A program made the position numbers and the translations under genes. Below are positions 1-64,000 of a DNA stretch of 64,000 nucleotides, piece after piece. Numbering within the stretch: the stretch's first letter is position 1; the number at the start of each line of letters is the position of its first letter. A model generated the notes under the pieces. It ran no database searches. It was not told where the DNA came from and saw only the letters and a list, made by a program, of their open reading frames with translations. This DNA comes from Prevotella sp. (GTDB taxonomy: Bacteria > Bacteroidota > Bacteroidia > Bacteroidales > Bacteroidaceae), in contig JAFRMM010000112.1 in NCBI GenBank assembly GCA_017430675.1, forward strand, positions 1-64,000, in the 5' to 3' direction.

Positions 1-318
1 GCTGCCAAAAAGCAGTTCGTATTTATGCCTCATAACGGACAGGATATCACGGTCGGTAATAGCGAGACTGGCAGCGCCTCATTTATCCCTTCAGAGGCTG
101 GCGATACGCTCGGAGTCCTCAAAGCCGTTATCCGCAAGGGGTCAACGGCTTATCAGAAAGGTGTCCGTACAGGCGATTACCTGATAGAAGTAAATGGAAT
201 TCCTATAAAGGATATTTGCACTTATGTGCTGATGGAGCGTAAAGACGAGGAATCCCTGTTCAAATTCCGCAGTCCCGACAGTATAGAGAAGATTGTAAAA
301 CTGAAAAGAACCAATTAA
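1..318 (+). CDS. PDZ-domain protein, C-terminal part (5' end outside window)
   Basis: The frame is open from the first base, so only the last 105 or so residues are visible; the ATG at 25 lies inside the protein. The visible part looks like a PDZ domain: the strand GVLKAVI, the turn GVRTGDYLIEVNG and the following IPIKD are the usual signature of this carboxylate-binding module. In Bacteroidota a C-terminal PDZ often closes a retropepsin-like aspartyl protease, but no catalytic part is inside the window, so the enzyme class is inference. The gene is followed by a repeat-bearing gap. Confidence 0.7.
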   Translation, partial: AAKKQFVFMPHNGQDITVGNSETGSASFIPSEAGDTLGVLKAVIRKGSTAYQKGVRTGDYLIEVNGIPIKDICTYVLMERKDEESLFKFRSPDSIEKIVKLKRTN

Positions 319-484
319 GCACTCATTATGAAGAAAACCATCATAACACCTGATAGTTTGTATTGCTTCAGGGACTACCAGGGATTGACGCAGCAAAGAT
401 AAGAAGTTTCTCTGAAACTTGCAAATATTTGGGGATTTCAAACGGTTTTCTTATATGAAATTAGGGGATTCCAACAAAAACACT

Positions 485-492
485 TATCTTTG
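485..492 (+). promoter_or_regulatory. Bacteroidota -7 box before the palindromic block
   Basis: TATCTTTG fits TAnnTTTG. It points into the repeat block at 550-860 and no normal gene follows before 956, so if active it would transcribe the palindromes. Confidence 0.45.
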
Positions 493-549
493 CATCCACA
501 TTGCAACGTAAATTAGTGAACTCAAAGGTTCTTATTGTGTATCAGAAAT

Positions 550-643
550 GGAGCCTCCGTAGCAACAAACGGAGCCTCCGTACGTTGCCACGGAGCCACT
601 ATACGAATGAATTCTCGAGAGAATTGCACGGAATAGTGGCTCC
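550..643. repeat. Word-repeat block with nested hairpin
   Basis: The word GGAGCCTCCGTA occurs at 550-561 and 571-582, and a shortened form begins at 592. GGAGCCACTAT (592-602) pairs exactly with ATAGTGGCTCC (633-643) around the inner palindrome AATTCTCGAGAGAATT (610-625). The layout (repeated words forming an arm around an inner palindrome) resembles the units near 10 kb and 45 kb, but the words and the core differ. Confidence 0.65.
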
Positions 644-734
644 TGGTATCCGACACCTCATCTATCACGATTGGCAGACAGTATGCGCATACATACACGC
701 GCACATATATATAGTACCCATACTCACTTTTTAT

Positions 735-802
735 GTGTCCTATCTGTCCCATGTGTCCCTTTTTCCACGAAACAGCAGGGACACATGGGACAGATAGGAC
801 AC
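735..802. repeat. Perfect 26-bp inverted repeat, 16-nt loop
   Basis: Bases 735-760 are the exact reverse complement of 777-802. Each arm is made of imperfectly repeated words around TGTCC (TGTCCTATC, TGTCCCATG, TGTCCCT). A separate 16-bp palindrome, TCTCGCGCGCGCGAGA, lies at 824-839. There is no T-run and no upstream gene that would make this an ordinary terminator. Confidence 0.8.
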
Positions 803-909
803 TTGTTTTTGGCTTATCCCTACTCTCGCGCGCGCGAGAATCATTGGGGGGCGTCATCGTCAGTGTAAGAAAAAACGGGTGAAATGTGTGGTGTTTCGTT
901 ACTTTTTTG

Positions 910-917
910 TACCTTTG
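910..917 (+). promoter_or_regulatory. Promoter -7 box of the exuT-like gene
   Basis: TACCTTTG followed by CAG. It lies downstream of an in-frame ATG at 884, which argues that translation starts at 956. Confidence 0.7.
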
Positions 918-955
918 CAGACGGTTACGAACTCAATAAACAACAGATTAACGAT

Positions 956-2407
956 ATGACGCCCGTACAAACCACCAAAATGTCCAACTTCCGTTGGGTC
1001 ATCTGCGGGTTGCTGTTCCTGGCAACCACCGTCAATTACATGGACCGTCAGGTCCTGTCGCTTACCTGGAAGGACTTTATCTCCCCGGAGTTCCACTGGA
1101 CTGATGCCAACTACGGTAAGATCACGGCCTACTTCTCCATCTTCTCCGCCATCGCGAACCTCTTCGCGGGTAAGTTCATCGACTGGATGGGCACCAAGAA
1201 GGGCTATCTCATCGCCATCTTCGTATGGTCGTTGGGCGCCTGTCTCCATGCGGGCTGCGGTTGGGCGGCCATGGAGTGGGAGGGCTACAGTTCCGTGGCC
1301 CAACTCGGACAACTGACGGGTGATGCCGCCGTGGCCATCGCCACCGTGTCGATGTACCTGTTCCTGTCGTGCCGTATGGTGCTCGCCTTGGGAGAGGCGG
1401 GCAACTTCCCCGCCGCCATCAAGGTGACGGCCGAGTACTTCCCCAAGAAGGACCGTGCCTTCGCCACCTCCATCTTCAACAGCGGTGCCTCCGTGGGCGC
1501 GCTGGCCGCTCCTGCCACGATTCCCCTGCTGGCGCGTGCCTGGGGCTGGGAGATGGCCTTCATCATCATCGGTGTGCTGGGATTCGTGTGGATGGGCCTG
1601 TGGATGTGGTTCTACGAGAAGCCCCATAAGAGCCCATTCGTGAACCAGGCCGAGTTGAACTACATCGAGCAGGACGGTGACATAGCCGAGGTGCAGGATC
1701 GTCAGAACGTCAAGACCGAGAAGACCATCCCCTTCTGGCGCTGCTTCACGTTCCGTCAGACGTGGTCGTTCATCGTGGGAAAACTGTTTACCGATGGTGT
1801 GTGGTGGTTCTTCCTGTTCTGGGCGCCAGCCTACTTCAGCGACCAGTACGGCTACACCTCCGACTCCACGATGGGCATCCTGCTGATCTTCACGCTCTAT
1901 CTCATCGTGACGGTGGTCTCCATCGGCGGCGGCTATCTGCCCACCTACTTCGTCGAGAAGCGCGGCATGAACCCCTACTTAGGTCGTATGCGCGCCATGC
2001 TGATGTTCGCCTGTCTGCCCCTTCTGGGCCTCTTCGCACAACCCTTGGGCGCCATCAGCGCGTGGTGGCCCGCCATCCTCATCGGACTGCTGGGCGCAGG
2101 TCATCAGGCGTGGAGTGCCAACCTCTACTCCACGATCGGTGATATGTTCCCCAAATCCACGATCGGCACGATCACGGGTATCGGCACGATGGCGGGTGGT
2201 CTCGGCTCCTACGCCATCAACCTCTGTTCGGGTGAGTTCTTCGACTGGGCAGCCGCCCAGGGCAGTGCCTATACGTTCTTCGGCTTCGAGGGTAAGCCCG
2301 CCGCCTATATGGTGGTGTTCTGCATCTGTGCCGTGGCCTACCTTATCGGCTGGTGCATCATGAAGGCGCTCGTGCCGAAGTACAAGCCGATTGTGCTCGA
2401 CGAGTAG
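956..2407 (+). CDS. exuT: Hexuronate-type MFS transporter (ExuT-like)
   Basis: A 483-residue major facilitator protein with about 12 hydrophobic segments, fitting the anion:cation symporter branch that imports glucuronate or galacturonate. Signs are the first helix with NYMDRQVLSL, the loop FAGKFIDWMGTKKGY, and the helix 4-5 region LGEAGNFPAAIKVTAEYFP, the family's best-known signature. The ATG at 956 is chosen over 884 because the promoter box at 910-917 lies between them. The specific substrate is inferred from the family; no uronate pathway genes are adjacent. Confidence 0.8.
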   Translation: MTPVQTTKMSNFRWVICGLLFLATTVNYMDRQVLSLTWKDFISPEFHWTDANYGKITAYFSIFSAIANLFAGKFIDWMGTKKGYLIAIFVWSLGACLHAGCGWAAMEWEGYSSVAQLGQLTGDAAVAIATVSMYLFLSCRMVLALGEAGNFPAAIKVTAEYFPKKDRAFATSIFNSGASVGALAAPATIPLLARAWGWEMAFIIIGVLGFVWMGLWMWFYEKPHKSPFVNQAELNYIEQDGDIAEVQDRQNVKTEKTIPFWRCFTFRQTWSFIVGKLFTDGVWWFFLFWAPAYFSDQYGYTSDSTMGILLIFTLYLIVTVVSIGGGYLPTYFVEKRGMNPYLGRMRAMLMFACLPLLGLFAQPLGAISAWWPAILIGLLGAGHQAWSANLYSTIGDMFPKSTIGTITGIGTMAGGLGSYAINLCSGEFFDWAAAQGSAYTFFGFEGKPAAYMVVFCICAVAYLIGWCIMKALVPKYKPIVLDE

Positions 2408-2461
2408 ATCCCAGAACATACATTTATTGATAAAATGTTTTCCTAATCGGAAAACTTTCCG

Positions 2462-2469
2462 TAACTTTG
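2462..2469 (+). promoter_or_regulatory. Promoter -7 box for the RNR-tail gene
   Basis: TAACTTTG followed by CACG, 19 bases before ATG 2489. It shows the gene has its own promoter and is not the broken end of an upstream reading frame. Confidence 0.7.
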
Positions 2470-2488
2470 CACGCAAAAACGTGACTAT

Positions 2489-3172
2489 ATGGAAACTGAA
2501 ATGAAGAATGAGATGCTGCAGCGTATCGCCCACGAACTGGTGACGGCTGGCAGTAAGTCTGGAAACGAGATGACGGAGGAGCAGGTGACGGCTCTGCTGG
2601 AGACCGGACTGAAAGCCCTGAAGCCTGAGTTGGCCGACGGTCTGCTGGCCTTGGCTAACCAGGCTGTGATCAATGCCGAGGAGAACCACCGTCCGGAGGT
2701 GACGGAGGTGAGGCCGCAGGCGCTGGAGTGCGATGTGGTGCGTTTCCAGAATAACAAGGATAAATGGGTGGCGCTCGTCGGACTGCTCGACGGCTATCCC
2801 TACGAGATATTCACGGGTCTGCAGGACGACGAGGAGGGTATTATCCTGCCCAAGACCGTCACCCACGGCAAGATCCTGAAGCAGGTGAACCCCGACGGTT
2901 CGAAGCGCTATGACTTCCAGTTTGAGAACAAGCGCGGCTACAAGACCACCGTTGAGGGCCTGTCGGAGAAGTTCAACCCCGAGTACTGGAACTATGCGAA
3001 GTTGATCTCCGGCGTGCTGCGTTACAGGATGCCACTGGAGCATGTGATCCGTCTGGTGGGTTCGCTGTCGTTGAAGGACGAGAGCATCAACACCTGGAAG
3101 ACGGGTGTGGAGCGCGCGTTGAAGCGCTATCTGCCAGGTGCCCATGATGAGGCGGAAAATATCGAGGATTGA
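2489..3172 (+). CDS. Free-standing class II ribonucleotide reductase C-terminal (TSCPD-type) domain
   Basis: 227 residues. The second half (VALVGLLDGYPYEIFTG, ILPKTVTHGKI, WNYAKLISGVLRYRMPLEHV, LKDESINTWKTGVERALKRY) resembles the C-terminal extension of B12-dependent ribonucleotide reductases as I know them from Bacteroidota. The first ~75 residues are acidic and unfamiliar. No catalytic barrel, active-site cysteines or cobalamin region is present, so by itself it cannot reduce nucleotides. A promoter and a clean ATG argue for a real, separately encoded protein. It could be a subunit or regulator of a reductase encoded elsewhere. folB follows after 3 bases. Confidence 0.6.
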   Translation: METEMKNEMLQRIAHELVTAGSKSGNEMTEEQVTALLETGLKALKPELADGLLALANQAVINAEENHRPEVTEVRPQALECDVVRFQNNKDKWVALVGLLDGYPYEIFTGLQDDEEGIILPKTVTHGKILKQVNPDGSKRYDFQFENKRGYKTTVEGLSEKFNPEYWNYAKLISGVLRYRMPLEHVIRLVGSLSLKDESINTWKTGVERALKRYLPGAHDEAENIED

Positions 3173-3175
3173 ACA

Positions 3176-3544
3176 TTGAAGGTTGAGGCGGGTTATATCA
3201 GGCTGGAGGGTTTGCATTTCCATGCGCTGCACGGGGTACTGCCCCAGGAGCGGCTGACGGGAGGCGATTTCCTCGTGACGCTGAGGGTGGGCTGTCCCTT
3301 GGCGGCGGCGATGGCGAGCGATGACGTGAAAGACACGTTGGACTATGCCGCCCTCTACCGGCTCGTGGAACAGGAGATGCGCCATCCGTCGAACCTGCTG
3401 GAGCATGTGGCGGGACGTATCGCGGAGGCCATCGGGAAGGCTTTCCCCCAGGTGAGTTCCATCGACCTGACGCTGACGAAGCAGAATCCCCCGATGGGCG
3501 CTGACTGCCGGGGGGCAAGTGTGGAAGTACACTGGAAACAGTAA
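3176..3544 (+). CDS. folB: Dihydroneopterin aldolase
   Basis: 122 residues, the normal size. It cleaves 7,8-dihydroneopterin to 6-hydroxymethyl-dihydropterin in folate synthesis. Visible signatures are the N-terminal GLHFHALHGVLPQER with the conserved His-Gly and Glu, the DTLDYAALYRLVEQEM segment with the substrate-binding tyrosine, and LTKQNPPM with the catalytic lysine. The start is a TTG three bases after the previous stop; no ATG would keep the conserved first strand, so TTG is preferred. Likely cotranslated with the preceding gene. Confidence 0.88.
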   Translation: MKVEAGYIRLEGLHFHALHGVLPQERLTGGDFLVTLRVGCPLAAAMASDDVKDTLDYAALYRLVEQEMRHPSNLLEHVAGRIAEAIGKAFPQVSSIDLTLTKQNPPMGADCRGASVEVHWKQ

Positions 3545-3563
3545 AAAGGTAAACAAGTAAAAG

Positions 3564-4952
3564 GTGAAGAGATTTGTTTTATTTCTGATAACGATATGTT
3601 GTTTTGCGGGGACGGCGAGTGTCGCGCAAAACAAACCCTTTACGCTGGTGATCGATGCAGGTCACGGCGGACATGATACAGGAGCAGTTGGAGCCATCTC
3701 GAAGGAGAAGAACCTGACGCTGAAATACGCCCTCGCCTTCGGACGGATGGTGGAGCGCAACTGTCCCAGCGTGAAGGTGATCTATACCCGTAAGACGGAT
3801 AAGTTCGTGGAACTCTACCGTAGGGCGGAGATCGCCAACCAGAATAAGGCTGACCTCTTTATCTCCGTGCATATCAACGCTTTGCCAAAGGGCAGGGTAG
3901 CCCGCGGCTTTCAGACCTACACGCTGGGTACCAGTAAGCGGACGGGTAAGAAGACGGGGGTGATGGAGAACCTGGAAGTGGCCAAACGCGAGAATGCCGT
4001 GATCCTGCTGGAGAAAGACTATCAGCAGACCTATCAGGGCTACGACCCCAACTCGCCCGAGAGCAATATCATGTTTGAGTTCATCCAGGACAAGAACATG
4101 GAGAACAGCGTGGAACTGGCGAAGTACATGCAGAAGTACGTCTGTCAGGCCACGGGGCGCCAGAACATGGGTGCCCAGCAGGACAACCTTGCCGTGCTGC
4201 GCCTCTCGTCGATGCCGGGCGCTCTGGTGGAACTGGGCTTCATCACCACCCGTGACGAGGAACAGTATATGAACTCGAAGGCTGCCGAGGAGCAGTATGC
4301 CCGTGGAATGTATAACGCTTTCCTGGCCTACTGGAAGAACCACGACAAGAACGCCTCGATACCCTACCGTCCGGAACCTGCGACAAGTAAGGTGGAGATC
4401 CCCCAGATCGTACCCCAGGAGGAAGTGAAGGTCATACCTCCCAAGAAGGAGAAGGTGGAGGAGCCCGTAGTCAAGCAGGAAGAACCCGTGGCCAAGCAGG
4501 AAGAACCCGTGGCCAAGCAGGAGGAACCTGTGGTGGCACAGGAACCTGTGGCAGAGGCGGCCCCCGTGGTGCAGGAAATGCCGAAGGATAGCGTGATATC
4601 GGCCTTCGTGACGACAGTGCCAGTGACAGAAACGCCAGTGACAGAAGCGCCTGTGGCAGAAGCCCCCAAGCCTTTGGCACCCGTGTTCAAGGTGCAGATT
4701 CTGGCCAGTTCGTCGAAGATCAAGGCAGGGGATGGCCGTCTGAAGGGTTTGAAGGATACCGACTTCTATCAGGAGGGCGGACTGTATAAATACACCGTTG
4801 GCGCCTCTGAGGACTACAACGAGATCAACCGTCTGCGGAAGAGCATTGCCGAGAAGTTCCCGGAGGCATTTATCGTTGCCTTCAAAGACGGTAGCAGGAT
4901 GAACGTGAACGAGGCAATCAGTGAGTTTAAGAGTAAAAAGGTGAAAAAGTAA
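3564..4952 (+). CDS. N-acetylmuramoyl-L-alanine amidase with Pro/Glu linker and SPOR-like tail
   Basis: 462 residues, GTG start at 3564. A signal peptide (about residues 1-21, ending ASVAQ) exports it. The Amidase_3 domain shows the zinc ligands and catalytic Glu of AmiC-type enzymes: IDAGHGGHDTGA (His34), a Glu in SKEKNLTL, ISVHINAL and LVELGFIT. It splits stem peptides from glycan strands during cell separation. Residues ~290-370 are a low-complexity linker with repeats of the type KQEEPVA. The last ~80 residues (FKVQILASSSKI onward) look like a SPOR domain, which binds denuded septal glycan. It follows folB closely and precedes an MCE gene. Confidence 0.85.
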   Translation: MKRFVLFLITICCFAGTASVAQNKPFTLVIDAGHGGHDTGAVGAISKEKNLTLKYALAFGRMVERNCPSVKVIYTRKTDKFVELYRRAEIANQNKADLFISVHINALPKGRVARGFQTYTLGTSKRTGKKTGVMENLEVAKRENAVILLEKDYQQTYQGYDPNSPESNIMFEFIQDKNMENSVELAKYMQKYVCQATGRQNMGAQQDNLAVLRLSSMPGALVELGFITTRDEEQYMNSKAAEEQYARGMYNAFLAYWKNHDKNASIPYRPEPATSKVEIPQIVPQEEVKVIPPKKEKVEEPVVKQEEPVAKQEEPVAKQEEPVVAQEPVAEAAPVVQEMPKDSVISAFVTTVPVTETPVTEAPVAEAPKPLAPVFKVQILASSSKIKAGDGRLKGLKDTDFYQEGGLYKYTVGASEDYNEINRLRKSIAEKFPEAFIVAFKDGSRMNVNEAISEFKSKKVKK

Positions 4953-4964
4953 AGACGACGAGAT

Positions 4965-5867
4965 ATGAAAAAGTTCAGCAAGGAAATCCAGATAGCCCTG
5001 GTGGCCATTGTCGGAATCGTGGTGTTGTATTTCGGATTGCAGTTCCTCAAGGGACTGACGGTATTCTCCTCCGACAGTAACTACTACGTGAAGTTCAAGG
5101 ACATCAGTGGTTTGTCAGCCTCCAGTCCCATCTACGCCAACGGTTTCAGGGTAGGCGTCGTGGAGAATATCATCTACGACTATGAGCACCAGAACGACAT
5201 CGTGGCCGTGATCGGACTCGACAACCAGATGCGTATGCCGAAGGGCAGCCGTGCCGAGATTGCCAGTGACCTGTTGGGGAATATCAAACTGGAACTGGTG
5301 TTAGGTCCTAATCCTGCGGACCTGCTCGCGCCAGGTGACACGATCCTTGGTGGACCGCAACTGGGGGCCATGGCCCTGGCTGCCGGTATGGTGCCACAGA
5401 TCCAGGCGATGCTCCCCAAACTCGACTCCATCCTCGCCAGCGTGAACATGCTTCTGGCAGATCCTGCCCTGAAGAACTCGCTGCACCATATTGACCAGAT
5501 CACGGGCAGTCTGACCACGACGTCTAACGAACTGCAGGCAATGGCCAGCACGCTGAACAAGCAGATGCCGCAGTTGGTGAAGAATGCCGACGGGATGCTC
5601 GCCAATGCCAACGACCTGACGCGCAACCTGAACGAACTGGACCTGGCTGCCACGATGGCGAAAGTCAATAATACCCTGCAGAACGTGGAGCAGATGACGG
5701 CCAAACTGAACAGCAACGAGGGGACCCTCGGACTGCTGATGCGCGACCCTGAACTGTATAACAACTTGAATGCGACGATGATACATGCTGACAGTCTGAT
5801 GATTGACTTGAAACAGCATCCCAAACGCTATGTTCACTTCTCCGTTTTTGGCAAAAAAGATAAGTAA
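4965..5867 (+). CDS. MCE/MlaD family lipid-transport protein
   Basis: 300 residues. One N-terminal membrane anchor (IALVAIVGIVVLYFGLQFL) is followed by a single MCE domain (about 40-115) with YYVKFKDISGLSASSPIYANGFRVGVV, written here as adjoining parts of one strand-rich domain, and LGNIKLELVLG. The rest (about 145-290) is a helical, coiled-coil-like region rich in Asn and Leu. MCE proteins form hexameric rings that carry phospholipids between inner and outer membranes. The permease and ATPase partners are not in this window. It starts 12 bases after the amidase stop, so the two are probably one transcript. Confidence 0.85.
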   Translation: MKKFSKEIQIALVAIVGIVVLYFGLQFLKGLTVFSSDSNYYVKFKDISGLSASSPIYANGFRVGVVENIIYDYEHQNDIVAVIGLDNQMRMPKGSRAEIASDLLGNIKLELVLGPNPADLLAPGDTILGGPQLGAMALAAGMVPQIQAMLPKLDSILASVNMLLADPALKNSLHHIDQITGSLTTTSNELQAMASTLNKQMPQLVKNADGMLANANDLTRNLNELDLAATMAKVNNTLQNVEQMTAKLNSNEGTLGLLMRDPELYNNLNATMIHADSLMIDLKQHPKRYVHFSVFGKKDK

Positions 5868-6221
5868 TTTAAATTTTGTCTAAATTGTAACCTTGGCGGC
5901 ATAATATAGGTCAATACTCGGGAAATACTCTTAAATCCGCTTGGTTTAAAAGGTGACAAATGTAGGATTTTCAGTACCTCCTTGTTGATTGCTGGTTTGC
6001 AAATTATTCATAATCAAGAAGTTGCGATTCTGCAAGAGCCTTTCTGAACTGTTTGGAATGTGAAACATTCTAACTGCCCAAATTATAGCGAGTTACGGAG
6101 AATTGTGCACACAAGGGAAGGATGAGGACATTTGCAAAATAAGAAAAAAAATACGAACTTTGCACCATAATTAAAATCTAAAGACCTGATCGTCTTATAT
6201 TAAATTTGAAACAATCGCCGA
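5868..6221. other. Intergenic region upstream of dnaA
   Basis: AT-rich, no gene seen. It contains a small hairpin GAATGTgaaACATTC near 6057-6071, the 13-nt word TCGGGAAATACTC (5918-5930) that also opens the dispersed 80-nt repeats at 10.3 and 45.0 kb, and the dnaA promoter. I do not see clustered TTATCCACA-type DnaA boxes, so an origin is not called. Confidence 0.5.
6155..6162 (+). promoter_or_regulatory. Probable dnaA promoter -7 box (degenerate)
   Basis: GAACTTTG followed by CACC matches only the TTTG half of TAnnTTTG, but spacing and the following CACC resemble the other promoters here. Confidence 0.4.
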
Positions 6222-7631
6222 ATGAGCAATAGTCATCAGGCGCTCTGGGACAACTGCCTCCATCTGATCCGGGCAAACGTTACCGAGCAGCAGTTTAAAA
6301 CGTGGTTCGCACCAATTGTCTTCGAGTCTTACTCCGAGACAACGCATGAGTTGCTGGTGCAACTTCCAAGTATGTACGTCTATGAGTACTTGGAGCAATA
6401 CTACGTAGGACTATTGAGTAAGGTTCTGACGCGCGTGTATGGTAAGGATGTTACCTTGCGCTATAAGATTGTTACGGACAAGGGACATGGTATCACGCAG
6501 GATCTCGACAGTGAGAAACCTGCCGATATTGATTCTCCCCAGCCCCTGCACGGCGGCAACAAGGCACCTACTGCGCTGGATTCGGCCACGCCCCAGCAGT
6601 TGAATCCCCAGTTGGACCCGAAGAAGACCTTCCAGAACTTTATTGAGGGTGACAGCAACAAACTGCCTCGTACGGTGGGCCTCTCGATAGCAGAGCATCC
6701 GGGAAAGACGACCTTCAACCCGTTCTTTGTCTTCGGTCCCTCAGGCTGTGGCAAGACGCACCTGATCAACGCCATCGGCGTGCGCTGCAAGGAGACCTAT
6801 CCGCAGAGGCGCGTGCTCTATGTCTCGGCCCGCCTGTTCCAGGTGCAGTTCACGGATTCCGTGCGCCACAACACCACGAACGACTTCATCAATTTCTACC
6901 AGTCGATCGACGTGCTCATCGTGGATGATATCCAGGAGTGGATGAACTCGCCGAAGACGCTCGACACTTTCTTCCATATCTTCAATCATCTCTTCCGCTG
7001 TGGCAAGCAGATCATTCTGGCCAGCGACCGTCCGCCAGTGGATCTTCAGGGCATGAAGGACCGTCTGCTGACGCGTTTCGCCTGTGGCCTGATCGCCGAA
7101 CTGGAGAAGCCGAACGTGCAGTTGTGCATCGATATCCTCAACCACAAGTGTAAGCGTGACGGTCTGAAGATTCCTGAGGACGTGATCCAGTTTATTGCCG
7201 AGACGGCCAATGGCAGCGTGCGCGACCTGGAGGGAGTGGTGAACTCGCTGATGGCCTATTCGATCGTCTATAATTCCAATGTGGATATGCGGTTGGCCGA
7301 GCGTGTCATCAAGCGTGCCGTGAAGGTGGATAACCATCCGCTGACCATCGACGATATCCTGGAGAAAGTGTGCCATCACTATGGCGTCAACCAGCAGCAT
7401 GTGTTCAGCAAGAGCCGTAAGCGCGACTATGTGCAGGTGCGCCAGGTCTCCATGTATCTCGCCCAGAAATACACGAAGATGCCCGCCTCGCGCATCGGAC
7501 AACTCATCGGCAACCGCGACCACTCCACGGTCATCCACAGTTGCAATACGATTGAGCAGCGCCTGAAGGTGGATAAGGCCTTCTCCGCCGAACTCAGCAG
7601 CATCGAGAATTCCTTCAAACTGAAGAAATAA
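6222..7631 (+). CDS. dnaA: Chromosomal replication initiator DnaA
   Basis: 469 residues, a usual length. Domain I (1-~85) begins HQALWDNCLHLIRANVTEQQFKTW (family-typical Trp and FKTWF core); a variable linker follows. The AAA+ domain III has Walker A GPSGCGKT (about 172-179), Walker B IVDDIQ (about 232-237) and the arginine-rich SDRPP region. The C-terminal DNA-binding domain IV carries the signature NRDHSTVIHS (about 430-439). It binds and melts the replication origin in its ATP form. A perfect 15-bp terminator hairpin follows the stop. Confidence 0.97.
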   Translation: MSNSHQALWDNCLHLIRANVTEQQFKTWFAPIVFESYSETTHELLVQLPSMYVYEYLEQYYVGLLSKVLTRVYGKDVTLRYKIVTDKGHGITQDLDSEKPADIDSPQPLHGGNKAPTALDSATPQQLNPQLDPKKTFQNFIEGDSNKLPRTVGLSIAEHPGKTTFNPFFVFGPSGCGKTHLINAIGVRCKETYPQRRVLYVSARLFQVQFTDSVRHNTTNDFINFYQSIDVLIVDDIQEWMNSPKTLDTFFHIFNHLFRCGKQIILASDRPPVDLQGMKDRLLTRFACGLIAELEKPNVQLCIDILNHKCKRDGLKIPEDVIQFIAETANGSVRDLEGVVNSLMAYSIVYNSNVDMRLAERVIKRAVKVDNHPLTIDDILEKVCHHYGVNQQHVFSKSRKRDYVQVRQVSMYLAQKYTKMPASRIGQLIGNRDHSTVIHSCNTIEQRLKVDKAFSAELSSIENSFKLKK

Positions 7632-7662
7632 GAAGAGAGCCCTCACATGAGGGCTCTCTTCT
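7631..7662. terminator. Bidirectional terminator between dnaA and the btuB-like gene
   Basis: AGAAGAGAGCCCTCA (7631-7645) pairs perfectly with TGAGGGCTCTCTTCT (7648-7662). It lies between two converging stops, so it can serve both strands. Confidence 0.85.
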
Positions 7663-7663
7663 G

Positions 7664-9742
7664 TTATAGGCCGATGTTGAATCCCACAATGATCCAGCGG
7701 CCGGGCTGTTCCACGAGGCCGTAGTCGTGGTAGTTGGTGTCAAAGAGGTTATTGGCCTCGATGTAGGCTTTCCAGTGATCCTGTTTCCACGTCAGACGGG
7801 CATCCGTCAGGAAGTAGGGCCGGTAGTCCTGCACATGGCCGTCGAAGTCGGTATAGGAGCCCACGCGGTCCTGCCATCTGGCGGTGAGGCCGAGGTCGAG
7901 GCGGCGCGTCAGTTGCAGTCTGAGGTTGCCGACGAGTTTATGGCGCAGGTATTCCAGTGCGTACTGCGACACGATGCTCTCTTCCTGCTTCTTGTCCTGG
8001 TTGATGTAACTATAACTCAGTCTTGCGGATGCCTTCTGGAAGCGGGCCTCTGAAGAGAGTTCCACGCCAATGCTGTTGATCTCCGTGTGGTTCACGCTCT
8101 GCCAGACGGCCTCCTCACCCTTTGAGGTGTCCATGATCCAGTCGATCATGTTCGTGCCGTGGTGGTGCCAGAGCGTACATTGGAGATTGAAGATGGAATA
8201 ATGAGTATTGAAGCCGATCTCGAGGGCCTGCATCTCCTCGGGCTTCAGGTGCGGGTCGGCACTGTAGCCCTGTAGTTTGTAGTACATCTCCGTGAACGAC
8301 GGCATGCGTAGTGAGGTGTTGTACGAGGCGTGCAGTTTCCAGTGGTCATTCGGACGGTAACTGACGTCGATGCCCGGATAGATAGTCATGTTCATGTTGC
8401 TCCACGTGTTCTTCACGGCCACCAGTCCTGCGGAGAGGGTGAATCGCCTGAACAGCAGGTTGTGCTCCAGATAGCCGCTGATGTTCGTGCGGTACACGCC
8501 GAGGGTATAGTCACGGTCTGTACCGCTGATATGGTGCGTCTGTGAGAGAGGCTCGCCGAGGTTACCGCTGACGAGGTCCTCATTGCGCAGTTCTGCGCCA
8601 AAGGCCGTGCGCCCTGCCACCCAGTCGAAGTAACTGCTGAGGTTCACGCCATACACATCCGTGCGGTTGTAATTATAGGCCATCTTCTCTGGCTGTCCGC
8701 GGTAGCCCTCGTAGCGGTCGCGGTTCTGGTTCCAATAGATGCTGGGTGCGAAGTGCAGTCGTCCGCGCTTGGTGGATCCCTGGATGGCGGAGAAGAGTTT
8801 CGTGGTGTGCTCGTACTGGTCGTCGGCTTGCCATCTGGGCGAGGCATAGAACGTGCTGGAGCCCCAGCCCTTGTCGGCGATGCCCAAGTGCCAGTGGATG
8901 CTCACGTCGTCGTCCTCATACTGTCCCTGGTAGAAGGCCTTCGATCCGCTGAAGTTCGTGTTCAGCGTGCCCGCCTTCGAGCGGCTGTAGCCGTCGCTGC
9001 GACTGTAGGAAGCGGAGAGAGACCCTCTCCAGCCCTCCTTATAGGGAGGGAGTGATATCCGTGTTGCTGTGGAAGCATAACCGAAGGAGCCCCCTTCTAT
9101 CCGCAGGTGTAATTTCTCCTCCCCTATAGGGGAGGTTGGGAGGGGTCTCTTCGTCACGATGTTGATGGCACCTACGAGCGAGGAGGTGCCATAGATGCGC
9201 CCTGCGGGACCTTCGAGCACCTCGATGCGCACGATCTCGCTCAGGTCGATGGGCAGGTCCATCACGTTGTGGCCCGTCTGCGGGTCACAGATGTTGATGC
9301 CGTTGAGCAGGATGATGATCTGTTCGCTGGTGCCCCCGCGTATGGAGATGTCCGTCTGGGCACCAATGGGGCCTCGCTGGCGCACATCCACGCCGACGGC
9401 GTATTTCAGCAGATCGTTGATACTTTGTACGGGGGCCTGCGCAATATCCGCACGCTCCAGTACAGTGACCATTCTCGCAGCCTGACTCTTCGTCAGGGGC
9501 GCCCTCGAGCCTGTCACGCTGACTTCCTCGAGCATCATATCGCGGGCCGTCGTCATCGAGGCGGAGTCGGTCACGACGGGATCCGTCGAGACACTCTCGG
9601 CAGAGGCGTACGTCAGCGTGGCTACGGAGAGCACGCTGCACACCACCTCGCGCCCCAGACAGGCAAAGAGCGAGTAGCCCTTGTTTCCGAAATGTCGAAA
9701 CACCAGGACCTGGCGCCTGAAATGGAATAGTGGTTTGTACAT
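7664..9742 (-). CDS. btuB: TonB-dependent outer-membrane receptor, BtuB-like
   Basis: 692 residues. After a signal sequence come a plug domain (about 80-210: EEVSVTGSR, QSINDLLKYAVGVDV, IRGGTSEQIIILLNG, RIEVLEGPAGRIYG, GAINIVTKRP) and a long beta-barrel ending in the aromatic strand WIIVGFNIGL. The plug wording is closest to cobalamin receptors, but substrate is inference. The start at 9742 is preferred over a TTG 12 bases upstream, because the promoter box lies at 9752-9759 and leaves almost no leader. Bases 9017-9150, around plug residues 200-240, carry two inverted copies of a palindromic repeat read through in frame. Confidence 0.85.
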   Translation of the reverse strand: MYKPLFHFRRQVLVFRHFGNKGYSLFACLGREVVCSVLSVATLTYASAESVSTDPVVTDSASMTTARDMMLEEVSVTGSRAPLTKSQAARMVTVLERADIAQAPVQSINDLLKYAVGVDVRQRGPIGAQTDISIRGGTSEQIIILLNGINICDPQTGHNVMDLPIDLSEIVRIEVLEGPAGRIYGTSSLVGAINIVTKRPLPTSPIGEEKLHLRIEGGSFGYASTATRISLPPYKEGWRGSLSASYSRSDGYSRSKAGTLNTNFSGSKAFYQGQYEDDDVSIHWHLGIADKGWGSSTFYASPRWQADDQYEHTTKLFSAIQGSTKRGRLHFAPSIYWNQNRDRYEGYRGQPEKMAYNYNRTDVYGVNLSSYFDWVAGRTAFGAELRNEDLVSGNLGEPLSQTHHISGTDRDYTLGVYRTNISGYLEHNLLFRRFTLSAGLVAVKNTWSNMNMTIYPGIDVSYRPNDHWKLHASYNTSLRMPSFTEMYYKLQGYSADPHLKPEEMQALEIGFNTHYSIFNLQCTLWHHHGTNMIDWIMDTSKGEEAVWQSVNHTEINSIGVELSSEARFQKASARLSYSYINQDKKQEESIVSQYALEYLRHKLVGNLRLQLTRRLDLGLTARWQDRVGSYTDFDGHVQDYRPYFLTDARLTWKQDHWKAYIEANNLFDTNYHDYGLVEQPGRWIIVGFNIGL
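9017..9150. repeat. In-frame palindromic repeat pair inside the btuB-like gene
   Basis: CCTCCCCTATAGGGGAGG (9118-9135) is a perfect palindrome. A near copy, CCCTCCTTATAGGGAGGG, lies at 9033-9050. The outer parts (AGAGACCCTC near 9017 and GAGGGGTCTCT near 9140) are inverted relative to each other. The protein reads them as LPPYKEGWRG and RPLPTSPIGEE, foreign-looking text between plug and barrel strands. Confidence 0.7.
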
Positions 9743-9751
9743 AATCAGTTG

Positions 9752-9759
9752 CAAAGGTA
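9752..9759 (-). promoter_or_regulatory. btuB-like gene promoter -7 box
   Basis: TACCTTTG on the minus strand, only 9 bases before ATG 9742. The transcript would have an extremely short or no leader. Confidence 0.7.
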
Positions 9760-9821
9760 CGAATTTATGCTGCGGGACTCATTCTGTTTAACAAAGTTTA
9801 AGGGGGGGGTAACGCTCTTTT

Positions 9822-9928
9822 ACAGATGATACAGATAGAATAGTAACTTTTCTCACGCGTACCGCGCACACACACGCGGTACCCGTGAGGATTCTTAGAA
9901 AACATCTGTATGTATCTGTATGTGTATG
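9822..9928 (-). repeat. Palindromic unit A
   Basis: Core: CTCACGCGTACCGCG (9852-9866) pairs with CGCGGTACCCGTGAG (9875-9889) with one mismatch. Outer arms are built from words of the type ACAGAT/ATCTGT (9822-9838 against 9903-9928) and are imperfectly complementary. Core as in units B, C and D, arms different. Confidence 0.75.
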
Positions 9929-9937
9929 TTTGGTTTT

Positions 9938-10051
9938 GGACAGTGGACAGTAATGGACAGTAAAATCATGAAACTTATCACGCGTACCGCATGTGCGCGC
10001 AGTACCCGTGAGGCTTTTGAGAAAATGACTGTCCATTACTGTCCACTGTCC
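9938..10051 (-). repeat. Palindromic unit B with perfect 24-bp arms
   Basis: 9938-9961 is the exact reverse complement of 10028-10051; each arm consists of three GGACAGT-type words. Inside lies the core TCACGCGTACCGC (9978-9990) facing GTACCCGTGA (10002-10011). Nearly identical to unit C 34.8 kb away, in the same orientation. Confidence 0.85.
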
Positions 10052-10107
10052 ATTGTGACGCCGTCTGATGATCCTTGTTCTTTCCATACCTAATTGTATT
10101 TGCGCGG

Positions 10108-10115
10108 CAAAGATA
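10108..10115 (-). promoter_or_regulatory. Promoter -7 box driving units B and A
   Basis: TATCTTTG on the minus strand, 20 bases before an ATG (10087). The 13-nt motif at 10152-10164 lies upstream, as at units C and D. Confidence 0.6.
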
Positions 10116-10151
10116 CAAAATAATTCGATACGTTTGCCGAAAATCCCAGAG

Positions 10152-10164
10152 TCAGGATAAACCT
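10152..10164 (-). promoter_or_regulatory. Conserved 13-nt upstream motif, copy 1
   Basis: Minus strand AGGTTTATCCTGA, identical at 44974-44986 (minus) and 45144-45156 (plus), each time about 35-45 bases before a TATCTTTG box. Confidence 0.65.
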
Positions 10165-10264
10165 AAATTCAGCAGGTGATGCAGACCACCCCGCCCTGAC
10201 GGGCACCCCTCCTGTCTCAGGAGGGGAGTCAGAATACCTTGGGGGGCAGTCAAGCGGCAGTGAG

Positions 10265-10344
10265 TTTCGGGAAATACTTAATGACTATTGCAAAAAAGTC
10301 ATTAAGTAATTTTCCTAAAGCATTGAGTAATTTTCATTTGATAC
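10265..10344. repeat. Dispersed 80-nt repeat with hairpin, copy 1
   Basis: Almost identical to 45024-45103. ACTTAATGACT (10276-10286) pairs with AGTCATTAAGT (10297-10307). The second half enters the 3' end of the SGNH-like gene and encodes its last residues. Confidence 0.8.
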
Positions 10345-11301
10345 CCCCGAACACAGCGGGGTCTGACCCCGTTGTGAACGGATGTCGTCGCTCAGGATCC
10401 TGGAGAGTTTGGCGGCACCGTATTCAGACAGGTGGCCCGCATCGAAGTAGTCCTGATCCACGAAGCGCGGATCATCCGTATAGTCCAGGTATGTCACGTT
10501 GGGATATTTCTCCTGGAGCCTGGCCACGAATGTCCGCATCTCCTGGCGCACCTCAGGAAGCATCCTGGCGCGACAGGTCTCATACATCGGCGTACTGAGC
10601 ATGATGAGTCTGGCATGCTGCTGGTTGGCCAGGGCCGCCAGGGTGGAGTAGTAGTCGAACAGCAGGTCGTAGATCTCCTGATTGATGGGCTTTGACAGGT
10701 CGATATCCATCGGGAGTTGCAGGTTCTTCCAGGCATGGTCGCGCGTGGCGAGTTCGTTCTTGATATATCCCAGGGAGTCGCATTCCCTCGCGGCCTCGTC
10801 GCTCTTGAAGAAACGGTTCAGGTAGTCGAGTTTGGAGTGGAGCACCTCAGACCAGTACCAGAAGCCATCCACCCTTATGCCCATATATTTGTAGTACATG
10901 CACTTGTACGACTCCTCCAACGCCCCCACGCCTTTCTTCCCGGCATCTGCCAGGGCCACCTGACGGTCGAGGTAGAAGAGCGTATAGTCGAAGGGCATGA
11001 CGACGTTCTCAAGCGCCTTCATCCTGGGTATGTACATCTTCGCCAGTTCGACGTCATAGTTCTCGGGTCTGCCGGAGATGGCCAGGTTGAATGTCCCTTC
11101 GTCCATATAGGCTGGTGCCAGTGCCCGTTCGATGTGCGAGTTGCCAAGCAGGAGCGTATGGATGTCGTCCAGGTGTGCCTCCACGTATTGGCTCTTATAG
11201 GAATACAGGTTGGGCCTCAGGAAGAGGGCGAACTCTATGATGATGATGACGCCCAGGACGATCAGTGATATGAGGAGTATGTTGCGTAGGAACTTTTTCA
11301 T
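10315..11301 (-). CDS. DltD/AlgJ-like SGNH-type protein, partner of the MBOAT gene
   Basis: 328 residues. One N-terminal membrane anchor (ILLISLIVLGVIIIIEFALF) leaves the rest outside the cytoplasm. LLLGNSHIERAL matches the Ser block (GNSH) and DYFDAGHLSEYGA the Asp-His block of SGNH hydrolases used as acyl-transfer partners. It lies 6 bases after the MBOAT gene, the usual two-gene arrangement for O-acylation of an exported glycan; the acceptor is unknown. The final ~25 residues (SQRGQTPLCSGVSNENYSML) are encoded by two dispersed repeats (10352-10376 and 10320-10344), so the native C-terminus was probably replaced. Confidence 0.75.
   Translation of the reverse strand: MKKFLRNILLISLIVLGVIIIIEFALFLRPNLYSYKSQYVEAHLDDIHTLLLGNSHIERALAPAYMDEGTFNLAISGRPENYDVELAKMYIPRMKALENVVMPFDYTLFYLDRQVALADAGKKGVGALEESYKCMYYKYMGIRVDGFWYWSEVLHSKLDYLNRFFKSDEAARECDSLGYIKNELATRDHAWKNLQLPMDIDLSKPINQEIYDLLFDYYSTLAALANQQHARLIMLSTPMYETCRARMLPEVRQEMRTFVARLQEKYPNVTYLDYTDDPRFVDQDYFDAGHLSEYGAAKLSRILSDDIRSQRGQTPLCSGVSNENYSML
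10352..10376. repeat. Palindromic repeat in the 3' end of the SGNH-like gene
   Basis: CGGGGTC T GACCCCG is a perfect stem (10357-10371), extended by ACACA and TTGTG. A close relative lies in frame in the rsmF-like gene at 33532-33566. Confidence 0.75.
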
Positions 11302-11307
11302 CTTGGA

Positions 11308-12750
11308 TCAGAATTGGAAATAGATAAACGTCTGGCTATACCCCGTGAGGCACAGGGTGATGATCGTGAGGACGACATAGAGGGTCCATCTTGCCCACCT
11401 GCGGTTGAAGGGAGCGGCATTGGGCAACTGCAGGGCATGCTGCCTGTCTCTCTGGAACCACTCCGCGACCATCAGGAGGATGCCGTAGAGGAGGGCCGTC
11501 CTGGCGTTGATGGCCGGGCCGCCGTCGAACATGGTGGTGAACATCCTCGTCAGATAGTCCCAGGCCTGTGTCATGGTCTCCGCACGGAAGATGATCCAGC
11601 CGATGACGGCTAGGACGAAGGTGAGTGCCATCTGGAGGCATTCCCTGATACTGGGCAGATACCGCCCGTAGGCGACGACATGCTCGTATTTGGTGTTGAT
11701 CCCCAGCATGTTGTAGATGGCTAACAGGGTGGCATGGAACAGTCCCCAGCAGACAAACGTCCAGTTGGCACCGTGCCACAGGCCGCTGATACCCCAGACG
11801 ATGAAGACGTTGCGTATCACCTTCCATTTCTCGCATCGGCTGCCGCCAAGCGGGAAATAGACATAGTCGCGGAACCAGGTCATCAGTGAGATATGCCAGC
11901 GACGCCAGAACTCTGGGATGCTGCGCGAGAAATAGGGCACGTTGAAGTTACGCATCAGGTCGATGCCAAAGAGCCGGGCCGTACCAATGGCAATGTCGGA
12001 GTATCCTGAGAAGTCACAATAGATCTGGAAGGTGAACAGCATGCCTAAGACGAAGAGCGACAGCCCGTTCAGTTCCGTATAGTTGTCCCAGTAGATATTG
12101 ACGGCCGTGGCACAGTTGTCTGCGACGACCAGTTTCTTCAGGAATCCCCACAGCATCTGCCGACAGCCGTCAACGGCCTTGGCATAGTCGAACTGCCTCT
12201 CTCGCTGGAACTGCGGTAGCAGGTTTGTCGCCCTTTCGATAGGTCCCGCCACCAACTGCGGGAAGAAACTGATGTAGGCGAAGAACTCGACGGGGTCGTG
12301 GGTGGCGCGGACGCTGCCGCGATAGACGTCGATTGTATAACTGAGGGCCTGGAAGGTATAGAAACTGATGCCCACGGGCAGGATGATCTGCATGGTCACC
12401 CAGTCCAGGTGGTAGCCGAAACCGGCAAACAGCGCGTCGAGGTTCTCCACGAAGAAATTGTAATACTTGAAAATGCCGAGGATGCCCAGATTCAGCACGA
12501 TGTTCGACGCGCTGACGAGCCGTTGCAGCCTTCGCCGTCCCTGGTAATGCTCTATCAGCAGTCCGCTGCCGTAACTGCACACGGATGTCAGGGCTATCAG
12601 CAGCAGGAAGCGCCAGTCCCACCAGCCATAGAACACATAACTCGCCATGACGATGAGCAGGTTCTGCCAACGGCGCGGGCGGAACACAAACCAATAGAGC
12701 AGGAACACTATCGGCAGGAATATCAGGAATTCAATCGAATTGAATAGCAT
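11308..12750 (-). CDS. MBOAT family O-acyltransferase (AlgI/DltB-like)
   Basis: 480 residues, about 10-12 hydrophobic segments. Family marks are MLFNSIEFLIFLPIVFLLYW, the LPVGISFYTFQALSYTIDVY core, FFPQLVAGPIER, DFSGYSDIAIG, PEFWRRWHISLMTWFRDYVY and the catalytic-His block GLWHGANWTF. It moves acyl groups across the inner membrane to the extracytoplasmic partner encoded next. ATG 12750 is chosen over a TTG 12 bases upstream because the latter lies within the promoter's TTTGCACC. The transcript is nearly leaderless. Confidence 0.9.
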   Translation of the reverse strand: MLFNSIEFLIFLPIVFLLYWFVFRPRRWQNLLIVMASYVFYGWWDWRFLLLIALTSVCSYGSGLLIEHYQGRRRLQRLVSASNIVLNLGILGIFKYYNFFVENLDALFAGFGYHLDWVTMQIILPVGISFYTFQALSYTIDVYRGSVRATHDPVEFFAYISFFPQLVAGPIERATNLLPQFQRERQFDYAKAVDGCRQMLWGFLKKLVVADNCATAVNIYWDNYTELNGLSLFVLGMLFTFQIYCDFSGYSDIAIGTARLFGIDLMRNFNVPYFSRSIPEFWRRWHISLMTWFRDYVYFPLGGSRCEKWKVIRNVFIVWGISGLWHGANWTFVCWGLFHATLLAIYNMLGINTKYEHVVAYGRYLPSIRECLQMALTFVLAVIGWIIFRAETMTQAWDYLTRMFTTMFDGGPAINARTALLYGILLMVAEWFQRDRQHALQLPNAAPFNRRWARWTLYVVLTIITLCLTGYSQTFIYFQF

Positions 12751-12759
12751 ATCGGGGTG

Positions 12760-12767
12760 CAAAGGTA
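12760..12767 (-). promoter_or_regulatory. MBOAT operon promoter -7 box
   Basis: TACCTTTG on the minus strand, 9 bases before ATG 12750; very short leader. Confidence 0.7.
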
Positions 12768-12840
12768 ATCATTTTTGGTGAGTTAATCCTCAAATTGCAG
12801 GAAAAAACGCAATATTTGGAGAATTGTGGAATAAAATGCG

Positions 12841-12848
12841 TAACTTTG
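12841..12848 (+). promoter_or_regulatory. Promoter -7 box of the cytochrome c assembly pair
   Basis: TAACTTTG followed by TCCC, 28 bases before ATG 12877. Confidence 0.65.
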
Positions 12849-12876
12849 TCCCGCAAACCATCATTTGTAATTGAGT

Positions 12877-13764
12877 ATGTGGAATAAACCCTGGACAATG
12901 AAGGAGGGCTTCCTCGTCGGAGGCGGTCTGATCGTGGCGGGAATGGTGCTGGAACTGAGTGCCGGCCCCGTTGTGTGGGATGCCTTCGCCTGGCCTGCCA
13001 ACGGCATCGTACTGGCAGGATTCGTGGTGATGATCGTCATCATGCACCTGTTGCGGAAGAAGGTCTATGCCTTCCGTTTCCTCTCCACCTATCAGGCGGC
13101 CATCCCCGTGATGTGCTATGCCGTGGTGCTGACGATCGTCATGGGACTGACCCGTCAGACGGAGAATGGCCGATGGATCAATAACATGCTGACGTTCTGG
13201 CCCTTCGTGCTGACGTATGTGTATATGGCCGTGATTGTCGGACTGGTGGTCCTGAAGAGCCCGCTCAGCGTGAAGTCGCCCAGTAGGATCGTGGCGGGCC
13301 TGTTCCATCTGGGACTGTTCATCACCATGACCACCGCCACCTTGGGAAATGCTGATATGCAGCGCCTGAAGATGATCACTGTCATCGGCGAGCCGGAATG
13401 GCGGGCGCTGGGACAGCAGGGCATGGTGAAGGAGATGCCGCTGGCCATCGAACTGAAGAAGTTCATCATGGAGACCTACGACGACGGTTCTCCGAAGCGC
13501 TTTGCCTCAGAGATCCAGGTTCTCACGCAGTCGGGCAAGAACATCGAGGCGACGGTCGATGTGAACAAGCCCGTGGAGGTGGATGGCTGGAAGATCTACC
13601 AGTATGGCTATGATACGTCGATGGGAGCCAGGAGTAACACCTCCATCCTGGAGTTGGTGAGCGATCCGTGGCTGCCCTATGTCTATCTGGGCATCTACAT
13701 GATGCTGGCAGGGGGCGTGATGATGTTTGTCTCGGGTGTAAGAAGAAAGGAGGAACAGGCATGA
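12877..13764 (+). CDS. ResB-like cytochrome c biogenesis protein
   Basis: 295 residues: four or so N-terminal membrane segments, an extracytoplasmic region (about 170-255) with LSVTGEP-like wording replaced here by ITVIGEPEW and FASEIQVLTQSGKNIEATVDVN, then VDGWKIYQYGYDTSMG and a last membrane helix. VNKPVEVDGWKIYQ resembles the ResB/Ccs1 family, which delivers haem and apocytochrome in the System II route. It overlaps ccsA by ATGA. ATG 12877 is preferred over a TTG at 12871. Confidence 0.75.
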   Translation: MWNKPWTMKEGFLVGGGLIVAGMVLELSAGPVVWDAFAWPANGIVLAGFVVMIVIMHLLRKKVYAFRFLSTYQAAIPVMCYAVVLTIVMGLTRQTENGRWINNMLTFWPFVLTYVYMAVIVGLVVLKSPLSVKSPSRIVAGLFHLGLFITMTTATLGNADMQRLKMITVIGEPEWRALGQQGMVKEMPLAIELKKFIMETYDDGSPKRFASEIQVLTQSGKNIEATVDVNKPVEVDGWKIYQYGYDTSMGARSNTSILELVSDPWLPYVYLGIYMMLAGGVMMFVSGVRRKEEQA

Positions 13765-14546
13765 GTTGGGAACAGTTTATCTATTTTGCGGTCATATCAG
13801 TACTGCTGTGGGCCTGTGGTGCCTATGCGGCCTGGCGCAACAGGACGGGCATGGCCTATGCTGCGACAGGTCTCGGACTGCTGGTGTTCTTCTTCTATAT
13901 CGTGTCTATGTGGGTGTCGTTGGAGCGCCCGCCCCTCCGCACGATGGGTGAGACGCGCCTCTGGTACTCGTTCTTCCTGCCACTGGCGGGCCTGATGGTC
14001 TATAGCCGTTGGAAGTACAAGTGGATCCTGACCTTCTCGACCATCCTGTCACTGGTGTTCATCTGCGTGAACCTCTTCAAGCCAGAGATCCACTCCAAGA
14101 CGCTGATGCCAGCGCTGCAGAGTCCGTGGTTCGCCCCCCACGTGATCGTCTATATGTTTGCCTACGCCCTGTTGGGGGCCGCAACGGTCATGGCACTCTA
14201 CTTGCTGTTCTTTAAGAAAGAGGCGGTCACCAGGGAAGAATTCGCCATCACGGACAACCTGGTCTATATCGGCTTTGCCTTCATGACCTTCGGCATGCTC
14301 TTCGGGGCCCTCTGGGCCAAGGAGGCCTGGGGCCACTACTGGTCGTGGGACCCCAAGGAGACCTGGGCCGCCATCACGTGGTTCTCCTACCTGGTGTATA
14401 TCCATTATCGCCAGATTCCGAGTCACAATCCGCGTCTGGCCCTATGGGCTCTGCTGGTATCGTTCGTGCTGCTCCAGATGTGCTGGTGGGGCATCAACTA
14501 CCTGCCCAGTGCTCAGCAAACCTCAGTACACACATATAGTACGTAA
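13761..14546 (+). CDS. ccsA: Cytochrome c assembly protein CcsA (3' end supplied by the integrated element)
   Basis: 261 residues, about seven membrane helices. The haem-handling tryptophan-rich motif is WGHYWSWDPKETW (about 190-202), with conserved histidines in APHVIVYMFAYALLGA and the C-terminal WWGINYLPSAQ. It forms the haem channel and ligase core of System II with ResB. The start ATG overlaps the ResB stop. The last 12 residues, SAQQTSVHTYST, come from the integrated element; the native ending SAQGSSVHTYSS lies at 27221-27259. The protein thus stays nearly unchanged although the gene was split. Confidence 0.92.
   Translation: MSWEQFIYFAVISVLLWACGAYAAWRNRTGMAYAATGLGLLVFFFYIVSMWVSLERPPLRTMGETRLWYSFFLPLAGLMVYSRWKYKWILTFSTILSLVFICVNLFKPEIHSKTLMPALQSPWFAPHVIVYMFAYALLGAATVMALYLLFFKKEAVTREEFAITDNLVYIGFAFMTFGMLFGALWAKEAWGHYWSWDPKETWAAITWFSYLVYIHYRQIPSHNPRLALWALLVSFVLLQMCWWGINYLPSAQQTSVHTYST
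14484..14507 (+). repeat. Left attachment site
   Basis: 24-bp core identical to 27197-27220, beginning TGGTGGGGCATC and ending CTACCTGCCC. Another TGTG precedes it at both ends, with one mismatch between. It encodes WWGINYLP of CcsA. Confidence 0.85.
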
Positions 14547-14624
14547 TATCAAGCAGTTATAAATCTGATAGATTAAGAGAGATTTGTTAAAATTAAATAA
14601 TATAGCCACAAAATAGATACAAGT

Positions 14625-14646
14625 TAGCCACAAAATAGCCACAAAT
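14625..14646 (+). repeat. 22-bp direct repeat near the left end
   Basis: Exact copy of 27109-27130: two AGCCACAAAAT/AGCCACAAAT words in tandem. A further AGCCACAAAAT stands at 14603-14613. Position between att core and integrase suggests arm-type integrase sites. Confidence 0.65.
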
Positions 14647-14650
14647 TTTG

Positions 14651-14658
14651 TAACTTTG
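14651..14658 (+). promoter_or_regulatory. Integrase promoter -7 box
   Basis: TAACTTTG directly after the 22-bp repeat and 30 bases before ATG 14688; integrase binding at the repeats could repress it. Confidence 0.65.
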
Positions 14659-14687
14659 CCGTCGTTAATAGAATAATACTTATTACG

Positions 14688-16208
14688 ATGGCAAATTTCT
14701 TCATTCGGACAAACAAGTCAAGTGGTCATGCAACCCTATATGTAAGGGTGCAGAAACCAAAGTTTAAGATTTCCTGGTCTGCTATCAGCACGGGAATTGA
14801 AGTTGATATTACCAAATGGCGTGAGTGCTATGAGAGTGGTGACGCTAAAAAGTGGAATGACTATACCAGAGAAGGTAGTATCGGTGCAGAAGTGAAAAAG
14901 AAGATGGATAAGGTAGATGAAATCATCAATCTACTATTCACAGAAGGGCGCATAAAAAGCAATGCTGATAAACACATTCTCACTGATATGCTCTTTGAAC
15001 TTGCTAACCATGACGCAATACTTGTGCGTAATGAAATCCGTGAGCGTAAGAGAGAAGAAGAGCAGCGAAAACTCCATGAAATCATACCATGCTGTGAGAG
15101 ATTCATTCATGGTATCACAGACGGAAGTATTAAAGACACACGTTCTGGTCGTAGATATACTGAAGGAACTATCAAGAATTGGGGAACATTCTTAGCATAT
15201 TTGAAAGACTACACACGGCAAGTCATGACTTTCGAGGACATAACGCCTGAATGGATTTCTCGATTCCGTTTGTATCTGGAGGGCATAGGGCTAATGCCAA
15301 CTACGATTAACAAGCACTTTGGCACTGGTCAGAAACTTTGTAACTATGCGGCTATGAAAGGTTGGAACAAGAACGCCGTTAGTCTTAGGGCATGGCAGAT
15401 GCAGACGGTAAAAAAGAATGAGAAACAGACAGAAATCTATTTGAATGAGGAAGAATTGGATGCACTTTATTCTATGCCTTTGGAGGGGCAACGTGATAAA
15501 GTCCGGGATTTGTTTTTTCTTGGCGTGTTTAGCGGTCAGCGTGTTTCTGATTTCAGTCAGTTTTCAAGATACAACTTCACTCAGACAGATAAAGGCACAA
15601 ACATTATCAGACTGACACAAAAGAAAACTGGCAATAGCGTTGAGGCTCCAATTTTAGATGCCAGATGCTATGAGATACTACGCAAGTATGACTACCAATC
15701 GCCAGACGTTCCACTTCAAAGAGTGAATCTTATTCTAAAGGAGATTTTCAAGGAGTTGGCAAAGTCAGTTCCCTCACTTATGACAGAATATCCTACGGCT
15801 ATGACGAGACGTGAGAAGGATGCAGAGGCTACTTATATTCGTCTTTGCCAAAAAGCCATGAACAATGAGCCTATGACAAATAATGAACGTGCAGATTATA
15901 GACGCTTGAAACTATATGCTAAAGAACATGATGGCGACCCTGTATATCGTAGGGATGGTAGGGGCAACATTATTAAATATAAATATGAACTGATTACGAG
16001 CCACACGGCAAGGAGAAGTGCTATAACAAACTTGTCAAAGGCTGGCATATTGACCGATAGGGAAATCATGGCGATTAGCGGTCATGCCTCTTTGGAGAAT
16101 CTGGAGAAGTATATCAAGACTGGATTAAGTGAACGTGCTGACGAAATCTTTGAGAAAGTATCTGGTGCAAGAAAAGCGATGGAAGTAAAAATGAAGAAGA
16201 TTGACTAA
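14688..16208 (+). CDS. Tyrosine recombinase (integrase) of the element
   Basis: 506 residues, longer than the ~400 typical of Bacteroides integrases because of an insert between the two catalytic halves (about 350-425). N-terminal arm-binding part (FFIRTNKSSGHATLYVRVQK), SAM-like core-binding part (about 130-250), then the catalytic residues: Arg285 in SGQRVSD, His439 and Arg442 in SHTARRS, His466 in SGHAS and Tyr475 in LEKYIK. It would integrate and excise the element at ccsA. Lower-GC codons than the neighbouring ccsA. Confidence 0.92.
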   Translation: MANFFIRTNKSSGHATLYVRVQKPKFKISWSAISTGIEVDITKWRECYESGDAKKWNDYTREGSIGAEVKKKMDKVDEIINLLFTEGRIKSNADKHILTDMLFELANHDAILVRNEIRERKREEEQRKLHEIIPCCERFIHGITDGSIKDTRSGRRYTEGTIKNWGTFLAYLKDYTRQVMTFEDITPEWISRFRLYLEGIGLMPTTINKHFGTGQKLCNYAAMKGWNKNAVSLRAWQMQTVKKNEKQTEIYLNEEELDALYSMPLEGQRDKVRDLFFLGVFSGQRVSDFSQFSRYNFTQTDKGTNIIRLTQKKTGNSVEAPILDARCYEILRKYDYQSPDVPLQRVNLILKEIFKELAKSVPSLMTEYPTAMTRREKDAEATYIRLCQKAMNNEPMTNNERADYRRLKLYAKEHDGDPVYRRDGRGNIIKYKYELITSHTARRSAITNLSKAGILTDREIMAISGHASLENLEKYIKTGLSERADEIFEKVSGARKAMEVKMKKID

Positions 16209-16221
16209 AGGATTGAGTATT

Positions 16222-17094
16222 ATGTTCGACAAGACACAAAAATTTGTAAAAGATACCCAGTATCTCTACACCATCATACAGAGTAAAGAGTTTTATGACC
16301 GCAATGGCTGTTTCTATCAACAAACGATGACAAGATACGACTCATATTGTAACGTGAGTGAAGATGAACTTGTCAAAGAGGTAAACAGTTCTCCACTTCA
16401 AATATGCTTTGATGATTATAAGAAGTTGCTTAATTGTGTCAATATTCCAAATATGGATATTGCGAGTATGAGTTGGTTTATACACAGAAAATTATCATCG
16501 GACAGGGAACTCATTGAAGATGCTATTGGAATATATGAAACTGTAATAGAGACATGTGGCAATCTAAGGAACTCCGTCGCCGACTTTATGGAATTATATG
16601 GATTGGTTGACAACTTTCCCAAGACAGGTTTTCTATGTCCTATGTTTATTGACGAAGCGATGTCAAAAGAATCAAATGAACATGCTCCAATTTCCTCTAT
16701 ACTTAATAATGAAAATGATGATCCTAAGACGTGGGATGAACATGAGTTCGATGGAATAGAACCATATCGTATTGACTTCACTGGTAAGAAATTCTCAAAG
16801 ACAATTTTTAAGATACACGAATTTCTGATTAACAGGAGGGTTATACATAAGGAAGTAGGATTGAACTATTTTACCGCATGTATTCGTAAGGCTCGTTATG
16901 AAAGACTATACAAAACAACAAAGAGCAGTCACAAGTTGATTTATGTATCTAAACAGATAGCACAATATGCACACGACGTAGATAAATATAGACGCGATAT
17001 AGCATCATCAATGGGATATGATAATATAAAGAAATGGGAGAAAATCTGCACGGATGATAAGAAATTTAGGAAAGATTTAGAAGATATTATTTAA
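16222..17094 (+). CDS. Unknown protein downstream of the integrase
   Basis: 290 residues, no signal peptide or membrane helix, charged with several lysine-rich stretches near the C-terminus (KYRRDIASSMGYDNIKKWEK). No motif recognised. It begins 13 bases after the integrase stop; ATG 16222 is preferred over a TTG inside the integrase's last codons. Likely cotranscribed with the integrase, so a role in recombination or its control is possible but only inferred. Confidence 0.65.
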   Translation: MFDKTQKFVKDTQYLYTIIQSKEFYDRNGCFYQQTMTRYDSYCNVSEDELVKEVNSSPLQICFDDYKKLLNCVNIPNMDIASMSWFIHRKLSSDRELIEDAIGIYETVIETCGNLRNSVADFMELYGLVDNFPKTGFLCPMFIDEAMSKESNEHAPISSILNNENDDPKTWDEHEFDGIEPYRIDFTGKKFSKTIFKIHEFLINRRVIHKEVGLNYFTACIRKARYERLYKTTKSSHKLIYVSKQIAQYAHDVDKYRRDIASSMGYDNIKKWEKICTDDKKFRKDLEDII

Positions 17095-17225
17095 TCTCCC
17101 ACATTTTGCCACAATTTGCCACACCCCTTTTTCTGTAGGAAGTCATTAAATATCAATAATTTAGTGGCTTCTCATTTTTTTATTTGCCACATTTTGCCAC
17201 AAGAGAAAGCAATAATAAATCGCCG

Positions 17226-17233
17226 TAACTTTG
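17226..17233 (+). promoter_or_regulatory. Promoter -7 box of the HTH-ATPase operon
   Basis: TAACTTTG followed by CACC, about 84 bases before ATG 17317, with a GC-rich hairpin leader between. Confidence 0.65.
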
Positions 17234-17251
17234 CACCATCGAATTTCGTTA

Positions 17252-17291
17252 GCGGTGCAGGCGACGTGCGCACATTACCCGCCGAGACCGC
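17252..17291 (+). promoter_or_regulatory. Structured leader before the HTH gene
   Basis: GCGGT (17252-17256) can pair with ACCGC (17287-17291) and GGC (17260-17262) with GCC (17281-17283). It is GC-rich in an otherwise AT-rich setting. The preceding gap (17095-17225) carries four GCCACA words. Confidence 0.45.
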
Positions 17292-17316
17292 GATAACTTC
17301 CTAATAATTGAATAAT

Positions 17317-17595
17317 ATGGAAGGTATAGCAAACTTAGTAGGAGAAATCCTGCCAGTATTTGAGACGTGGTTACATGCTACGGTGCGTGACGAAATGCAA
17401 AGGACGTTGGAGGCTGACCGTCAAAAGGCGAAGCCCGAACGGAACTACTCTCGTGATGAAGTCTGTGCTTTGTTGCATATCAGCAAGCCGACACTTTGGC
17501 AAAAAACCAAGAGCGGCGAGATTGAGGCAACCCATATCGGGCGTAGGGTACTCTATTCAGAATCAGCAGTTAAACGATTTTTAGGGGAGGCATAG
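17317..17595 (+). CDS. Helix-turn-helix protein (excisionase-like)
   Basis: 92 residues. The C-terminal half (NYSRDEVCALLHISKPTLWQ, then TKSGEIEATHIGRRVLYSES and AVKRFL) is the winged HTH_17 type found in Bacteroidota excisionases and element regulators: helix-turn-helix, then a wing ending in an R-V-L-Y strand. Likely binds element DNA to direct excision or regulate the following ATPase gene, which begins 2 bases after its stop. ATG 17317 replaces a TTG at 17308. Confidence 0.82.
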   Translation: MEGIANLVGEILPVFETWLHATVRDEMQRTLEADRQKAKPERNYSRDEVCALLHISKPTLWQKTKSGEIEATHIGRRVLYSESAVKRFLGEA

Positions 17596-17597
17596 GT

Positions 17598-18743
17598 ATG
17601 GAAACAAAAATAATGGCAACAGCCGAAGCCGCTACCATCGAAGCCACTGCAAAGGTAGGCAAAAATCCTGAATCTGGCAAGATTACGGAAGAGAAAATAA
17701 AAATGCTCATTGAAAAATTGAGTGCTGTAGAAATCTGTAATGTGCCAGACGAACAAGAACCGCCTTCGTTGTTTAACATCAATGGCGTGGAAGTCCTGCC
17801 CAAAGATGCAGTTGGAATCATTGCAGCCCAAAAGAAAAGCGGTAAATCTAACTTTGCTGGATTGCTGATGGCTGCATGTGCTTCACCTAATCATCAAGTT
17901 TTGAATGGTGCAATACGTAGTAATCTTGGGGCGTTAAAGGTGTTGAACATTGACACGGAACAGCCATTGAGGGATGCACGGCGAACACTTCGACGAGTTA
18001 TGAAAACTGCGGGCTATGATTATGGTGAACAATGGAACTTTCACAACATCGTTTCTATCTCTGTGAAGGATATTGAGGAAGCAGACAGAATGACCATTAT
18101 AGAACTGGCCATAAAAAAGTATGAGCCTCAACTGGTGTTCGTTGATGGTATTGCCGATTTGATTGGCAGCATTAACGACGAGAGGGAGGCGAAGGAGGTC
18201 ATGGCTTGGATGGATTATCTTAGTTGTGAGTATGATTGTGCCGTAGTGGGTATGCTTCACCTAAACTTCAATAGTGGAAAGATAGGAGGCTGGGCGGGAA
18301 CTCAGGCCAACAAGAAATTCACGGATAGTTTCATTTTGAAGAAAGACAAGTCTAATGGATTCTTCACAGTAGAACATGAAGGACGTGGTGAAAGTGCTCC
18401 TAACCTACGATTTAAGATTGTGTGTCCGTATGGTCAAAAGGTTGGTTGGTGGGAGACAGTCGATATAAGCAGTATTCCAGAACTTACCCAAGAGGATGCG
18501 GAAGAAATGGAACTACACAATCTTATGGACGCAGCCCCACTTCCTTGCACCAACACACAACTAATCTCATGGCTGATGAACGTGAAGCGATGGACGAGTA
18601 AATCACCTGCCGACAAAGCATTGAAGAAGTGCAAGCAGTATGGCATACTTGACAGCCGCCGTGAAGGTAGGCAGTCTGTTTGGTATAAGGTTTCTTCACC
18701 TGATTCACAGGAGCAGGAACTAAATCTCTCTGACGATGATTAG
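17598..18743 (+). CDS. RecA-fold ATPase (RepA/AAA_25-like)
   Basis: 381 residues. Walker A is AAQKKSGKSN (about 76-85), Walker B is LVFVDGIADLI (about 178-188), and VVGMLHLNF with the GGWAGTQA turn resembles the sensor region of plasmid RepA/DnaB-like hexameric ATPases. The last ~60 residues (TNTQLISWLMNVKRWTSKSP, then KALKKCKQYGILDSRREGRQ) look like a winged helix. In integrative elements of Bacteroidota this protein usually stands beside a primase-like protein, as here, suggesting element replication after excision. Confidence 0.8.
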   Translation: METKIMATAEAATIEATAKVGKNPESGKITEEKIKMLIEKLSAVEICNVPDEQEPPSLFNINGVEVLPKDAVGIIAAQKKSGKSNFAGLLMAACASPNHQVLNGAIRSNLGALKVLNIDTEQPLRDARRTLRRVMKTAGYDYGEQWNFHNIVSISVKDIEEADRMTIIELAIKKYEPQLVFVDGIADLIGSINDEREAKEVMAWMDYLSCEYDCAVVGMLHLNFNSGKIGGWAGTQANKKFTDSFILKKDKSNGFFTVEHEGRGESAPNLRFKIVCPYGQKVGWWETVDISSIPELTQEDAEEMELHNLMDAAPLPCTNTQLISWLMNVKRWTSKSPADKALKKCKQYGILDSRREGRQSVWYKVSSPDSQEQELNLSDDD

Positions 18744-18820
18744 TGTTTATGTATTCTGTTCCCATATAGAATGTAAAACACATAAACACATATCTGTAGA
18801 ACTATATCTATAAATAGTAT

Positions 18821-18852
18821 TTCGCCCGCTACTCTCTATAAGGGCGGGCGAA
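18821..18852 (+). terminator. GC hairpin between ATPase and VirE-N genes
   Basis: TTCGCCCGC (18821-18829) pairs with GCGGGCGAA (18844-18852) around a 14-base loop. No T-run follows, and the next ATG is 20 bases on, so it may act on translation or as a weak terminator. Confidence 0.5.
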
Positions 18853-18871
18853 TACTTAAACACTTATCAAG

Positions 18872-19894
18872 ATGGATAAAATAACAACAAACATATTCCA
18901 ACGGCAAATGACATGGTTAAGTAAGGTTGTTCTGACTTCAGATGAACAGAACGGCAACAATATCATTCCAATGCAAATAGGAGAGTTCCTTGCTCCAGAA
19001 TGGCAAGCACAATATTCCTCAAACATTGAAGCCATAAGAAAATTGTGTTCTACTCTCGAAGACAAGAAGCGTAACCATGACCGCATAGCAACATTGAAGA
19101 AGTCACTCCCTGCTGGAATAATATCTGGAGTGGCAGTTGATGGAATCAGCGAACAGAACATTATCAAGCGTAATAGTGTTATTGCTATAGATATTGATGC
19201 CAAAGACAACCCTGCATTATATGATTGGCAAGCAGTCAAGAATGAAGTCAGCAAAAGCCCATACGTGGCTTATGCCGGGCTTTCTGTTAGTGGACTTGGT
19301 ATCTATGCGCTAATACCCATAGAGGATGCTACAAAGCACAAGCAACACTTCGACGCTATTGTTTCCGACTTCGCTAACACAGTATTTGCTATCATGCAGA
19401 GTCAGGACACGGAACCAACTATACTTCATGGCATACGTCTCGATCAAGCACCAAGTAACATTGCATCTAAAAGGTTTGTGTCATACGACTCCCAACCATA
19501 TTGCAATACGAATGCCCAAGTTTACTCAAAGACGATTGAGCCAGTGAAACTCTATGAGAGGAAATACACCTCATATAGAGGTAGTGGAAATCAGTTCGAT
19601 GTTGAGGCTTTTCTAATCGCTCATAACATATCCTACAATGTGCGTGAGAGACACGGAGGACTTCAATACATTGTTACATGCCCTTGGGTAGAACTTCATA
19701 GCAGTAGAAGTAAGGCTGATAGTGCGGTGTTCGTATATCCAAACGGAAAGCCTGGTTTCAAATGTATGCACGGACATTGTGCCGATAAGCACTGGCAAGA
19801 GTTTCGTGAGTTCTATGAGCCAGACGCATATAGAAGAAGGTCTGCTCAATCATTTTCTCGCTTGTCTGACATTGATTTTCATTCGTTGGCATGA
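18872..19894 (+). CDS. VirE-N/BT4734-like (primase-related) protein
   Basis: 340 residues. The section NSVIAIDIDAKDNP (about 107-120), SPYVAYAGLSVSGLGIYALI and the later LDQAPSNIASKRFVSYD match the VirE_N/BT4734-like domain, related to archaeo-eukaryotic primases; the Asp pair in IDID would bind metal. The C-terminal part holds a Cys/His stretch, FKCMHGHCADKHW (about 303-315), possibly a zinc knuckle. The helicase-like DUF3987 partner often fused or adjacent is absent; the ATPase upstream could take that role. Confidence 0.75.
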   Translation: MDKITTNIFQRQMTWLSKVVLTSDEQNGNNIIPMQIGEFLAPEWQAQYSSNIEAIRKLCSTLEDKKRNHDRIATLKKSLPAGIISGVAVDGISEQNIIKRNSVIAIDIDAKDNPALYDWQAVKNEVSKSPYVAYAGLSVSGLGIYALIPIEDATKHKQHFDAIVSDFANTVFAIMQSQDTEPTILHGIRLDQAPSNIASKRFVSYDSQPYCNTNAQVYSKTIEPVKLYERKYTSYRGSGNQFDVEAFLIAHNISYNVRERHGGLQYIVTCPWVELHSSRSKADSAVFVYPNGKPGFKCMHGHCADKHWQEFREFYEPDAYRRRSAQSFSRLSDIDFHSLA

Positions 19895-20053
19895 GGTGTA
19901 TAGATTGCCCTTCTATGTGGTGCAGGGTGTTCACCTCTAAAAACGAGATATGGACTGGCTACTGCCCACAACTACGGCAAACGGTTAATGGCAATGACCT
20001 ATGTCGTGTAGTAAGACAACAAGATTTATTCAACAACTTTTAATAATGAGATT

Positions 20054-20308
20054 ATGACAAAGAAAAAGAACTTGAGAATTGAGATTGAAAACAATTTCGA
20101 TGTGATTGTTAGTTTACAGGTTTCTCCAACGTCTATTGTCGGTGCAGATGGAGAACGTGTAGGAGAACCAGAAGCCGTGTTGGTGTTAGAAAGCATAGAA
20201 GAAGATAGTTCCTCTATCGCAACATTCACAACAGACCAATTAGGCAAATTCATAAAGCACCTTGAATCTGTTAAATGGATTCTTGACAACTGGCAACCAA
20301 AGAAATAG
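20054..20308 (+). CDS. Small acidic unknown protein
   Basis: 84 residues, acidic in the middle (ESIEEDSSS) with a lysine-rich start. No recognised domain. It ends WILDNWQPKK, echoed by HIIETWQPNE at the end of the next small gene, suggesting a shared C-terminal helix. The 159 bases before it hold nothing recognisable. Confidence 0.55.
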   Translation: MTKKKNLRIEIENNFDVIVSLQVSPTSIVGADGERVGEPEAVLVLESIEEDSSSIATFTTDQLGKFIKHLESVKWILDNWQPKK

Positions 20309-20369
20309 TGTAATGGCTGGCAGATACGATTTAATTCGTGTCTGTTGGCTTTGTTTCAAGTTTAATGTG

Positions 20370-20377
20370 TAACTTTG
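20370..20377 (+). promoter_or_regulatory. Promoter -7 box of the 69-residue gene
   Basis: TAACTTTG followed by CACCC, 20 bases before ATG 20397. Confidence 0.65.
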
Positions 20378-20396
20378 CACCCAAAAGATTAAAACG

Positions 20397-20606
20397 ATGA
20401 GAAAAGAAAGAATGACACTCCAACAAGCACAACAGGCTTGGGATAAGATAGAGCAGAATATCAAGTTGGCTCCGTTCAACGATAAGGGAATCAGTTTGCC
20501 CCATATTGATATGACAAAGATATTCGCTGGTAGGCAATCTATGACATGGCACGCTATTACAGAAGAAGTGCAACATATCATTGAGACATGGCAACCGAAT
20601 GAGTGA
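20397..20606 (+). CDS. Small unknown protein with WQP ending
   Basis: 69 residues, own promoter. Mostly helical by appearance (TLQQAQQAWDKIEQNI). The ending VQHIIETWQPNE resembles that of the 84-residue neighbour. Function unknown; neighbouring recombinase and replication genes suggest an element-maintenance role only by position. Confidence 0.55.
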   Translation: MRKERMTLQQAQQAWDKIEQNIKLAPFNDKGISLPHIDMTKIFAGRQSMTWHAITEEVQHIIETWQPNE

Positions 20607-20721
20607 CCATATTCGACTACATTAACAGAGGGTATAGGCATTATCACGCTTGTACCCTTTGTGTTTTGTTAATATAACATAATAAATACGTCCGTTTGTG
20701 TTGTGTTACGAATTTATTTTG

Positions 20722-20729
20722 TATCTTTG
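20722..20729 (+). promoter_or_regulatory. Serine recombinase promoter -7 box
   Basis: TATCTTTG followed by CAC, 28 bases before ATG 20758; it rules out the longer frame starting at 20698. Confidence 0.65.
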
Positions 20730-20757
20730 CACTATAGAAATCAATAATGCAGAAGAT

Positions 20758-21426
20758 ATGAATAAGTTTATTGCTTACACCCGTGTTTCAACCGCAAAGC
20801 AAGGTTTAGGATTAGAGGCTCAGACTGCCACCATTGAGAACTACGTGAAGAATCAGAATGGCGTTATCATCGGCAACTATTCAGAGAAAGAATCTGGCAA
20901 AGAGACTATCAATCGCCCACAACTGCAAGCAGCAATCAGTCATGCTAAGAAAGATGGTGCTATATTGATAGTAGCAAAACTCGACCGTCTATCCCGTGAC
21001 ATCATCGACATCTTTACTTTGAAAAAGGATGGTGCTCTGACTTTTGAGGTGTGCGACATTGACGCATCGGACACAATGACCCTTGGAATCTTCTCAACAT
21101 TGGCACAGAAAGAACGTGAGTTGATTTCAAAGCGAACGAAAGAAGCATTGGCAGCACGTAAGGCAGAGGGCAAGCAGTTGGGCAATCCTAATGCCGCTGA
21201 AACACTAAGGCAGTTCAATCATCTTGGAGCAGCCAAACGAAAGGCAGCAGCAGACCAAAGCGATGCCAACCGTCACGCCTTTGCAGCCATCAAGTTTATG
21301 CAGGGTAGTTTGAAGCAGAAGGCAGACTACTTGAATGAGAACGGATTTAAGACACCCAAAGGCAATTCTTTTAATCCTATTCAGGTTTCAAGACTTATTC
21401 AACGATACGAGCCAGCAACCAAGTAG
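20758..21426 (+). CDS. Serine recombinase, resolvase/invertase type
   Basis: 222 residues. The N-terminal catalytic domain has YTRVSTAKQ with the nucleophile Ser11, the IVAKLDRLSRD block with its conserved Arg pair, and FSTLAQKERELISKRTKEAL, the E-helix. The C-terminal ~70 residues (LKQKADYLNENGFKTPKGNS) form a small HTH domain. It is a small resolvase or invertase, not a large integrase. It could resolve element dimers or invert a segment; no flanking inverted repeat pair was found to support inversion. Confidence 0.88.
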   Translation: MNKFIAYTRVSTAKQGLGLEAQTATIENYVKNQNGVIIGNYSEKESGKETINRPQLQAAISHAKKDGAILIVAKLDRLSRDIIDIFTLKKDGALTFEVCDIDASDTMTLGIFSTLAQKERELISKRTKEALAARKAEGKQLGNPNAAETLRQFNHLGAAKRKAAADQSDANRHAFAAIKFMQGSLKQKADYLNENGFKTPKGNSFNPIQVSRLIQRYEPATK

Positions 21427-21754
21427 CAACGGTAATCAATAGTCTCGCCTAATGGTTGAGGCTTTCTATTTATGTTCCATTATCGTTATATAGGGGGTAG
21501 CCCCCTTTAACATATCTGGCAGTAGGTAGTCACTTCACGCCGAGATTTTTTATTTTTTCAGATAAAACCCACTTTCCGCAAAGATGATAGCATAAAAAAA
21601 TAGCAAATATTCATCATGTATCATTATTGATGCAAAATAACATTTTTATGCTTATGTATGGAAAACAAGGTTAGCACTCCCCCTGTTTCGCCTAAAAAGA
21701 GGGTGATTTTACGTTAAAAATCCGTTACGACGATTAAGTTTCAGGAAAAATGAC

Positions 21755-21762
21755 TATCTTTG
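21755..21762 (+). promoter_or_regulatory. Promoter -7 box of structured RNA / cassette
   Basis: TATCTTTG followed by CAACG, about 50 bases before the nested hairpin. Confidence 0.65.
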
Positions 21763-21770
21763 CAACGTCT

Positions 21771-21926
21771 TTCGACTTATAAGGTCGTTATGATAGAAAA
21801 CATATTTGGCTCAGCCGTCAAGAATCACCACCTCGAAAGCAGAGAGCCAAGCACTATTAAGAGTCTGTGCAATAGGGCGCAGACATTTCCGCTAATAGTG
21901 CGAGCTTGTGGTGAGCTTTTGACGGC
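21771..21926 (+). ncRNA. Candidate structured RNA or leader with four nested stems
   Basis: Four consecutive nested pairings: GCCGTCAA 21814-21821 with TTGACGGC 21919-21926; TCACCAC 21825-21831 with GTGGTGA 21908-21914; CACTATTA 21852-21859 with TAATAGTG 21893-21900; GTCTGTGC 21863-21870 with GCGCAGAC 21877-21884 (one G-U). A short leader hairpin (CGAC...GTCG, 21771-21785) precedes. With a promoter just upstream and a gene cassette downstream this could be an independent RNA, a leader or a recombination site. Class not recognised. Confidence 0.6.
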
Positions 21927-22001
21927 GTGGGAGTGACCTGCGCCTTCTTTATGGAGGTATGCGAGTGGCGAATAGAAGTATAACTCTAAAACATAATAAA
22001 T

Positions 22002-22592
22002 ATGATAAAAGGAATTTGGTGCAGTTTATTATTCCTGCTGTTATTTACTCCCCTAATCAGTATGGAACAGAACGAATCAACTAAGGTCGGAATCAAATTA
22101 GATACAAACAAAAACGGTGTTCGGTCTGTAGTAACAGAGAAATTTGTTAATATTGATTCTTATGACCGCAATGTATATCCTGGTTTGTCCGCAAGTCTTG
22201 CCTGTTTTATTGAAAAAGGTGTTAAGACATGGTGCTTTTACTTTGGTGCTCAGGGATTCAAAGAAATGTATGTAAAGGAAGGGCAAAAGGTAATTTTCAA
22301 GCGTTCTAATGGAACCTTTATAACATTAAAAACATTATATGATATAGATCAGGATTATATTATGGAAAGAAAATATGATGTCTATACAAATTCGATAATT
22401 ATATCATTAAATGGACAACAATTAACACAGTTGATGAATGGTGGAATTACGAAAATTCGTATAGTAGGTGATACTGGAGTTATGTATGATTATGATATTT
22501 CTGGAAACAGTTTCTCTTTGAGTCTAAAAGATGCTAATAAGGCAATAAATGAAAGGCTTTCAAATAAGAATAGAGAATACGATGGTATGTAG
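22002..22592 (+). CDS. Exported unknown protein
   Basis: 196 residues with a clear signal peptide (IKGIWCSLLFLLLFTPLIS) and no lipobox. The mature part seems beta-rich, with paired strands such as KTWCFYFGAQGFKEMYV and TKIRIVGDTGVMYDYDI. No domain recognised. First gene of a same-strand cassette of five, 24 bases from the next. Confidence 0.6.
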   Translation: MIKGIWCSLLFLLLFTPLISMEQNESTKVGIKLDTNKNGVRSVVTEKFVNIDSYDRNVYPGLSASLACFIEKGVKTWCFYFGAQGFKEMYVKEGQKVIFKRSNGTFITLKTLYDIDQDYIMERKYDVYTNSIIISLNGQQLTQLMNGGITKIRIVGDTGVMYDYDISGNSFSLSLKDANKAINERLSNKNREYDGM

Positions 22593-22625
22593 TTCTAACA
22601 GCATTATTAACTGATTATGATAATT

Positions 22626-23225
22626 ATGAAAAAAAACATCTTTCTATTTGTTGCAATTACCATTATATGCTATAGTTGCGGCAATTCATCAGTAAGCACA
22701 GCCGCCATGTCAGAAGTGGCAGATTCCGCACAAACCGATACGCTTGCTATGTATATGCAGAAATTGGATAGCATCAACAATAGCGGCAAACTTAGGCATT
22801 TGAACATCTATAAATTGGGCAAAATGAAGTCGATAGAGTTTCAAGTTGTCAGTATAGAATCTGAGTCCGATACTGTGGAATATATCAACCTGCGCAAAGA
22901 TTGTGGTGGGGAATATTACTACGATTGGGAGAATGCCTCACTGCTTGCAGAAGAAGTGAAGTTTTTTGTAACGGCAATAGATACGATTGCTGCAAATTTT
23001 GACAAGACTGTGGCTAATGAAGAGCGTTATGTCTATATCACAAGAGACGATATTCGTCTGTTTTCTGCAAACGAAACAGCAGGGAGTGGTAAGTGGTCAG
23101 CAGATTTATCTGTAGATTATCATAAAAAGAACTCATACATCAATATCAATAAAGATGATTTTTCGGCACTGAAAACCTTATTGCTAAAGGGAGAACAGAA
23201 AATTAAAGAAATACGTAAAAGATGA
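22626..23225 (+). CDS. Lipoprotein of unknown function
   Basis: 199 residues. The signal FLFVAITIICYSCGNSS ends in a lipobox with Cys about residue 18, so it is predicted to be lipid-anchored. Acidic mature region with YMQKLDSINNSGKLRHLNIY and a Lys-rich end (GEQKIKEIRKR). ATG 22626 (MKKN) is preferred over 22617 because it gives a normal n-region. Confidence 0.6.
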   Translation: MKKNIFLFVAITIICYSCGNSSVSTAAMSEVADSAQTDTLAMYMQKLDSINNSGKLRHLNIYKLGKMKSIEFQVVSIESESDTVEYINLRKDCGGEYYYDWENASLLAEEVKFFVTAIDTIAANFDKTVANEERYVYITRDDIRLFSANETAGSGKWSADLSVDYHKKNSYININKDDFSALKTLLLKGEQKIKEIRKR

Positions 23226-23231
23226 AAATGT

Positions 23232-23669
23232 ATGAATATGAAACATTTATTTGCTCTATTAACAGTAATGTTACTATCTTCATGTTCAAATAACAAAGTG
23301 ATAGGCACTTGGGTGTTTGATTCTTCCAATCAATACTCAGACAACTCTGTTTCTATGAATATGGGGGCTGTCTATTATACAACATTTAAATGGAATGGAG
23401 ATTTCGAAAACGTAATGGAGGCTTCTTTTGGTGCTTCAGGAACTACAAGTGAGAGCAAAGGAGGCTCATTAATGAAATCTGTAGTTAAAGGGACTTGGGA
23501 AATGCCTGACGGTTCCAAAATCATTGTACACACAAAAACTGCATCATTGTTCGGTGGCAAAGAAATGGAGAATATTGGAGAAATTGTTTACAACATCATA
23601 TCTATTAACGACGATGAACTTATCGTAATGACAAAGGGGGAGAAGATGAAATATAAAAGAAAAGATTGA
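23232..23669 (+). CDS. Lipocalin-like lipoprotein
   Basis: 145 residues. Signal HLFALLTVMLLSSCSNN with lipobox Cys. The mature part begins KVIGTWVFD, then alternating strands and VVKGTWEMPDGSKIIVHT and ELIVMTKGEKMKYKRKD, the pattern of small lipocalin-like or DUF-type Bacteroidota lipoproteins. Seven bases after the previous stop. Fold assignment is by pattern only. Confidence 0.55.
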   Translation: MNMKHLFALLTVMLLSSCSNNKVIGTWVFDSSNQYSDNSVSMNMGAVYYTTFKWNGDFENVMEASFGASGTTSESKGGSLMKSVVKGTWEMPDGSKIIVHTKTASLFGGKEMENIGEIVYNIISINDDELIVMTKGEKMKYKRKD

Positions 23670-23731
23670 GTTGTGTAGTGGAAATGATCTACGGTTTCTT
23701 TATAAAGTGAATAATTATAATATGTAAGAAT

Positions 23732-24373
23732 ATGGAATTTATCGGAGCCATCATTTTTAGCATCATCTTTCTTGGAGTGTGGTACGGCGTACAAGATTAC
23801 TTTGAGCAGAAAAGTAACGAGAAGTATGCCAAACAAGAATTAGAGAGATGGGAGGCAAATGAAAAAAAGAAAAAGAAAAGTAAAGGGGCGTTAGATTCTC
23901 TTTATGGCAAATGTACTAGGGCATTATGCTTGGATGAAAACAATAACTATACAGTTCGAGTTTTTGAGAGTTCTCAAACTATAGTTATTGGAGATAAGCC
24001 CTATAAATTTGATGAAATAACAGGATGTGAGGCTTCAACAATGCCGAAGGAAAGTGTTCCGGTTTCAGCCATTACTACTACTGACAAGGGCAATATGGCA
24101 GTTAGAGCAGCCGTCGGTGGTGCCTTACTTGGTCCTGTAGGTGCATTGGCAGGTGCTGTAACGGCTAAAAAAAACACTAAGATTGACAAAGAAGAAGAGG
24201 CAAGGCGTTTCGAACAGGCAATGCATGACAATATGTACAGAACTGGTGGTGTTACTATGTACGTGAAGTCTATATCAAAGCCTACCGTATTTATACCTTG
24301 CTTTAAGAGTGACGAGAAAGAATTATGTGCAGTAATTAATGCCATTGTTGCAGCAACACAGTCTAACAAATAA
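23732..24373 (+). CDS. Membrane-anchored protein with glycine zipper
   Basis: 213 residues. An N-terminal helix (IGAIIFSIIFLGVWYGV) is followed by a charged lysine-rich region, a small strand-rich domain (about 60-110: TVRVFESSQTIVIGDKPYKF) and a glycine-zipper helix pair (AAVGGALLGPVGALAGAVTA, about 128-147), which often inserts in or crosses membranes. The tail GGVTMYVKSISKPTVFIPC resembles strand-rich PH-like modules. No function known to me. Confidence 0.55.
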   Translation: MEFIGAIIFSIIFLGVWYGVQDYFEQKSNEKYAKQELERWEANEKKKKKSKGALDSLYGKCTRALCLDENNNYTVRVFESSQTIVIGDKPYKFDEITGCEASTMPKESVPVSAITTTDKGNMAVRAAVGGALLGPVGALAGAVTAKKNTKIDKEEEARRFEQAMHDNMYRTGGVTMYVKSISKPTVFIPCFKSDEKELCAVINAIVAATQSNK

Positions 24374-24385
24374 ATGCTATCAATT

Positions 24386-25156
24386 ATGAAAAAAGTATTA
24401 TGGATAATTTGTTGCGTGACATTGTTCTCATGCAATAGTAAACCCCAAAAGAGTTGGGAGGAATTACGTCAGGAAGAACAAGAGTATTATGACAGACAAA
24501 AGGCAAATGAGGATTCAATTAAGAGAGCAAAACACAATGAGATAGAAAAGAAATTGTCCGTGACGGATGGTGGTCATATCTTGGGCGATATTGTGTTGGG
24601 TATGTCAAAAAAAGAATATGAATTGGCCTTGCAGAAGTTTGACAAGGAAGTTGGTCGTGTCGATATTGAAGGGCAAACATTTGGGGTAGTTAGGAGTTAT
24701 GATTATCCTGTATTTAAAGATGGTAAACTTGTTAAGGTGGCTTTAGTATCTGGATATTCAACTTCAATGAGACTGCCAGATAAAAACGGAAGTGCTTCAG
24801 ATATAGAAATCAACGACCCAGGTAAAAAGATAAAAAGCAATATGTATAAACATTTATATGCCAAATATGGTGAAGCCGATTCTATATCAAGAAACAAAGA
24901 GCCCACAAATGTTAGCAACTTTGATTATGCTCGGTGGGAATACTCTTTCAAAATTATTGAAATAAAAGAGGAACTATCATCCGTAAGTCAAGGATATGGA
25001 GGAAGAATTGAGGATTATCGTCTTATATATATTGTATATAGTGACCCAAAAACATTTAAGAGAGACGAGTTTGTTGCTGATAGCATAATGCAAGAGCGGA
25101 TAAGGTTCCAGAATGAACAAAAGAAGAAAGAAAAGGCATATTCAGAGCAGTTATAA
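24386..25156 (+). CDS. Lipoprotein of unknown function
   Basis: 256 residues. Signal VLWIICCVTLFSCNSK with lipobox Cys; a charged helical stretch (SWEELRQEEQEYYDRQKANE) follows, then a globular part with GDIVLGMSKKEYELALQKF and YKHLYAKYGEADS, and a lysine-rich coiled end. ATG 24386 (MKKV) chosen over 24374. Last gene of the cassette, followed by a terminator-like hairpin. Confidence 0.6.
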   Translation: MKKVLWIICCVTLFSCNSKPQKSWEELRQEEQEYYDRQKANEDSIKRAKHNEIEKKLSVTDGGHILGDIVLGMSKKEYELALQKFDKEVGRVDIEGQTFGVVRSYDYPVFKDGKLVKVALVSGYSTSMRLPDKNGSASDIEINDPGKKIKSNMYKHLYAKYGEADSISRNKEPTNVSNFDYARWEYSFKIIEIKEELSSVSQGYGGRIEDYRLIYIVYSDPKTFKRDEFVADSIMQERIRFQNEQKKKEKAYSEQL

Positions 25157-25245
25157 TTCTAAAAAAGCATTTTAACACCAAATAAAAGAAAAAGCCAAAA
25201 GAAAACAGAAAGAGTTACCGAGAATTGTCTTCTTTGTTGTTCAAT

Positions 25246-25268
25246 GGGTGTAGCACTACGTTACACCC
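25246..25268 (+). terminator. Hairpin after the exported-protein cassette
   Basis: GGGTGTA (25246-25252) pairs with TACACCC (25262-25268) and is followed by TTTGTTGT. Probably ends the cassette transcript. Confidence 0.55.
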
Positions 25269-25349
25269 TTTGTTGTGCAATCTTTGTAATCTTTGTTAAT
25301 GAATGGGTATTTTCTGAGACAGGAATGCGCATTTGTCAAAAATTTGCAC

Positions 25350-25357
25350 TATCTTTG
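25350..25357 (+). promoter_or_regulatory. Promoter -7 box of the 115-residue gene
   Basis: TATCTTTG followed by CAAC, 38 bases before ATG 25396. Confidence 0.65.
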
Positions 25358-25395
25358 CAACATAGAAGTTTGTTTTCAGGATAATTCTCTAAGAT

Positions 25396-25743
25396 ATGGC
25401 AAGACCAGATAACCCAAGATTTCCGCATACTTGCGAGATTTTTCATGAGGAATATTGTGACGATCCTTTGGAAGATGAATACGTGGAAGTAACCATCTAT
25501 AATGGCTGCTGTAGAAGTAGTGCGAAATTTACTACTAATGACACTGGAGAAGTAATAACTTCTACTCGCAGATTGTCTATACCTTTGAATCTGAAAGATT
25601 GGAAGCAATTATGCGTTTCACCAAAAGTAGGTGATAGAGTTGTCGTAGATAAGGACGAAGTGGCAATGGAATACGGAAGGATTATAGACTTTCTTCCAAA
25701 CAATTTAGGCACGACAATCCTATATAAGTATATAAGGAACTAA
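25396..25743 (+). CDS. Unknown protein, faintly like phage head-tail joining proteins
   Basis: 115 residues, no signal. Begins RFPHTCEIFHEEYCDDP and ends GRIIDFLPNNLGTTILYKYI; the middle has KVGDRVVVDKDEVAMEYG. Short strand-rich proteins with a GD-V strand and a PNN-G-T end occur among head-tail joining proteins, but no capsid, portal or terminase is near, so this is a weak suggestion. Confidence 0.45.
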   Translation: MARPDNPRFPHTCEIFHEEYCDDPLEDEYVEVTIYNGCCRSSAKFTTNDTGEVITSTRRLSIPLNLKDWKQLCVSPKVGDRVVVDKDEVAMEYGRIIDFLPNNLGTTILYKYIRN

Positions 25744-25757
25744 AAAAAGCATATACC

Positions 25758-26123
25758 ATGATTCTACGAAACAAGCGAATAAAAAAGCAGGCTAACGAGA
25801 TAATGCTATCAGTCTGCTATGGCATACCAGACGTAAAGAAGATGGTGCAGTGGATTTTCTATCATTATCACCACAACTGCGACTGGCTTTATCAGGAACA
25901 ACTTGCAACGCCACACAGGGAATTAGAGTTGATAGAAATGTTTGAGTATGACCCAAAATGCTTTGGAAACTACAGCGAGAAGTGGGCAAGACCTCTTAGT
26001 GAATGGGCATTTAATGCCTGTTTACGGGAGAAATATATTATCAAGTCTGCAACATTGGAAAATCAGTTCTATTTTTCGGAAAAGTGCATCATCAAGAAGC
26101 GAGGTAGGCCAAGAAAAGAATGA
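25758..26123 (+). CDS. Small basic unknown protein
   Basis: 121 residues, 14 bases after the previous gene. Lysine-rich at both ends, aromatic-rich middle (MVQWIFYHYHHNCDWLYQ), C-terminus IIKKRGRPRKE, an AT-hook-like GRP core. DNA binding is possible but inferred only from that short tail. Confidence 0.5.
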   Translation: MILRNKRIKKQANEIMLSVCYGIPDVKKMVQWIFYHYHHNCDWLYQEQLATPHRELELIEMFEYDPKCFGNYSEKWARPLSEWAFNACLREKYIIKSATLENQFYFSEKCIIKKRGRPRKE

Positions 26124-26211
26124 CTACACGCGCACGCGCGATAAAGAGTGACTTGTAACAAAGAAAGTTCAAAAATAAATAGAAAAAGCACATAATCCGA
26201 AAATATTTATG

Positions 26212-26268
26212 TATCTTTGCACCGAAGAAATTTGCTGACCGCTACTGCCCGTGATGGGTGGGGCGGTC
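26212..26268 (+). ncRNA. Promoter followed by a short GC hairpin (candidate small RNA)
   Basis: TATCTTTG at 26212-26219, then GACCGC (26237-26242) pairing with GCGGTC (26263-26268) with an inner CCC/GGG pairing, followed by ATTGTTTTATG. No ATG-led gene follows before the next promoter at 26333. A short terminated transcript is one reading; the rest of the 26124-26362 gap shows an alternating CACGCGCACGCGCG stretch. Confidence 0.4.
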
Positions 26269-26332
26269 ATTGTTTTATGCTAAATTCTTCTAAAAATACA
26301 CATATAAGTGTACAACCAAAGAAAAATATTAT

Positions 26333-26340
26333 TATCTTTG
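26333..26340 (+). promoter_or_regulatory. Promoter -7 box of the toxin-antitoxin-like pair
   Basis: TATCTTTG followed by TACC, 22 bases before ATG 26363. Confidence 0.65.
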
Positions 26341-26362
26341 TACCGACAAAAGCAAAGAAAAT

Positions 26363-26839
26363 ATGAGTGAAGCAAGGATTACTTCTATTGGTCAGACAAA
26401 TGCCGTTGGACTATTCTCTATTACTTTCGAAGGTGATAGCCTGACGGAATTTCGCAAATTCATTGAGAAGTTCAAGGATGATGCTGTGCGCAGCAAGGAG
26501 TTGAACGCCATACTTTCCGAGATTGGTAGAATAGAGCAGAACGGCGCATTAGAACGCTATTTCCGCTATGAGGGAAAGATGAGCGACCATGTCATGGCTC
26601 TTCCTGCCTTGCGTAGTGGACTTAGGCTATATTGCTTGCGAATGTCTGACAGCGTGCTTATTGTGGGAAATGGTGGTGTAAAGAACACCAAGACTTACGA
26701 GCAAGACCCTGAATTGAACGGCTATGTGATAAACTTGCAGAAACTTGACGCTTTGCTGCGTGAAGATATACGCAAGGGTATTGTAGTGATTGAGGCTACT
26801 GAGATTTATGGTGCTGACGATAAAACGTTTGATATATGA
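26363..26839 (+). CDS. Putative toxin of a type II toxin-antitoxin pair
   Basis: 158 residues, no signal. DSLTEFRKFIEKFKDD, YEGKMSDHVMALPALRSGLR and LRMSDSVLIVGNGGVKNTKT resemble a RelE/HigB-like toxin version I associate with Bacteroidota, where the toxin gene precedes an XRE-type antitoxin. The next gene starts within its last codons (ATGA overlap), typical for such pairs. Family is recognised by arrangement and general pattern more than by catalytic residues. Confidence 0.65.
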   Translation: MSEARITSIGQTNAVGLFSITFEGDSLTEFRKFIEKFKDDAVRSKELNAILSEIGRIEQNGALERYFRYEGKMSDHVMALPALRSGLRLYCLRMSDSVLIVGNGGVKNTKTYEQDPELNGYVINLQKLDALLREDIRKGIVVIEATEIYGADDKTFDI

Positions 26840-27111
26840 AACGAGAAGAAGGGACATGGGAAATGGTGCAACAGTTGATTGCAGCCATCCCACCAGAACA
26901 AAAAAAACAGTATGACTACTCCAATGGCATTTCAGACCGTCTCGATGCCATTATGAAGGAGCGTGGTATCTCTCAGCGTGAGTTAGCCCGAATGACTGGC
27001 AAACGCCCTTCTGAGGTGACCCGCTGGCTGTCTGGTCAGCATAACTTCACGCTGGCTACTATTGCCATGCTTTCAGTGGCACTTAACCACGACTTCTTAT
27101 CCATAGTATAG
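26836..27111 (+). CDS. XRE-family HTH antitoxin-like regulator
   Basis: 91 residues. The C-terminal HTH reads RLDAIMKERGISQRELARMT then GKRPSEVTRWLSGQHNFTLA and LSVALNHDF, a standard Cro/CI-type fold. Overlaps the toxin gene by four bases, so the two are translationally coupled. It would neutralise the partner and repress the promoter at 26333. Placed at the right end of the element, where addiction modules often help retention. Confidence 0.85.
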   Translation: MKREEGTWEMVQQLIAAIPPEQKKQYDYSNGISDRLDAIMKERGISQRELARMTGKRPSEVTRWLSGQHNFTLATIAMLSVALNHDFLSIV

Positions 27112-27130
27112 CCACAAAATAGCCACAAAT
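27109..27130 (+). repeat. 22-bp direct repeat near the right end
   Basis: Exact copy of 14625-14646, same orientation, starting at the stop of the antitoxin gene and 67 bases before the right att core. Confidence 0.65.
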
Positions 27131-27193
27131 ATTTAATCTCAAATTGTTGTGGATTTGGAAAATTACTGTCATACAACAAGTTACGAAAGGCTG

Positions 27194-27259
27194 TGTTGGT
27201 GGGGCATCAACTACCTGCCCTCTGCCCAGGGCTCCAGCGTGCATACCTACAGTTCGTAA
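27194..27259 (+). pseudogene. ccsA: Detached native 3' end of ccsA
   Basis: In the ccsA frame it reads CWWGINYLPSAQGSSVHTYSS and stop. It matches the end of the intact gene (14481-14546), with different codons after the att core. It has no start and is left over from integration. rhaM starts 13 bases further on, so the original order was ccsA then rhaM. Confidence 0.9.
27197..27220 (+). repeat. Right attachment site
   Basis: 24-bp core identical to 14484-14507. Chromosomal sequence resumes beyond it with the original ccsA ending. Confidence 0.85.
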
Positions 27260-27272
27260 TGTTGTTAGAGTT

Positions 27273-27653
27273 ATGGAGAAAGGTTATAGACAGAAGGAGT
27301 TCGGACAGCCCGTGAAGCGCTACTGCCAGACGCTGGATCTGAAGGACGATGCAGAACTGATTGCCAAGTATAAGGAGGCCCATGATCGCTACCACTCGTG
27401 GCCGGAGATCAGGGCGGGCATCCGTGAGGTGGGGATTCTGGAGATGGAGATCTACATCCTGGGCAACAGGCTCTTTATGATCGTGGAGACACCGCTCGAC
27501 TTTGAGTGGGATGAGGCGATGGCGCGTCTGGCGACCCTGCCCCGTCAGGCTGAGTGGGAGGCGTACGTGGCGATGTTCCAGCAGTGTGAGCCGGGCAGCA
27601 CGTCAGACCAGAAGTGGCAGATGATGGAAAGAATGTTTTATCTTTACGAATAA
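27273..27653 (+). CDS. L-rhamnose/L-fucose mutarotase family protein
   Basis: 126 residues. The start YRQKEFGQPVKRYCQTLDL, the helix KEAHDRYHSWPEIRAGIREV, the strands ILEMEIYILGNRLFMIVET and the end QKWQMMERMFYL define the RhaM (DUF718) family, which interconverts sugar anomers. Since the next genes are sugar dehydrogenase, lactonase and FucP, fucose is the more likely substrate. ATG 27273 is chosen; an in-frame ATG at 27144 lies inside the element and would read the att region out of frame with ccsA. Confidence 0.85.
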   Translation: MEKGYRQKEFGQPVKRYCQTLDLKDDAELIAKYKEAHDRYHSWPEIRAGIREVGILEMEIYILGNRLFMIVETPLDFEWDEAMARLATLPRQAEWEAYVAMFQQCEPGSTSDQKWQMMERMFYLYE

Positions 27654-27721
27654 TGAAAAGAGTCTGGATGATCCCTGTCATCAGACAGCACCTGTATTGA
27701 GAATTACAAAATAGAAGAGTT

Positions 27722-28672
27722 ATGAAATACAACGAGATTGGAAAGACTGGTATGAAGGTGTCGAACCTCAGTTTCGGTGCCTCGTCATTGGGTGGAGTGT
27801 TCCACGGCATCCGTGAGGAAGAGGGCATCCGTGCCGTGCATGTGGCCGTGGATAACGGCATCAACTTCATCGACGTGTCGCCCTATTATGGTCATCTGAA
27901 GGCGGAGACGGTATTGGGTAAGGCCCTCAAGGAGATCCCCCGTGACAGATATTATCTCTCCACGAAGGTGGGACGCTATGGCAAGGACGGTGTGAACACC
28001 TGGGACTATAGTGCGAAGCGTGCCACGGAGAGTGTCTATGAGAGTATGGAACGCCTGAACGTCGATTATATCGACCTGATCAATGTCCACGATATCGAGT
28101 TCCAGGCTGGGATGGAAGGCGGTCTGCAGAAGATCGTTGACGAGACACTGCCCGCATTGGTCGCACTGCGTGAGAAAGGTGTAGTAGGCCATGTGGGCAT
28201 CACCGACTTGCAGCCAGAGAACCTGAAGTGGGTCATCGAGCACTGTGACGAGGGTACGGTGGAGAGCATCCTGAACTTCTGCCATTACTCACTCAACGAT
28301 ACGCTGTTGGCCGATTATCTCGGTTTCTTCGAGCAGCATGGGGTAGGGGTGATCAATGCCTCGCCGTTCTCCATGGGACTGCTCTCCCAGCGTGGTGCCC
28401 CCATCTGGCATCCGGCTGGCAGAGATCTCAGGAACGCCTGTGCCATGGCGGCTGCCTACTGTCAGGAGAAGGGCTATCCGATAGATAAACTGGCCATCCA
28501 GTTCTCGACGAGTATGAATCCGCGTATCGCCACGACACTCTTCAGCAGTGCCAATCCTGACAATGTGCTGAAGAATATCGAATACGTCAATGAGCCTCTG
28601 AATGAGGAACTGGTGGCAGAGGTGCAGACGATTATTGGTGACCAGATGTTTGTCAGATGGAAGAACTCATGA
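27722..28672 (+). CDS. Aldo-keto reductase, L-fucose/L-galactose dehydrogenase-like
   Basis: 316 residues, a TIM-barrel AKR. The catalytic tetrad is visible: Asp in INFIDVSPYYG, Tyr in the same block, Lys in YYLSTKVGRYG and His in DLINVHDIEF. The start GKTGMKVSNLSFGASSLGG and the cofactor end RIATTLFSSANPDNVLKNI fit NAD(P)-dependent sugar 1-dehydrogenases. In context it would oxidise L-fucose to the lactone. Overlaps the hydrolase gene by ATGA. Confidence 0.83.
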   Translation: MKYNEIGKTGMKVSNLSFGASSLGGVFHGIREEEGIRAVHVAVDNGINFIDVSPYYGHLKAETVLGKALKEIPRDRYYLSTKVGRYGKDGVNTWDYSAKRATESVYESMERLNVDYIDLINVHDIEFQAGMEGGLQKIVDETLPALVALREKGVVGHVGITDLQPENLKWVIEHCDEGTVESILNFCHYSLNDTLLADYLGFFEQHGVGVINASPFSMGLLSQRGAPIWHPAGRDLRNACAMAAAYCQEKGYPIDKLAIQFSTSMNPRIATTLFSSANPDNVLKNIEYVNEPLNEELVAEVQTIIGDQMFVRWKNS

Positions 28673-29595
28673 TTATCGACGCCCACAGTCATCTGTGGCT
28701 CCGGCAGGATACCTCGTGGAATGGTAAGGAGATCCGTTCGCTGAAGAACGGGCGCTCCATCTTCTTGGGCGAGGAGGTGCAGATGATTCCGCCGTTTATC
28801 ATCGACGGCAGGAATACGGCCGAGGTGTTCCTCTCCAATATGGACTATGCGCAGGTGTCGGCAGCGGTGGTCGTACAGGAGTTTATCGATGGTCTGCAGA
28901 ACGATTATCTCGCCGAGGTACAGAGGCAATACCCAGACCGTTTCTTCACCTGTGGCATGGCCGACTATCTGAAAGACGGTTTCTTTGACCAGGCCAAGTC
29001 CCTGATGGATGCAGGCTTCCGTGGCCTCGCCATCCCTGGGCACCGTCTGTTGGGCCGTTCCCTTACGGGTGGCGAGATGATGCGGATGTTCCATCTGATG
29101 GAGGACAACGGTGCGATACTCTCCATCACACTGGCTGACGGCGACCAGCAGGTGTCGGAGATGGAAGAGGTGATTGTCGAGTGTCCGCGCCTGAAGGTCG
29201 CCATTGGACATCTGGGTATGGCCAATCCACCACAGATTCCCTGTTGGGAGAACGAGAGTTGGCGCCGTCAGATCCTGTTGGCCCGTCATGAGAACGTGAT
29301 GATAGAGTCGGGTGGTATCACGTGGCTTTACAACTCGGAGTTCTATCCCTTCCCCTCGGCCATCCGCGCCATCAAGGAGGCTGCGGATCTGGTGGGTATG
29401 GAGAGACTGATGTGGGGCAGCGACTATCCACGTACCATCACTGCTATCACCTACCGTATGTCGTACGACTTCGTTGTGAAGTCGCATGAACTGACGGATG
29501 AGGAGAAACGCCTCTTCTTAGGTGAGAACGCCAAGACGTTCTACGGCTTTGGTGAATTGCCATATCTGCCATACATCAAAAACATGAGCGAATAG
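28669..29595 (+). CDS. Amidohydrolase, sugar lactonase-like
   Basis: 308 residues from ATG 28669 (overlapping the previous stop); an earlier in-frame ATG at 28657 is possible. Metal-dependent hydrolase marks: IDAHSHLWL near the N-terminus, GHLGMANPP in the middle and WGSDYPR near residue 255, with the last Asp the catalytic base. In oxidative fucose or rhamnose routes such proteins open the aldonolactone. Specific substrate is inferred from its neighbours. Confidence 0.8.
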   Translation: MIIDAHSHLWLRQDTSWNGKEIRSLKNGRSIFLGEEVQMIPPFIIDGRNTAEVFLSNMDYAQVSAAVVVQEFIDGLQNDYLAEVQRQYPDRFFTCGMADYLKDGFFDQAKSLMDAGFRGLAIPGHRLLGRSLTGGEMMRMFHLMEDNGAILSITLADGDQQVSEMEEVIVECPRLKVAIGHLGMANPPQIPCWENESWRRQILLARHENVMIESGGITWLYNSEFYPFPSAIRAIKEAADLVGMERLMWGSDYPRTITAITYRMSYDFVVKSHELTDEEKRLFLGENAKTFYGFGELPYLPYIKNMSE

Positions 29596-29640
29596 TCAAA
29601 TAGTAAATAGTCAAATAGTAAATAGTCAAATAGTCAAATA
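29594..29640. repeat. Short tandem repeat between genes
   Basis: Alternating AGTCAAAT and AGTAAAT words fill almost the whole 50-base spacer between hydrolase and dehydrogenase genes. Confidence 0.7.
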
Positions 29641-29645
29641 AAACA

Positions 29646-30668
29646 ATGAAAGCAATACAGATTTCTGGTGAGCGCCAGATGAACGTTGTGAATGTGGAGG
29701 AACAGGAACTGCACGTTGGCGAGGTGCTCCTGCGCCTGGAATATGTCGGCTTCTGCGGCAGCGACCTCAACACTTGGTTGGGCAAGAACCCGATGGTGAA
29801 GATGCCCGTCATCCCTGGTCATGAGGTGGGTGCCGTGATTGAGCAGGTAGGTGCCGGCGTGCCTGAGATGCTGAAGCCTGGTATGGTGGTAACGTGTAAT
29901 CCCTATACCAACTGTGGCAAGTGCGCCTCGTGCCGTAACCTGCGGGTGAATGCCTGTGAGCATAACGAGACATTGGGCGTGCAGCGCAATGGTGCCATGC
30001 GCGAGCGGATCGTCCTGCCGTGGGAGAAGGTCATACCCGCAGAAGGTCTTGATCCCCGTACCTGTGCCCTGATAGAACCGATGAGCGTAGGCTTCCATGC
30101 CGTGAACCGTGCACAAGTGACGGATATCGACGTGGTGGTGGTCATCGGCTGTGGTATGGTGGGTATGGGAGCCATCGTGCGCTCTGCCCTGCGTGGTGCC
30201 ACGGTGGTTGCTGCTGATATTGATGACGAGAAGTTGGCCCTGGCTCGTGAAATGGGTGCCGCCTATGCCATCAATACCATCAAGGATGATATGCATGCCC
30301 GTCTGCAGGAGATCACCTCGGGCTTTGGTCCTGACGTGATCATCGAGGCCGTGGGCAGTCCTGTGACCTATCAGATGGCCGTCAACGAGGTGGCCTTCAC
30401 GGGGCGTGTGGTCTGCATCGGCTATGCCAAGACGGATGTGTCGTTCCAGACGAAACTCTTCGTGCAGAAGGAACTCGACATCCGTGGTTCACGCAACGCC
30501 CAGCCCTCTGACTTCCGTGCCGTCATCCATTATTTGCAGGGTGGTACGTGTCCTGTGGATCGTCTCATCTCCAATGAGGTTACTCCAGAGGGGGCTCCCG
30601 AGGCTATGTTGAAGTGGTCTGAGACTCCAGGAAAAGTGTTCCGTATTCTCGTTAAATTTGGTGATTGA
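29646..30668 (+). CDS. Zinc-dependent medium-chain alcohol dehydrogenase
   Basis: 340 residues. Catalytic zinc site FCGSDLNTW and IPGHEVGAVIEQVG; structural zinc cysteines in NPYTNCGKCASCRNLRVNAC; Rossmann segment VVVIGCGMVGMGAI followed by the acid-ended strand VVAADIDDEKLALA. Typical of sorbitol or threonine dehydrogenase relatives. Within the fucose cluster it may oxidise a later intermediate such as 2-keto-3-deoxy-fuconate, which I infer from place only. Confidence 0.85.
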   Translation: MKAIQISGERQMNVVNVEEQELHVGEVLLRLEYVGFCGSDLNTWLGKNPMVKMPVIPGHEVGAVIEQVGAGVPEMLKPGMVVTCNPYTNCGKCASCRNLRVNACEHNETLGVQRNGAMRERIVLPWEKVIPAEGLDPRTCALIEPMSVGFHAVNRAQVTDIDVVVVIGCGMVGMGAIVRSALRGATVVAADIDDEKLALAREMGAAYAINTIKDDMHARLQEITSGFGPDVIIEAVGSPVTYQMAVNEVAFTGRVVCIGYAKTDVSFQTKLFVQKELDIRGSRNAQPSDFRAVIHYLQGGTCPVDRLISNEVTPEGAPEAMLKWSETPGKVFRILVKFGD

Positions 30669-30670
30669 CT

Positions 30671-31990
30671 ATGACTATGGACAAGCAACAATCTCTGATA
30701 ACTAAGGACGGAGTGAGTTTTCTGCTCCCATTCGTCCTCGTGACGCTGTGTTTCGCGCTGTGGGGCTTTGCCAATGATATCACCAATCCGATGGTGAAGG
30801 CCTTCTCGAAGATCTTCCGTATGAACGTGACGGATGGTACACTCGTACAGGTGGCCTTCTACGGTGGCTATTTCTGTATGGCGTTCCCAGCCGCCATCTT
30901 CATCCGCAAATACTCGTATAAGGCGGGTGTGCTGATGGGACTCGGACTCTATGCCGTGGGTGCCCTGCTGTTCTTCCCTGCAAAGGCCATCGGCATCTAT
31001 GGCTGTTTCCTGATTGCCTATTTCATCATGACCTGCGGACTCTCGTTCTTGGAGACGAGTTGTAATCCCTATATCCTCACCATGGGCCCCGAGGAGACGG
31101 CTACCCGTCGCTTGAATATGGCGCAGTGCTTTAACCCCTGCGGTTCGATTATCGGCATGTTTGTGGCTATGAACTATATTCAGGCCAAACTCAATCCGTT
31201 GAGCAGTGATGAGCGCGCCTTGCTCGACGATACGGAGTTCGAGGCCCTGAAGAATGCAGACCTGAATGTGTTGATATCGCCTTACCTCATCATCGGCGTG
31301 ATTATCGCCGTTATCTTCTTCTTAATCCTTTTCACGAAGATGCCGAAGAGCGGCGACCAGAACCACGATGTGCATCCTTTCGCATCCGTCCGTCGTATCG
31401 TCAGACTGAAGTACTATCGCGAAGGGGTCATCGCCCAGTTCTTCTATGTGGGTGCACAGATCATGTGCTGGACGTTCATTATCCAATACGGTACGCGTGT
31501 GTTCATGGCGGAGGGGATGGATGAGCAGAGTGCCGAAGTGCTCTCGCAGCGATTCAATATCTATGCGATGCTGTTCTTCATCTGTTCAAGGTTCATTGCC
31601 ACCTATCTGATGAAATACTTGAAGCCAGCCCGTCTGCTGATGATCTTCGGCATTCTGGCGATGGTCTTTACGGTGGGTGTCATCCTGTTCCAGAATCGTC
31701 TGGGTGTCTATTGTCTGGTGTGTGTCAGTGGTTGTATGTCACTGATGTTCCCCACCATCTATGGCATTGCGCTCGATGGTTTAGGTGATGATGCGAAGTT
31801 TGGTGCCGCTGGTCTGATTATGGCGATCCTCGGAGGCTCTGTATTGCCCCCGTTCCAGGCACTGATGATCGATATGGGTAAGATTGGTGACATGCCAGCC
31901 ACCAACGTCTCGTTCGTGCTACCCTGGATCTGTTTCCTGGTAGTCACCATTTATGGCTATCGCATTCTGAAACGACCAGTCTTGGAATAG
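30671..31990 (+). CDS. fucP: L-fucose:proton symporter
   Basis: 439 residues, 12 membrane helices of the FucP branch of the MFS. FALWGFANDITNPMVKAFSK holds the conserved Asn and Asp of helix 1, FLETSCNPYILTMGPEETAT the helix 4 Glu, and GIALDGLGDDAKFGAAGLIM the later signature. ATG 30671 or 30677 are both possible; TTG 30665 overlaps the previous stop codon region. It abuts the convergent folA stop without any gap. Confidence 0.9.
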   Translation: MTMDKQQSLITKDGVSFLLPFVLVTLCFALWGFANDITNPMVKAFSKIFRMNVTDGTLVQVAFYGGYFCMAFPAAIFIRKYSYKAGVLMGLGLYAVGALLFFPAKAIGIYGCFLIAYFIMTCGLSFLETSCNPYILTMGPEETATRRLNMAQCFNPCGSIIGMFVAMNYIQAKLNPLSSDERALLDDTEFEALKNADLNVLISPYLIIGVIIAVIFFLILFTKMPKSGDQNHDVHPFASVRRIVRLKYYREGVIAQFFYVGAQIMCWTFIIQYGTRVFMAEGMDEQSAEVLSQRFNIYAMLFFICSRFIATYLMKYLKPARLLMIFGILAMVFTVGVILFQNRLGVYCLVCVSGCMSLMFPTIYGIALDGLGDDAKFGAAGLIMAILGGSVLPPFQALMIDMGKIGDMPATNVSFVLPWICFLVVTIYGYRILKRPVLE

Positions 31991-32473
31991 TCAGCCTCTG
32001 ACGTAATCCACGAAAGAGTAGGGGAAGTCGTGACGCTCATCTACAGGATGATCCTCACGGCTTTCTTCTTGCCAGCCTTTGTCGTAGGATGGGAAGAAGG
32101 TATCTGCCTCTGCTGGTGTGTCGTCGATTTCCGTGAGACAGAGACGGTCTGCAAGGGGTAGGGCTTGCTTATAGACTGAGGCTCCACCGATGATGTAGAT
32201 ATCCTCGTCTGAGGTGCAGTGCTTTAAGGCTTCCTCAAGCGAGGGATAGACATCACAGCCGTCAAAGGCTTTTGCGCTGCGGCTCAACACGATGTTACGA
32301 CGATTGGGCAGAGCACCCTTCGGCAGTGAGAGGAAGGTGTTGCGCCCCATGATAATCGTATGCCCCGTGGTCAGCGCCTTGAAACGCTTCATGTCGTTGG
32401 GCAACCAGTATATCAGTTTGTTCTTATATCCGATGGCCCTGTTCCTGGCCACCGCTGCTATAATACTAATCAT
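31991..32473 (-). CDS. folA: Dihydrofolate reductase
   Basis: 160 residues. [33 protein letters not shown] (catalytic acid Asp), [20 protein letters not shown] and [14 protein letters not shown] are canonical. It regenerates tetrahydrofolate consumed by ThyA, whose gene ends in a four-base overlap with its start. Third gene of the operon starting at 34481. Confidence 0.95.
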
Positions 32474-33264
32474 ACGCTCACTTCTGCTTTAATATGTGGA
32501 TGGGGATCGTAGCCTACGAGTTCGAAGTCCTCGTATTGGAAGTCGAAGAGGCTCTTCACGTCAGGGTTGATCTTCATCGTGGGCAGGGGACGGGGTTCAC
32601 GCGTCAACTGGAGTTTCGCCTGTTCGATGTGGTTCAGGTAGAGGTGGGTATCACCCGTGGTGTGGATGAAGTCGCCTGGTTTATAGCCCGTCACCTGTGC
32701 CATCATCTGCAGCAGCAGGGCGTAAGAGGCAATGTTGAATGGTACGCCGAGGAAGGTGTCAGCACTGCGCTGGTAGAGTTGGAGCGACAGACGGTCACCA
32801 GCCACGTAGAACTGGAAAATCGTATGACAGGGGGGCAGGGCCATCTCATTCACCTCTGCCACGTTCCAGGCAGAGACGATCATACGACGGGAGTTCGGAT
32901 TGTTCTTCAACTGATCCAGCACGTATTGTATCTGGTCTATCGCTCCTCCTTTATAGTCAGGCCATGAGCGCCATTGGTGACCATAGACGGGACCTAACTC
33001 ACCATTCTCATCAGCCCACTCATTCCAGATCCTGACACCGTGCTCCTGCAGGTATTTCACGTTGGTGTCACCCTTCAGGAACCATAGCAGTTCGTAGATG
33101 ATACTCTTCAGATGGAGTTTCTTGGTGGTCAGCAGGGGGAACCCGTCGTCGAGATTATAACGGCTCTGAGTACCAAAGATGCTGATGGTACCAGTTCCTG
33201 TACGGTCGCTTTTCTCAGTACCTTCCGTGAGGATGCGGTTGAGGATGTCTAAATACTGTTTCAT
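32470..33264 (-). CDS. thyA: Thymidylate synthase
   Basis: 264 residues, like E. coli Thy[15 protein letters not shown], the [19 protein letters not shown] block, the active-site Cys in [33 protein letters not shown] and the C-terminal HIKAEVSV are all conserved. Methylates dUMP using methylene-tetrahydrofolate. Start 33264 overlaps the upstream stop by ATGA; an in-frame upstream extension is not conserved. Confidence 0.96.
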
Positions 33265-34481
33265 ATATCTAATATTTTGATTTCTTCTGTGGGTAGATGG
33301 GTGGTCTTGATGCGCCAAGGCTTAGGATAGAGGTTGTTGGCGCGGTTGCCGATGTTCTTGACAGGACCGAGAGTGAAACCTTTATAAGTAACGGTCACCA
33401 GTCCCTTAGGCGTATTGGCTGGCAGGATGAGTGCTTCGCCACGGAGATATTTTAAGGCATCGGCATAGTTCAACTCTACCTGTGGATAATCCCCTTCTGG
33501 TAAGTCTGTCGTGAGTATCTTCGATCCCTTCAAGTGCACAACGGGGCCTGACCCCATTGTGCACTTTTTCCTTAAAATGGCCATGAAGAGACCTTCGCCA
33601 TGGGTGAAGCCGGGGATGAAACGATAGACAGGGGCGTCGAAGCCCTCGAGCAGCGAGCCTGTGATATTCCAAGAGGGCTCTGTGGGGATGGAGAGAATCT
33701 CAGCATCGTAGTTCTCCATAATCCAGCGCACGTTCTCTTCGTTCTCTTTCGTATTATAGGTACACGTACTATAGATGAGGATTCCCCCGGGGTTCAGACA
33801 CTCCCAGGCATCAGCGACAATCTCCCGTTGCAGGCGCCAGCATTTCTCCACGTTCTGCAGACTCCACTCATTGATGGCGTTGGGGTCCTTGCGGAACATC
33901 CCCTCGCCAGAGCAGGGCACGTCGCAGAGGATCACGTCAAACTTCGCCTTTGCCTTGCGGAAGTCACGGGGGTAGTTGTTGGTGACGGTGCAGTCAGGCC
34001 AACCCCATTTCGTGATGTTCTCCAACAGGATCTGTGCCCTCGTGGCTATCGGCTCATTACTCGTGAGCGTGCTTCCCTCAGGTAATACTGTACGGGCTGC
34101 TGTTGATTTTCCCCCAGGTGCCGCACAGAGGTCGAGCATGGTCACGGGCTCTTTGACCAACTGGCGCAAGACGTGGGTGATAAACATCGACGATGCCTCC
34201 TGCACATAGTAGCAGCCAGCATGGAAGAGGGGATCGAAGGTGAACTGAGGACGGCCTGAGAGATAGAAGCCTTCAGGACACCAGGGTACCTGCTGCACAG
34301 AGGGGACAGTCCCTGTGTACTCCGCTTCGCTCCGCACACGAGGGACAATCCCCCTGTGCAGCGGATTCAGGCGGATGCTCGTGGGGGCCTCCTCGTTGAA
34401 TGCCTCCAAAAAGCAGTGAAAGCGCTCTTCGCCCATCACCAGCCTTGTCTCCTGGATAAAATCCTCAGGTAAATGCACCAT
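33261..34481 (-). CDS. NOL1/NOP2/Sun-family rRNA m5C methyltransferase (RsmF-like)
   Basis: 406 residues. AdoMet-binding [14 protein letters not shown] (about 116-129), [13 protein letters not shown] with one catalytic Cys and [10 protein letters not shown] with the second mark the family; a C-terminal PUA-like part ([19 protein letters not shown]) suggests RsmF-like 16S methylation. Two palindromic repeats are read in frame: around residues 40-65 ([20 protein letters not shown]) and near residue 308 ([15 protein letters not shown]). Both lie in surface-type positions, consistent with a still working enzyme. Confidence 0.87.
33532..33566. repeat. In-frame palindrome in the rsmF-like gene (3' side)
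   Basis: AAGTGCACAACGGGG (33532-33546) faces CCCCATTGTGCACTT (33552-33566), with one mispair. Related to 10352-10376 by the shared CGGGG..CTGACCCC centre. Confidence 0.75.
34292..34362. repeat. In-frame palindrome in the rsmF-like gene (5' side)
   Basis: GCTGCACAG (34292-34300) pairs with CTGTGCAGC (34354-34362); inside, GGGGACAGTCCC and GGGACAATCCCC continue the near symmetry. Confidence 0.7.
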
Positions 34482-34498
34482 TTTGATGATTTTGACCG

Positions 34499-34506
34499 CA
34501 AAATTA
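34499..34506 (-). promoter_or_regulatory. rsmF-thyA-folA operon promoter -7 box
   Basis: TAATTTTG on the minus strand, 17 bases before ATG 34481. Confidence 0.6.
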
Positions 34507-34528
34507 AAAAAAAAACAGGAAAAATCAC

Positions 34529-34536
34529 TATCTTTG
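34529..34536 (+). promoter_or_regulatory. Promoter -7 box of the sigma-factor operon
   Basis: TATCTTTG followed by CAAC; 80 bases before ATG 34617, divergent from the rsmF promoter. Confidence 0.65.
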
Positions 34537-34616
34537 CAACTAATTTATGATTTGTTTCGTCAAACAGACAAAGAAAACAAATCCGAAAGGAATAAAAAGT
34601 AAAAGGAGAAAAAGAT

Positions 34617-35333
34617 ATGAAACAGTTTTTAATTGCAATCGCCATGGTGCTCACGCTCAGCATGAATGCCGACGCTGCAGCACAGAAGCATCGCCACACG
34701 CCCCGTACGGAGCAGGTGGATTCTACCAAGAATACAAAGGATGCTATTGAAGCCTTTTCTGACACAACGGCTGTTGATGCGAACGACAGCGTCAACAAAG
34801 CCAGAGTTACGAGAACAGTAACCATCTCTACCAGTGGTGTTGACGACCCAGATGGATTCATCAACGAGGTGTTTGGAAATGTGAGTGACGGGCAGGTGTT
34901 CGGTGTTATCGCACTGGTCCTGGGAATCCTCTTCATCCTCTTCGTCCTCTTCCCGATTATTGTCATCGTTATGGTTGTCTATTTCATCAACAGGAACCGC
35001 AGACAGCGTTACAAACTCGCCCAGATGGCTATGGAGAAAGGCCAGCCGATACCCGACCATATCTTCAAGGAGGAAGCCAGGGAGAACAGTGACGACTATC
35101 AGAGTGGTATGCGACAGATGTTCACAGGCATGGGTCTGGCCATCTTCCTCGGTATCATCATCGGCAAGGTAGGCTTCGGCATAGGCGCCCTCGTATTCTT
35201 CATCGGCCTCGGCAAGTGGTTTATCGCCCGTCAGGCAGGTATCCCAGGCAATGACTCTCAGTTCAACAATTCAAGCAATTTCAACAACCCTTCAAACACT
35301 CAGAACTATGACAAAGAAACTGATGCGCTCTAA
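34617..35333 (+). CDS. Exported/membrane protein of the DUF6249 type
   Basis: 238 residues. Signal peptide LIAIAMVLTLSMNADAAAQ, a polar segment, a strong helix (GVIALVLGILFILFVLFPII), a basic cytoplasmic loop NRNRRQRYKLAQMAMEKGQPI and two more helices (about 165-205). The KLAQMAMEKGQPIP text is the hallmark I associate with DUF6249. Asn-rich C-terminus. First in an operon with a PspC protein and an ECF sigma factor, so it may belong to an envelope-stress circuit. Confidence 0.7.
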   Translation: MKQFLIAIAMVLTLSMNADAAAQKHRHTPRTEQVDSTKNTKDAIEAFSDTTAVDANDSVNKARVTRTVTISTSGVDDPDGFINEVFGNVSDGQVFGVIALVLGILFILFVLFPIIVIVMVVYFINRNRRQRYKLAQMAMEKGQPIPDHIFKEEARENSDDYQSGMRQMFTGMGLAIFLGIIIGKVGFGIGALVFFIGLGKWFIARQAGIPGNDSQFNNSSNFNNPSNTQNYDKETDAL

Positions 35334-35505
35334 TGACAGAGTATGGGCAGGGGTCTGTGGCGGCATCGCCGAGTACTTGGACTTTGACCCCGTGATGGTA
35401 CGAGTGGCATACGCATTCCTCACGCTGTTCACCTGTTTCAGCGGACTGATCTTCTACATCGTGCTGTGGATCTGTATGCCGGAAAAGAATCTCTTGGAAA
35501 AGTAA
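35308..35505 (+). CDS. PspC-domain membrane protein
   Basis: 65 residues. KLMRSNDRVWAGVCGGIAEY, then LDFDPVMVRVAYAFLTLF and a second hydrophobic stretch ending ICMPEK are the full PspC pattern. Start 35308 lies inside the previous gene (26-base overlap), which fits coupled translation; the frame upstream of it is not PspC-like. PspC proteins sense or regulate membrane stress. Confidence 0.9.
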   Translation: MTKKLMRSNDRVWAGVCGGIAEYLDFDPVMVRVAYAFLTLFTCFSGLIFYIVLWICMPEKNLLEK

Positions 35506-35517
35506 AAAAGTAAAGAG

Positions 35518-36057
35518 GTGGCAGATCTGAACGATATCTCTCTCGTGACCCAGGTGGCTGTGTTCCATAACAAGCGGGCTTTCGACCAACTTGTCAGGAA
35601 ATACCAGTCACCTGTCCGTCGGTTCTTCCTGAACCAGACGTTAGGTGACGAGATGCTGAGTGACGATCTGGCACAGGACACCTTTATCAAGGCGTATGTG
35701 AACATCACGAAGTTCCGTGGCATGTCGAGTTTCTCCACATGGCTCATGCGCATCGCCTACAACGTGTTCTACGACCATGCCCGTTCGCAACATCAGACAG
35801 ATGATATCGATACCTCCAAGGCAGCAGCCCGTCAGACGACCTCTGGAAGCGACACGCTGAAGATGGACATCTATGCTGCCTTAGCCTTGCTGAAGCCTGA
35901 CGAACGCAGTTGTGTCACGCTCCAGTTGATTGACGGGCACCCGGTGGATAAGATCGCTGAGATCACCGGCATTCCTGCCAACACGGTGAAATCGCATCTG
36001 AAGAGAGGAAAAGACAAAATGGCAATCTATTTAAAACAAAATGGCTATGACCGATAA
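35518..36057 (+). CDS. ECF-type RNA polymerase sigma factor
   Basis: 179 residues, GTG start (35518). Region 2: FDQLVRKYQSPVRRFFLNQT, DDLAQDTFIKAYVN and FSTWLMRIAYNVFYDHAR; region 4: LLKPDERSCVTLQLIDGHP and IAEITGIPANTVKSHLKRGK. Directs polymerase to a stress regulon; the gene before encodes PspC and the gene after a small membrane protein that could be its anti-sigma factor. Confidence 0.92.
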   Translation: MADLNDISLVTQVAVFHNKRAFDQLVRKYQSPVRRFFLNQTLGDEMLSDDLAQDTFIKAYVNITKFRGMSSFSTWLMRIAYNVFYDHARSQHQTDDIDTSKAAARQTTSGSDTLKMDIYAALALLKPDERSCVTLQLIDGHPVDKIAEITGIPANTVKSHLKRGKDKMAIYLKQNGYDR

Positions 36058-36430
36058 AGACAATATCATGATAGAGGAATTCTTCAAGCAGGCTGCCCAG
36101 CAGCAGATTGAAGACAACGGCTTCACGGAGCGGGTGATGATGAATCTGCCCGAGATGAAGACGAGTAAAGTGCGCCGTCTCTCCAGGCTGTGGACCTTAT
36201 TCTGTGTGATTGTAGGGCTCGGCCTGTTCTTCGCTTTCGGTGGCATGCAACTGATGAGGGTGGCCATGACTGGTCTCCTGCAGATGGTGCTGACGGCTCT
36301 GGAGGTGTTCGTTGTGACAACACCTACCACGGAGATTCCCGTCAATCCGTGGCTGGTTCTGGTGGTGCTTGCTTTTGTATTAGTTTACCTTCCTTATCAA
36401 ACAGGCCGTAAGTTGTCCTCAGTACTATAA
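36041..36430 (+). CDS. Small membrane protein, possible anti-sigma factor (DUF5056-like)
   Basis: 129 residues. A cytoplasmic N-terminus (IEEFFKQAAQQQIEDNGFTE) is followed by two membrane segments (LWTLFCVIVGLGLFFAFGG and WLVLVVLAFVLVYLPY). It starts inside the sigma gene, the usual coupling of sigma and anti-sigma. No zinc-type anti-sigma motif is seen. Its 3' end overlaps porE on the other strand by 89 bases. Confidence 0.75.
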   Translation: MAMTDKDNIMIEEFFKQAAQQQIEDNGFTERVMMNLPEMKTSKVRRLSRLWTLFCVIVGLGLFFAFGGMQLMRVAMTGLLQMVLTALEVFVVTTPTTEIPVNPWLVLVVLAFVLVYLPYQTGRKLSSVL

Positions 36431-38372
36431 ACTCAGTGCGACGGTTTAGTTGGTTGCACTGATCCTGCTGTTCCTCTGGGAGTGTGGTGATGAATTCTTC
36501 TGTCAGGAAGTCACCCTCCTTGAGGAACGGATATTTTTCTGCCACTTTACGCTTGATCTTCTTAGGCTTACTCTCGCCGTAGCCCTTGGGGGTCAGACGG
36601 TCTGCAGCGATACCATGCTCAATGAGATAGTTGACCACACTTTCTGCCCGTCGTTGCGACAACCGTTCATTATACTGGTCAGAACCCTTAAAGTCGGTGT
36701 GTGCGGAGAGTTCGATGGTGATGTTCGGATTGTCATTGAGCATATCCACAAGTTCGTTGAGGGCTGTCTGCGACTCTGGGCGCAGGGTAGCCTTGTCGAA
36801 GTCGTAGAAGATATTCTCTATCAGTACGGGGGCGGAGATATTGGCCAACGGGAACTGCAAGACGTATTCCTCCGACTTCGTCACGGGTTCCACGCGCAGT
36901 TCTTCCTGATGGTTCAGGTAGCCCTTACAGGTGCCGAGCAGCACGTAATCTACGCCAGGTTTGATCTCTTGGGTAAAAGAGCCGTCAGCCCTGACGCTGA
37001 GTTTCAGGTTCGTACCGTCGTTACCCACCATATACACCTGTGCGGCCGTCAGTTCGTAACCGTCCTGCTCATACACCCAGCCTTTCACCGTCTGCACGAT
37101 CTCGGGGTTGAAGAAACTGTAGATATGGTCGTAGCCTCTGGTGTCGCCACGGTTTGAGGAGAAGAATCCTTTGTTCAGTCGTCCCTCGAACGTCATGCCG
37201 AAGTCGTCACCCTGAGAGTTCAACGGGAAGCCTGGGTGCTCCACCTTTCCGTTCTTATAGATAAAGATGTCGAGTCCACCCATGCCAGGGTGTCCGTCAC
37301 TGGAGAAGTAGAGATCACCGTTGGGACGGAACGTGGGGAACATCTCGTCGCCCGCCGTGTTCACGGGCTCGCCCAGGTTCTCAATGGCGCCCACCTCATG
37401 GTTGCCGTAGAAGCGGCAGCGCCAGATGTCATAGCCGCCGAAACCGCCAGGCATGTCGCTGACGAAGTAGAGCCAGTCGCCGTCAGGGGAGACGGCTGGA
37501 TGGGCGTAACTATAGAGCGTGTCGTTGGAGATATGCACCTCCGTAGGCTTGCTCCAGGCGGCATCACTGCGGTTGGAGGCTACGATGGTGGCATAGCGGG
37601 GATAGTTGGGGTCGGTCTTGCACTGTGTCAGGTACATCGTCCGTCCGTCGGGCGTAAACGAACAGGCTCCCTCGTCGAAAGTGGAGTTCAGTTCGGAGTC
37701 GATGGCCTGTGGCTTGCCCCATTTCCCCTTGTCATCTTTCTGTACGAAGAAGATATCGGCGGCTTTGGAGCCCGTGATACCGCTGTATTCATCGCCCTGC
37801 GCCTGGTTGCGTGTGGAGGTGAAGAACAGTTGTTCGTTCTGGTCGCCCGCCAGCATGGGAGAATATTCTGAACGGCGGGAGTTGAAGAGACCCTCGCGCT
37901 TCACGGTATAGTCGGAGCCGTCCTTCTTCCACTGGGGGGCCATCTGTGCAGACTTCAATCCCGTCTTCGCCAGTTGCCAGTGCGGATCCTCCATCTGCAA
38001 CGAGTCCGTAGCCATCTGATAGTGCTTGGCGGCCTCCTTGTAGTTGCCGTTCCTCATGTAGAGTTGTCCGAGGTAGAAGTGTGTCAGCGAGTCTTCCTGT
38101 TTGTAGCGTATGGCGTTGTTGTAGGAGGTAATGGCTTTGTTGGTGAAATGGATGCGACGGTAGCACTCGGCCGTCTTCATCGCCCGCTCGCCTTTCTCCT
38201 TCCGCTCCTTGTTGGCTGTCTGTGTATAGGCCTTGCGGTACTGGTTGGCAGCATCGTAGTACTCGCCGACGGCAAAGAACTTGTCGCCTTTTTTCATAGC
38301 CTGATCTGCCCCGCAACTCATGAGCAACAGGGAGACCACACACAGATATAGAAAGAGAAAGCCTTTTCGCAT
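36342..38372 (-). CDS. porE: Type IX secretion outer-membrane lipoprotein PorE-like (TPR, PD40, OmpA)
   Basis: 676 residues. Lipoprotein signal LCVVSLLLMSCGAD; TPR repeats (about 22-135: AAKHYQMATDSL); WD40-like PD40 propeller (about 165-400: EYSPMLAGDQNEQLFFTSTR, AVSPDGDWLYFVSD); a CarbReg-like strand domain (about 410-490); OmpA domain (about 515-650: DFDKATLRPESQTALNEL, SAHTDFKGSDQYNERLSQRR) binding peptidoglycan. This order is that of P. gingivalis PorE. The C-terminal ~30 residues (TYGLFDKEGKLIQKQ onward) lie over the convergent gene's end. Confidence 0.85.
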   Translation of the reverse strand: MRKGFLFLYLCVVSLLLMSCGADQAMKKGDKFFAVGEYYDAANQYRKAYTQTANKERKEKGERAMKTAECYRRIHFTNKAITSYNNAIRYKQEDSLTHFYLGQLYMRNGNYKEAAKHYQMATDSLQMEDPHWQLAKTGLKSAQMAPQWKKDGSDYTVKREGLFNSRRSEYSPMLAGDQNEQLFFTSTRNQAQGDEYSGITGSKAADIFFVQKDDKGKWGKPQAIDSELNSTFDEGACSFTPDGRTMYLTQCKTDPNYPRYATIVASNRSDAAWSKPTEVHISNDTLYSYAHPAVSPDGDWLYFVSDMPGGFGGYDIWRCRFYGNHEVGAIENLGEPVNTAGDEMFPTFRPNGDLYFSSDGHPGMGGLDIFIYKNGKVEHPGFPLNSQGDDFGMTFEGRLNKGFFSSNRGDTRGYDHIYSFFNPEIVQTVKGWVYEQDGYELTAAQVYMVGNDGTNLKLSVRADGSFTQEIKPGVDYVLLGTCKGYLNHQEELRVEPVTKSEEYVLQFPLANISAPVLIENIFYDFDKATLRPESQTALNELVDMLNDNPNITIELSAHTDFKGSDQYNERLSQRRAESVVNYLIEHGIAADRLTPKGYGESKPKKIKRKVAEKYPFLKEGDFLTEEFITTLPEEQQDQCNQLNRRTEFIVLRTTYGLFDKEGKLIQKQAPPEPATD

Positions 38373-38445
38373 ACGCTATAATATAACGGAAAGCCCCGCT
38401 TTTTATTGCCTTCTGTCCATCCTTCCTGTCGCTGTGCGAATGCAA

Positions 38446-40620
38446 TTAGTCACTGAAGGGCACGCGGTAGGTGCAGCCTTCCTTCCAGCGGGAACAGCCG
38501 TAGGCGGTCTTGCCCTTGATGATATGTCCTTGTCCACAGAGGGGACAGGGGGCGCCCTCGACAGGAGTGGAAGGCCCTTCGGCAGACTCAGGGGCCGTCT
38601 TCTTGCGGGTGGTTCTGGGTTTTGGGGCTGATTCTGCCTTGGGTGATTTGACTTTCTTGAGTTCCGCATCGGTGAGGACGGTGACACGGCGATTGCTGGT
38701 GTCGGCCATCACCTCGCTGACGATTTCCGAGACCTGTGCCTTGAGTTCCTCGATAAACTGCTGGGCATCGTATTTCTGATGCTCGATGTCACGCAGTTTC
38801 TTCTCCCAGATACCTGTCAGTTCACAACTCTTCAGGAGTTCCTCGCGGATGAGGTCGATGAGTTCGATGCCTGTCGGTGTAGCGATGAGACGTTTGCGGT
38901 CTCGCTTGATATAATGTCGCTTGAAGAGGGTCTCGATGATCGAGGCGCGTGACGACGGACGGCCGATGCCGTTCTCCTTCATGGCGGCGCGGAGGGTTTC
39001 GTCCTCCACGAACTTGCCCGCCGTCTCCATCGCCCGCAGCAGGGAGGCCTCATTATAATAAGGCGGGGGTGTCGTCCACTTCTCCGTGAGGGTGGGCTTG
39101 TGGTCGCCTGATTCGCCCTTCACGAAGGTGGGGAGGGTGCGTTCCTCATCATCTTTCTGCTCGTCATCTTCGGCCTTGGACTTATCCTTGCCCTGGACGA
39201 TGCGCCAGCCGGGATCGAGGATCTCCTTACCCGTCACCTTGAACTCGATGGCGGTAGCCTGACTAGGATTACTAGGATCACCTAGGTCCTCCCTAGGATT
39301 TCCTAGGACCTCGCCTAATACAGTCGTTGTTGAGAATTTGCAATCGGGCAGGAAGACGGCGATGAATCTTCTTGCCACGAGGTCGAATACCTTTTGTTCG
39401 GCATCCGTGAGGTTCTTGGGAATCACCCCTGTGGGGATGATGGCGTGGTGATCCGTCACCTTCGAAGTGTCGAACACGCGCTTCGACTTCTTCAGGGCCT
39501 TGCCACCGATGGGCTTGATGAACTCCGCGTAGGGCGCGACACCGCCAAATGTGGTCTGGTAGAGGCCATTGAGCGTCTGTGGACACTTGGGATAGATATC
39601 GTCGGAGAGGTATTGCGTATCTACACGGGGGTAGGTGGTGTATTTCTTCTCGTAGAGGCTCTGGATGAGGTTGAGTGTCATCTCTGCTGAGTAGGCGAAC
39701 TTACGGTTGCAATCCACCTGCAGCGAGGTGAGGTCGTAGAGTTGGGGGGGCTGTTCCTTACTCTCCTTCTTCTCCACCTTCGTCACCGTGAAGGGCTTGC
39801 CCTCGATGGTCGCGAAGGCCTTCTCACCCTCTTCTTTCGAAGTAAACTTCCCCTTGAACTCCGTTCGAGTTTGCTCACGCTCGGCAGCCTCCAAACCTGT
39901 TTGGGCCTGCTCTCGCTTACTCGCAACCTTAGTGGCCGTAAAGATGGTGTCGCGATATACCGTTGCCAGCACCCAGTAAGGCTCGGGCTTGAAGTTCTCG
40001 ATCTCCTTCTGGCGGTTCACGATGAGGGCGAGGGTAGGGGTCTGCACACGGCCGATGGAGAGCACCTGACGGTTCTGGCCGTATTTCAGCGTATAGAGGC
40101 GCGTGGCGTTCATGCCCAGGAGCCAGTCGCCGATGGCACGGGAGAGTCCTGCGAGGTAGAGCGGCTGGTAGTCGCCCTGGTCTTTCAACGAAGCAAAACC
40201 CTCGCGGATGGCCTCGTCAGTCATCGACGAGATCCAGAGGCGCTTCACGGGACAGGTGGCCTGTGCCTTCTGCATCACCCACCGCTGGATGAGTTCACCC
40301 TCCTGTCCGGCATCGCCACAGTTCACGATGCCGTCGGCCTTCTGCATCAGTTTCTCGATGATGGCAAACTGTTTCTTGATGCCGTTATCCTCGATGAGTT
40401 TGATACCGAAGCGCTGAGGGATCATGGGCAGTTGGGCAAGAGCCCACGGCTTCCATGCCTGCGTATAGTCGCCAGGCTCCTTCAGCGTACACAGGTGGCC
40501 GAAGGTCCACGTCACCTGATAGCCGTTGCCCTCCATATAGCCGTCATGGGAACTGTTGGCCCCCAGGATGCGTGCGATGTCACGCGCCACGCTCGGCTTC
40601 TCTGCGATGCAGACAATCAT
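38446..40620 (-). CDS. topB: DNA topoisomerase III
   Basis: 724 residues. Toprim MIVCIAEKPSVARDIA and NCGDAGQEGELI, catalytic Tyr in KYTTYPRVDTQYLS, GIGRPSSRASIIETL and a C-terminal zinc-like finger CPLCGQGHIIKGKTAYGCSR. It decatenates DNA by single-strand passage; accessory-type copies are common in Bacteroidota elements, but this one has backbone codon use. Two short repeat arrays are read in frame: residues near 232-256 (EQAQTGLEAAEREQTRTEF) and near 437-453 (GEVLGNPREDLGDPSNPSQ). Confidence 0.93.
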   Translation of the reverse strand: MIVCIAEKPSVARDIARILGANSSHDGYMEGNGYQVTWTFGHLCTLKEPGDYTQAWKPWALAQLPMIPQRFGIKLIEDNGIKKQFAIIEKLMQKADGIVNCGDAGQEGELIQRWVMQKAQATCPVKRLWISSMTDEAIREGFASLKDQGDYQPLYLAGLSRAIGDWLLGMNATRLYTLKYGQNRQVLSIGRVQTPTLALIVNRQKEIENFKPEPYWVLATVYRDTIFTATKVASKREQAQTGLEAAEREQTRTEFKGKFTSKEEGEKAFATIEGKPFTVTKVEKKESKEQPPQLYDLTSLQVDCNRKFAYSAEMTLNLIQSLYEKKYTTYPRVDTQYLSDDIYPKCPQTLNGLYQTTFGGVAPYAEFIKPIGGKALKKSKRVFDTSKVTDHHAIIPTGVIPKNLTDAEQKVFDLVARRFIAVFLPDCKFSTTTVLGEVLGNPREDLGDPSNPSQATAIEFKVTGKEILDPGWRIVQGKDKSKAEDDEQKDDEERTLPTFVKGESGDHKPTLTEKWTTPPPYYNEASLLRAMETAGKFVEDETLRAAMKENGIGRPSSRASIIETLFKRHYIKRDRKRLIATPTGIELIDLIREELLKSCELTGIWEKKLRDIEHQKYDAQQFIEELKAQVSEIVSEVMADTSNRRVTVLTDAELKKVKSPKAESAPKPRTTRKKTAPESAEGPSTPVEGAPCPLCGQGHIIKGKTAYGCSRWKEGCTYRVPFSD
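39263..39308. repeat. In-frame CTAGG word repeats in topB
   Basis: The word CTAGG starts at 39263, 39272, 39282, 39293 and 39303, spaced 9-11 bases. Several are the palindrome CCTAGG. Confidence 0.75.
39864..39924. repeat. In-frame palindromic repeat in topB
   Basis: CCAAAC ct GTTTGG (39891-39904) is the centre; GCAG/CTGC and CGAG/CTCG pairs continue outward. Read as AQTGLEAAEREQTR in the protein. Confidence 0.65.
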
Positions 40621-40635
40621 CTTTCCTTTATAGGA

Positions 40636-42387
40636 TTATCGGATGACAACCTTGCGGCCGTTGCGGATGTAGATGCCCTTGGTGGGATGATCCACGCGCT
40701 GGCCCTGCAGGTTGTAGATAAGGTCGTTGTCAGTGGTGTTTATACGAGTGGAGTGGATGGCGGTGGTGGTGTCGTCGCCGATGGCCATGGTCTGGCCTGT
40801 ATAACTGAGGATGCTCCATTGTGTCAGGTCGTCGGACTCGAAGTCGCCGTTGCCCACCATCTCGTCGGCAGTGCCTTTCTCCACGCAGGTCACATCGTCG
40901 AAGTAGATCTTGCCGCCAATCAGTCCGAAGACGAACTGCAGGATGTCGTGGTCGAAGGCGGCCTCAAACTCCCATGTGTATTCCTGGAAGTCTGATGTGA
41001 CGTTCTTGGCCTCCAGATACTGCACATCGTCGCTGTTACCCCACTGGTTACGGTTCGGACTGGTGCTCCAGATGGGCCAGAGGGCGCAGTCGCCGCCCTT
41101 GTCGGCCCTGATGGTGGCCTTCACCACGTAGGTCTTGCCCTTCACCATGGGCGTGAGCAGTGTGCAGTGCACCTGCTTGTCCCAGGAGTTGGTGCCTGCC
41201 GTGCCGTTGTCGATGACGAGCACGTGGTTGGGTCCCAGATCGTTGGCTATCACCTTAATGGTCTCAGTATGGGTCTCGCCCAGGAAGTCTGTATAGGAGA
41301 CAGTCACGCTGCCTTCTTTCTCAGCCGTGGCCTTGATGGTGTTGCCATCCAGTTCGAAGTCCGTGCTGCTGAAGGTGACCTCGTTCGTCAGATCCTCTTG
41401 ATGGCCGTCGGCGAACGTACCTTTGACGATAACCTTCTTGCTGCTGCCCACCCTGAGGGTGATGTTGTCAAGGTCCAATTGATTCAGCGTGAAGAAGCCC
41501 TTCAGGTTCTCTGGCAACTCATAGTCTGCGTCCTTCTTCGTGTCGCGTCCCATTACCTTCAGGGCCTCGAAGGCGTAGCGCTTGCCGAAGGTGCGATAGC
41601 CGGAGGCGGAGAAATGCCAGGGATCGACGCCGTTGCCAGGGATACCCTCTGCACTCACCACGTGCGAGGTAGGTACCGTGGCAGGCATCTTCGCCACTAC
41701 GGCATTATGGGCCGAGCAGCCACCACCCATCTCAGCATATTCCGTCTCACCCACGAACAGGGGCACGTCCTCAGCGTTCAGACCGAGGTCAGACAGCATA
41801 TTCTCGTAGATACCCTTTACCATCTTGGGCCAGTTGGGATCACCGTTGTTCGAACAACCCTGATGCAGCAGGATGCCCTTGATGACACCTACCTCCTGCG
41901 CCTTCTTGCCCATGTCCACCAGTCGCTGGTAGGGGTCGCTGCCGTAGGCCCTGATACGTTCTGCCTGCCAGCCATCGGCCTTGGCCAGAATACCAGCGAT
42001 CTTGTCAGGCATAAAGCCTTCGATGGCGATACCGCCGATGGCTACATCCACGACGCCCACCTTGACATTACTGGGCAGGGCTGCTACCATGGTACGTCCG
42101 AAATAGTCGGCCATGCCCAGTCCGCCCCAGGGACTGACGATCGGACATTCGGCCGTGTACCACTCGCCCAAGGTGCGCTTGGGCGACGTGAAGTCTGTCG
42201 TTGCCAACATCTGGAAGCGGGGATCGACATAGTTATCCACTTTCTCCCACTTGGCATTGCCCTCCATGTTGGACTGTCCGAAACAAAGATACACATAGAA
42301 ATTGGGGTCGGCCTCGGCCGAAGCCTCCTGTGGCTGGGCCAGCATGGCCAGTCCCAGCAAAGCGATGGTAAATATGTTCTTCTTCAT
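40636..42387 (-). CDS. Secreted SGNH-type carbohydrate acetylesterase with CBM-like domain
   Basis: 583 residues. Signal peptide TIALLGLAMLAQPQEASA; esterase domain (about 28-275) with LCFGQSNMEGN (Ser39), LLHQGCSNNGDP and DPWHFSASGYRTFG (Asp-His); a Big_2-like strand domain (about 285-365); a CBM4/9-like jelly roll (about 375-535); and a tail LQGQRVDHPTKGIYIRNGRK, a C-terminal form common in Prevotella exported proteins, possibly a type IX sorting signal. Removes acetyl groups from sialate or plant glycans. ATG 42387 follows the promoter. Confidence 0.83.
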   Translation of the reverse strand: MKKNIFTIALLGLAMLAQPQEASAEADPNFYVYLCFGQSNMEGNAKWEKVDNYVDPRFQMLATTDFTSPKRTLGEWYTAECPIVSPWGGLGMADYFGRTMVAALPSNVKVGVVDVAIGGIAIEGFMPDKIAGILAKADGWQAERIRAYGSDPYQRLVDMGKKAQEVGVIKGILLHQGCSNNGDPNWPKMVKGIYENMLSDLGLNAEDVPLFVGETEYAEMGGGCSAHNAVVAKMPATVPTSHVVSAEGIPGNGVDPWHFSASGYRTFGKRYAFEALKVMGRDTKKDADYELPENLKGFFTLNQLDLDNITLRVGSSKKVIVKGTFADGHQEDLTNEVTFSSTDFELDGNTIKATAEKEGSVTVSYTDFLGETHTETIKVIANDLGPNHVLVIDNGTAGTNSWDKQVHCTLLTPMVKGKTYVVKATIRADKGGDCALWPIWSTSPNRNQWGNSDDVQYLEAKNVTSDFQEYTWEFEAAFDHDILQFVFGLIGGKIYFDDVTCVEKGTADEMVGNGDFESDDLTQWSILSYTGQTMAIGDDTTTAIHSTRINTTDNDLIYNLQGQRVDHPTKGIYIRNGRKVVIR

Positions 42388-42395
42388 AACGGCTG

Positions 42396-42403
42396 CAAAG
42401 GTA
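42396..42403 (-). promoter_or_regulatory. Esterase promoter -7 box
   Basis: TACCTTTG on the minus strand then GCAGCC, mirrored by the GH97 promoter 45 bases away. Confidence 0.7.
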
Positions 42404-42447
42404 CGAATAATTCTTTTGAAAAGTAGCAAAATATGTGAAAAATGTTG

Positions 42448-42455
42448 TATCTTTG
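42448..42455 (+). promoter_or_regulatory. GH97 promoter -7 box
   Basis: TATCTTTG followed by GCAGCC... as CAGCC; 35 bases before ATG 42491. It excludes the longer frame from 42302. Confidence 0.7.
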
Positions 42456-42490
42456 CAGCCTGGAAGATACAACTAAAGACTCAGAGCGAG

Positions 42491-44443
42491 ATGAAAAGAC
42501 TGATTCTGACTATGTGCATCGGCCTGTGTGCCGTGCTGGCAAGGGGTGAGGACGTGAGTGTGGCTTCACCTGACGGGAAACTGAAGGTGGCTGTTGTTGA
42601 GCGTAATGGCCAAGTCTGTTATACAGTTGATTATGACGGAAAACTGGTGATCCAGGAGTCGGCCCTGGGACTCCAGGCCGATATCGGGGATTTCGAGAAC
42701 GGTCTGACGGTCAAGGCCGTGAGGACCAACAAGGTGGATCAGACCTACGACCTCACGCGCGCAAAGATATCTAAGGTGCACTATCAGGCCAACGAACTGC
42801 AGATTGACTGTCAGAATGCCGATGGGCAGATGATGACCATCACCTTCCAGGTGTCGGACAATAATATCGCCTACCGCTACACGCTGCCAGTACCCGCCAA
42901 CCAGCACAGGTGTGCCGTGATCAGGAGTGAGGGCAGCAGTTTCAACTTCATCGACGGCACTACTACTTTCCTCTGCCCGCAGATCGGCGGACAGACGGGA
43001 TGGAGCCGTACCAAACCGAGTTACGAGGAGGACTACAGACCTGACGAGCCGATGGCAAAGAAGTCGCACTTCGGCCTGGGCTACACGTTCCCGTGCCTGT
43101 TCAAGACCCCTGAAGCCTGGGTATTGGTGAGTGAGACGGGCGTGCGTGGCAACTACTGCGCCTCGCACCTGAGCGACTATCAGAGGGGCAGGGGCTATAC
43201 CATCGCCTTCCCTGATGCCACGGAGAACAACGGCTTTGGCAGTGAGTTCGCGGCCATCGCCCTGCCTGGCAGCACCCCCTGGCGAACCATCACGATAGGC
43301 TCGTCGCTGAAGCCCATTGTGGAGACGACGATCCCCTACGACGTGGTGGAGCCGCTCTATGAGGCCAGCGAGGACTATAAGCCCGGACGCTATACGTGGT
43401 CGTGGCTGGTGTGGCAGGACAACTCGTGTAACTACGACGACCAGGTGCTGTTTGTCGATCTTGCAGCCACGATGGGCTATGAGTATGTCTTGGTGGATGC
43501 CCTGTGGGATGAGCAGATAGGTCGCGAAAGGATGGCGGAACTGTCGAGGTATGCACAGTCAAAGGGTGTCTCGCTGATGCTGTGGTACAACTCCAACGGC
43601 TTTGCCAACGATGCCCCGCAGTCGCCCAAGAACTGCCTGAACACGGGTATGGCCCGTGACAGGGAGATGGCCTGGCTGAAGCAGGTCGGCATCAAGGGTA
43701 TCAAGGTGGACTTCTTCGGAGGCGACAAGCAGGAGACGATGCAACTCTATGAGGATATCCTCTATGATGCCAACCGTTATGGCATACAGGTGATATTCCA
43801 CGGCTGTACGCTGCCTCGCGGATGGGAGCGGATGTACCCCAACTACGTCAGCAGTGAGGCGGTGCTGGCCTCGGAGAATGTGTTCTTCTCCGACTACCAT
43901 GCCGTGAACGAGGCCCGCGAACTGACCATGCACCCGTTCTGCAGGAATGCCGTCGCCGCCATGGACTGGGGCGGAACGATCATGAACAAATATCTCTCAA
44001 GGGATAACAAGAGCCGTCACAGCCGTAAGACGAGTGATGTATTTGAGATCGCTGCTGCCATCGTCAACCAGACGAGCATTCAGTGCATCGCCATCTATCC
44101 CAATAACCTCACCGAACTGCCACAGGCGGAACTCGATCTGTTGAAGGAGATTCCCACCACATGGGATGAGACACGCCTCATCGACGGCTATCCGATGAAG
44201 TACGTGGTGCTGGCACGCCGTCATGGTCAGGAGTGGTGGATCGCCGGCCTGAATGCGGAGAAGGAACCCCTGAGACTGGCCCTCGACCTGCCGATGCTCG
44301 CAGGGAAGAGCGTCCGCTACTATACGGACGAGAAAGCGGATGGGACATCGGGGATGACATCCGCCATGCTCAAGGTGAACAAGCAGGGCAGGGCGGTGAT
44401 CACCATGCAGCCCAATGGTGGCATGCTCGTCATCGACAAATAA
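42491..44443 (+). CDS. GH97 family glycoside hydrolase (alpha-galactosidase type suspected)
   Basis: 650 residues. Signal LILTMCIGLCAVLARG, N-terminal beta-sandwich (DVSVASPDGKLKVAVVE), catalytic barrel (about 290-560: YTWSWLVWQDNS, YVLVDALWDEQIG) and C-terminal strands. GH97 contains inverting alpha-glucosidases (SusB) and retaining alpha-galactosidases. Here Asp407 stands in GIKVDFFGGDKQ, the place of the retaining enzymes' nucleophile, with Glu456 in YPNYVSSEAV as candidate acid/base. Calcium-type Glu residues are not verified. Divergent from the esterase gene, suggesting joint glycan use. Confidence 0.87.
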   Translation: MKRLILTMCIGLCAVLARGEDVSVASPDGKLKVAVVERNGQVCYTVDYDGKLVIQESALGLQADIGDFENGLTVKAVRTNKVDQTYDLTRAKISKVHYQANELQIDCQNADGQMMTITFQVSDNNIAYRYTLPVPANQHRCAVIRSEGSSFNFIDGTTTFLCPQIGGQTGWSRTKPSYEEDYRPDEPMAKKSHFGLGYTFPCLFKTPEAWVLVSETGVRGNYCASHLSDYQRGRGYTIAFPDATENNGFGSEFAAIALPGSTPWRTITIGSSLKPIVETTIPYDVVEPLYEASEDYKPGRYTWSWLVWQDNSCNYDDQVLFVDLAATMGYEYVLVDALWDEQIGRERMAELSRYAQSKGVSLMLWYNSNGFANDAPQSPKNCLNTGMARDREMAWLKQVGIKGIKVDFFGGDKQETMQLYEDILYDANRYGIQVIFHGCTLPRGWERMYPNYVSSEAVLASENVFFSDYHAVNEARELTMHPFCRNAVAAMDWGGTIMNKYLSRDNKSRHSRKTSDVFEIAAAIVNQTSIQCIAIYPNNLTELPQAELDLLKEIPTTWDETRLIDGYPMKYVVLARRHGQEWWIAGLNAEKEPLRLALDLPMLAGKSVRYYTDEKADGTSGMTSAMLKVNKQGRAVITMQPNGGMLVIDK

Positions 44444-44451
44444 AAAAAGTA

Positions 44452-44478
44452 AAGGAAGCAGTTTCTAACTGCTTCCTT
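44452..44478. terminator. Bidirectional terminator between GH97 and tRNA-Pro
   Basis: AAGGAAGCAGTT (44452-44463) pairs with AACTGCTTCCTT (44467-44478), T-rich on both strands. Confidence 0.85.
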
Positions 44479-44488
44479 CTTTTTGATG

Positions 44489-44561
44489 TCGGGATTACTG
44501 GACTCGAACCAGCGACCTCGCGCCCCCCAGACGTGTGCGCTACCAACTGCGCTAAATCCCG
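44489..44561 (-). tRNA. tRNA-Pro (anticodon GGG)
   Basis: 73 bases on the minus strand. Acceptor CGGGATT pairs with AATCCCG; D arm GCGC/GCGC; anticodon loop CTGGGGG gives GGG; T arm GCTGG TTCGAGT CCAGT; discriminator A. One A-C mispair lies in the anticodon stem (CACGT/GCGCG). No encoded CCA. Confidence 0.92.
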
Positions 44562-44605
44562 AACATTCTTGCTTGGCACCGACCTGTTTTTGTCGAATGC
44601 GGGTG

Positions 44606-44613
44606 CAAAGGTA
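44606..44613 (-). promoter_or_regulatory. tRNA-Pro promoter -7 box
   Basis: TACCTTTG on the minus strand followed by CACCCGC; the tRNA-Lys promoter has the same start. Confidence 0.65.
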
Positions 44614-44760
44614 CGTACTTTTTACGAAACCACCAAATTTTCCGCCAACTTTTTTTAAAATATGTGCTACACAAGTTGATGCAGACATCATCATTGCCTT
44701 TGTAGGAATTGACAACGATCACGGGGACGCTGTGACCCCCACCCTTCTGTATTTAGTTTT

Positions 44761-44874
44761 GGACAGTGGACAGTAATGGACAGTAAAATTACAAGACTTA
44801 TCACGCGTACCGCATGCGCGCGCAGTACCCGTGAGGCTTTTAAGGAAACTACTGTCCATTACTGTCCACTGTCC
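44761..44874 (-). repeat. Palindromic unit C with perfect 24-bp arms
   Basis: 44761-44784 is the exact reverse complement of 44851-44874. Arms and core are almost identical to unit B. On the minus strand a 63-codon frame begins at 44910 (MERTKIIRR), matching unit B's MERTRIIRR start. Confidence 0.85.
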
Positions 44875-44929
44875 ATTGAGAAGCCGTCTGATGATCTTCG
44901 TTCTTTCCATACCTGATATGATTTGGCGG

Positions 44930-44937
44930 CAAAGATA
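44930..44937 (-). promoter_or_regulatory. Promoter -7 box driving unit C
   Basis: TATCTTTG on the minus strand, 19 bases before the ATG at 44910; motif copy at 44974-44986 upstream. Confidence 0.6.
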
Positions 44938-44973
44938 CAAAATAAAACAATACGTTTGCCGGAAATCCCAGAG

Positions 44974-44986
44974 TCAGGATAAACCT
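44974..44986 (-). promoter_or_regulatory. Conserved 13-nt upstream motif, copy 2
   Basis: Minus strand AGGTTTATCCTGA, identical to copies 1 and 3. Confidence 0.65.
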
Positions 44987-45023
44987 AAAATTTGTGGTTG
45001 CCCCCCGCCCAACGGGCTGTGGC

Positions 45024-45103
45024 TTTCGGGAAATACTCAATGACTATTGCAAAATAGTCATTGAGTAATTTTCCTAAAGCATTGAGTAATTTTCATTTAA
45101 TAC
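45024..45103. repeat. Dispersed 80-nt repeat with hairpin, copy 2
   Basis: TCAATGACTAT (45037-45047) pairs with ATAGTCATTGA (45054-45064). Compared with copy 1 at 10265, both sides of one base pair changed together. Confidence 0.8.
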
Positions 45104-45143
45104 TTCTCGAAAAGTATCACTTGTTTGCCAGGGCCTGAAATAT

Positions 45144-45156
45144 AGGTTTATCCTGA
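45144..45156 (+). promoter_or_regulatory. Conserved 13-nt upstream motif, copy 3
   Basis: AGGTTTATCCTGA on the plus strand, 36 bases before the unit D promoter. Confidence 0.65.
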
Positions 45157-45192
45157 GTTTGGACTTTTGGGGAAATGAAAGAAAATAATTCG

Positions 45193-45200
45193 TATCTTTG
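45193..45200 (+). promoter_or_regulatory. Promoter -7 box driving unit D
   Basis: TATCTTTG followed by CAGCC, 18 bases before ATG 45219. Confidence 0.6.
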
Positions 45201-45218
45201 CAGCCAAATCAAAGAAGA

Positions 45219-45329
45219 ATGAACGATATGACGCATTTGACACATTTGACAAATTATTTCAAAGAATCCTCACGCGTATCGCGCACGCACGGTACGCGTG
45301 AGAAAGTACTATATGTGGCGAGTCCATAA
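45219..45329 (+). repeat. Palindromic unit D with a 36-codon frame
   Basis: Left arm of TTGACA words (MTHLTHLTN in the 36-codon frame), then CTCACGCGTATC (45269-45280) facing GGTACGCGTGAG (45291-45302), the core shared with units A-C. The frame ends at TAA 45329. In the +1 frame the text continues with IRAPVAIYEENPWLWDLL to a stop near 45391, so a decayed or frameshifted longer gene is possible. Confidence 0.6.
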
Positions 45330-45694
45330 GGGCTCCTGTTGCCATTTATGAGGAAAACCCATGGCTGTGGGATCTATTGTCGGATAATTAGAAAGCAATT
45401 CCTTGATGTGGATTGTGAACCCAAAAACGTGAGTCCTTTCGAAGTCATGCCATATTGCTTTTGCCTGTTCAGATGAACGTACCTCTCATGCTGATAGCCT
45501 CTTACGTTGATTAAGATAGTCCCTTGCAGTTGTTCGGATAATCCCTTATTAGTAGTACAAATAGTTTGTGCTTTTGGTATAAATGTTTTCTGAAAGTTCC
45601 AAATAATTTTGAGGAAAACTTGTGTGTTTAGTAAAAAAAGGATTAATTATCATAATTTTGAGGGGGCTTATTTTGTCAATCCGAATATTATGCT

Positions 45695-45702
45695 TACTTT
45701 TG
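45695..45702 (+). promoter_or_regulatory. aroA promoter -7 box
   Basis: TACTTTTG followed by CAATC, 26 bases before ATG 45729. Confidence 0.6.
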
Positions 45703-45728
45703 CAATCGTAATTGTGTAATGAATACGA

Positions 45729-46985
45729 ATGGAACAATATAGACTGACGGCACCCAGTAGGCTGGATGCCACTATCAATCTGCCGGCTTCGAAGAGCATA
45801 TCCAACCGTGCCCTGATCATCTACGCGCTCAGTGGAGGCAGGAACCTGCCCCAGAACCTCAGCGACTGCGACGATACCGAGGTGATTATCGAGGCCCTGC
45901 GCTATATGCCGAAAGAGATTAACATCAAGGCGGCAGGTACGGCTATGCGCTTCATGACCGCCTACCTCAGTGTGATGCGCGGCACCCATGTCCTGACGGG
46001 GACGGAGCGGATGAAGCACCGTCCGATAGGGATCCTGGTGGATGCGCTCAAGAAACTGGGGGCGGATATCGAATATGTGGGTGAGGCGGGCTATCCCCCT
46101 CTCAGGATCTCAGGAAAGATGCTTGAAGGCGGACTGCTGGAGATACCAGGCAACGTGAGTTCGCAGTATATCTCCGCCCTGCTGATGATCGGGCCGATGC
46201 TCAGGGAGGGCATGACGCTGAGGCTCCTGGATGACATCATCTCCAGACCCTATATAGACCTGACGCTGTGGACGATGAACGAGTTTGGCGCAGAGGCGGA
46301 ATGGACGTCGGCAGACACCATCAACGTGAAGCCAAAGCCGTATAAGGACCGCAGTTACTTCATCGAGAACGACTGGAGCGGTGCCAGTTACTGGTATGAG
46401 ATAGTGGCGCTGAGTGACGACCCGGAGTCGGAAATCAGACTGACAGGACTGATGGACGGTTCAAAGCAGGGTGACTCCATCACACGCTATATCTTCAGCC
46501 TGTTGGGCGTCAAGACGAAGTTCGACTCGAAGAAGGCTGGCGTCCCACAGACCGTAACACTGAAGAAGAACGGGCGCTGCGTGCCTCGTCTGGAGTACGA
46601 CTTCGTGAGTTGTCCTGACCTGGCGCAGACCTTCGTCGTGGTTTGTGCAGCGAAGAATATCCCGTTCCACTTCACAGGACTATCAACCCTGAAGATCAAG
46701 GAGACGGACCGTATCGAGGCCCTGAAGACGGAGATGCGGAAACTGGGTTATGTGCTGAAAGAAAAGAACGGCAGTGAACTGCTATGGGACGGTGAGCGCT
46801 GCGAGCCCTCGCCTGAACAGGGCATCGACACCTACGAGGACCATCGTATGGCCCTGGCCTTTGCGCCATACGTGCTGAGGCAAGACGGACTGTTGATCAA
46901 CAACCCCCACGTGGTGTCCAAGTCGTATCCGCATTTCTGGGACGACCTGCGCTTTGCTGGGTTTGGAGTAGAAAAGGTAAAATAA
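45729..46985 (+). CDS. aroA: 3-phosphoshikimate 1-carboxyvinyltransferase (EPSP synthase)
   Basis: 418 residues, two-domain repeat fold. NLPASKSISNRALIIYAL binds shikimate-3-phosphate, AAGTAMRFMTAYL is the short form of the NAGTAxR motif, and IKETDRIEALKTEMRKLG plus DTYEDHRMALAFA carry catalytic residues. Sixth step of aromatic amino-acid synthesis, on PEP. Shorter than E. coli AroA (427), normal for the phylum. Seven bases precede the next GTG start. Confidence 0.93.
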   Translation: MEQYRLTAPSRLDATINLPASKSISNRALIIYALSGGRNLPQNLSDCDDTEVIIEALRYMPKEINIKAAGTAMRFMTAYLSVMRGTHVLTGTERMKHRPIGILVDALKKLGADIEYVGEAGYPPLRISGKMLEGGLLEIPGNVSSQYISALLMIGPMLREGMTLRLLDDIISRPYIDLTLWTMNEFGAEAEWTSADTINVKPKPYKDRSYFIENDWSGASYWYEIVALSDDPESEIRLTGLMDGSKQGDSITRYIFSLLGVKTKFDSKKAGVPQTVTLKKNGRCVPRLEYDFVSCPDLAQTFVVVCAAKNIPFHFTGLSTLKIKETDRIEALKTEMRKLGYVLKEKNGSELLWDGERCEPSPEQGIDTYEDHRMALAFAPYVLRQDGLLINNPHVVSKSYPHFWDDLRFAGFGVEKVK

Positions 46986-46992
46986 TAAATAG

Positions 46993-47190
46993 GTGACTTT
47001 TGCGTTTGTATGTATAGGGATGCTGGTGGCATTGGGCGTGATTGCCCTGGTGGCCAACCGTTTCGACAAGGGTGAGGACACCATCGTTACTGGTCACGAC
47101 TGTTCGACCTGCACAGCCGCCGACGAGGGGGAATGCAAGATCCACTGTCTCCTGGAAGAGAAGAAAAAGAAAGCGAAGCATGACGCATAA
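46993..47190 (+). CDS. Small membrane protein with Cys cluster
   Basis: 65 residues, GTG start. One N-terminal helix (FVCIGMLVALGVIALVA) and then GHDCSTCTAADEGECKIHCL, four cysteines in a CxxC...C...C order suggesting metal or disulfide binding. Lysine-rich end overlaps the start of porW by 11 bases. Function unknown; similar small Cys-rich membrane proteins exist, including some linked to iron transport, but nothing here confirms it. Confidence 0.6.
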   Translation: MTFAFVCIGMLVALGVIALVANRFDKGEDTIVTGHDCSTCTAADEGECKIHCLLEEKKKKAKHDA

Positions 47191-50143
47191 GGGCAGACAT
47201 ACCGTCATTTTTTTCCTTTGCACGATGGGTCTCATCGCGCTTCTGACAGCCTGCTCGACCAAGAAGAACACGGCCAACACCCGTTGGTGGCACTCCTTCA
47301 ATGCCCGCTATAACACCTATTTCAATGGCTCTCAGGCTTTTATCGACGGTAATCTGGAGAAGGAGAAGGGCAACAAGGACAACTATACGGAACTGATCCC
47401 CCTGTATATGGTGGGCAACAAGCAGAGCCGTGATCTCGGCAAGGGCCAGTATGACCGTGCCATCGAGAAGAGTGAGAAGGCCATCCGTCTGCACAGCATC
47501 AAGGCGAAGCCAGAATGGAAAAGCAGCAAGGCGAAGACGGCCAAGGACCGCGAGTGGCTGGGGCGCAGGGAGTATAACCCCTTCCTGTGGAGGGCGTGGA
47601 TGCTGTTGGGTAAGGCACAGTTCCAGAAAGGTGCCTTCGACGAGGCTGCCGCCACCTTCTCTTATATGACGCGCCTCTACCAGACACAGCCCATGCAGAG
47701 CGGACTGGCCAGGGCATGGCTCGCCAAATGCTATACGGAACTCGGCTGGATGTACGATGCGGAGGACGTGATCCGCAACATGAGCCGTGACTCGATGGAT
47801 TTCCGTGCCGTGAAGGACTGGGATTATACCTACGCCGACTACTATATCCGCAGCGGTGAGTACGAGAAGGCCGTACCCTACCTGCGGAAAGCCATCAGCC
47901 ACGAACGGCGCAAGGTGCAGAGGGCCAGGGAGTGGTTCCTCATGGGACAGATAGAAAGTCTGCTAGGGCATCGGGAACAGGCTTACAGGGCCTACAGGAA
48001 GGTGGTGGCCTGCCATCCGCCCTACGAACTGGAGTTCAACGCCCGTATCGCCCAGACAGAAGTGATGGCAGAGGGTAATGCCAAGCAGATGATCGGCCGT
48101 CTGAAGCGCATGGCTGCTGATGACAATAACGCGGAGTATCTCGACCAGGTATATTACGCCATCGGCAATATCCACCTGATGCAGAAAGACACGTTGCTGG
48201 CCATTGCCGCCTATGAGAAAGGCAACGAGAAATCGGTGAGGAACGGTATCGAGAAGGGTGTGCTTCTGCTGACCCTGGGAAACCTGTACTGGCAGCGGGA
48301 ACAGTTCAACGATGCCCAGCGCTGCTATGGTGAGGCCATCGGACTGCTTGACAAGGAGCGCCCTGACTACGAGGAACTGTCAGACCGTTCGAAGGTCCTC
48401 GACGAACTGGTGCCCTATACGGATGCCATCCACCTGCAGGACTCCCTGCTGGAACTCTCCACCATGCCTGAGGCAGAGATGCTGGCGGCCATCGACAGGG
48501 TCATCGATGCCCTGAAGAAGAAGGAGAAAGAAGAGCGCGATGCACAACGGATCGCGGAGGTGGAACAGGCGCAGCAGGAGCGACAGGCAATGGGCAGCCA
48601 ACCCATGAACAACCAGCCCGCAGCCCCCGTGGCACAGCAGCAGGGCAACGGACAGTGGTACTTCTATAATCCCGTGGTCGTGAACCAGGGAAAGACGGCT
48701 TTCCAACGGCTCTGGGGAAAGCGTGAGAACAAGGACAACTGGCAGCGTATCAACCAGACGGTGGTCTCCATGCCAGACCAGGAGGAAGAGACGGAGATGC
48801 AGGGCGATCAGGACGATCTGCCCATGGCAGAAGACTCCCTGGGGGTGGAGATGCCAGACAGCATCGGTGCACCAGCAGAGCCGGACTCCATCTCCAACGA
48901 TCCCCATGAACGGGAATACTATCTGGCGCAGATCCCCTTCTCCGAAGATCAGAAAGCCGCCTGTCATGAGATCATCAAAGACGGCCTGTTCCATGCTGGC
49001 ATCATCTTCAAGGACAAACTCAACAACCTGTCCCTCAGCGAGAAAAACCTGACGCGACTGACGGGGAACTACAACGATTACGAGTATATGGACGAGGCGT
49101 GGTATCACCTGTTCCTGCTCTATTCCCTCCAAGGCAGGAGACAGGAGGCGGATAATTGTCTCATCCACCTGAAGAGCGAGCATCCGGAGAGTGACTGGAC
49201 GATCCTGCTGACCAATCCTTACTTCGAGGAGAATGCCCGTTTCGGTGAACAGATCGAGGACTCGCTATACGCTGCCACATACGAGGCCTTCAAGAACGAC
49301 AATCACGACATGGTGAGAGCCAACGCCCGACTGTCGGCGGAGCGCTTCCCCCTGGGAGAGAACAGGGCGAAGTTTCTCTTCATCGATGGTCTCAGCCAGT
49401 TGAATGACGGCGATGGCGACGGCTGCATAGAGCGCCTGAAGGAAGTGGTGGAGAAATATCCTGACAGTGAGGTGACGGAACTGGCTGGCATGATCATCAA
49501 GGGTGTGCAGGAAGGGCGCAGGCTCCACGGTGGCAAGTTCGACATCGGCGATATCTGGTCACGGCGCGACATTACCCTCTCCGCCGACTCTACGGGTACT
49601 ATCGAACTCAGTGCAGAGCGCAATGACAACTTCATGTTCATCCTGGCCTATGAGCCTGACTCCGTGAACGAGAACCAACTGCTGTTTGAGTTGGCACGCT
49701 ATAACTTCACCAACTTCCTCGTGCGCAACTTCGACATCCAGTTGGACGAGGACAACGGGCTTCACAGGATGCGTGTCAGCGGGTTCCTCAGTTACGACGA
49801 GGCTCTGCAATATGCGCGTCAGTTGTATGCTGACAATGCGATGGCAGACTGGCTGAAGCCCTGTCGCAGCCTGATTATCGGCGAGAAGAACCTGGCATTG
49901 ATAGGCACGAGGTTCAGTTACGAGGATTATCAGCAGTTCTACGAGGATACTTTCGTGCCGATGGAGGTCAGTAAACAACAGTTGCTGACGGAGCCTAGCG
50001 ACGTGGAGATTCTCGACCCAGAGGACTTCGGAACTACTGAGGAAGAATCGTCGGAGAACGGGGAGGACGACGAGGATGATGATTTGTTCCCCACTCAGCA
50101 GCCGAAGGTGCAGGACTTCGACTTCGGAGATGACTTCTGGTAA
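47180..50143 (+). CDS. porW: Type IX secretion lipoprotein PorW/SprE-like
   Basis: 987 residues. Lipoprotein signal LCTMGLIALLTACSTKK; then NTRWWHSFNARYNTYFNGSQ, the conserved beginning of SprE/PorW. The middle is a long TPR solenoid (about 100-420, for example FQKGAFDEAAATFSYMTRLY), a charged glutamine-rich linker (about 440-560), a second helical repeat part, and an acidic tail ending FDFGDDFW. It links outer-membrane and motor parts of the T9SS. porX follows after 26 bases. ATG 47180 is chosen as the lipobox needs it. Confidence 0.87.
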   Translation: MTHKGRHTVIFFLCTMGLIALLTACSTKKNTANTRWWHSFNARYNTYFNGSQAFIDGNLEKEKGNKDNYTELIPLYMVGNKQSRDLGKGQYDRAIEKSEKAIRLHSIKAKPEWKSSKAKTAKDREWLGRREYNPFLWRAWMLLGKAQFQKGAFDEAAATFSYMTRLYQTQPMQSGLARAWLAKCYTELGWMYDAEDVIRNMSRDSMDFRAVKDWDYTYADYYIRSGEYEKAVPYLRKAISHERRKVQRAREWFLMGQIESLLGHREQAYRAYRKVVACHPPYELEFNARIAQTEVMAEGNAKQMIGRLKRMAADDNNAEYLDQVYYAIGNIHLMQKDTLLAIAAYEKGNEKSVRNGIEKGVLLLTLGNLYWQREQFNDAQRCYGEAIGLLDKERPDYEELSDRSKVLDELVPYTDAIHLQDSLLELSTMPEAEMLAAIDRVIDALKKKEKEERDAQRIAEVEQAQQERQAMGSQPMNNQPAAPVAQQQGNGQWYFYNPVVVNQGKTAFQRLWGKRENKDNWQRINQTVVSMPDQEEETEMQGDQDDLPMAEDSLGVEMPDSIGAPAEPDSISNDPHEREYYLAQIPFSEDQKAACHEIIKDGLFHAGIIFKDKLNNLSLSEKNLTRLTGNYNDYEYMDEAWYHLFLLYSLQGRRQEADNCLIHLKSEHPESDWTILLTNPYFEENARFGEQIEDSLYAATYEAFKNDNHDMVRANARLSAERFPLGENRAKFLFIDGLSQLNDGDGDGCIERLKEVVEKYPDSEVTELAGMIIKGVQEGRRLHGGKFDIGDIWSRRDITLSADSTGTIELSAERNDNFMFILAYEPDSVNENQLLFELARYNFTNFLVRNFDIQLDEDNGLHRMRVSGFLSYDEALQYARQLYADNAMADWLKPCRSLIIGEKNLALIGTRFSYEDYQQFYEDTFVPMEVSKQQLLTEPSDVEILDPEDFGTTEEESSENGEDDEDDDLFPTQQPKVQDFDFGDDFW

Positions 50144-50169
50144 AGATAAAAATGTAAAAAAGTAAGGAT

Positions 50170-51744
50170 ATGACCAACGGATTATTATTGTGGGTAGATG
50201 ACGAGATAGAACAGTTGAAGGCGCACCTGATGTTCCTCGAAAAGAAGGGCTATGAGGTGGTGACCGTCAGCAACGGCACCGATGCCATCGACCTGTGCAG
50301 GGAGCGCAACTTCGACCTGGTGCTGCTCGACGAGCAGATGCCAGGCATCAGCGGACTGGAGACCCTGCAGAAGATGAAGGAACTACAGCCCTCACTCCCT
50401 GTCGTCATGGTGACGAAGAGCGAGGAGGAGAACATTATGGAACAGGCCATCGGCCAGAAGATTGCCGACTACCTCATCAAACCCGTCAATCCCAACCAGA
50501 TCCTGTTGGCCCTGAAGAAGAATATCCACCGCAGGGAGATAGAGACGGAGGTCACGCAGAGCCAGTATCAGCAGAATTTCCAGCAGATAGCCATGCAGAT
50601 CCAGGACTGTCGCACGTGGAAGGACTGGGCAGACGTCTATAAGCGTCTGGTGCACTGGGAACTGGAACTGAGTGCCACGGACAGCAGCATGACGGAGATG
50701 TTGCAGATGCAGAAGGAAGATGCGAACAACGGCTTCGCCAAGTTCGTCAGGAAGAACTATCTGGATTGGGTGGCTGACATAGAGGCCCATAGGATGGAGG
50801 CCGATGATCTGCGTCCGATGTTGTCGCCAGAGGTTTTCAAGCGCGAGGTGTTCCCCCTGCTGAACGAGGGTAGGAAGGTGTTCCTCGTGGTGCTCGACAA
50901 CTTCCGCTACGACCAGTGGCGGATGCTCGCCAATGAGATCAGCGAACAATTCGACATTGACGAGGACCTGTACTATAGCATCCTGCCTACGGCTACCCAG
51001 TATGCCCGTAATGCCATCTTCAGCGGTCTGATGCCGAACAAGATCGCCCAGATGTTCCCTGACCTCTGGGTGGATGAAGACGAGGAGGAAGGCAAGAACC
51101 TGAATGAAGCCCCACTTATCCAGACGCAGTTCGAGAGATACCGCAGGAAGAACACGTTCTCCTATCATAAGGTGAACAACTCAGCAGATGCCGACAGATT
51201 CATGCAGCAGTTTAATACGTTGGAGAAGAACGACCTGAACGTTGTCGTCTTCAACTTTATCGACATGCTCAGTCACGCCCGTACGGAGTCGAGGATGGTG
51301 CGCGAACTGGCCAACAGTGAGAGCGCCTACAGAAGCATCACGCTCTCCTGGTTCCGTCATTCCGTGATCTCAGACTTCTTCAAGTTAGTGGCCCAGACAG
51401 ACTGTACTGTCATCGTCACTACCGATCATGGCAGTATCCGCTGTACCCAGCCAGTGAAGATCATCGGCGACAGGAACACGAATACCAACCTGCGCTATAA
51501 GTTGGGTAAGAACCTGGCCTATGATGACAAGAGCCTCTATGTCATCAAGGAGCCTCAGAAGGCCCAGTTGCCTACGCCCAACCTCTCCACCAGTTATGTC
51601 TTTGCCACGGGCGACTCGTTCTTCGCCTATCCCAACAACTATAATTATTACGTGTCCTACTATCGTGACACCTTCCAGCATGGTGGTATCTCGATGGAGG
51701 AGATGATCGTGCCCGTCATTACGCTGAAAGGAAAGAAAAGGTGA
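50170..51744 (+). CDS. porX: Type IX secretion regulator PorX (receiver plus phosphatase-superfamily domain)
   Basis: 524 residues. Receiver domain 1-~120 with acidic pair Asp10-Asp11, phosphoacceptor Asp54 in LVLLDEQMPG, switch MVTKS and Lys in DYLIKPV. Helical linker (~125-225), then an alkaline-phosphatase-superfamily PglZ-like domain: VFLVVLDNFRYDQWR, SILPTATQYARNAIFSGLMP, VVVFNFIDMLSHAR and CTVIVTTDHGS. PorX works with histidine kinase PorY and sigma factor SigP to control T9SS genes. tsaE follows after 6 bases. Confidence 0.93.
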   Translation: MTNGLLLWVDDEIEQLKAHLMFLEKKGYEVVTVSNGTDAIDLCRERNFDLVLLDEQMPGISGLETLQKMKELQPSLPVVMVTKSEEENIMEQAIGQKIADYLIKPVNPNQILLALKKNIHRREIETEVTQSQYQQNFQQIAMQIQDCRTWKDWADVYKRLVHWELELSATDSSMTEMLQMQKEDANNGFAKFVRKNYLDWVADIEAHRMEADDLRPMLSPEVFKREVFPLLNEGRKVFLVVLDNFRYDQWRMLANEISEQFDIDEDLYYSILPTATQYARNAIFSGLMPNKIAQMFPDLWVDEDEEEGKNLNEAPLIQTQFERYRRKNTFSYHKVNNSADADRFMQQFNTLEKNDLNVVVFNFIDMLSHARTESRMVRELANSESAYRSITLSWFRHSVISDFFKLVAQTDCTVIVTTDHGSIRCTQPVKIIGDRNTNTNLRYKLGKNLAYDDKSLYVIKEPQKAQLPTPNLSTSYVFATGDSFFAYPNNYNYYVSYYRDTFQHGGISMEEMIVPVITLKGKKR

Positions 51745-51750
51745 GATTAT

Positions 51751-52161
51751 ATGGAAATAAGAATTGAGAGTTTAGAACAGATACGTGATGCGGCACGGGA
51801 GTTTGTCGCAGAGATGGGAGACCGTAAGGTATTTGCCTTCTACGGCAGTATGGGAGCGGGTAAGACCACGTTTGTCAAGGCCGTTTGTGAGGAGTTGGGC
51901 GTTGAGGATGTCATTACCTCTCCAACTTTCGCCATTATCAATGAATACCATGCCCCGCAGTGTGTCATCTACCATTTCGACTTCTATCGTATCAAGAAGT
52001 TGGAGGAAGTCTATGACATGGGTTACGAAGACTATTTCTACAGTGGTGCCCTCTGCTTCATCGAGTGGCCGGAACTCATTGAGGAACTGCTGCCCGAAGA
52101 TGCCGTGAAGGTCCATATCCGTGAGAATGAAAACGGTTCTCGCACCGTCTCCATATCATAG
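51751..52161 (+). CDS. tsaE: tRNA threonylcarbamoyladenosine biosynthesis ATPase TsaE
   Basis: 136 residues. Walker [16 protein letters not shown] (Lys38 region), then [13 protein letters not shown], the [23 protein letters not shown] block split by conserved Asp/Glu, and CFIEWPELI. It supports TsaD/TsaB in making t6A37 in ANN-decoding tRNAs. Last gene of the porW-porX-tsaE run; terminator follows. Confidence 0.94.
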
Positions 52162-52162
52162 A

Positions 52163-52190
52163 AAGAGGTGAGCGTTGATGCTCACCTCTT
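52163..52190. terminator. Bidirectional terminator after tsaE
   Basis: AAGAGGTGAGC (52163-52173) pairs with GCTCACCTCTT (52180-52190). Converging genes on both sides. Confidence 0.82.
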
Positions 52191-52193
52191 GTC

Positions 52194-52517
52194 TTACAGG
52201 TTCTGCTCTTGGAAATCCAGGTCAGCCTGAACGATGAAGAACACTTCCTCAGGATTGAAAGAAGAACTGAAACCTTCTTCTTTGGCCCGTTTGCAGACAT
52301 GTTCGGCTACGGCCTCCATGTCGATGTCGATCTCCTCGTCGCTACTCTCCAGGATACCGCTCGTGTAGTAATAATCGACAATGAGATCCATCATATAGAG
52401 GATATCCTTGTCGCTATAGTACTTCTTCAGATCCGTTGGCAGTTGGGTACGGATGAATGCCAGTTCCCGCTTGTTCTCTTCTTCGTCCAGACGGATCTCT
52501 TCGTCAAGGCTTGCCAT
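52194..52517 (-). CDS. Conserved acidic protein of unknown function
   Basis: 107 residues, many Glu and Asp, no signal. LPTDLKKYYSDKDILYMMDL and EEIDIDMEAVAEHVCKRAKE stand out; EVFFIVQADLDFQEQ closes it. I regard it as a small Bacteroidota family seen beside trxA and dnaE, without known function. It begins 1 base after the trxA stop, so the two are likely cotranscribed. Confidence 0.75.
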   Translation of the reverse strand: MASLDEEIRLDEEENKRELAFIRTQLPTDLKKYYSDKDILYMMDLIVDYYYTSGILESSDEEIDIDMEAVAEHVCKRAKEEGFSSSFNPEEVFFIVQADLDFQEQNL

Positions 52518-52518
52518 C

Positions 52519-52833
52519 TCAGATCAGGGCTTTGAATTTCTCCTCCAATTTGGGCTTGGGCTGGTAACCGATCAGTTTATCGACCACCTCGCCGTTCTTG
52601 AAGAACAGGATGGTGGGAATGTTGCGGATACCAAACTCGGCGGCCAGATCCTCATTATCCTCCACATCGCACTTGCCGACGACCAGTTTGCCGTCATATT
52701 CCTGTGCCAACTCAGCAATGATGGGAGCCAGCATACGGCAGGGACCGCACCAGGTTGCCCAGAAATCCACTACTAAAGGCTTGTCGCCTGCTTTCAAACC
52801 CGCAAAATTCTCATTTGTGATTGTTACTTCCAT
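52519..52833 (-). CDS. trxA: Thioredoxin
   Basis: 104 residues. VVDFWATWCGPCRMLAPII holds the active cysteines 29 and 32, and NIPTILFFKNGE the cis-proline. General disulfide reductant of the cytoplasm. ATG 52833 is the first start that gives a normal thioredoxin; an in-frame extension upstream overlaps dnaE's end and is not conserved. Confidence 0.95.
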   Translation of the reverse strand: MEVTITNENFAGLKAGDKPLVVDFWATWCGPCRMLAPIIAELAQEYDGKLVVGKCDVEDNEDLAAEFGIRNIPTILFFKNGEVVDKLIGYQPKPKLEEKFKALI

Positions 52834-52891
52834 CTTCTTTTTGTTTAAAGTGAATACTATGTTTATGTCCAGTCTTGCAAATAGTGTGCCA

Positions 52892-55800
52892 TTAATTGAT
52901 GTGATAGTCCAGACTCTCATGCTTTTCTATATAGTCGATGAGCGTGTGTCGCACGTCAACACCGTTGCCCTTGCTGCGGAGCAGCACATGGCTCTTGCCA
53001 AGGGAGTCGCGTAGTTGGAAGAAGAGTTGTGTCTTCCCTGGATGGCTGCTGATGATCTCATTGAGGTCGGCCACGATCTGCTCGTCCAGCAGATCCGTCA
53101 CCATAGAGATGGTGATACGCTCCACTGCCTTTTCCTTGACGGTCTGAAGGATCTCAACACTCTGTACCTTCAGCGACATAATGTCACTGTATTGGAAACG
53201 GGGTTGCACCTTGGCCATGATATAGACAGAAGCCCCTTCTTTGAGCCACCCGTTCCACTTGGCCCAGTCCTCTTCGAACAAAGCGAGTTCGCCTGAACCC
53301 TCGAAATCCTCTAATGTGACAAAGCCGCAGGGGTTGCCGCGTCTGTCCAGTTTGGTCCTGATGGTTGTCACGATGCCGCCGATGACCACATCCTCGCGCC
53401 CCTTCAGACTGCTAATGTCTGACAATTCGGCACACTTGGTGTTGCAGAGGTTGTCGAGGATGATCTTGTACTCGTCCAATGGATGGGCGGAGAGGTAGAT
53501 GCCTACCAGTTCGCGCTCTTTGTTCAGACGCTCTATGTCACTCCAGCGCTCATCTGATTTGGGAAGCGGGGGCGTGGCAATCTCAATGTCATCGAAACCA
53601 CCGAACAGAGAGTTCTGAGACTGTGCCTTCTCTTGTTGGTAAGTCTGGCCATAACGTACCAGGGTGTCCAGGAACATCTCGCCCTTGACATTGGTGGCGA
53701 AGTAGTCCTCGCGACGAATGCCGAAACTGTCGAAACCGCCACTCAAGGCCAGCACCTCACAGGCCTTACGGTTGATGTTCTGGAAACTGACACGTTGCAC
53801 GAAGTCAAAAATATCCTTATAGGGACCATTTTTCTCCCGCTCGTTGATGATGGCCTCCGCAGCACCGTCGCCCAGACCTTTAATACCTGCCAGCCCGAAA
53901 CGGATCTCACCATGGTGGTTCACGCCGAACTTCTCGTAACTCTCATTCACGTCAGGCCCCAGGGTGGCGATTCCCATCTGCTTGCACTCGTCCATCAGTT
54001 TCGTAATCTCCGTGATCTGGTCACGGCGGCGGCTCATGATGGCGGCCATGAACTCTGCGGGGTAGTTGGCCTTCAGATAGGCCGTCTGATATGCCACCCA
54101 TGAGTAGCAGGCAGCGTGCGACTTGTTGAAGGCGTAGGAGGCAAAAGCCTCCCAGTCTGCCCAAATCTTCTCGAGCACCTTGGGATCGTGGCCGTTCTTC
54201 TTGCCTCCCTCAATGAACTTTGGTTTCATGGCATCAACGATGTCCTTCTTCTTCTTACCCATGGCTTTACGGAGGGCATCACTCTCACCCCGGGTGAAGT
54301 CGGCCAACAGTCGCGAGAGCAACATGACTTGCTCCTGATAGACGGTGATGCCATAGGTATCCTTGAGGTATTTCTCCATCACGGGGATATCGTATGTGAT
54401 GGGTTCGTCACCATGCTTACGACGGATAAACTGGGGGATATAGCCCATAGGTCCTGGACGGTAGAGGGCGTTCATGGCTATCAGATCCTCGAATACAGTA
54501 GGTTTCAACTCGCGGAGATACTTACGCATGCCATCGGACTCGAACTGGAAAGTACCCACGGTACGCCCCTCTTGGTAGAGTTTGTAAGTCTTGGGATCAT
54601 CGATGGGGATATTGTCGAGATCAATCTCAATACCTCGTGTACGTTTGATATTGGCACAGGCCTCCTTCAACTCGGAGAGCGTCTTCAGTCCGAGGAAGTC
54701 CATCTTGATGAGCCCTGTCGATTCAATGACATGACCATCGTACTGGGTACAGTTGGTCTTGGTGCCTTTGAAGTCTGGATCATCGGCCGTCGAGACAGGC
54801 ACATGGTCGCTGATGGCGTCGCGACAGATGATAAAACCACAGGCATGGATACCCGTGCCTCGCACCGTTCCTTCCAACATCTTTGCATATTTGATGGTAT
54901 TGGAGAGCGCCAGATCACTGGAAGCCTCAGCATCCCGCAGTTCAGGTACATATTTGATGGCGTTGGGCAGGTTCATCTTTGTCGCCTTCCCATCTGGACC
55001 ATCTGGTAGGCGGTCGGGGATAGCCTTGCACAAAGCATTGGAAACAGGGATGGGCACTTTCTCCACACGGGCCACGTCCTTGATGGAGTTCTTCGTGGCC
55101 ATTGTGGCATAGGTGATGATATGGGCACAGTTCTCGTGTCCGTATTTGTCTTCCACCCATTTCAGAACCTTACCGCGCCCGTCATCATCAAAGTCTGTGT
55201 CGATATCAGGCAGTGAGATACGGTCAGGATTCAGGAAACGCTCGAATAGCAGGTCGTATTTCAGGGGGTCGATCTTTGTGATGCCAAGGCAGTAGGCCAC
55301 CACCGAACCAGCCGCCGAGCCGCGCCCAGGGCCTACCATCACGTCTAGTTCGTCGCGGGCAGAGTTGATGAAGTCTTGCACGATGAGGAAGTAGCCTGGG
55401 AATCCCATGGTTTTCATGATGTGCAACTCGAACTTCACGCGCTCCATCACGTCGTCAGGAATCGGTTCTCCGTAACGCTTCTTGGCACCTTTATAGGCCA
55501 GTTCTGCCAGATAGTCGGCCTCGAACTTGATGCGGTACAACTTGTCGTAGCCTCCCAGTTTCTTGATTTTCTTCTCACCCTCTTCTGGCGGCAGTTGGTT
55601 CTCGCCATTCTCGTCACTGGTGAACTCGTCGTGGAGTTGTTGCTCCGTAAACTTCTGCCGCCACTCCTCCTCCGTACCAAAGGACTCGGGAATAGGGAAG
55701 AAGGGCATGATTGGATCATTGTCGAGACTGTAGGTCTCCACCTTGTCGAGAATCTCAACGGTGTTAGCCATGGCCTCTGGTACATCGCTGAAAATGTCGT

Positions 55801-56617
55801 ACATTTCCTGGCGCGTCTTGAACCACTCCTGTTTGGAATAGAGCATGCGGGTGGGGTCGTCGAGATCCTTACCAGTAGAGAGACAGAGCAAATGGTCGTG
55901 TGCCTCGGCATTCTCCTTATCCACAAAATGGGCATCGTTGGTGCAGATCAGTTTGATGCCATACTCCTTAGCCAGTTCTATCAGTACCTTATTGGCCTGC
56001 TGCTGCAAGGGATAGGTCTCACGGTTGGCACGGAGGGTAGGATCCGTTACCTCATGGCGCTGCAGTTCCAGATAGTAGTCATCACCCCAGAGCCGCTTAT
56101 GCCACTCAATGGCCTCACGGGCTCCCGTGATGTCACCCTTGAGGATCTTGGCAGGTACCTCACCGGCGATACAGGCGGAACAGACAATCAGGTCCTCGTG
56201 GTACTTCTCCAGTTCCTTGCGGTCTGTACGGGGGCGGTTATAGAAACCATCCACCCACGAATTGCTGACAAGTTTAATCAGGTTCTTGTAGCCGTTCAAG
56301 TTCTTGGCGAGTACGATGAGGTGGTAACCGCCAAGGTCTTCCTTGGTCTCCTTCAGGTTCATATCACCACGGCGGGCCACATACATCTCACAGCCGAATA
56401 TCGGCTTGAAAGGCTCTAGCCCATCCTTCTTGCGCTGTTTGTTCACACCGATGCAGATGTCGTGAAATTCCTTAATGCCAAACATGTCGCCATGGTCCGT
56501 GATAGCCATACCTTTCATACCGTCGGAAATGGCCTTATCTACAAGTTTCTTGATGCTCGACTGCCCGTCGAGAATAGAATAGTATGTATGTACGTGCAGA
56601 TGTACGAAATCTTCCAT
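52892..56617 (-). CDS. dnaE: DNA polymerase III alpha subunit
   Basis: 1241 residues. N-terminal PHP domain (FVHLHVHTYYSILDGQSS), catalytic palm with VGPGRGSAAGSVVAYCLGIT and the Asp triad in PDIDTDFDDDGRGKV, fingers (GILEK-type KPKFIEGGKKNGHDPKVLEK), tandem HhH (GLAGIKGLGDGAAEAI) and an OB domain (VIGGIVTTIRTKLDRRGNP). Main replicative polymerase. ATG 56617 is used rather than an upstream one lying close to the promoter. Slightly longer than E. coli DnaE (1160), usual for Bacteroidota. Confidence 0.97.
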   Translation of the reverse strand: MEDFVHLHVHTYYSILDGQSSIKKLVDKAISDGMKGMAITDHGDMFGIKEFHDICIGVNKQRKKDGLEPFKPIFGCEMYVARRGDMNLKETKEDLGGYHLIVLAKNLNGYKNLIKLVSNSWVDGFYNRPRTDRKELEKYHEDLIVCSACIAGEVPAKILKGDITGAREAIEWHKRLWGDDYYLELQRHEVTDPTLRANRETYPLQQQANKVLIELAKEYGIKLICTNDAHFVDKENAEAHDHLLCLSTGKDLDDPTRMLYSKQEWFKTRQEMYDIFSDVPEAMANTVEILDKVETYSLDNDPIMPFFPIPESFGTEEEWRQKFTEQQLHDEFTSDENGENQLPPEEGEKKIKKLGGYDKLYRIKFEADYLAELAYKGAKKRYGEPIPDDVMERVKFELHIMKTMGFPGYFLIVQDFINSARDELDVMVGPGRGSAAGSVVAYCLGITKIDPLKYDLLFERFLNPDRISLPDIDTDFDDDGRGKVLKWVEDKYGHENCAHIITYATMATKNSIKDVARVEKVPIPVSNALCKAIPDRLPDGPDGKATKMNLPNAIKYVPELRDAEASSDLALSNTIKYAKMLEGTVRGTGIHACGFIICRDAISDHVPVSTADDPDFKGTKTNCTQYDGHVIESTGLIKMDFLGLKTLSELKEACANIKRTRGIEIDLDNIPIDDPKTYKLYQEGRTVGTFQFESDGMRKYLRELKPTVFEDLIAMNALYRPGPMGYIPQFIRRKHGDEPITYDIPVMEKYLKDTYGITVYQEQVMLLSRLLADFTRGESDALRKAMGKKKKDIVDAMKPKFIEGGKKNGHDPKVLEKIWADWEAFASYAFNKSHAACYSWVAYQTAYLKANYPAEFMAAIMSRRRDQITEITKLMDECKQMGIATLGPDVNESYEKFGVNHHGEIRFGLAGIKGLGDGAAEAIINEREKNGPYKDIFDFVQRVSFQNINRKACEVLALSGGFDSFGIRREDYFATNVKGEMFLDTLVRYGQTYQQEKAQSQNSLFGGFDDIEIATPPLPKSDERWSDIERLNKERELVGIYLSAHPLDEYKIILDNLCNTKCAELSDISSLKGREDVVIGGIVTTIRTKLDRRGNPCGFVTLEDFEGSGELALFEEDWAKWNGWLKEGASVYIMAKVQPRFQYSDIMSLKVQSVEILQTVKEKAVERITISMVTDLLDEQIVADLNEIISSHPGKTQLFFQLRDSLGKSHVLLRSKGNGVDVRHTLIDYIEKHESLDYHIN

Positions 56618-56648
56618 CTTTATTTTGTGCTCTTTCTTTTTTAAGCCC

Positions 56649-56656
56649 CAAAGATA
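56649..56656 (-). promoter_or_regulatory. dnaE promoter -7 box
   Basis: TATCTTTG on the minus strand, 31 bases before ATG 56617. Confidence 0.6.
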
Positions 56657-56720
56657 CACCTAAATCTTGTAAATACCAAAAGAAAAACGTGAAAAGTTTG
56701 TAACTTACGTGAAAAATATG

Positions 56721-56728
56721 TACCTTTG
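56721..56728 (+). promoter_or_regulatory. psd-pssA promoter -7 box
   Basis: TACCTTTG followed by CACG, 31 bases before ATG 56760. Confidence 0.7.
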
Positions 56729-56759
56729 CACGCAAAATAGGAAACAATCAAAATAACTA

Positions 56760-57449
56760 ATGGGAGAAAGAATCAAGAAACTGAAGAAGATCAGGATTCA
56801 TCGCGAAGGCACTAACGAACTGTTTCTGAGTGCATTGGCCATTGTTGGCATCGCGGCTCTGCTCTGGTATTCTTTCAGTACGACTATACCTTTCTGGATT
56901 TTTATCGTCATCTTCGGAATCGCGTGGGCGATGGCGCTGAACTTTTACAGATGCCCTATCCGCTATTTCAATGGAGATACAGAAAAATTGGTCGTTGCTC
57001 CTGCCGATGGAAAGATTGTCGTTGTCGAGGAAGCAGAGGAAAACGAATATTTCCACGATAAGCGTTTGATGATCTCCATCTTCATGAGTCCGCTGAACGT
57101 CCATGCTAACTGGTTTCCCATCGACGGTAAGGTGAAATTTGTTCACCATCAGGACGGCAACTATCACAAGGCATGGCTACCGAAGGCCAGTGAGGAAAAT
57201 GAGCATGCCGACATCATGATCACTACTCCAGACGGAGAGGATGTCCTCGTGCGCCAGATTGCTGGAGCGATGGCTCGGCGTATTGTCACATACGCCAAGG
57301 AAGGTGAGGAGTGTTTTATCGACGAGCATCTGGGATTTATCAAACTGGGGTCTCGCGTGGATGTCTATCTTCCACTGACTGCTAAGGCCACCGTCACTAT
57401 TGGCCAGCCCACGACAGGTGATCAGACTGTGATTGCTAAGATGAAGTGA
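56760..57449 (+). CDS. psd: Phosphatidylserine decarboxylase proenzyme
   Basis: 229 residues, the short Psd type. Two N-terminal hydrophobic segments ([17 protein letters not shown] and [16 protein letters not shown]), [26 protein letters not shown], and the self-cleavage site [15 protein letters not shown] where Ser198 becomes the pyruvoyl group (GS in place of the longer LGST). Makes phosphatidylethanolamine. pssA follows after 19 bases. Confidence 0.94.
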
Positions 57450-57468
57450 AGTGTAAACGAAGTAAAGA

Positions 57469-58179
57469 ATGAGCATCAAGAAGCACATCCCTAACGCCAT
57501 TACTTGCTGCAACCTCATCTCTGGTAGCATAGCCACTTATTACGCCATCTGCGGACTATATGACTATGCGCTGGCCTTCATCATCATTGGCGCTGTCTTC
57601 GATTTTTTCGACGGTATGTGTGCCCGTCTCCTGAATGTATCTTCATCTATCGGGAAGGAACTTGACTCCCTGGCCGACGATATCACATTCGGACTGGCCC
57701 CCTCCGCCATCCTCTTCTCCTACCTCATGGAGCAGAACTGGACAGGTATCATGCAGGGGAACCGACTGGCATTCCTGCTTCCGTTTTTGGCATTCGTGAT
57801 GGCAGCCTTCTCTGCCCTCCGACTGGCCAAGTTTAACCTTGATGAGCGTCAGGCATTGGGATTTATCGGACTGCCCACTCCTGCCAATGCGCTTTTCTGG
57901 GGCTCTTTGATTGCTGGTGCTGGCAGTTGGTTGGCCCATGTGCCTTATATTTGTTATATCCTTCTGGCTGGTATGTTCCTCAGTTGCTATCTGCTTGTGG
58001 CGGAGATTCCTATGTTTGCCCTGAAGTTCAAACACTGGGGCTGGAAAGGCAATGAGATTAAATACATCTTTGTTCTCACGTGCATACCCCTTCTCCTGAT
58101 TCTGGGGGTCGGTGGTTTTGCAGCCATTATCGCATGGTATGTCATCCTGTCTGTCGCAACTACCAAGAAAACAATCTAA
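57469..58179 (+). CDS. pssA: CDP-diacylglycerol-serine O-phosphatidyltransferase
   Basis: 236 residues, about eight membrane helices. The CDP-alcohol phosphotransferase motif is complete: DFFDGMCARLLNVSSSIGKE followed by LDSLAD (about 45-70), giving the four metal-binding Asp residues. Makes phosphatidylserine, the substrate of Psd. A DUF4834-like gene follows after 15 bases. Confidence 0.94.
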   Translation: MSIKKHIPNAITCCNLISGSIATYYAICGLYDYALAFIIIGAVFDFFDGMCARLLNVSSSIGKELDSLADDITFGLAPSAILFSYLMEQNWTGIMQGNRLAFLLPFLAFVMAAFSALRLAKFNLDERQALGFIGLPTPANALFWGSLIAGAGSWLAHVPYICYILLAGMFLSCYLLVAEIPMFALKFKHWGWKGNEIKYIFVLTCIPLLLILGVGGFAAIIAWYVILSVATTKKTI

Positions 58180-58194
58180 AACACCAATTCGGAA

Positions 58195-58644
58195 ATGAAG
58201 ACAATTATCGCCGTTATCGTATTCGGAATTATCATTCTTGCTGTCATTGTGATGGTAGTGATTAATTTCTCTTATAAGGGAATCCGGAAAATTAAGGAGG
58301 AAGTGGAGGAAAACTACTACCGCAACCAGAAACTGAAAGAGCAGAAAGAGAAGAACCCCTTCGGTGAGGACTATTTTAAGAGTGCCTCAACCCCTAAAAA
58401 CAAGCCGAAGGCCAAGAGTGAAAGACAGGAGCGTCCACAGCCTGAGAAACAGGAACGTTCTCATTCCCAAGAACGAGTGCAAGACCGCCAGCAGGAACGT
58501 CGGCGCCCTGAGCAGGAAGAAACTACTGCCCGTAATCAGACTACGGGCAGCAGTGTAACCATCATTGACGATCGGGACGTCGAGGATAAGCGTAAGATCT
58601 TCGACCACAGCGACGGTGAATACGTTGAGTTCGAAGAAGTCTAA
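58195..58644 (+). CDS. DUF4834-like membrane protein
   Basis: 149 residues. One N-terminal helix (IIAVIVFGIIILAVIVMVVI), a charged juxtamembrane region with EEVEENYYRNQK, a low-complexity Arg/Gln/Glu/Pro part (about 65-120: RQERPQPEKQERSHSQERVQ), and an acidic conserved end (DDRDVEDKRKIFDHSDGEYV). Matches my memory of DUF4834. Function unknown; position after psd-pssA suggests the same transcript. Confidence 0.7.
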   Translation: MKTIIAVIVFGIIILAVIVMVVINFSYKGIRKIKEEVEENYYRNQKLKEQKEKNPFGEDYFKSASTPKNKPKAKSERQERPQPEKQERSHSQERVQDRQQERRRPEQEETTARNQTTGSSVTIIDDRDVEDKRKIFDHSDGEYVEFEEV

Positions 58645-58653
58645 GCGAGAAGT

Positions 58654-59364
58654 TTAGTTGTGGACGAGTGTGCCGATGGGGCTACCGTCCATCACCTTCT
58701 TCAGATTCCCCACAATATCCATATTGAACACATAGATGGGCAGGTTGTTGTCCTGACACATGCAGATGGCAGTCAGGTCCATCACCTTCAGGCCGCGTGC
58801 CAGCACCTCCTTATAGGTGATCTCGTCAAACTTCGTAGCCGTGGGATCCTTCTCGGGGTCAGCCGTATAGACACCATCCACGCGGGTACCCTTCAGCATC
58901 ACGTCGGCCTCGATCTCGATGCCGCGCAGAGAGGAGCCGGTATCCGTGGTGAAGTAGGGGGAACCCGTTCCTGCCGAGAAGATACAGACGTAACCGGCCT
59001 CCATGGCCTCGATGGCCTTCCACTTGGTATAGAACTCGCCGATGGGCTCCATGCGGATGGCCGTCAGTACCTTGTTTTTTACACCCACAGCACCTAAGGC
59101 GCTGCTCAGTGCCAGAGAGTTGATCACTGTGGCACACATGCCCATCTGGTCGCCCTTCACACGGTCGAAACCCTTTTGGGAGCCTGACAGTCCACGGAAG
59201 ATATTACCACCACCGATGACGATGCCGATCTGGACACCCATCTCACTGACCTCCTTGATCTGTTTCGCATAGTCGCTCAATCGTTCAGGGTCTATGCCGT
59301 AGCCCTGCTTGCCCATCAGGCTCTCACCTGAGAGTTTCAAAAGAATTCTGTTAAATCTTGCCAT
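58654..59364 (-). CDS. pyrH: Uridylate kinase
   Basis: 236 residues, amino-acid-kinase fold. ILLKLSGESLMG, GVQIGIVIGGGNIFRG, FSAGTGSPYFTTDT and VDGVYTADPEKDPTATKFDE are diagnostic. Makes UDP from UMP. Its start overlaps the birA end by 14 bases, so both are on one transcript from the birA promoter. Confidence 0.96.
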   Translation of the reverse strand: MARFNRILLKLSGESLMGKQGYGIDPERLSDYAKQIKEVSEMGVQIGIVIGGGNIFRGLSGSQKGFDRVKGDQMGMCATVINSLALSSALGAVGVKNKVLTAIRMEPIGEFYTKWKAIEAMEAGYVCIFSAGTGSPYFTTDTGSSLRGIEIEADVMLKGTRVDGVYTADPEKDPTATKFDEITYKEVLARGLKVMDLTAICMCQDNNLPIYVFNMDIVGNLKKVMDGSPIGTLVHN

Positions 59365-60109
59365 ACACCTTATTATTAATTATATAAGAAACTTCCTTGA
59401 AAGCATAGATCCGTGCCGTCCCCTCCGTATCAAGCAGCACCAGACGGCCGTCGTTGAGCACATCCAGCACCCTGGCCAGAAACCGTCCCTTGGCATCCTC
59501 GTACTCATAGTAATCATCTTTGTGATACAGTAGGTGGCGATAGTCGGCAGAGACCATTTCCCACTCGCTGCCAAACGTCTCTTCAAGCCGCTGGAGGAAG
59601 TCGTTAAGCAAGGCCTCACGATCGGTTTCGTATCCTAGGATCTGGCAGAGCGACACGGGATTGGGGGCATCGCTCCGAAACACCTCCTGATTCACGTTGA
59701 TGCCAATGCCGATGATGCTGTCCTTGATGGTGCTCCCCTGCAACTGATTCTCTATCAGTATCCCGCAGAGTTTGTTATCACCGTAATAGATATCATTTGG
59801 CCATTTGATCCGCAGTGGCGCTTTGTCTGTTGAAGGTTCGAGCCATTGCTCTAACGTCTTGCAGAGTGCCACGGACACGACCTCCGAGATCAGGAACTGT
59901 CTGCTGGCGGGAATATCCGTGGGATGAATCAGCATAGAAAATGTCAGGTTCTTGCTGCGCTCACTCTCCCACGTGTTCGTGCCGCAACCCCGTCCAGCCG
60001 TCTGGTAGTCAGCCACGACGCAAAACTCATTCGGAACCGTCCCCTGTGAGTTTCTCAGCCAGCGGTTGGTGGAGTCCGTCTCGTTGATATGAATAACCTT
60101 AAAATCCAT
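59351..60109 (-). CDS. birA: Biotin-[acetyl-CoA carboxylase] ligase (no DNA-binding domain)
   Basis: 252 residues. INETDSTNRWLRNS, the biotin-AMP loop AGRGCGTNTWES (GRGRxGR variant with Cys and Thr in place of Arg and Gly), LRIKWPNDIYYGDNKLCGIL and IGIGINVNQ are the ligase marks. There is no N-terminal HTH, so it does not act as a repressor. Attaches biotin to carboxyl-carrier proteins. Confidence 0.94.
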   Translation of the reverse strand: MDFKVIHINETDSTNRWLRNSQGTVPNEFCVVADYQTAGRGCGTNTWESERSKNLTFSMLIHPTDIPASRQFLISEVVSVALCKTLEQWLEPSTDKAPLRIKWPNDIYYGDNKLCGILIENQLQGSTIKDSIIGIGINVNQEVFRSDAPNPVSLCQILGYETDREALLNDFLQRLEETFGSEWEMVSADYRHLLYHKDDYYEYEDAKGRFLARVLDVLNDGRLVLLDTEGTARIYAFKEVSYIINNKVYGKI

Positions 60110-60119
60110 AATCCGCTTG

Positions 60120-60127
60120 CAAAGTTA
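60120..60127 (-). promoter_or_regulatory. birA promoter -7 box
   Basis: TAACTTTG on the minus strand, 10 bases before ATG 60109. Confidence 0.65.
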
Positions 60128-60139
60128 CAATATTTTTTG

Positions 60140-60147
60140 TAATTTTG
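60140..60147 (+). promoter_or_regulatory. tadA promoter -7 box
   Basis: TAATTTTG, only 4 bases before ATG 60152; transcription is predicted to begin at or next to the start codon. It mirrors the birA promoter. Confidence 0.65.
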
Positions 60148-60151
60148 CAAC

Positions 60152-60607
60152 ATGATTGAGCAAGAACAGCAAAAAAAAGATGAACGCTATATGCAGATGG
60201 CCATCGAAGAGGCCTGTATGGCGTATGAAAAAGGTGAGATTCCCATCGGTGCAGTTGTGGTGTGTAAGGAGCGGGTTGTCTCCCGAGCCCATAACCTGAC
60301 AGAGACGCTCTGCGACGTCACGGCCCATGCTGAGATGCTGGCGATTACGGCCGCAGCGAACACCCTGGGCGGCAAATACTTGACAGACTGCACGCTTTAC
60401 GTTACGGTGGAACCCTGTACGATGTGCGCAGGTGCCCTCGGCTGGGCACAGATTCCCCGTATCGTCTATGGCGCTATGGATGAGAAAAGGGGTTATCACG
60501 AGTATGCACCAAGAGCGATGCATCCCAAGGCTGTGGTCCTCGGAGGCGTATTTGAGGAAGAATGCCGTCAGTTGATGGTGGATTTCTTTAAGTCAAGGCG
60601 CTCATAG
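60152..60607 (+). CDS. tadA: tRNA-specific adenosine deaminase
   Basis: 151 residues. Zinc and catalytic residues His59 and Glu61 in TAHAEMLAI and Cys89, Cys92 in EPCTMCAGALGW. Deaminates A34 of tRNA-Arg(ACG) to inosine. Close relatives such as guanine deaminase are less likely given the KRGYHEYAPRAMHPKAVV-type end. Its last 6 bases overlap the convergent lipoprotein gene. Confidence 0.92.
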   Translation: MIEQEQQKKDERYMQMAIEEACMAYEKGEIPIGAVVVCKERVVSRAHNLTETLCDVTAHAEMLAITAAANTLGGKYLTDCTLYVTVEPCTMCAGALGWAQIPRIVYGAMDEKRGYHEYAPRAMHPKAVVLGGVFEEECRQLMVDFFKSRRS

Positions 60608-61258
60608 TCCCTCCTGCCTGATCCATGTGGAGTCCAAGGCCATGAAGATTTTCCGCTCGTCATAGATGCCAAGGATGAACTTGGCGGCGCGTGTCTCTGA
60701 CGTCTCGTTGGGCATCACGGTGATTGGCTTGATCTTCCCGCTCCATTCCTCTGTGCGGGTCTTTCCTTCGGTATCTGCAATGGAGAGCCAGTCAAGTTTC
60801 AGGTAGGAGACATACAGTTCCCCTTTCGCCACATTGGTGGAGAAGGCCATGCTCACCTCGCCTCCTGCCGGATCCACCACATATTCGTGGGATTCGAATA
60901 ATGCGAAATCCCCCCGCTGCACCACCTGTATCATCTTGCTTTTCCCGTCGGAAGTGATGGTTACCTGGGTTTTACGCGGCTGTTTCGTGTAATTCTGCTC
61001 TTTGGAGCGTACGGTGATGACGTTCCGACCTCCATTTCCCGTCTCAGGCAACACCTCCAGCCAACTGTCAGAGGCTTTGGCTGTCCATTCCCCACCGGCA
61101 TAGAATATGATATCGGCCTTCTGGTCAGTCACGGCATGTAAGGTATCTGCCCTTTCAGTGGTCATATAGATTCCGCCCACCTCGTCGGCAATGCAGCCCG
61201 TTAGGATGGCAGCGAGGAAAGCAACTACGATAAGCAGATGTCTCTGAGTCGTTGGCAT
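60602..61258 (-). CDS. BACON-like lipoprotein
   Basis: 218 residues. Signal HLLIVVAFLAAILTGCIADE with lipobox Cys. Two Ig-like units: about 45-115 (AGGEWTAKASDSWLEVLPET and TRKTQV-type end KTQVTITSDGKSKMIQVVQRG) and about 120-215. The W-T-A.. S-W-L/I beginning and the Q-V-x-R-G strand are typical of BACON domains, common in Bacteroidota surface lipoproteins that present or bind glycans. Ligand unknown. Confidence 0.75.
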   Translation of the reverse strand: MPTTQRHLLIVVAFLAAILTGCIADEVGGIYMTTERADTLHAVTDQKADIIFYAGGEWTAKASDSWLEVLPETGNGGRNVITVRSKEQNYTKQPRKTQVTITSDGKSKMIQVVQRGDFALFESHEYVVDPAGGEVSMAFSTNVAKGELYVSYLKLDWLSIADTEGKTRTEEWSGKIKPITVMPNETSETRAAKFILGIYDERKIFMALDSTWIRQEGL

Positions 61259-61270
61259 GTGATATGAACT

Positions 61271-61293
61271 AAAAAGAGGGATATTACTCCCTC
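61271..61293 (-). terminator. Terminator after tRNA-Lys
   Basis: On the minus strand GAGGGAgtaataTCCCTC followed by TTTTTAG (plus positions 61293 down to 61271). Confidence 0.8.
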
Positions 61294-61299
61294 CTCATG

Positions 61300-61372
61300 T
61301 GATCCGTTTGGGGCTCGAACCCAAGACCCCAACATTAAAAGTGTTGTGCTCTACCGACTGAGCTAACGGATC
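61300..61372 (-). tRNA. tRNA-Lys (anticodon TTT)
   Basis: 73 bases on the minus strand. Acceptor GATCCGT/ACGGATC, D arm GCTC/GAGC, anticodon stem CAACA/TGTTG with loop CTTTTAA giving TTT, T arm TTGGG TTCGAGC CCCAA, discriminator A. No encoded CCA. Confidence 0.96.
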
Positions 61373-61402
61373 AACCTTATTGCTTGTTTTTGAAAGCGGG
61401 TG

Positions 61403-61410
61403 CAAAGGTA
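61403..61410 (-). promoter_or_regulatory. tRNA-Lys promoter -7 box
   Basis: TACCTTTG on the minus strand followed by CACCCGC. Confidence 0.65.
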
Positions 61411-61467
61411 CAATGTTTTTTTGAATTAGCCAAATTTATTTGGAGGATTTTTGCTTTTCTGTCTGAT

Positions 61468-62565
61468 TTAGTCGGACGGAGCGTCCTCTTTCTTCGCATT
61501 CTCACCTTCTTTCGTTACGTATCGCTGATAATAAGCGATGAACAGTGTGGTGGCAGGCAGGGCGATGATCAGTCCGATGAATCCCAGCAGGGCACCCCAT
61601 ACGGAGAGCGAGAGCAGGAGGATGGCGGGGTTGAGGCCCATGGCCTTGCCCATGACCTTAGGCGTAACAACCATGTCGCAGATGAGTTGGACAACGATAA
61701 ACACGGCAAGGGCCATGATCAGGATAATCCAGAAGTTCTGACCCGTATCGGCCGACTTCAGCAGGGCCAGTAGCACGGTGGGGATCAGGGCGAAGGTATG
61801 CAGGTAGGGCCCAAGGTCCATGATGCCGATCATGATGCCAAGGCCGATGGCCATGGGGAAGTCGATGATCGTGAAGCCGATGCAGAAGAGTACACCCATG
61901 ATGAGGGCCACAAGTCCCTGGCCACGGATATAATTGTTCAGTTCACGCTCCACGTCGCCCATCAGTTCCTCCCAGAACGGACGCACCTTCTTGGGGAAGA
62001 TCTTGATCCAGTTGTCCGTCAGGTACTCGTAGTCGAGCAGGATGAAGAACATATATAATAAGGTGATGAACGAGGCGATGATGCTGACGATGACACTGTA
62101 GGTCTGTCCGACCACGCTGAAGAGGCCGGGCATGACGGTCTTGATGCCGTCGGTGAAGGTGTCACTGCGGAAGAAGTTGCCGATCTCCTCCTGATTCTCG
62201 AGCCACCACTGGCTGATGGCGGCGGGGATGCTGGAGATATGGGCTGACTTGTGGATATAGTCGGTGGCCAACTGTCCCAGTTTCTCAAACTGCTCAATCA
62301 TCGGCGGAATGATGAGATAGACGATGCCGCTGATGAGGGCGATGACGACGATTAGTGTCAGGATAATGCTCAGTGCACGGGGCAGGTGCATGTGCCGCTC
62401 CACGAACTTGATGATGGGGTAGAGCAGATAGGCGAAGAACCAGGCGATGAAAAAAGGCAGCAGTACGCTGCTGAGGTAGTTCACAAGCAGCAGGATGCCG
62501 AGTACGAGCAGTCCGATTCCAATCCATCGGATTAATCGGTCAAAGGTGATGGTTTCTCTTGTCAT
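61468..62565 (-). CDS. AI-2E family membrane protein
   Basis: 365 residues, eight or so helices. Start helices [20 protein letters not shown] and [20 protein letters not shown], and the family signature near the C-terminal half: [20 protein letters not shown] plus [14 protein letters not shown]. Named for AI-2 export but many members move Na+ or other ions; substrate here unknown. ATG 62565 lies inside the end of tdk (26-base overlap), so translation may be coupled. Confidence 0.88.
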
Positions 62566-63142
62566 TTTCTTCTTGTATGGCTTTTTGATAACATTCTCTG
62601 CAAAGTGGCTCATATTCCTGTGTCTCACCGAGAAGTACGCGCTGGGAGCCTTCGACGGTGCGGTGGCTGACGTAGGCGAGGCTGCCGCAGCGCACGCAGA
62701 TGGCGTGAACCTTTGTCACTTCATCGGCGATGGCGCACAGGGCAGGCATCGGACCGAAGGGCTCTCCCTTGTAGTCCATGTCAAGTCCCGCAATGATAAC
62801 ACGGATACCACGGTTGGCGAGTTCGTTACACACGTCGGGCAGTCCCATGTCGAAAAACTGTGCCTCGTCAATGCCCACTACGTCGCAATCGGAGGAAAGC
62901 AGCAGGATACTCGCCGATGAGTCGATGGGTGTGGAGGGGATATGGCTCTGGTCATGGCTGACGACCTCTTCCTCGGAATATCTGACATCGATGGCGGGTT
63001 TGAAGATCTCCACCTTCTGCTTGGCGAACTGCGCACGGCGCAGACGGCGGATCAGTTCCTCCGTCTTACCCGAGAACATCGAGCCGCAAACGACCTCGAT
63101 TCTGCCAGGACGATGCATTTCACCAGTCATATTTCCCGTCAT
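62540..63142 (-). CDS. tdk: Thymidine kinase
   Basis: 200 residues, the class II type. P-loop [28 protein letters not shown] (catalytic Glu), [16 protein letters not shown], and the zinc cysteines in [12 protein letters not shown] and [11 protein letters not shown]. Salvages thymidine. The ATG at 63142 lies 7 bases after the promoter box; an ATG 12 bases downstream is an alternative start. Confidence 0.95.
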
Positions 63143-63149
63143 TTGGCGG

Positions 63150-63157
63150 CAAAATTA
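63150..63157 (-). promoter_or_regulatory. tdk promoter -7 box
   Basis: TAATTTTG on the minus strand, 7 bases before ATG 63142. Confidence 0.6.
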
Positions 63158-63220
63158 CCAAATCCTTTTAAAAATTGCAAAGTTTTTGCCGCTTTTTTTG
63201 TCTATTCTGATAATTTGCGC

Positions 63221-63228
63221 TAAATTTG
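63221..63228 (+). promoter_or_regulatory. rsmI promoter -7 box
   Basis: TAAATTTG followed by CGCCCG, 8 bases before ATG 63237; excludes the much longer frame opening at 62778. Confidence 0.6.
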
Positions 63229-63236
63229 CGCCCGAT

Positions 63237-63929
63237 ATGGGCATATTGTATATCGTTCCGACCCCAGTGGGCAATATGGAAGACATGACCTTCCGAGCCG
63301 TCCGTATCTTAAAAGAGGTGGATCTCGTGCTGGCGGAAGATACCCGGACTTCGGGCATCCTGCTGAAACATTACGAGATCAAGAATACCCTGATGTCGCA
63401 CCATAAGTTTAATGAGCATGGTACGTCGGCGGGCATCGTCAGCCGTCTGCTGGCGGGTGAGAATGTGGCACTCATCAGCGACGCGGGTACGCCAGGCATC
63501 AGTGACCCGGGTTTTTTTCTGGTGCGCGAGGCTGTCAGGGCTGGGGTGGAGGTGCAGTGTCTGCCAGGGGCGACTGCCTTTGTGCCTGCACTCGTGGCGA
63601 GTGGACTGCCGTGCGACCGTTTTGCCTTCGAGGGCTTCTTGCCGCAGAAGAAGGGACGCCAGACGAAACTGGAATCGCTGAAGGACGAGGAACGTACTAT
63701 GATCTTCTACGAATCGCCCTATCGTTTGGTGAAGACGCTGGAGCAGTTTGTCGAGGCCTACGGCAGCGACCGTCAGGTGAGCGTCTGCCGTGAGATCTCA
63801 AAGGTTCATGAGGAGAGTGTGCGTGGAACGCTTGGTGAGGTGATTGCCCATTTCAAGGAGAAAGAACCGAAAGGCGAAATAGTTATTATCCTCGCAGGAA
63901 AGAGGAAAGAAGTGAAAACTGAAGAGTGA
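63237..63929 (+). CDS. rsmI: 16S rRNA 2'-O-ribose C1402 methyltransferase
   Basis: 230 residues, the SAM-dependent tetrapyrrole-methylase fold. LYIVPTPVGNMEDMTFRAV, LAEDTRTSGILLKHY, ALISDAGTPGISDPGFFLVR, CLPGATAFVPALVASGLP and MIFYESPYRLVKTLEQF are textbook RsmI. It lacks the C-terminal HTH-like extension of E. coli RsmI (286 residues), as other Bacteroidota forms do. Start by the promoter at 63221. Confidence 0.95.
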   Translation: MGILYIVPTPVGNMEDMTFRAVRILKEVDLVLAEDTRTSGILLKHYEIKNTLMSHHKFNEHGTSAGIVSRLLAGENVALISDAGTPGISDPGFFLVREAVRAGVEVQCLPGATAFVPALVASGLPCDRFAFEGFLPQKKGRQTKLESLKDEERTMIFYESPYRLVKTLEQFVEAYGSDRQVSVCREISKVHEESVRGTLGEVIAHFKEKEPKGEIVIILAGKRKEVKTEE

Positions 63930-63959
63930 AAATGATGATTATTTAAAATATTATTAGGT

Positions 63960-64000
63960 ATGAAAAAACTATTTTTCGCAGCCGTCTGCACAATGACGGT
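63960..64000 (+). CDS. Start of an exported protein (3' end outside window)
   Basis: Only 13 codons are visible, MKKLFFAAVCTMT, the beginning of a signal peptide. It follows rsmI by 30 bases. Nothing can be said of its function. Confidence 0.55.
   Translation, partial: MKKLFFAAVCTMT

Follow-up and report, generated by a model that had tools for sequence, protein, structure and literature searches.

The window, i.e. the whole 64-kb stretch of Prevotella DNA that was analysed, contains four sites with the core CACGCGTA..TACnCGTGAG, a pattern that was found 0 times in 100 dinucleotide shuffles. The four sites are units of one design, the core being accompanied by arms made of short repeated words. 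Unit A (9822-9930, minus strand; core 9854-9889) is an orphan origin-like palindrome with ACAGAT words in imperfect arms. Two other palindromes of this kind have GGACAGT words: unit B (9937-10055, minus strand; core 9979-10012), which sits within a 54-nt arm pair with an overall complementarity of 78%, and unit C (44760-44875, minus strand; core 44802-44835), with perfect arms of 26 bp. Unit D (45219-45302, plus strand) consists of a left arm of TTTGAC words and a core (45271-45302), without a right arm; both arms are present in the copies of L005, L009, and L011. These results agree with an earlier note on this DNA, which had described four core-plus-word-arm units with long arms in B and C, imperfect arms in A, and the left arm alone in D. 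On RNA folding, the outer helix comprised 25 bp for unit B and 27 bp for unit C, and the z-scores were -6.3, -12.3, -12.7, and -2.1 for A, B, C, and D, respectively. None of the four units matched an Rfam family at the gathering threshold. To the right of unit D, positions 45449-45583 are 82% similar to positions 536-670 of L195 (genome G003), so that a different repeat may be present at the site of the missing right arm.

The window has three copies of the 13-nt motif AGGTTTATCCTGA, which was absent from 100 shuffles. Every copy is followed downstream by TATCTTTGC (3/3), which we take to be the Bacteroidales-type -7 promoter word and which is not special on its own (12 occurrences in the window). 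The motif and the predicted promoter word, found by motif and word searches, lie at 10152-10164 and 10107-10115 (minus strand) upstream of B, the latter serving as the putative promoter word of both B and A; at 44974-44986 and 44929-44937 (minus strand) upstream of C; and at 45144-45156 and 45193-45201 (plus strand) upstream of D. The presence of these two words ahead of the units had also been pointed out in the earlier note. Because of their orientation, we assigned A, B, and C to the minus strand, with B before A, and D to the plus strand. The leader upstream of B is conserved in the copies of genome G001. Units C and D diverge from a central X region (45031-45094), and a region of the same kind is present upstream of B's leader (10272-10335), where it forms a second word palindrome with ATTACTNAATG words that aligns with the X regions of C and L008; neither was given a strand. 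Both X regions of the window contain further palindromic words of the ATTACTCAATG type, while those between the divergent leaders of the G001 copies are of the AAGGAGTCCTTAATT type.

The exact core pattern was found in 15 stretches of the genome collection, and 11 of these had the word-arm design when read singly (L003, L004, L005, and L007-L014, titled Prevotella, Prevotellaceae or, for L012, Bacteroidales). The other four (L001, L002, L006, and L015) looked like chance matches on individual reading. The type of arm differed between copies (GGACAGT, ACAGAT, TTTGAC, TACAG, and GGGTGGGGGTGG) and complementarity was kept. Thus, the constant core with both arms changing together, proposed from the window, was also observed in other Prevotellaceae, in further copies whose arms had changed and remained complementary. 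In genome G001 (RUG12989), there were 8 core sites, and the leader was matched 15 times, with five strong matches. Among 399 genomes of the family, the core pattern was matched in only 2, G001 and G134, the latter apparently by chance; this low number is due to the narrowness of the exact core. When the C-X-D stretch was compared with 150 genomes of the genus, 71 were matched, and outside G001 the matches listed were short and mostly over the promoter word, so that we attach no meaning to this number.

The divergent C-X-D stretch (44670-45605, no strand assigned) is not common to the tRNA-aroA interval of two relatives. In G001, this interval matched positions 44487-44669 and 45606-47500 of the window (94% and 85.5%, respectively), with 820 nt of other sequence between them. 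In G005, the match extended up to 44654 and resumed at 45728, with only 85 nt between the flanks. Comparison of these intervals suggests an insertion in the lineage of the window as a simpler reading than loss in the relatives. The dispersed copies and the orthologous sites without the element are in line with the mobile-repeat half of the proposal in the earlier note; its other half, an undescribed RNA family selected for pairing, was not supported, as explained below.

In the copies that could be aligned, the common leader was followed by units whose order was constant, with GACAGT first, then ACAGAT, then GGGTGG. All three are present in L094, in which the ACAGAT unit has no core, subsets or remnants are present in L009 and L036, and the window has B followed by A. 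The divergent TTTGAC unit is found in L009, in L011/L093, and, as unit D, in the window. L040 contains a chimeric unit (1395-1540), in which a left arm of the TTTGAC type is joined at the core to a right arm of the CCACCC type, indicating that arms are exchangeable at this point.

The same palindrome was found at the end of the VapE/VirE gene (PF05272) in L010 and L012. This confirmed the link with VirE-type genes of Bacteroidales that the earlier note had suggested, the palindrome being located at the stop codon of these genes. L052, L053, and L055 have it in the interval separating VirE from DUF4248, and at the place of L055, as seen in L003, HU-HIG and amidase genes come next. DUF4248 was not matched in the genomes of L010 (G004) and L012 (G007), so this neighbour is not constant. 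A Parabacteroides locus (L287) with genes for a BT4734-type protein, DUF4248, and a DNA-binding protein also has a palindrome between VirE and DUF4248, with GGCGCAAAA words flanking an AT-rich centre that contains a small hairpin. Next to the DUF4248 gene of L080 (about 1348-1500), two word palindromes follow each other, of the GTACATGCATG and then the AACGTTAACG type.

PF05272 genes at large were found in 34 of 81 genomes of one family. In a set of loci drawn from part of the matches listed, 91 of 102 3' windows could be used, the others having less than 200 nt downstream or a duplicate VirE end. An inverted repeat with a score of at least 14 was present in 35 of these 91 non-redundant windows (56 were below 14); the corresponding rates were 8.4% for the control windows (n = 606) and 0.4% for the shuffles (n = 910). 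The VirE-linked words varied widely, e.g. GCGGCGAT in L116, TATGGAGTTA in L154, GGCGGACAA in L139, and GTGACGA in L190. Downstream of its palindrome, L116 contains a segment (2880-2937) that is 80% identical to positions 9855-9919 of unit A. Beyond the close family described below, such a palindrome was not found in Cellulophaga phage phi38:2 or in a VapE locus of Prevotella nigrescens (scores of 10.8 and 8.8, respectively).

Members of the close VirE family (E <= 1e-60) were present in 52 of 200 genomes of one genus. From the 75 matches listed, 49 were taken as new loci; 60 loci were read and 54 were used, four being dropped because they were under 40% identity and two because they were duplicates. 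A score of at least 14 was reached in 47 of the 54 loci, and 49 had the CGTAC..GTACG core. Relative to the VirE stop codon, the median start of the palindrome was -23.5 nt, a position immediately 3' of rep; in complete loci it overlapped or abutted this codon, and in many the left arm was coding. The arms consisted of tandem words of 7-10 nt, which were present in 40 of the 54 right arms and mirrored on the left. The GC fraction of the core was 0.65 (41 loci) and the AT fraction of the arm-core spacer 0.58 (39 loci); AT-rich centres were seen by eye in L116 and L287. In a collection of viral contigs, there was no match for the core or for three arm types, and none of the 7 stretches given by a scan for an L012-like VirE was confirmed, so that this collection gave no support to a phage origin of the close VirE family. 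Phage and plasmid records (469 and 67, respectively) contained VapE relatives that are more distant, none of them reaching 60% identity. In the family of G007, the L012 protein was found in its own genome only (1/119). The helicase matched structure 7pds ('PriRep1 with dsDNA'), a VapE-family Rep that, from the title of the entry, we take to be the Rep of SaPI1. Among the papers listed in searches of an open-licence library, none dealt with such a palindrome at VirE genes.

An element with a different helicase is also apparent in the window, where it seems to be integrated at 17598-21426. It encodes an AAA_25 helicase (17598-18743), a BT4734-like_N protein (18872-19894), and a resolvase (20698-21426), and at the stop codon of the helicase gene there is a palindrome (18737-18869) with arms of about 20 nt and a score of 16.7; 8.4% of the controls reached 14. 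The layout is that of the proposed VirE origins, with a different helicase family. Seven plus-strand ORFs of 115-260 aa with no Pfam match at 0.01 occupy 22617-26839.

In the close family, the words followed the C-terminal domain (CTD) of the adjacent helicase. The similarity of the right (non-coding) arms correlated with that of the CTDs when the helicase part was taken into account (partial Mantel r of 0.28, 0/999 permutations, 52 of the 54 loci, L245 and L249 having no CTD anchor), as compared to 0.11 for the helicase part given the CTD. The partner arm of the same locus ranked best in only 28 of 54 loci and among the top three in 46; in several loci, including L216, L225, L252, and L254, the best inverted repeat was formed by the core and not by the arms, so that the comparison of arms is weakened; L258 is a truncated locus, and its helicase comparison is unreliable. 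The words of L212 and L210 differ, as do their CTDs (similarity of 0.36), whereas their helicases are close (0.94). The protein database contained similar pairs: identity between P0001 and P0075 is 337 of 342 positions up to the CTD and 31 of 68 within it, and the corresponding figures for P0069 and P0134 are 339/350 and 30/68. Among the matches listed, 190 of 205 proteins could be split into helicase and CTD, and the protein tail, which is encoded by the left arm, agreed with the CTD type (two types) in 186 of these 190.

The two arms were complementary at 91-92% of word positions and at 59-68% of spacer positions, the number of spacer positions being small (79); this was calculated from 47 of the 54 loci, since the others had too few word positions. 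Such a contrast points to inverted protein sites rather than to an RNA stem. A first structure model of the protein was poor (pLDDT 59), and we used one based on a deeper alignment (pLDDT 74, pTM 0.67), in which the CTD (351-440; mean pLDDT of 68-89 per ten-residue block) was predicted to have a winged-helix topology, with a helix at 396-405 and strands at 410-413 and 416-423. The residues that differ between CTD types (RRVKYQG, ERRTFRN, and ERVRSHG) mapped to the wing in this model. We infer from these data that the CTD binds the arm words as iterons. Since the CTD and the palindrome are adjacent, the association between them could partly be due to linkage.

A Pfam scan of 19 window proteins revealed no VapE helicase, and no rep gene adjoins the orphan units. 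We compared 16 orphan arms with 208 VirE-linked arms, the baseline being the best of 100 shuffled queries. The promoter-proximal arm of unit A scored 54 with the right arm of L211 (shuffled maximum of 26), and its other arm was in slight excess (29 versus 26). The arms of unit B scored 55-56 with L012 and L210 (shuffled maxima of 29 and 24), and those of unit C 60 and 55 with L012 (26). Unit D gave a weak match, its left arm scoring 32 with L244 (27). For the orphans of other genomes, the scores were 44 versus 26 for the L004 arm, 37 versus 26 for the left arm of L011, and, weakly, 32 versus 27 for the L013 arm, and the L094 arm exceeded the shuffled maximum by 1. The right arm of L011, both arms of L040, the L007 arm, and the GGGTGG arm had no match above the shuffled maximum among the 208 VirE-linked arms. 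By sequence similarity, the origin-like units of the window thus belong to two CTD types for which the cognates are clear, and probably to a third. By eye, the orphan words were not recognised at any of the six VirE genes of G001, though a GTGACGGAT arm is present in L192, and the window leaders showed no visible likeness to the VirE 5' ends with which they were compared. In L051, a palindrome and DUF4248 come after a VirE-like start, and the helicase is missing, which suggests how the orphans may have arisen, namely through VirE loci losing their helicase gene.

Three other explanations were considered for the palindromes. A structured RNA or a mobile family of RNA hairpins, with arms selected to pair in a transcript initiated at the TATCTTTG promoter, would account for the very stable predicted hairpins of B and C and for the promoter word and conserved leader upstream of the units. 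We rejected it mainly because the spacers do not share the complementarity of the words, as would be expected if the whole stem had to pair. Furthermore, the words track the CTD of the adjacent protein, many complete loci have a left arm that is part of the coding sequence, and Rfam gave no match at the gathering threshold, all of which makes an RNA family very unlikely.

We also think it highly improbable that the units are REP- or MITE-like repeats, moved by a transposase and with arms equalised by quasi-palindrome template switching. The dispersed copies, the orthologous sites without the element, and the perfect arms of unit C would fit with this, but it leaves unexplained the location at the VirE stop codon, the tandem words, and the link between CTD and words, and mismatches persist in the spacers. 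Template switching may nevertheless contribute to the symmetry of the arms alongside a rep-ori function. An operator, i.e. a palindrome bound by VirE, DUF4248, or HU-HIG for the control of transcription rather than for replication, would be consistent with the position between VirE and DUF4248 in L052, L053, L055, and the Parabacteroides locus and with the DNA binding implied by the family name of HU-HIG. The facts that the word type follows the CTD of VirE and that such sites serve as origins for related Reps make this very unlikely.

Taking together the anatomy of the units, their location at VirE genes, the association of words with CTDs, the module swaps, and the dispersion of the copies, we consider it probable that the units are replication origins belonging to VapE/VirE-type Rep helicases, each parted from its rep gene. 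The palindromes would act as origins with two or three tandem iterons (the words), a short spacer, the GC-rich palindromic CGTAC..GTACG core, a second spacer, and the same iterons inverted. The CTD would bind the iterons on both sides through its putative winged helix, and helicases would be loaded from both sides on a centre that is melted or extruded. Both arms would change together while the core stays because a given CTD would require its matching word and because CTD and origin would move as one cassette. The elements of the window would be orphan copies with a short promoter-leader and without helicase, inserted at sites that relatives have without them. They would hold more than one type of origin, GGACAGT and ACAGAT in tandem or GGACAGT and TTTGAC divergently.

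A more specific possibility, which we regard as rather doubtful, is that the orphans are arrays assembled in a fixed order (GGACAGT/GACAGT, ACAGAT, GGGTGG, and a divergent TTTGAC unit) behind a common promoter-leader from several incompatible VapE replicons, and that they serve as decoys titrating the Rep helicases of elements that enter the cell, thus recording earlier invaders, or are parasites replicated by several different helpers. Arm exchange at the core, as in L040, would then recombine specificities. The orphans may also simply be relics. Interpreting the units as orphan origins turns an unexplained repeat into a testable specificity code between Rep and origin. The dozens of natural pairs of CTD and words, including near-identical helicases with swapped CTDs, should make the recognition rule readable. 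It also provides a proposed origin for Bacteroidales VirE loci, some of which adjoin DUF4248, HU-HIG, and amidase genes, and the presence of stand-alone arrays that combine several origin-like types at a distance from helicase genes bears on the competition between mobile replicons.

The alpha protein of phage P4 is the initiating helicase of a satellite with an iteron-type origin. The VirE loci would resemble this system in both respects and differ from it by the fusion of the P4 helicase to a primase. REP/RAYT systems also consist of short dispersed palindromes; in the units described here, the arms change from copy to copy and follow the helicase CTD. In PLE, satellites of Vibrio cholerae, replication starts at repetitive iterons through an element-encoded RepA (PMC7145576). 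The likeness is that of a satellite with its own initiator and repetitive iterons, but the initiator is a RepA_N protein and not a VapE helicase, and PLE is not known to have a family of arms changing with a CTD. The closest system is that of SaPI/PICI, in which the origin lies immediately 3' of rep and has two sets of iterons (PMC6092414). The VirE loci share with it the VapE-family Rep, the 3' position, and the two sets of words. They appear to differ from it by a conserved GC-rich palindrome (CGTAC..GTACG) at the centre instead of an AT-rich region, apart from the AT-rich centres seen in L116 and L287, and they differ by inverted, near-mirror iterons, by the adjoining DUF4248, HU-HIG, and amidase genes of some loci, and by the gathering of several origin types in the orphan copies (PMC6092414). 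We therefore read the arms as the iterons of a PICI-like rep-ori module, without classifying the elements as whole PICIs. The kind of system would thus be already known, and the surprise is the multi-origin orphan arrays.
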